18,821 nucleotides of DNA, taken from assembly GCA_026193555.1 (NCBI GenBank), contig JAPHUU010000124.1, positions 1-18,821 of the forward strand. The letters run 5' to 3'. The DNA comes from Rhodanobacter sp. (GTDB lineage: Bacteria; Pseudomonadota; Gammaproteobacteria; Xanthomonadales; Rhodanobacteraceae). Each line of letters starts with the position of its first letter. The first letter of the stretch is position 1. The position numbers and the translations under genes were made by a program. Positions 1-18,821 of this stretch are shown one piece after another. The notes below the pieces were generated by a model that was given only the letters and a program-made list of their open reading frames with translations, was not told the origin of the DNA and searched no databases.

Positions 1-711
1 ATCGGCGCCGCGCGCCCGCAGCATCGCGATCATCGCGTAGGAGCAGTAGTAGCGGTCGCCAAGCAGGATGTCGCCTTCGGTGATGTGGGGGAGCAAGGTG
101 TGGAACAGCGCATGCTCGCTACCTTCCTTGCCCGCTTGTGGCCCGAGTGCGGTATCCAGGACGGCGCCGGTGCCCAACGACAACAACGCGACCACCCGAG
201 CCACAGGGAAGCCCAAGCCCGGCTGCTGGGTGCGCGATTGCGGACAGCGCCACTGGTTGTCAGGCGTATCGGCCATGCTGATGGTCGTGCCGTCCACCAA
301 CTTCACCGCACGCCCCTGCCATCGCCATGGGGTCGCTTCTTCATCCACGAGCAAGCGGCCCGTATGCCGTAACAACGAACGCACGACACGCAACGGCAAG
401 CGCTGCCGCGCCCGGCAATACGCGCCGGTGGCCGTGCTGCACGGCGACAGATCGTTGGCGATCCGTTCCACGACGTGGCGATCAATCGTCGCCTGACACG
501 AAGCGTCCGTGTTCAAGGTCTGCGCCATGAACAGCGACAACGTCGTCGTCGGTGGAAACAACCGCTCACGATGTGCGGGCAACTGCTCATCCATGACGTC
601 AAGCAAGTCCGGGGCGGTCAACACGTTGAAGAAATCGTACGAATGGATGGCTCGTGAGCGTTGCCGGATCCGGTGACGTTGCGGCCGACTCGATCGGCAA
701 TTACTGTTCAT
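1..711 (-). CDS. IS4-family transposase, N-terminal part (runs off window)
   Basis: Translating the reverse strand from the ATG at 711 gives 237 uninterrupted codons to the window edge, so the C-terminal part, including the expected catalytic Glu, is not visible. The family cuts and pastes DNA with an RNase H-like DDE active site. Two of the three acidic positions can be placed: D140 in LVDGTTISM and D219 in LLGDRYYCSY, a spacing and context typical of IS4 transposases. The N-terminus is basic and Arg-rich (residues 3-20), as expected for a DNA-binding end. No frameshift or stop is seen in the visible part, so the copy could be active. It lies directly beside a broken DUF1289 gene, which suggests that it or a relative disrupted the locus. 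The family call is confident; the subgroup is not determined. Confidence 0.85.
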   Translation of the reverse strand, partial: MNSNCRSSRPQRHRIRQRSRAIHSYDFFNVLTAPDLLDVMDEQLPAHRERLFPPTTTLSLFMAQTLNTDASCQATIDRHVVERIANDLSPCSTATGAYCRARQRLPLRVVRSLLRHTGRLLVDEEATPWRWQGRAVKLVDGTTISMADTPDNQWRCPQSRTQQPGLGFPVARVVALLSLGTGAVLDTALGPQAGKEGSEHALFHTLLPHITEGDILLGDRYYCSYAMIAMLRARGAD

Positions 712-714
712 GGC

Positions 715-775
715 GGCTGGCGGCCTTGTGGGCTATCTGTTTGGGTCGGACCAACAGTTTGCCCGGCCGCCAGCC
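715..775 (-). promoter_or_regulatory. Long hairpin in the transposase leader
   Basis: A perfect 11-bp inverted repeat, GGCTGGCGGCC (715-725) and GGCCGCCAGCC (765-775), flanks an inner stem CTGTT/AACAG with GGT/ACC. On the minus strand the hairpin ends 3 nt before the transposase ATG at 711, so it would bury the ribosome-binding region. Such leader structures are known in several IS families, where they block translation of transposase from read-through transcripts. That role is inferred here. Confidence 0.55.
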
Positions 776-871
776 ACTCTTTCAAATCAGCCACTTGGCG
801 CTACTTGCGCGGGGATGTGCCGCTTAAGTAAGTGCCATTCGTCCCTGACACCATTTCTGCACCATTTCTCT

Positions 872-987
872 TGCAAGGGCTGCAAGCGCACCCTCGACGA
901 GATCGCACGCTGGGGCACCATGGCGCCGCCGAGGAACGCCAGCGGATCATGGGGAAACTGAAGGAGCTCGCTCACTTCCGTTGGTAG
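872..987 (+). pseudogene. DUF1289-family gene, broken 3' remnant
   Basis: The frame from 872 reads CKGCKRTLDEIARWGTM, the second CxxC and the conserved RTLDEIxxW signature of the small DUF1289 (predicted Fe-S/zinc) proteins. After the Met at 920-922 the homology continues only in another frame as AAEERQRIMGKLKELAHFRW, ending at TAG 985-987. This implies a single-base deletion near 922-925. Upstream, the same frame contains CAGMCRL (about 812-832), which resembles the first CxxxC-R-L of the family. It is separated from the second cysteine pair by about 10 residues too many, a stretch encoded by the candidate IS-end sequence. The gene is therefore interrupted and frameshifted. Its last bases overlap the convergent amidohydrolase stop at 972. 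No usable start survives. Confidence 0.6.
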
Positions 988-2657
988 ATGACCTTGCCGT
1001 CAAAGATGGTCATGTCGACCTTCACATTCCGGATCTCGGCCGGCGGCATGGCGAAAATGTCGCCCGACAGGACGGCGAGATCGGCCAGCTTGCCAGGCTC
1101 GATCGAGCCTTTCACCTTTTCCTGGAACTCCGCATAGGCCGAGCCCACCGTATAGGCATGGAGCGCCTCGGCGACCGTAATGCGCTGCTCGGGAATCCAG
1201 CCGCCCGGATTCTTGCCATCGAGCGTTGCCCTTGTCGCCGCAGCGTAGATGCCCTTGATGGCATCAAGCGGTGCAACCGGCCAGTCGGATCCGAAGGCGA
1301 GTGTCGCGCCACTATCAAGCAACGAGCGCCAGGCGTAGGAGGTCTTCGCGCGCTTGTGGCCGATAAGCTTCTCTACCCAGCGTCCATCGTCAATCGCGTG
1401 ATAAGGCTGCATGGACGCGATAACGCCGAGCTTCGCGAAGCGCGGGATGTCGGCAGGTGCCGCGTGCTGGACATGCTCGATACGCATCCGCCGATCAGCC
1501 GGACCATCCGCCTTCTCCACCCGTTCATAGAGGTCGAGGATGCGGGAAATAGCCTTGTCGCCGATGGCATGGGTCACCAGCTGGAGGCCCGCCTTGTCAG
1601 CCAGATGGAAGTTCGCATACATCTTTTCCGGGTTCGCCAGCGTGGCCGACGGCATGCCTGAATTAGTGGTGCCCTCGAAGGGCTCATACATCCAGGCTGT
1701 CATCGAGCCAGCGGCGCCGTCAGCAAAGCTCTTGAGGTCGCCGATCCGCAGCAGGTCATTTCCGAAAGGCGTCGTGATCCCGTAGTCGACCAGCGATCCG
1801 GCATGTTGAAGACCGCGGGCGAGATAGACCCGAACCGTCAACTTGCCCGCCTTCTCCGCCCGTTCAAACGCATGCAGACGATCACTGCCGCCCAGGTCGG
1901 CGTCGGTTTCCGCCATGTCCTGAACACTGGTAATGCCGTTGCGCTTCGCTACCTCCATGGCCGCCGCAACCGCCCGGTCCTGCTGTTCCACCGACGGTCG
2001 CGGCACTTTTGATAGCACGAGGTCGGTGGCGGCATCCTTCAGAATCCCGGTCGGCTCGCCGGTTGCGTCATGTTCGATCGTGCCGCCGGCGGGGTCTGGC
2101 GTATTCCGGTCGATACCGGCGAGCTTCAGTGCCAGAGAGTTCGCCAGCACGATGTGCCCGTTGACATGCCAGACAGCCACCGGATTGTCGGGTGTCACGG
2201 CGTCGATCAGGTGACGATCGGGCAATTGTGGTCGCGTCCAACCCTGGTAGTACCAGTTGCCATTGAGGACCCATTGGCCCTTTTTCAGCCCCTTGGCATA
2301 GGCCGCGATGCGATCACGAAACTCGGTCCGCGACTTTGCATCCAACAGCTGCACGCCGATAAGACTGTAGCCACCGGGCAGGAAATGGACATGCGCGTCG
2401 TTGAAGCCTGGCGTGACCCGCCGCCCCTTCAAATCGATGACTTGGGTGTTCTTGCCAATCAGTGCAGCGATCACGGCATCGTTGCCAACGGCGAGGATGT
2501 GATTGCCCTCAATGGCTACAGCCTCCGCTTCCGGCGCCGCAGGATTTTCCGTCGATATCCGACCATGCCTCAGCACAAGATCCGCGTCTTTTGCGGATGT
2601 CGCGCCGCAGAAAGCCATCAACATCGCCCCTGCAATCAAGCCCGTTTTGATATTCAT
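972..2657 (-). CDS. Secreted metal-dependent amidohydrolase (Amidohydro_3 / YtcJ-like)
   Basis: A 561-aa protein from the ATG at 2657, chosen because GGGGAAAGA precedes it and a clear signal peptide follows (MNIKTG, hydrophobic 7-20, likely cleavage after ATSA). The open frame extends further upstream to 2900, but that part does not look like this family. The TIM-barrel metal ligands are visible: H89 and H91 in NDAHVHF, K309 in the LKSFADG strand, H363 in THAIGDKA, H395 in RIEHVQH and D458 in FGSDWPV. The C-terminal composite beta-sandwich is present (GSIEPGKLADLAVL). Relatives hydrolyse C-N bonds of amides or N-substituted formamides; the substrate here is unknown and the signal peptide predicts periplasmic action. 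It stands alone beside an IS, converging on the DUF1289 remnant, which suggests accessory DNA. Confidence 0.85.
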   Translation of the reverse strand: MNIKTGLIAGAMLMAFCGATSAKDADLVLRHGRISTENPAAPEAEAVAIEGNHILAVGNDAVIAALIGKNTQVIDLKGRRVTPGFNDAHVHFLPGGYSLIGVQLLDAKSRTEFRDRIAAYAKGLKKGQWVLNGNWYYQGWTRPQLPDRHLIDAVTPDNPVAVWHVNGHIVLANSLALKLAGIDRNTPDPAGGTIEHDATGEPTGILKDAATDLVLSKVPRPSVEQQDRAVAAAMEVAKRNGITSVQDMAETDADLGGSDRLHAFERAEKAGKLTVRVYLARGLQHAGSLVDYGITTPFGNDLLRIGDLKSFADGAAGSMTAWMYEPFEGTTNSGMPSATLANPEKMYANFHLADKAGLQLVTHAIGDKAISRILDLYERVEKADGPADRRMRIEHVQHAAPADIPRFAKLGVIASMQPYHAIDDGRWVEKLIGHKRAKTSYAWRSLLDSGATLAFGSDWPVAPLDAIKGIYAAATRATLDGKNPGGWIPEQRITVAEALHAYTVGSAYAEFQEKVKGSIEPGKLADLAVLSGDIFAMPPAEIRNVKVDMTIFDGKVIYQRK

Positions 2658-2938
2658 GCCCAGTCTTTCCCCGTTCCCATTTCTTGATATCGCGGCACAA
2701 CCTGCCACGGTTTCAGCCGCCTGGCGACCGGAATTTGCCGAAGGGGAGAGCCGCAAGAGCCACTCCGCGGCGGCGCCGTCAACGACCCGCGCGCCCTTCA
2801 TCCATACGAGAGCAATCTCCAGAACAACCGCCGTCCCATGAAATGCAATGAACCAGACGCGGCTGTGCCGGTCGTTTGTCCATGTATGCCAAAGCAGCAT
2901 GACACAACTCAGAACAGGGGTCAGAGTGCGCTGTTCGG
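2658..2938 (-). other. Unassigned open stretch upstream of the amidohydrolase, possible gene remnant
   Basis: The amidohydrolase frame stays open upstream to the ATG at 2900 and beyond. The 81-residue extension contains one hydrophobic stretch (VWFIAFHGTAVVLEIALVWM, about 2780-2845) that could be a membrane segment, followed by Ala/Arg-rich sequence with no recognisable family. It is probably an accidental frame or a decayed fragment. On the plus strand, GGGGTCAGAGTGCG at 2917-2930 resembles a motif I associate with REP/RAYT-type elements. No intact gene is supported. Confidence 0.3.
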
Positions 2939-3059
2939 GTCCTGTCGAGAATGGAACAAGACAGGCAAAAGCCGGAACGGAGGAAGTGTCGTGTCTGGGC
3001 CAGAGCTACTTGCCAGCAACCGCCAGGACGCGGCGCAGAGCCGACTTTGCAGCGCCCCT

Positions 3060-3087
3060 CTGACCTGTTGACCTTCCCGGGTATAGA
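3060..3087 (+). promoter_or_regulatory. Candidate sigma70 promoter for the redox operon
   Basis: CTGACC (3060-3065), a 16-bp spacer and TATAGA (3082-3087) give a moderate match to a housekeeping promoter. It lies about 35 nt before the short open frame at 3123 and 150 nt before the TlpA-type gene. The -35 is only 4 of 6. Sequence inspection only. Confidence 0.35.
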
Positions 3088-3122
3088 TTGTCGGAACCGC
3101 TTCCCCTGCCACGGAGTTTCCG

Positions 3123-3266
3123 ATGTCGAGCCAGTCACACTCGCAGATCACCCCTGATCGGCGAACGCGCCCTCGGACCCCTGTGCTGCAACTGTCTGCC
3201 CTTGCCGAGTTTGACGCCCGGGTACGGATCGATTCTGCATGGCAGGCGAGGCGCTGTCCGTGCTGA
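3123..3266 (+). CDS. Short open frame overlapping the TlpA-like gene start (47 aa, uncertain)
   Basis: ATG at 3123 is preceded by ACGGAG at good spacing and opens a 47-codon frame (MSSQSHSQITPDRR... DSAWQARRCPC) that ends at TGA 3264-3266. It overlaps the next gene's annotated start by 28 nt. Its stop also overlaps an in-frame GTG of that gene at 3260, which has its own GAGG about 8 nt upstream. This layout is typical of translational coupling. The peptide is Arg-rich, has no hydrophobic segment and resembles nothing I recognise. It could be a leader peptide, a small protein or an accident; only the ribosome-binding site and overlap support it. Confidence 0.3.
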   Translation: MSSQSHSQITPDRRTRPRTPVLQLSALAEFDARVRIDSAWQARRCPC

Positions 3267-4093
3267 CGGTTGGTCCGCTGGCCTTTTCTGCCGCTGTAGT
3301 CGCCCTGCTGGCGGGCGTCATCGCCGCGTTCGCCGTGGGCGGATGGTTTCAGAAACGGGGCAGGGTATCGGTGGAGTACACGCTCTGGCTGCTGCTCGCG
3401 CTGACGCTGCTGGGCGCGCGGGCGGGCTTTGTCCTGCGCTGGTGGCCTGACTATGTCGCCCATCCGCTGGACATGGTGAACGTTCGCGATGGCGGCTTTC
3501 TGCTGCTGCCCGGTCTGCTGGTGCTTGCCGTGGCGACCGGTCTGGTCGCATGGCGACGACGGCCGCTGCGCGTGCCGCTGGCATGGTCGGTCGGTGCGGG
3601 TGTGCTGGTGTGGGGGTTCGTCAGTCTGATCGCACTGCGACTCGTGGCGGCCACCGCGGCGCCTTTGCCCGCGCTGGTGTTGCACGATCTGGACGGCCGC
3701 GCGGTCAAGCTGCAGGACTTGCGCGGGCGGCCGCTGGTGATCAACCTCTGGGCGACCTGGTGCGGCCCCTGCCGGCGTGAACTGCCAACCCTGGCGCAGG
3801 CGCAGCAGCGCATGCCAGGCGTGCGCTTCGTGTTTGCCGATCAGGGGGAATCGCGCGGTGTCGTGCGCACGTTCCTGGGCTCGCAACGGCTCAGGCTGGA
3901 TCATGTGCTGCTGGATGACGGCATGCAGTTGAGCCAGTACTACAACGCACGTGCCTATCCCACCACCTTGTTCCTCGATGCGCAGGGCCACCTGCGCGAT
4001 ACCCACATGGGCGAGCTTTCGGCCGCCACGCTGGCTGAATCGCTCAGTCACGTGATCGCCAACGGCCAGCCCGAATCCGGAGCCCCCCCTTGA
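3239..4093 (+). CDS. Lgt-like membrane domain fused to a TlpA-type thioredoxin
   Basis: A 284-aa fusion. Residues about 10-136 form four hydrophobic segments that resemble the N-terminal part of prolipoprotein diacylglyceryl transferase (GARAGFVLRWWPDYVAHPLDMVNVRDGG is Lgt-like in order). Where Lgt has its essential HGG motif, this protein has LLLPG, so transferase activity is unlikely. Residues about 140-275 are a periplasmic TlpA/ResA-like thioredoxin domain with WCGPC (C175, C178) and the cis-Pro at P241 (AYPTT). It should exchange thiols/disulfides at the outer face of the inner membrane. The start at 3239 has a poor ribosome-binding site; GTG 3260 is an alternative. It overlaps the DsbG-like gene by 4 nt (TTGA), so the two are made together and probably act as a redox pair. 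Confidence 0.85.
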   Translation: MAGEALSVLTVGPLAFSAAVVALLAGVIAAFAVGGWFQKRGRVSVEYTLWLLLALTLLGARAGFVLRWWPDYVAHPLDMVNVRDGGFLLLPGLLVLAVATGLVAWRRRPLRVPLAWSVGAGVLVWGFVSLIALRLVAATAAPLPALVLHDLDGRAVKLQDLRGRPLVINLWATWCGPCRRELPTLAQAQQRMPGVRFVFADQGESRGVVRTFLGSQRLRLDHVLLDDGMQLSQYYNARAYPTTLFLDAQGHLRDTHMGELSAATLAESLSHVIANGQPESGAPP

Positions 4094-4836
4094 AACGATG
4101 GTTGCTGCTGTTCGCTTTTTTGCTCACCGTGGGCGCCCAGGCGCAGGATTATCCGGCCCCGATCCGAGCGCTTGCCGGCAAGGGCATTGTGATCAAGTCG
4201 ACGCTGCCGGCGCCCGAGGGCTTCAAGGGCTTTGTCGGCAGTTATCAAGGCCAGAAGATGCCGATCTATCTGCTGCCTGACGGCAAGCATGTGGTGATTG
4301 GCACCGTCTTTGACGAGAGCGGAAGCAATCTGACACAGGCGCCGCTGCAGGCGGCCACCCGGCGCGGATTGACCGAAGCGACCTGGAACGATCTGGGCAA
4401 GTCCACCTGGATCGCCGAGGGCTCGACCACGCCCAGGCGGATCGTCTACGTCTTCACGGATACCGAATGTCCGTATTGCCACAAATTGTGGCTGGCGACC
4501 CAACCCCTGCTGGTGGGAAGCGACGTGCAGGTTCGCAACATCATGGTGGCGGTGATTGCGCCGCAGAGCCTCTATCGTGCGGCGGCCATACTCGATTCGA
4601 GCGATCCCGAGGCCACCCTGCGCCAGCACGAGGGCAGCTTTGGCCACAGCAGCGTCAAGCCCGCGAAAACGGTGTCTGCCGCCACCGCGAAGCGCATTGC
4701 CGCCAATATCGCCTTGATGGAAGAGCTGGCTATCCGCGGCACGCCCGCGGTGATCTACAAGGACGGCACCGGGCAGGTGCGGATGGTGTCGGGCATGCCT
4801 CCGCAGGATCGCATGAAGACCGTCTTCGGCCGCTGA
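4090..4836 (+). CDS. DsbG/DsbC-like periplasmic thiol:disulfide interchange protein
   Basis: A 248-aa protein starting with TTG at 4090 inside the stop of the upstream gene (TTGA overlap), which implies translational coupling. A signal peptide is evident (MKRWLLLFAFLLTVGAQA, cleavage before QDYP). Residues 20-100 match the small N-terminal dimerisation domain of DsbC/DsbG. The thioredoxin-fold part follows, with CPYC (C127, C130 in FTDTECPYCHKLW) and cis-Pro P219 in IRGTPAVIY. CPYC and the overall layout favour DsbG over DsbC (CGYC). The family reduces or isomerises cysteines of periplasmic clients and needs electrons from a membrane partner, normally DsbD. The Lgt-TlpA fusion next door is the obvious candidate partner here, though this is inference. 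The pair is isolated from other dsb genes in the window. Confidence 0.85.
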   Translation: MKRWLLLFAFLLTVGAQAQDYPAPIRALAGKGIVIKSTLPAPEGFKGFVGSYQGQKMPIYLLPDGKHVVIGTVFDESGSNLTQAPLQAATRRGLTEATWNDLGKSTWIAEGSTTPRRIVYVFTDTECPYCHKLWLATQPLLVGSDVQVRNIMVAVIAPQSLYRAAAILDSSDPEATLRQHEGSFGHSSVKPAKTVSAATAKRIAANIALMEELAIRGTPAVIYKDGTGQVRMVSGMPPQDRMKTVFGR

Positions 4837-4946
4837 CATCCGGGTAGTGCCTGCAGCCCGTGTCCGGGTAAGAGTCACTTGCCGTGACGGCACGAAAAAG
4901 GGTGGATTCAGTCATTCACGACATCGCTCGATCCGCGAGGGTCGGG

Positions 4947-5843
4947 TCAGTGGACCATGCCGGCATAGGGCGGCTTGCCGGCGGCGACGTCGCGGCCGAC
5001 CAGTCGCTGCTCCAGCCGACGGGCGCCGACGATGGCATCGACCAGGGTGCCCGACAGCCGGTCCAGTGCCGGATGCGCGCCAACCGGCGGAGGTTCGATG
5101 CCGATCGACCGCACCATGTCGTGCAATCGGTGCAGGTGCGCGTCACGTCGCGTCGCCTCGGTGTAGTAGGTGAAGCTCATGGTGATCGACAGGTCGTCAC
5201 CGGCCTCGACCATGTGCGGACTGGTCGCCGGCATGTAGGCACCGGTACCCGGCTCGAGCTGAAACACATGCGCGCGGTGGCGGAATTCCTCGCGCCAGCG
5301 CAGCAGCCCCCGGTCACGCGTGTGATGGAAACGGTCGCGGGCGAGCTCACTGACCACCTCGCGGTCATCCGGATCCCACACATACAGGGTCTTGTGCCCC
5401 TGCATCTGCAGGATGAAGTTGTGCTCCGAGTCGATATGGAATGGCGTGACCATGCGTTGCGACGAGACGAAGATGAAGCCGGCGCGGTAATGCATGCCGG
5501 GGTCGTGCCGTTCGACCTTCGGGCGAATCGAGTCCAGCACGGCATCGACCAGCTGGCAGTAGTCCGGGTCCCTCTGCACAAAGCGCAGATAGGCCCAGCC
5601 CTTGATTTCACCGATCCGCTGCAGCGCATGTGCACTGGACTTCCGGGTAATGAACGTGGTCGAGGCCGTGACGTCCTGATCGATCTGCAACAACTGGCCT
5701 GCGCTCTCCATCCGTCTGGCCAGCAGCAGCAGCTCCTCTCGCTGGAGCAGCGGATGGGTCTGCAAGCGATGCCTGACCGCCGTCACCTTGAGCGGCTGAA
5801 ATGCGTTCCAGTTCTGTTCGATCAGTGGTTGATGGACGTCCAT
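4947..5843 (-). CDS. Cupin-like / JmjC-type Fe(II) oxygenase domain protein
   Basis: A 298-aa protein from ATG 5843 (GGGG upstream; the frame is open to 5954 but the added N-terminus is repeat-derived and unlike the family). The double-stranded beta-helix core carries an HxD...H metal triad: H136 and D138 in TPFHIDSEHNF, and H210 in ATSPHMVEAGDD. K151 in GHKTLYVWDP fits the 2-oxoglutarate-binding Lys position. The N-terminal approximately 110 residues are helical and distinct. Bacterial members hydroxylate proteins (including ribosomal proteins) or small molecules; no substrate can be inferred. It is convergent with the DsbG-like gene (110-bp gap) and has no operon partner. There is no signal peptide, so it is probably cytosolic. 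A second, unrelated 2OG oxygenase lies at the other end of the window. Confidence 0.75.
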   Translation of the reverse strand: MDVHQPLIEQNWNAFQPLKVTAVRHRLQTHPLLQREELLLLARRMESAGQLLQIDQDVTASTTFITRKSSAHALQRIGEIKGWAYLRFVQRDPDYCQLVDAVLDSIRPKVERHDPGMHYRAGFIFVSSQRMVTPFHIDSEHNFILQMQGHKTLYVWDPDDREVVSELARDRFHHTRDRGLLRWREEFRHRAHVFQLEPGTGAYMPATSPHMVEAGDDLSITMSFTYYTEATRRDAHLHRLHDMVRSIGIEPPPVGAHPALDRLSGTLVDAIVGARRLEQRLVGRDVAAGKPPYAGMVH

Positions 5844-5911
5844 GATGCCCCACACACAGCGAGACAGAAGCGGCCTGCGACCTGCCGCATTCGCGGTGCA
5901 GATGGATACGT

Positions 5912-5936
5912 CACACCGCACCACACCGCACCGCAC
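5912..5936 (+). repeat. Short tandem repeat, 10-bp unit x 2.5
   Basis: CACACCGCAC occurs twice in tandem (5912-5921, 5922-5931), followed by CGCAC. It lies about 70 bp upstream of the cupin-like gene start. It accounts for the VRCGVVRC stretch in the upstream frame extension and argues against using that extension. Confidence 0.7.
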
Positions 5937-6183
5937 AAGATTCCTTGCCCCCACCGCGCAACCTAGCTGCCGCTCAGCGAAGGGAAAGTGAATGGTTCGA
6001 TGTCACGGCCCGGTACGGTCTGCACCAATCAGCCCCCTGGGGCCTGCGCCTCAGCGGGTGTTTCCAGGAAAGGGGTACACCTGCTTACTTGTTGAAATAC
6101 AGCGCATGGCCTGCGGTTACCGTGACAACGAGTGCTGCTTCAAGAAGATCAAAGCCGACTTCCCCAGGAGCCCGTGAAGAACC
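5937..6183. other. Intergenic stretch without a supported gene
   Basis: This segment between the cupin-like gene leader and the terminator at 6184 holds only short frames without family resemblance or credible start regions. It would contain any distal promoter elements of the minus-strand cupin-like gene. No RNA gene or repeat was recognised in it. Confidence 0.5.
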
Positions 6184-6221
6184 AAAAAAAGCCGCGGGGG
6201 GACTCCTGTCCGCCCGCGGCT
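6184..6221 (-). terminator. Strong intrinsic terminator with an AGGA loop
   Basis: On the minus strand the arms AGCCGCGGG (6221-6213) and CCCGCGGCT (6198-6190) pair perfectly. An upper stem GGAC/GTCC (6200-6211) is capped by the tetraloop AGGA, and seven Ts follow at 6190-6184. It is the best terminator in the window. It ends the structured RNA described next and, at about 210 nt, also the kinase transcript. The loop ACAGGAGT matches the core of a CsrA/RsmA site. Confidence 0.9.
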
Positions 6222-6384
6222 GCTCCGCTACCTGTTCGGATCCGGCGCGTGCGACAGGGTCGCAACAGGCCGGGTTGTCCACCCTGGTAGCGGCGAAACG
6301 GCATCCTTGCCGTTTTTCTCAGAGCCACCGTCCCCACGGCGACCCTGATCCGCTGTCTTGCGACGGCGGCTCCCCCACATCAAT
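6184..6384 (-). ncRNA. Candidate structured small RNA, GGA-rich (Csr/Rsm-sponge-like)
   Basis: About 200 nt, no reading frame of note, dense self-complementarity. Stems on the minus strand, 5' to 3': (1) GAGCCGCCGTC (6372-6362) with GACGGTGGCTC (6332-6322), 11 bp with one G-U; (2) AAACGGCA/TGCCGTTT (6315-6296) closed by an AGGA tetraloop in CAAGGATG context; (3) CCGCTACC (6293-6286) with GGTAGCGG (6232-6225), enclosing the hairpins GGGT-GGACA-ACCC (6284-6272) and TGCGAC-CCT-GTCGCA (6264-6250); (4) the terminator with another AGGA loop. Nine GGA triplets occur (about four expected by base composition), several in loops. CsrB/RsmZ-type RNAs bind the translational repressor CsrA/RsmA through such loops. 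That an RNA is made is well supported; the CsrA role is inference. It could instead be the 3' UTR of the kinase mRNA. 5' end estimated. Confidence 0.6.
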
Positions 6385-6390
6385 TACTGG

Positions 6391-6434
6391 ATGCTAACGA
6401 CGGCTTCACATTTCCGGAATAGGAAAAATTCCTA
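6391..6434 (-). promoter_or_regulatory. Palindromic operator and promoter candidate for the small RNA
   Basis: TAGGAATTTTTCCTA (6434-6420) is a perfect 6-bp inverted repeat of TAGGAA/TTCCTA, the type of half-site used by NarL-family regulators such as RcsB and BvgA. It abuts TTCCGG (6419-6414, poor -35), a 17-bp spacer and TAGCAT (6396-6391, 4 of 6 to the -10). The site would be centred near -43, as for an activator that compensates for a weak -35. It overlaps the kinase stop codon. Binding by the neighbouring regulator is inferred. Confidence 0.4.
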
Positions 6435-8036
6435 GTTCGTCCGATTCAGGCTGGTCTGGTCGATGTTGCTCCGCAACAGGATGCGCAGGTGGACTCCGGT
6501 ATGGCCAGCATCAGAGCGCAGCCGAAACTGGCCGCCCAGCGAAGTGACACGATCGCGCATGCCCTGCAATCCGCGCCCGGCCCGCGGTAGCCGGCCGGGC
6601 AGTCCAGTCCCGTTGTCCCTGATGTAGAGCAGCGCCATGGCGATGCCCTGTCGCTCGCCGATGCGCAGTCGCAACCTGAATTCGCTGGCCCGGGCGTGTT
6701 TGACGGCGTTCGTGGCACTTTCCTGCGCCAATCGGTAGATCGCCGTGCGGGTGTCGTCATCCAGCAGGTGTGGGTCGCCATGCAGCTCGGAGCGATAGGT
6801 CATGCCTGCCGCATGGAGCAGGTCCCTGATCGGCCCCTCGTCCAGCGCGCGCAGCAGTCCGAACTCGTCCAGAACCGCCGGGCGAAGATCGTCCAGCAGC
6901 CGGTGCAGGGCGCGGCGCATGTGGGCGAGAATGGCATTGATCGACGTGCTGATCTCCTCCAGACCGGACTGCAGCAGACGCGCCTGTGCCAGCTTCACAT
7001 GGGTCTGGATGGCCGTGATGTTCTGGCCCAGTTCGTCGTGCAGCTCCGCTGCCAGGTACCGACGCAGATTCTCGTCGGTCCGCAGATTGCCGCGGGCGGC
7101 GCCGCGTAGTTGATGGGCGAGCTGATCGAGACGGTGGTTGACAGTGGCCAGACGGACATTTTGTTCGGCCACCCGGGCACTGGTTCGGCGCAACGCATCG
7201 GTGGCCGAGCCGAGCATGATCGCACCGGTGCCGGCCACGGCAAGAAACAGGTAATCCGTTGCCGTCGATGGCGACAGCCCCAGCTGCCGATCGACCATGG
7301 TCATGCCGAGGCTGGAAATGATCATGGCCAGACTGGCGCCACGCCAGCCGTGGTGGAAGGCAAAAAACAACACCAGGGCCAGCGACAGGACACGTGCAAA
7401 TTGCGGCTGTGGCGCCGCCCGTGCGGACAGCGCGAGCAGCACGATCATGGCCGGCAAAAGCACCAGCAAACCGTCCTTGATCAGTTTGGACAACGGCCAC
7501 TGCTTGAGGCTGGTGCGCAGCGGCATGATCATGATCGGCACGATGAGCAGGATGCTGAGATAGTGGGTGAGCAGGTGCTGGCCCAGCTCGCGTGCCATGA
7601 CCTCCGATGATTCGGCAGTGTGCAGCACGGTAAGCATGGCGGCATCCACGGCGGTGGTCGCCATGATGACCAGCAATGCCGACAGCAGGAAACGGGACAC
7701 ATCCTGGGGGCGATTGAGGCTTGCGTGCACATTGAAGCGGCGCAGCACCCACAGTCCACCGGCCATGACCAGTGGGCCGGGCCCATGCTGGACGATGAAC
7801 GATTCCCACCCCAGCGGCACGTGCTGCAGCAGGTTGATGCCGGTGGTCGCTACCAGCTCTGCTCCGAGCAACCAGCCCCATCGGCGCACCGGCGTGAGAA
7901 GCAGCGCACCAAAGCGCAGCCCGTAAGGAAGCATCCAGTACGGTTGCACGGTCGGCTGAAGCAGCAGCCAGAGCAGCAGGTACCCCGCACCCAGCAGCGG
8001 TCCGGAGCTTGGCAGTCGAAGTGTTTTCAGGCGCAT
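6432..8036 (-). CDS. Membrane histidine kinase, MASE1-like sensor + HisKA_3 (UhpB type)
   Basis: A 534-aa protein. Residues about 12-280 contain around eight hydrophobic segments resembling the MASE1 integral-membrane sensor domain found in UhpB-type kinases. A coiled linker (285-325) leads to the HisKA_3 phosphoacceptor helix with H333 in LAAELHDELGQNI. The ATPase domain follows, with the N-box at N443 (ESATNAVKHA), DNGTGL (474-479) and GRGLQGMRDR (487-496). All catalytic motifs are intact. It should phosphorylate the UhpA/NarL-type regulator encoded divergently 105 bp away. The ligand is unknown: no sugar-phosphate or other transporter adjoins, so the name uhpB is not justified. The ATG at 8036 has a weak ribosome-binding site. 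Its stop lies inside the palindrome preceding the small RNA. Confidence 0.9.
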   Translation of the reverse strand: MRLKTLRLPSSGPLLGAGYLLLWLLLQPTVQPYWMLPYGLRFGALLLTPVRRWGWLLGAELVATTGINLLQHVPLGWESFIVQHGPGPLVMAGGLWVLRRFNVHASLNRPQDVSRFLLSALLVIMATTAVDAAMLTVLHTAESSEVMARELGQHLLTHYLSILLIVPIMIMPLRTSLKQWPLSKLIKDGLLVLLPAMIVLLALSARAAPQPQFARVLSLALVLFFAFHHGWRGASLAMIISSLGMTMVDRQLGLSPSTATDYLFLAVAGTGAIMLGSATDALRRTSARVAEQNVRLATVNHRLDQLAHQLRGAARGNLRTDENLRRYLAAELHDELGQNITAIQTHVKLAQARLLQSGLEEISTSINAILAHMRRALHRLLDDLRPAVLDEFGLLRALDEGPIRDLLHAAGMTYRSELHGDPHLLDDDTRTAIYRLAQESATNAVKHARASEFRLRLRIGERQGIAMALLYIRDNGTGLPGRLPRAGRGLQGMRDRVTSLGGQFRLRSDAGHTGVHLRILLRSNIDQTSLNRTN

Positions 8037-8141
8037 CCACGCATGGTACAGCTGCGGTCAGTGCCGGTGCAGCAGGTGCCCTGCCAGTGCGATCGGGTCC
8101 GCCGGCTTTGGGCTTCGAAATGAATGTGTCAAAGTAGAAAG

Positions 8142-8777
8142 ATGCACAGCATTGTTCTGATTGACGACCACGCCATCGTTCGTGAAGGCTTCAAACGACT
8201 GATCGAGCTCGAGCCCGACCTGGAAGTGGTGGCCGAATGCCGCAATGCAGACGATGCGGTGGAAGCGGTCGGACGGTGGTGCCCCAACCTGGTGGCACTG
8301 GATCTGTCGTTGCCCGATGGCAGCGGCCTGCCGTTGATCGAGCATCTGCTGAGCGTGTCGGCGGGTACGCGCATCGTGGTGTTGAGCATGCACGACGGCG
8401 ACCCCTACGTGTCCGAGGCATTGCGGCGGGGCGCCAGCGGTTACGTCACCAAGGGCGTGGCCCCGGAGGAACTGGTGGCCGGTTTGCGCGCGGTGATGCA
8501 GGGGGAGTGTTTTCTGAGTTCGGACCTGCGCCAGCGTCGCGCCGAACGGTCAAGCGGGTCGCTGGATCCGATGACCCGGCTCACCGCTCGCGAAGGCGAA
8601 GTGTTCCTGCTGCTGGCAGAGGGCCTGGCGCCCAAGCAGGTCGCCGCCGAACTGGGCATCGGGCAGAAAACGGTCTACATCCATCGCGCCAGCCTGATGG
8701 GTAAGCTGGGCGCGGGTTCGGAACTGGAGCTGTACCGGATGGCGAGCGAACGCGGGCTGCTGCCGGTCAAGCGGTAA
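8142..8777 (+). CDS. NarL/UhpA-type response regulator (REC + LuxR HTH)
   Basis: A 211-aa protein. The receiver domain (1-118) has the acidic pair D8/D9, phosphoacceptor D54 (ALDLSLPDG), S82 and K104, all canonical. The LuxR-type helix-turn-helix (about 145-205) reads LTAREGEVFLLLAEGLAPKQVAAELGIGQKTVYIHRASLM in outline. The whole protein resembles UhpA more than GacA/UvrY. ATG 8142 was chosen because it gives the normal receiver start MHSIVLIDDH; ATG 8124 would add six residues and neither start has a strong ribosome-binding site. It is divergent from the kinase, its presumed partner, and convergent with recN (35 bp). Such dimeric regulators bind short inverted repeats; the TAGGAA/TTCCTA palindrome at 6420-6434 is the only good candidate I noticed nearby. 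Confidence 0.92.
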   Translation: MHSIVLIDDHAIVREGFKRLIELEPDLEVVAECRNADDAVEAVGRWCPNLVALDLSLPDGSGLPLIEHLLSVSAGTRIVVLSMHDGDPYVSEALRRGASGYVTKGVAPEELVAGLRAVMQGECFLSSDLRQRRAERSSGSLDPMTRLTAREGEVFLLLAEGLAPKQVAAELGIGQKTVYIHRASLMGKLGAGSELELYRMASERGLLPVKR

Positions 8778-8812
8778 CCGAACCGTTCCCGGCCACATCC
8801 GTCTGCGCCTGC

Positions 8813-10486
8813 TCAGGCGTTCTGGGCTCGATCCAGCATCTGCTTGGCGTGGGCACGGGTTTCCCGGGTGATGTCGACGCCACCCAGCATGCGTGCCAGT
8901 TCATCGCGACGGCCGGCGGTCTCGAGCAGGTCGATGCTGGTGTGGGTGGAGTCGCCATCGGTGTGCTTGCTGACCCGAAGATGGGCGTGGCCCTGGGCAG
9001 CCACCTGCGGCAGATGGGTCACACACAGTACCTGGCGTTGAGCGCCCAGCGAGCGCAGCTTCTGTCCCACCACTTCAGCCACCGCGCCCCCGATGCCGCT
9101 GTCGACCTCGTCGAAGACCATGCTGCCTACGGTGTCCTTGCCCAAGGTGGCGACCTCGATCGCCAGGCTGATGCGAGCCAGCTCGCCCCCCGATGCAACC
9201 TTGCGCAGCGGGCGCGGCGGTTGGCCGGGGTTGGCACTGACCAGGAAGTCGCAGCGTTCACCGCCTTGCGGGTCGGGCTCGTCGCTGGCAATCACCTCCA
9301 GCTGGATCTGCAACACGCCGCCGGCCATGCCCAGCTCGCACATCAGCACGCTGACCTCCTCGCCGAGCCGGCTGGCCGCCGTCCGGCGGGCCGCGCCCAG
9401 CTCGGCCGCAGCGTCGTCATGGGTTTGCTGCAGCCGCTGACGCTGCGCAGCCAGCTTCTCCAGCGCCTCGCCGGCGCCTTCGAGTTCTTCCAGCTCCTGG
9501 CGCACGAGATCAAGCTTTCCGTGCAACTCGACGATGGGCAGTCGGTGCCGCCGTGAAAGCTCGTGCAGGTGAGCCAGCTGCGTATCGACTTCGTCGTAGC
9601 GGTTCGGATCGAGATCGATATCCTGCGCATAACGGCCCAGACCGTCCGAGGCTTCGCCAAGCTGGATGGCGGCGTTGTCGAGCAGCTCCAGCAATGGTCC
9701 CAGGCTGGCGTCCAGCGTGGCGAGCTTGCTCAGCTCGGCATGCGCCCTGCCTAGCGCCCGGGTCAACGCGAATTCGCTATCGCCATCGAGCAGTTCGACC
9801 ACGCCGGCGGCACCTTCGGCCAAGCGTTCGGCATTTGCCAATCGCTTTTGGCTGGCCTCCAGTTCGGCCAATTCCGTCGGTGGCAAAGCCCACTTCTGCA
9901 ACTCGTCCAGTTCGTGCTGCAGCAGCTCGATGCGTTGTTCGCGGTCCTCGCCACCACTGAGCTTGCGCATGCGCGTACCCAGTTCACGCCACTGCAACGC
10001 ACTGTCGCGCACCCGGGCAAGCAGGCCATCATGGCCCGCGTAGGCATCCAGCAGGCTCAACTGATGCGGTCGGGACAGCAGCGCCTGATGCTCATGCTGA
10101 CCGTGGATCTCGACCAGCAGCGACGCGAGCTCACCCAGTTGGCGGGCGTTGGCAGGGCGGCCGTTGATCCATGCCCTGGAACTGCCTTCGGCACGGATCA
10201 CCCGGCGCAGCTGGCAGCTTTCATCATCATCCAGTTCCTCGTTCCGCAACCAGTCGCGGGCGGCAGGAAGCTCGGTCAGGTCGAACTCCGCCGCCAGTTC
10301 CGCGCGGTCGCTGCCAGCTCGTACCATGCCGCTGTCGGCACGGCTGCCGGCCAGCAGCAGCAAGGCATCGACCAGCAGCGACTTGCCGGCGCCGGTTTCG
10401 CCGCTGACCACGGTCAGGCCCGGGCCGAAGGCGATCTCGGCGGCTTCAACCACGGCAAAATGGCGGACGTAGAGCGAGGTGAGCAT
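8813..10486 (-). CDS. recN: DNA repair protein RecN
   Basis: A 557-aa protein from ATG 10486, the usual RecN start (MLTSLYVRHFAVVEAAEI). RecN is an SMC-like ATPase that binds single-strand ends and holds broken DNA together during RecA-dependent double-strand-break repair in the cytoplasm. The N-terminal ABC half has Walker A GETGAGKS (29-36). Two long Glu/Leu/Arg-rich coiled-coil arms flank the centre. The C-terminal half has the signature ASGGELARISLAIE and Walker B MVFDEVDSGIGG. Length is normal. The frame extends upstream to 10594 but would overlap the hrcA promoter region. In many relatives recN is SOS-induced; I saw no clear CTG-N10-CAG LexA box in the short divergent gap to hrcA. Confidence 0.97.
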   Translation of the reverse strand: MLTSLYVRHFAVVEAAEIAFGPGLTVVSGETGAGKSLLVDALLLLAGSRADSGMVRAGSDRAELAAEFDLTELPAARDWLRNEELDDDESCQLRRVIRAEGSSRAWINGRPANARQLGELASLLVEIHGQHEHQALLSRPHQLSLLDAYAGHDGLLARVRDSALQWRELGTRMRKLSGGEDREQRIELLQHELDELQKWALPPTELAELEASQKRLANAERLAEGAAGVVELLDGDSEFALTRALGRAHAELSKLATLDASLGPLLELLDNAAIQLGEASDGLGRYAQDIDLDPNRYDEVDTQLAHLHELSRRHRLPIVELHGKLDLVRQELEELEGAGEALEKLAAQRQRLQQTHDDAAAELGAARRTAASRLGEEVSVLMCELGMAGGVLQIQLEVIASDEPDPQGGERCDFLVSANPGQPPRPLRKVASGGELARISLAIEVATLGKDTVGSMVFDEVDSGIGGAVAEVVGQKLRSLGAQRQVLCVTHLPQVAAQGHAHLRVSKHTDGDSTHTSIDLLETAGRRDELARMLGGVDITRETRAHAKQMLDRAQNA

Positions 10487-10512
10487 GGGCGGCACGCTGA
10501 TGAGGTCGGGGG

Positions 10513-10541
10513 ATTGTAACGGCAGGCGGGTGGCCCGAAAC
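10513..10541 (-). promoter_or_regulatory. Candidate recN promoter
   Basis: On the minus strand TACAAT (10518-10513) is a 5-of-6 match to the -10 box, and transcription would start about 20 nt before the recN ATG. The hexamer 17 bp upstream (GTTTCG) is a poor -35, so activation or an extended element would be needed. Confidence 0.4.
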
Positions 10542-10551
10542 ACAGCTTCCG

Positions 10552-10580
10552 CTTGCAAGCGGCGCGTGCAGACCTTATTT
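10552..10580 (+). promoter_or_regulatory. Candidate hrcA promoter, partly heat-shock-like
   Basis: CTTGCA (10552-10557) and CCTTATTT (10573-10580), 15 bp apart, resemble the sigma32 pattern CTTGAA...CCCCATNT imperfectly. TTGCAA with TTATTT 16 bp downstream would equally serve as a sigma70 promoter. Transcription would begin about 25 nt before the hrcA ATG. No CIRCE repeat (TTAGCACTC/GAGTGCTAA) is present. Confidence 0.35.
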
Positions 10581-10609
10581 CTGTAGCGTCTCAAGGATCG
10601 CTACTGCAC

Positions 10610-11671
10610 ATGATCAACCCCGATGGCCATGATCTCGACGCGCGCGCGCGTCGTCTGCTGCGCACGCTGATCGCCCAGTATCTGGTCGATGGCGAACCGG
10701 TCGGTTCGCGCACACTGTCGCGTTCGTCCGGGCTGGACGTAAGCCCGGCGACAATCCGCAACATCATGGCTGACCTCGAGGATGCCGGGCTGGTCGCCTC
10801 GCCACACACCTCGGCCGGTCGGGTGCCCACGCCGCGCGGTCTGCGTCTGTTTGTCGACAGCCTGATCGAGTTGCAACCGTTGCCGCAGGAGGAAATGGCG
10901 CGACTGCAACGGGAGTTGCCGCCGGGACCGACCACCACCCTGGATCTGCTCGGCAATGCGTCGGCGCTGCTGTCGGCGGTGACTCATTTCGCCGGCGTGG
11001 TCACGGTGCCGCGCCAGGTCGATTTTCCGCTGCGCCACATCGATTTCGTGCCGCTGCCGAATGCCCAGGTCCTGGTGATCCTGGTGTTCACCGACAACCA
11101 GGTGCAGAACCGCGTCGTGCAACTGGCCAAGCCAGTGCACAGTGGTGAACTCGAACAGGCGGCGAACTACCTCAACAGCCATTTTGCCGGTCTGCGGGTG
11201 GACGATATCCGCGCGCGCCTGCTGGTTGAGCTGCGCGAGGCAGGCAGCGAGCTCAACCGGTTGCTGGCCAGCACGATGGAACTGGCCACTGCATCGTTTG
11301 CGCCCCAGGCCGGCGGCAACGATGTGCTGGTCAGCGGGCAAACCAACCTGATGGCGTATTCGGAGCTGTCCAATCTGCAGCGCCTGCGCGAGCTGTTCGA
11401 GGCATTCCAGCAGAAGAACGAGCTTCTGCAGCTGATGGAAGTCTGCGCCCGTGCACCAGGGGTACGGCTGTTCATCGGCGAGGAATCGGGTTTTACCGCA
11501 CTCGATGGCTGCAGCGTGGTAACGGCCAGCTATGGCGCGCAGGGGCGGGTGCTGGGGGCGGTGGGGGTGATCGGCCCGACCCGGATGGCCTATGAAAAGG
11601 TCATTCCGGTGGTGCAGGCAACGGCCGGATTGCTCAGTGACGCCTTGAATCGCGTCGCAACGACCCTATAA
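10610..11671 (+). CDS. hrcA: Heat-inducible transcription repressor HrcA
   Basis: A 353-aa protein from ATG 10610 (MINPDGHDLDARARRLLRTLIAQYL). HrcA represses class I heat-shock genes by binding CIRCE operators and needs GroEL to fold into its active form. The N-terminal winged helix (about 5-75) shows the signature GEPVGSRTLSRSSGLDVSPATIRNIMADLEDAGL in outline, followed by SPHTSAGRVPT. A GAF-like core and dimerisation region fill the rest, ending RMAYEKVIPVVQATAGLLSDALN. AAGGA lies 12 nt before the start, rather far. It heads the grpE-dnaK-dnaJ block. No CIRCE element was found in this window, so its target is probably elsewhere (groESL in relatives), and its own operon seems driven by sigma32-like promoters. 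Confidence 0.96.
   Translation: MINPDGHDLDARARRLLRTLIAQYLVDGEPVGSRTLSRSSGLDVSPATIRNIMADLEDAGLVASPHTSAGRVPTPRGLRLFVDSLIELQPLPQEEMARLQRELPPGPTTTLDLLGNASALLSAVTHFAGVVTVPRQVDFPLRHIDFVPLPNAQVLVILVFTDNQVQNRVVQLAKPVHSGELEQAANYLNSHFAGLRVDDIRARLLVELREAGSELNRLLASTMELATASFAPQAGGNDVLVSGQTNLMAYSELSNLQRLRELFEAFQQKNELLQLMEVCARAPGVRLFIGEESGFTALDGCSVVTASYGAQGRVLGAVGVIGPTRMAYEKVIPVVQATAGLLSDALNRVATTL
11644..11671 (+). promoter_or_regulatory. Sigma32-type heat-shock promoter for grpE-dnaK-dnaJ
   Basis: CTTGAA (11644-11649), a 14-bp spacer and CCCTATAA (11664-11671) fit the sigma32 consensus CTTGAA-N(13-15)-CCCCATNT with one clear mismatch in the CCCCAT core. The promoter is buried in the last nine hrcA codons and its -10 ends exactly on the hrcA stop. 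Transcription would start about 80 nt before grpE. Confidence 0.7.
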
Positions 11672-11759
11672 CCGCGGGGGAAGCAGGGTTTCCCGCAAAA
11701 AAATTGGAGGGTCGGCGTGCTGTGCCGTGCCGGCCACGGACTTTCGTTTGGAGTGATAC

Positions 11760-12293
11760 ATGCAGAACAACGATCCTCAGTCAGCTGGCGAGACGCCGGA
11801 CCTGTCTTCGCCGGAAGAAGCATCAGCGGGCGATCTCGCGAGCCTGCAAGCGAAGGTGGCCGAGCTGGAAGCCAGCAATGCCGAGTTGCGCGAGACCGTG
11901 TTGCGTGAACATGCCGAACTTGAAAACCAGCGCCGCCGCCTGCACCGTGACCTGGAGCAGGCGCGCCGGTTCGCCAACGAGCGGCTGCTGAACGAGCTGC
12001 TGCCGGTCTACGACGGACTGGAAGGGGGGCTGGCGACGGAAGGCGGCGACCTGGCGTCGATGCGCGAAGGGATCAGCCTCACCCTGAAGTCGCTGCTGAA
12101 GGTGGCCGAGAATCATGGCATGTTGCAGATCGATCCCATCGGAAAGCCGCTTGATCCGGAGCGTCATCATGCGGTGAGCATGGTCGATGCGCCCGGTACC
12201 GCGCCGGGCACGGTGGTCACCGTGCTGCAGAAGGGTTACGTGTTGAATGATCGCCTGCTGCGCCCGGCGCTGGTCGCGGTGGCGAAAGACTGA
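11760..12293 (+). CDS. grpE: Nucleotide exchange factor GrpE
   Basis: A 177-aa protein with GGAG six nt before the ATG. GrpE releases ADP from DnaK and acts as a thermosensor in the cytoplasmic Hsp70 cycle. It has an acidic disordered N-terminus (1-25), a long coiled-coil helix (27-75, with REHAELENQRRRLHRDLEQA in the family-typical position) and the C-terminal beta-wing that contacts DnaK, ending GTVVTVLQKGYVLNDRLLRPALVAVAK, the conserved family tail. Length is at the short end of normal. It lies 88 bp after hrcA behind the heat-shock promoter and 152 bp before dnaK. Confidence 0.97.
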   Translation: MQNNDPQSAGETPDLSSPEEASAGDLASLQAKVAELEASNAELRETVLREHAELENQRRRLHRDLEQARRFANERLLNELLPVYDGLEGGLATEGGDLASMREGISLTLKSLLKVAENHGMLQIDPIGKPLDPERHHAVSMVDAPGTAPGTVVTVLQKGYVLNDRLLRPALVAVAKD

Positions 12294-12310
12294 GCAGGTT
12301 TGAGGCTGGG

Positions 12311-12424
12311 CGCCCTCTGGAGGGCGGGCTGGCATCGTCAACGAAATCGCATCCGGGATCGGTCCGGCATTGAATCGCCGAACCCGACCCCCATCTGAAA
12401 ACCAGTCGCGGCCAAAGGGGCCGC
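12311..12424 (+). promoter_or_regulatory. Two small hairpins in the grpE-dnaK intergenic RNA
   Basis: CGCCCTC-TG-GAGGGCG (12311-12326) and GCGGCC-AAAGG-GGCCGC (12408-12424) are perfect short inverted repeats without T-tracts, so they are not ordinary terminators. The second ends 21 nt before the dnaK ATG, just upstream of its GGAG. They may mark mRNA processing or stabilise the dnaK message; this is conjecture. Confidence 0.4.
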
Positions 12425-12445
12425 AAGCAGCTTCGGAGCATAGAC

Positions 12446-14368
<1,923 letters not shown>

Positions 14369-14401
14369 TCGGTAGCGTCTATCGACATGGCCGATTTCAT
14401 C

Positions 14402-14440
14402 AGCCCGCGTCCGGAATTCTCCCGACGTGGGCTGTTTGTT
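14402..14440 (+). terminator. Hairpin between dnaK and dnaJ, weak terminator or attenuator
   Basis: AGCCCGCGTC (14402-14411) pairs with GACGTGGGCT (14424-14433) with one mismatch, followed by GTTTGTT. The U-run is imperfect, so partial read-through into dnaJ, 61 nt downstream, is expected. This would lower DnaJ relative to DnaK. Confidence 0.5.
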
Positions 14441-14501
14441 GACGGAAAGCCTGAAAGTGCCGACCGGGTACTGGGGCAGAGCAAGCAGTCTGGGTGTGTG
14501 A

Positions 14502-15629
14502 ATGAGCAAGCGTGATTACTACGAGGTGCTTGAAGTCGAGCGCACGGCCAGCGGGGCGGAGCTGAAGAAATCCTTCCGCCGGATGGCCATGAAATTCCAT
14601 CCTGATCGCTGTCCGGATGATCCGGCCGCGCAGGAGAAATTCAAGGAGGCCAAGGAGGCCTACGAAGTGCTGGCCGATGCGCAGAAGCGCGCGATGTACG
14701 ACCAGCATGGCCATGCCGCGTTCGAACATGGCATGGGTGGCCGTGGCGGCGCCGGCTTTGGCGACGTCGGCGACATCTTTGGCGACATCTTCGGCGACAT
14801 CTTCGGTCGCAGTGGCGGCGGGCGTGGCCGGCCACGTCGCGGTGCGGACCTGCGTTACATCATGGAGCTGGATCTGGAGGAGGCCGTTTTCGGTGTCAGC
14901 CGGCAGTTCGAGGTGCCAACCCAGGTCAATTGCCATCATTGCAACGGCAGCGGGTCGGAGGATGGCAAGATCAGCAAGTGCAAGACCTGCCATGGGCACG
15001 GCCAGGTGCGCATGCAGAACGGCATCTTCTCGATCCAGCAGGCCTGCCCGCATTGCGGTGGCAGTGGCCAGGCGATCGAGACGCCATGCAAGAAATGCCA
15101 TGGCGAGGGCCGCATCGAGGAAACCCGCACACTCTCGGTGCAGATACCCGCCGGCGTCGACAATGGCGACCGCATCCGCTTGAGCGGGCAGGGCGAAGCC
15201 GGTCCGGGCGGCGCACCGGCCGGCGACCTGTATGTCGAAGTGCATGTCCGCGAGCACGCGATCTTCCAGCGCGAAGGCAATGACCTGTACTGCGAACTGC
15301 CGATACGCTTTTCGCAGGCGGCGCTCGGTGCCGAGTTGCCCGTGCCGACGCTGGAAGGCGATGTGCCGATCAGTATTCCGGCCGAAACGCAGACCGGCGC
15401 GCAATTCCGCTTGCGTGGTCGCGGCGTCAAGTCGGTGCGCAACAGTCGTCACGGCGACCTGATCTGCCGCGTGGTGGTGGAAACCCCGGTGCGACTGACA
15501 AAACAGCAGCGTGAGCTGTTCGAGTCACTGGAAGCGACCTTCAGCGAGAGTGGCGCAGACAAGCACACGCCGCGTGCCAAGGGCTGGGTTGATGGCGTGA
15601 AGCAGTTCTGGTCGAAAGTGACTGCGTGA
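14502..15629 (+). CDS. dnaJ: Chaperone DnaJ (Hsp40, class I)
   Basis: A 375-aa class I J-protein that delivers unfolded clients to DnaK and stimulates its ATPase. The J domain (1-70) has HPD at 33-35. The Gly/Phe region (77-106) is unusual in carrying [13 protein letters not shown], three tandem copies. The zinc domain has four CxxCxGxG motifs: CHHCNGSG (144), CKTCHGHG (160), CPHCGGSG (182) and CKKCHGEG (196). The C-terminal client-binding domains follow ([22 protein letters not shown]). The ribosome-binding site is weak (CTGGGTGTGTGA before ATG). It follows dnaK behind an attenuator-like hairpin and is followed 58 bp later by dapB. Confidence 0.98.
14769..14804 (+). repeat. Three tandem 12-bp units in dnaJ
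   Basis: GGCGACATCTTT, GGCGACATCTTC and GGCGACATCTTC run in tandem and encode GDIF three times in the Gly/Phe region. Near-identical DNA suggests recent slippage expansion rather than ancient protein-level conservation. Confidence 0.85.
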
Positions 15630-15687
15630 GGCGGGCCTTGCGCGCGCTAGGATGTGGCATTCGACTGCCATGCTCAGGAGTATTCCG

Positions 15688-16488
15688 ATGACCCGCCCCC
15701 TTCGCATCGCCATCAACGGCGCCTCCGGCCGCATGGGCAGTTCGTTGTTGGGTTTGCTCGAGGGGAACGCGCAGTTCGAGCTCGTGCACGCGGTGGTCGC
15801 GCCGGGCTCGGCACATGATGGCAAGCGAGTGTTCGGGACAGGCGACAATCCGCTGCGCTACGCCCACGATTGGGTGGTGGCACCGAAGATGGATGTCGTG
15901 ATCGATTTCAGCGGTCCGGCGGCGCTGGATGCGGCGTTGAGCCATTGTCTGGCCAATGGCATCGCCCTGGTGAGCGGAACCACGGGCATTGACCGCGATT
16001 TGGAAGCCCGGCTGACCGCGGCCGGTGACAGCATCGCCGTCTTGCGCGCAGCGAATTTCAGCCTCGGTGTGGCGATGTTGACGCGACTTCTGCGCGAGGC
16101 CGCGGCTGCGCTGCCAGAGTGGGATCTGGAGATCGTCGAAGCCCATCACGGGCGCAAGCAGGATGCGCCCTCCGGCACCGCGCTGGCGCTCGGCCATGTT
16201 GCGGCGGCGGCGCGCAACACAACGCTGGAAGCGGCAGCGGTCTATGGCCGGGAAGGCCTCGTCGGGGAGCGCGCCATCGGCAGCATCGGCTTTGCGGTGG
16301 TGCGCGGTGGCGATATCGTCGGCGAGCACACGGCCATGCTGATAGGGCCCGGTGAGCGTATCGAACTGGGCCATCGCGCCACTGATCGCCGGATTTTCGC
16401 GAGGGGTGCCCTGCGGGCCGCACAGTGGCTGCACGGCCGCGCGCCGGGTCATTGGCAACTGGACGATGTGATCGCCACCTCAGGCTGA
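15688..16488 (+). CDS. dapB: 4-hydroxy-tetrahydrodipicolinate reductase DapB
   Basis: A 266-aa enzyme of the diaminopimelate/lysine pathway that reduces 4-hydroxy-tetrahydrodipicolinate with NAD(P)H in the cytoplasm, supplying DAP for peptidoglycan. ATG 15688 was chosen over the longer frame because AGGAG stands 7 nt upstream and MTRPLRIAINGASGRMG is the normal start, with the dinucleotide loop GASGRMG at 11-17. The catalytic and substrate motif EAHHGRKQDAPSGTA has H153 and K157 in the positions of the family's acid/base His and Lys. Length is normal. It follows dnaJ by 58 bp and may share its transcripts. In the relatives I remember carA follows dapB directly; here two other genes intervene. 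Confidence 0.97.
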   Translation: MTRPLRIAINGASGRMGSSLLGLLEGNAQFELVHAVVAPGSAHDGKRVFGTGDNPLRYAHDWVVAPKMDVVIDFSGPAALDAALSHCLANGIALVSGTTGIDRDLEARLTAAGDSIAVLRAANFSLGVAMLTRLLREAAAALPEWDLEIVEAHHGRKQDAPSGTALALGHVAAAARNTTLEAAAVYGREGLVGERAIGSIGFAVVRGGDIVGEHTAMLIGPGERIELGHRATDRRIFARGALRAAQWLHGRAPGHWQLDDVIATSG

Positions 16489-16589
16489 AACCTGGCGAGC
16501 CCCGCAGGTATGGATTCCCGGGTGATCGGCATGCCGCTCGCCATCGGCGGATCTTGTATCGCGATGCGGGCAAAGCTACGATGCGCCGG

Positions 16590-16726
16590 TTGTCATTGGG
16601 GAGTAGCCAGCCTCGTCCCCTGAGGCGTTCGCATCAACACACTTGGTCGGCTGTGAACCACGGCCCCATGGTGCGAACAGCGATCGATACACTCCGGTGT
16701 CGATACGCCCGGCGAGACCTTTGGCC
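16590..16726 (+). ncRNA. yybP-ykoY manganese riboswitch
   Basis: The 5' conserved loop GGGGAGTAGCC (16598-16608) and the 3' conserved GGCGAGACCTTT (16711-16722) are the two halves of the Mn2+-binding pocket of this class. Between them are the stem GCCTC/GAGGC (about 16610-16626) and an arm closed by GTTCGCA/TGCGAAC with the internal TCAACA...CATGG typical of the class (as in E. coli mntP). The stem ATCGA..ACAC/GTGT..CGAT follows. The family senses Mn2+ and normally turns on Mn exporters. It lies directly upstream of a CaCA-type cation antiporter. Confidence 0.9.
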
Positions 16727-16745
16727 ATCGACATGCTTACCCGGG

Positions 16746-16790
16746 CCGGGCGAGCGATGTCGTTGTGCCAACGGTATTGCGCTCGCCCGG
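16746..16790 (+). promoter_or_regulatory. Expression-platform hairpin of the Mn riboswitch
   Basis: CCGGGCGAGCG (16746-16756) pairs perfectly over 11 bp with CGCTCGCCCGG (16780-16790), with an inner CGTT/AACG. No U-run follows. The hairpin ends 4 nt before the ATG at 16795 and encloses the alternative GTG start at 16765. An alternative pairing, CGACAT (16728-16733) with ATGTCG (16757-16762), competes with it and would link it to the aptamer's 3' end. Control of translation or Rho-dependent termination is inferred. Confidence 0.55.
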
Positions 16791-16794
16791 CTCG

Positions 16795-17811
16795 ATGCAT
16801 CCCATGCTGATTACGTGGTGTCTTTTCATCGTCTCCGCCGGCGCGATTTATGCTGCCAGCGAATATTTCGCCAATGGCATCGAGTGGCTCGGCCACAAGG
16901 CCGGGATCGGTGCTACCGCCACCGGCACCGTGCTGGCAGCTTTTGGCACTGCGCTGCCCGAGACCGCGGTGACCTTTGTGGCCGTCGTATTCGGCAAGAC
17001 GCCGCAGGCGCGTGACATCGGTGTTGGCGCCGCCATGGGCGGGCCGCTGGTGCTGGCCACGATTTCCTACGCGGTCGTTGGCGTGGCGCTCTTGTGCAAT
17101 CAGCGACGCCTCAAACGAGCCGATCAGGTTCTGCGGGTCGACAGCCGGCGACTGGCGCGGGACCAATCGTGGTTCCTGGCCATATTCGTGGTCAAGTTCG
17201 GGCTGGGTCTGGTGGCATTCGCCATCAAGCCGTGGCTGGGGCTGTTGTTCCTGGCCGCCTACGCAGCCTACGCATGGCGCGAATTGCGCAGCAACGACAG
17301 TGCACCCATCGACGAAATACTGGAGCCGTTGAAACTTCGTCCCGGTTCCCCTGATCCAGGCTGGCGCTGGGTGCTCGTGCAGACCGTCGCCGCGTTGCTG
17401 TTGATTGCCGCAGCCTCGCGCCTGTTTGTCACCCAACTGGAGGCGATTGGATGGGTGTTGGGGATGCCTGCGCATCTGGTGGCCCTGATGTTGAGCCCGG
17501 TTGCCACCGAGTTGCCGGAAACCGTCAACGCAATGATTTGGGTGCGTCAAGGCAAGGAGCGCCTTGCTCTGGCCAATATCTCCGGTGCCATGATGATCCA
17601 GGCCACCATTCCCAGTTCGCTGGGGTTGTTCGCGACTCCCTGGCTGTTTGACGCGCCTCTGATCGCGGCTGGAGCATTGACCATCGCCGCGGTGGCGCAT
17701 CTTTGGTGGCTCTTCCGCGGCGGCGAGGTCAAGGCGCGCAGGTTGTTGCCGGTAGCGTTGCTTTATGTCGCATTTGCCGTGTTCATCGTGGGTCGCGCAA
17801 GCCACTCATGA
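16795..17811 (+). CDS. CaCA-family cation antiporter, probable Mn2+ exporter
   Basis: About 338 aa with around ten hydrophobic segments. It is an inner-membrane Ca2+/cation antiporter-type protein with both diagnostic alpha repeats: GTVLAAFGTALPETAVT near the N-terminus and LSPVATELPETVNAMIW in the second half, each with the ion-coordinating LPE acidic residue. The first loop is cytosolic and Arg/Lys-rich. The upstream manganese riboswitch indicates that it relieves Mn2+ excess rather than handling Ca2+; this rests on riboswitch family knowledge. The start is uncertain: ATG 16795 is taken, with ATG 16804 and GTG 16765 also possible, and none has a clear ribosome-binding site. It is convergent with the 2OG oxygenase, only 16 bp apart. 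Confidence 0.85.
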   Translation: MHPMLITWCLFIVSAGAIYAASEYFANGIEWLGHKAGIGATATGTVLAAFGTALPETAVTFVAVVFGKTPQARDIGVGAAMGGPLVLATISYAVVGVALLCNQRRLKRADQVLRVDSRRLARDQSWFLAIFVVKFGLGLVAFAIKPWLGLLFLAAYAAYAWRELRSNDSAPIDEILEPLKLRPGSPDPGWRWVLVQTVAALLLIAAASRLFVTQLEAIGWVLGMPAHLVALMLSPVATELPETVNAMIWVRQGKERLALANISGAMMIQATIPSSLGLFATPWLFDAPLIAAGALTIAAVAHLWWLFRGGEVKARRLLPVALLYVAFAVFIVGRASHS

Positions 17812-17827
17812 GGTCGCGCTGCGCTTT

Positions 17828-18523
17828 TCAGTCACGATGAGAGGCGCTGCGATCGCGATCTGCACCCAATCGGGTGTCGAGGCGTCCGAATATCTTCTTG
17901 AATGCCCGCGAAAAATTTCCACGCTTGGTCTTGCGCAGCTTTTCATCCTCACTGGTCAGCCAGGCGACCTGGATCACCCGGCGCTCGCCCTCGTAGGGCA
18001 GATGACCATGGAAGGAATTGTCACACCGTTTGAATACCGCAAACTCACCGTAAAGTGGCGTCAGTTCAGGCACCACGAGGCTGTCGATGTCGTCGATCTT
18101 GTGCAGAAAGCGCAGGCAGCCATCGCTGGTGTCCGGCCACTGCGTGTTCAAATAAAGCAGGGCGGTGACTATCTTGGACTTGCTGTCGGTATGGATCGTG
18201 CCATGGCGCCGGTTGAGCAGGCGGCACAGTGTCACCAACGTCGGGTACTGGCCGAGATTGTCGATGTCCAGTCGTTTCCCCACCGCGCTGGCAAACTCAG
18301 GCGTGGTCATGTTGTCGATCAGCGCATTGACTGTCGGGCCGCAATCGGACGGATCGTAAGGAAAAAAGCCGGCGCTGGCATAACGGGGAAAGTCCCGATC
18401 CAGCGCGCTGCGCGCGTCGTCCGCCAGTTGCCCGTGGGCAATCATGAAGGGAAACGGTTGTCGGAGCACCGTGGTGTCAGGGCGCTCGAGGCGGGCGGGA
18501 TCGAGCAGCACAACGGCACTCAT
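17828..18523 (-). CDS. 2OG-Fe(II) oxygenase family protein
   Basis: A 231-aa protein with the double-stranded beta-helix core of 2-oxoglutarate/Fe(II) dioxygenases. H111 and D113 in GTIHTDSKSKIVTALLYLN and H172 or H174 in CDNSFHGHLPYEGERRVIQVAW form the iron triad, and R181/R182 fits the 2OG-binding Arg. A basic tail (KTKRGNFSRAFKKIFGR) follows. There is no signal peptide, so it is probably cytosolic. Relatives hydroxylate small molecules, lipids or proteins; neighbours give no clue to substrate. It is a single-gene unit with its own promoter, divergent from carA. It is unrelated in sequence to the cupin-like oxygenase at 4947-5843, though both use the same metal chemistry. Confidence 0.82.
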   Translation of the reverse strand: MSAVVLLDPARLERPDTTVLRQPFPFMIAHGQLADDARSALDRDFPRYASAGFFPYDPSDCGPTVNALIDNMTTPEFASAVGKRLDIDNLGQYPTLVTLCRLLNRRHGTIHTDSKSKIVTALLYLNTQWPDTSDGCLRFLHKIDDIDSLVVPELTPLYGEFAVFKRCDNSFHGHLPYEGERRVIQVAWLTSEDEKLRKTKRGNFSRAFKKIFGRLDTRLGADRDRSASHRD

Positions 18524-18553
18524 GGCTCATTCAACTCCATTGAAACGCGGGCT

Positions 18554-18559
18554 ATTGTA
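18554..18559 (-). promoter_or_regulatory. -10 box of the 2OG oxygenase gene
   Basis: TACAAT on the minus strand (18559-18554) lies 31 nt before the ATG at 18523, and GGAG precedes the ATG. No good -35 is visible 16-18 bp upstream. Confidence 0.4.
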
Positions 18560-18615
18560 GCGCCGCTGCCGCGACGGTGATCGTGTGGAATTCCAATCGT
18601 TCATGCGCCATACGG

Positions 18616-18644
18616 TGGACAGAAAGCGCGCCGCCACTTATCAT
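18616..18644 (+). promoter_or_regulatory. Near-consensus sigma70 promoter for carA
   Basis: TGGACA (18616-18621), exactly 17 bp, then TATCAT (18639-18644): five of six matches in each box. Transcription would start near 18651, leaving an untranslated leader of about 86 nt with a 6-bp hairpin CAAGCC/GGCTTG. Confidence 0.7.
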
Positions 18645-18736
18645 TTCCACCCGCCCTGATCCTTTCCCTTCCAAGCTCCACAAGCCTGCCATGGCGCGGC
18701 TTGCGGACTTCGCTGCATCCAAAAGGCGGTTACCGT

Positions 18737-18821
18737 ATGCCTATTTCCGCTGTGCTGGCCCTCGAAGACGGCAGCGTGTTTCACGGTCATGCCGTGGGCG
18801 CGACTGGCGATACCGTTGGTG
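18737..18821 (+). CDS. carA: Carbamoyl-phosphate synthase small subunit, N-terminus (runs off window)
   Basis: Only 28 codons are present, reading MPISAVLALEDGSVFHGHAVGATGDTVG, which matches the start of CarA (in E. coli ALLVLEDGTQFHGRAIGATGSAVG). CarA is the glutamine amidotransferase subunit of carbamoyl-phosphate synthase, which feeds pyrimidine and arginine synthesis in the cytoplasm. AAGGCGG precedes the ATG at 7-nt spacing. Its position after dapB and the chaperone operon agrees with Xanthomonadales gene order. The catalytic domain is outside the window. Confidence 0.9.
   Translation, partial: MPISAVLALEDGSVFHGHAVGATGDTVG

Follow-up and report, generated by a model that had tools for sequence, protein, structure and literature searches.

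The window analysed here, an 18,821-nucleotide stretch of Rhodanobacter sp. DNA, carries genes for a UhpB-like sensor kinase and a UhpA-like response regulator of the LuxR type, and a small RNA locus directly 3′ of the kinase gene on the same, minus strand (Table 1). The kinase stop codon occupies 6434-6432. The regulator scored 152 bits against UhpA (cut-off 258), 151 bits against MctR (cut-off 300), and 122 bits against UvrY/GacA (cut-off 280), all under the cut-offs. With UhpA as the best match, the flanking LuxR-type system differs from GacA/UvrY, as the earlier note on this DNA had stated. A separate GacA-like regulator (215 bits, cut-off 280) is encoded at G000:C112 between gyrA-like and rne-like genes. 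The window also contains a manganese (yybP-ykoY) riboswitch (16586-16704, plus strand, 55.8 bits) just upstream of an open reading frame (16765-17811) that appears to resemble a cation/calcium antiporter.

Table 1. Features of the small RNA locus and the flanking two-component system
Feature	Position	Strand	Basis or remarks
Palindromic box AGGAATTTTTCC, possible activator site	6422..6433	minus	centre ~-43 from the estimated start
-10-like element TAGCAT (family consensus TAGGAT)	6391..6396	minus	consensus reading
Small RNA, ~201 nt	6184..6384	minus	start estimated via the -10-like element; end is the T-run
Hairpin 1	6351..6368	minus	7 consensus pairs, 99.7% of cells paired, two-sided changes in 4 pairs
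Hairpin 2, apex CGTGGGGACG, GGGG loop 6332-6335	6320..6347	minus	11 pairs counted, 96.6% paired, 6 two-sided
Hairpin 3, loop word CAAGGATG (6302-6309)	6297..6314	minus	6 pairs, 98.1% paired, 3 two-sided
Long-range stem (6284-6295 with 6223-6234) around a variable middle	6223..6295	minus	helices 4 and 5
Intrinsic terminator, apex GGACAGGAGTC, AGGA 6204-6207, T-run 6184-6190	6184..6220	minus	7 pairs counted, 96.3% paired, 3 two-sided
Sensor kinase, MASE1-HisKA_3-HATPase_c, UhpB-like	6432..8036	minus	Pfam; NCBIfam UhpB 172 bits, cut-off 408
LuxR-type response regulator, UhpA-like	8124..8777	plus	Pfam Response_reg and GerE

Structure, strand, conservation, box, terminator, GGA loops, and csrA presence were computed here. 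The kinase scan returned 78 named loci, 76 of them close (Rhodanobacter, Dyella, Frateuria, Fulvimonas, and metagenome bins), and in 71 of these the RNA follows the kinase gene directly 3′, in the same orientation. Of the other five loci, two are cut by contig ends (L050 and L102), and in three (L055, L065, and L084) the kinase orthologue is followed by other sequence, with no RNA directly downstream. A set of 81 loci, the window included, was aligned and 80 distinct RNA copies were extracted; 54 of these (36 from named loci, 17 from unnamed loci, and the window) form alignment A1, from which covariance model R1 was built. R1 matches of 19-22 bits occur ~3.5-3.8 kb away at L065 and L084.

BLAST searches with the 251-nt sequence (E <= 0.01) gave matches in 155 of 233 family genomes, 139 at 2e-6 or better and 16 weak (2e-4 to 0.01). 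The R1 scan of the order, which ran with stricter filters that lose weak matches, returned 99 of 398 genomes; 97 scored at least 67 bits and all belong to the family of the window. Strong matches are single in each genome. The weak matches were to G227 and G384 at ~20-22 bits, and G105 has a second match of 20.7 bits; the G227 match and the second G105 match are lone GGA hairpins and not the entire RNA. Occurrence in other families of the order was rejected, since the sole match there (G384, 20.4 bits) is a single GGA hairpin and not the whole RNA. Kinase relatives of 28-39% identity were found in 22 of the 149 genomes of the family of G233, and R1 had no match at E < 0.3 in the 28 loci read. 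The earlier note had called the RNA unannotated, and a search of Rfam with the window RNA returned no family at its gathering score, Csr-type families included; the 12 loci examined among the 76 close named ones gave the same result. The locus is a real, conserved RNA family that is absent from Rfam. In a family genome lacking a kinase match, a GGACAGGAGUCC hairpin (L176:3937-4018, minus strand) lies right before a ribosome-site-like GAGGAGG and the ATG of an open reading frame like those of sigma-54-type regulators, and it may resemble a CsrA target leader.

Covariation was measured in A1, which was aligned by sequence. The consensus has 37 pairs with 96.5% of the cells paired, and two-sided changes occur in 20 pairs (178 such cells). 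None of 500 shuffles reached any of five covariation measures. When the partners were slid 1-3 columns out of register, 34-48% of the cells were paired and 19-41 had two-sided changes. The shuffle ignores relatedness and the slide retains it, but the structure was derived from A1, which favours the unslid version. The check proposed in the earlier note, a covariance model of kinase-downstream regions with a covariation test, returned strong covariation. Hairpin 1 has its seven pairs in the family consensus and is weaker in the window, hairpin 2 is ~12-13 bp long, and hairpin 3 is ~8 bp with an AGGA loop. Helices 4 and 5 are 95.4% and 89.3% paired, with two-sided changes in 4 of the 6 pairs. 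The stem-loops that had been described by eye, ending in a terminator with a seven-T tail, were recovered with a corrected layout of hairpins 1 to 3, the long-range stem, and the terminator. Two AGGA loops were found where they had been described, in hairpin 3 and in the terminator, as were nine GGA triplets within 199 nt. The third loop that had been claimed, GGACA, falls in the variable middle and is not kept in A1; the GGA columns kept in at least 80% of copies are five others.

The predicted fold of 6434-6184 has an energy of -121.9 kcal/mol by RNAfold (z = -5.0), and none of 200 shuffles was as low. The plus strand of the same span has a comparable fold given its composition (z = -5.2), so folding energy does not pick the strand. 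G-U combinations outnumber A-C combinations by 142 cells to 22 in the paired columns of A1, which identifies the RNA as the minus strand. An RNA on the plus strand was rejected on this bias and on the absence of a T-run at that end. Fold, covariation, and the G-U/A-C bias agree with the original placement of a structured RNA downstream of the kinase gene and on its strand. A length of ~200 nt was also confirmed, but not the span of 6184 to 6434: the first 50 nt of 6434-6184 are promoter-like, and the discrete RNA accordingly extends from ~6384 to 6184. A simple scanner reported neither a terminator nor a promoter between 5800 and 6700; the GC-rich terminator stem and the T-run were read from sequence and fold.

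The promoter-like block was compared across the 81 aligned loci. The palindromic box is 84-100% conserved per column, except for the A/T column and the flanking G. The first T, the A, and the last T of the -10-like element are present at 100% of the loci, and the blocks CGTGAA and TTCGTTA are mostly 84-100% conserved. The promoter spacer (6397-6411) holds a second, mostly invariant block with the family pattern CGTGAA-N5-TTCGT. Among 45 genomes of the genus, 35 have the box pattern TAGGAAWTTTTCCNATNCC, with one mismatch allowed, at a single site, which is always at the RNA; the other 10 have none at one mismatch, and a reversed-pattern control gave 0. Autoregulation via the AGGAAwTTTTCC box was considered and rejected, there being no other exact box within the window. 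Activators of the LuxR-type regulator class can sit near -43, and the GacA-type box word is TGTAAGN6CTTACA. That word, with up to 3 mismatches, occurs in the window at two chance-level sites, neither upstream of the RNA. A GacA-type box at the RNA was rejected; the word is absent upstream and the conserved box is a different one.

Four genomes have the RNA and its box, which persists as GGGAATTTTTCC, away from the kinase gene (loci L170, L171, L187, and L188; neighbour names were read from open reading frames). The RNA and box adjoin a recN-like gene in G168, where the kinase (E <= 1e-60) and a regulator orthologue (best match 36% identity) were not found. An orthologue of the two-component system was likewise not found in G169, where the best regulator match is 34%. 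The RNA adjoins a MerR/copper-ATPase-like locus in G169, G184, and G185, and the regulator gene of G184 and G185 is on another contig. The presence of RNA and box without an adjoining kinase in these four genomes suggests that the RNA is its own unit.

Activation of the RNA by the adjacent UhpA-like regulator, which would presumably bind the box, is an evenly balanced proposition. The private box and the close linkage argue for the control by the flanking system that the earlier note had put forward. Against it, G168 and G169 have the RNA and box without the pair, and L055, L065, and L084 have the kinase without an adjacent RNA. The box in G168 and G169 is maintained by something besides a neighbouring pair, unless these genomes (96-99% complete) have recent losses or gaps. 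Gac-type control of the RNA is also conceivable, given the GacA-like regulator at G000:C112.

The conserved apical GGA loop words are CAGGA(U/A/C)G and ACAGGAGU. Among the 54 A1 copies, the loop word of hairpin 3 is CAGGA(U/A/C)G in 50 and a CAAGGA form in 4, which include the window. The apices of the terminator and of hairpin 2 are present in 54/54 copies. Five GGA positions are column-constant in at least 51 of the 54, and the mean is 7.6 GGA per copy. Every one of the 54 folded copies contains two or more GGA hairpin loops, vs 5.9% of 1080 dinucleotide shuffles. The window alone is matched in GGA loops by 58 of 1000 shuffles, which means that the family carries the argument and not the single sequence; its A(N)GGA loops are matched by 8 of 1000. 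The available text of PMC7652899 gives the CsrB repeat as CAGGA(U/A/C)G in hairpin loops and the SELEX consensus as RUACARGGAUGU. Sequestration requires several GGA motifs, according to the part of PMC2375449 consulted. A single csrA gene is present in the genome of the window, and its product is identical at 49 of 56 residues to a solved carbon storage regulator (1y00_A), with Arg44 kept. csrA was found in 215 of 227 family genomes, and this near-universal presence is necessary but not discriminating.

Several observations temper a CsrA reading. Only two canonical hairpin loops are present per copy in most copies, and binding is weaker for RNAs that have just one or two GGA motifs than for the classical Csr RNAs, according to the accessible portion of the review PMC11882849. 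Very stable hairpins may be unfavourable, the review adds; the stems here are long, which weighs against CsrA binding. In the accessible sections of PMC7694677, all four predicted GGA motifs of Xanthomonas RsmU were changed with RsmA binding and function both retained, so the presence of GGA words does not by itself prove the case. The most invariant element, the CGUGGGGACG hairpin (hairpin 2), is not a canonical CsrA site.

The RNA is reshaped where the kinase is ~50% identical. Twelve divergent copies were collected from 8 of 10 regions and four other loci, with RNA ends set by script; L225 (contig end) and L224 (no box within one substitution) were left out. Eleven of the 12 have 2-4 GGA hairpin loops, at least two of them A(N)GGA loops, and the A(N)GGA loop count of each was matched by 0 or 1 of 200 shuffles. 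Random 199-nt windows from named loci had at least two GGA loops in 16 of 1140 cases and at least two A(N)GGA loops in 1 of 1140. Most divergent copies keep CGUGGGGACG or close forms of it. The G092 copy (L179:2439-2627, minus strand) keeps GUGGGGAC and has zero GGA hairpin loops. Stems and layout that change while loops stay are what a protein-titrating RNA would be predicted to exhibit, and G092 is an unexplained exception.

Taken as a Csr/Rsm sponge, the RNA would be made from a regulated promoter, the palindromic box of which is centred ~43 nt before the estimated start, and would fold so that hairpin tips display CAGGA(N)G and the second conserved loop word, plus further GGAs. It would end at an intrinsic terminator whose loop is itself a putative GGA site. 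CsrA dimers would bind the GGA loops and be withdrawn from mRNA leaders. From these sequence comparisons, we infer that the RNA is probably transcribed, bound by CsrA, and able to sequester it. The earlier note had proposed the same function, and the proposal gains from covarying stems with persistent GGA loops, loop words that match published motifs, survival of the loops in most reshaped relatives, and the presence of csrA. It does not account for G092, with no GGA hairpin loop, or for a most invariant hairpin that is not a canonical CsrA site.

That hairpin is central to two alternatives. The G-rich 5′ segment UGUGGGGGA and the GGGG loop of hairpin 2 could pair with C-rich mRNAs, perhaps with Hfq at the U-tail and with the GGAs incidental. 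The invariance of the hairpin 2 apex in A1, the survival of its word in most divergent copies, and a 5′ GGGGGA in 54/54 copies fit such a base-pairing RNA. It is nonetheless unlikely, as it leaves the kept CAGGANG and ACAGGAGU loops and the new A(N)GGA loops of reshaped copies unexplained, and the 5′ run is GGGGGT instead of GGGGGA in G169, G184, and G185. Alternatively, the RNA could bind another protein through the invariant GUGGGGAC hairpin and resemble CsrA sites only in part, which the G092 copy favours by retaining GUGGGGAC and losing the GGA hairpin loops. The loop words match the CsrB repeat closely, and 11 of the 12 divergent copies have A(N)GGA loops far above chance, which makes this a slim prospect.

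The position directly after the kinase gene in 71 of 76 named loci would also suit a structured end of the kinase mRNA, serving as its 3′ UTR and terminator and giving rise to a separate RNA, at most, by processing of that transcript. This is very improbable: there is hardly any variation in the promoter-like block that separates kinase and RNA, RNA and box occur without the kinase in G168 and G169, and the RNA is on a different contig from the regulator gene in G184 and G185. A short leaderless peptide beginning at the conserved ATGTGGGGG has in its favour ten similar first codons and variation in columns 4-33 that peaks at third positions, but it is hardly credible, since the third-position excess includes the covarying pair 18-33, the frame is common to 46/54 copies at column 54 and 22/54 at column 90, and it stops at 20 to 53 codons in 23/54 and runs through the terminator in 31/54.

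Sequestration of CsrA as the function of this RNA would have consequences for the group. According to the text of PMC7694677 that was available, sequenced Xanthomonas genomes lack homologues of the CsrA/RsmA-sequestering RNAs known elsewhere. The RNA is found across much of a family related to Xanthomonas and would supply a CsrA antagonist there. A search of the literature on CsrA and Rsm in Rhodanobacter and Dyella, with subscription journals mostly outside its coverage, yielded no description of such an RNA. Should the flanking system drive the RNA, a different sensor family is wired to the Csr switch. A more speculative and rather doubtful extension is a Csr branch belonging to the Rhodanobacteraceae, in which a UhpAB-like (MASE1) system would have a CsrA-trapping RNA as its chief or only output through a private box replacing Gac control, and the GUGGGGAC hairpin would have a second function beyond CsrA titration.

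Known Csr/Rsm RNAs were compared with the family by model and by description. CsrB (RF00018) and PrrB_RsmZ (RF00166) were the two models used for whole genomes, and each was over its cut-off in 0 of 31 genomes. In 14 control genomes CsrB was over cut-off in one and RsmZ in none, so the RsmZ search has no positive control. A sub-threshold match to asX1 (22.4 bits, gathering score 70) lies for the most part in the terminator half. The best sub-threshold member of the clan is RsmW of Pseudomonas aeruginosa (RF02809), with which the RNA shares an AGGA-loop hairpin followed by a GGA-looped terminator; at 20.4 bits vs a gathering score of 52 (E 0.47) it is not a member by score. RsmU of Xanthomonas campestris, as presented in the accessible text of PMC7694677, is similar by description in coming from the same order, lying outside the known families, and following a coding sequence, and it binds RsmA. 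As that text has it, RsmU is processed from the 3′ UTR of a comEA mRNA and is reported only in Xanthomonas, whereas the Rhodanobacter RNA is predicted to be a stand-alone unit by a two-component system. The reading frame across the Rhodanobacter RNA is not kept, its terminator is defined by sequence and covariation, and the kinase is separated from it in four genomes. Unlike CsrB/CsrC and RsmX/RsmY/RsmZ of gammaproteobacteria, it has an invariant GUGGGGAC hairpin, only two canonical hairpin loops in the majority of copies, an AGGAAwTTTTCC box with no GacA-type word upstream of it, and a neighbour that is UhpAB-like and not BarA/UvrY-like. Like them, it is a structured RNA, predicted to stand alone, with an intrinsic terminator, several GGA motifs with CAGGANG in hairpin loops, an upstream palindromic box, and a LuxR-type response regulator nearby.
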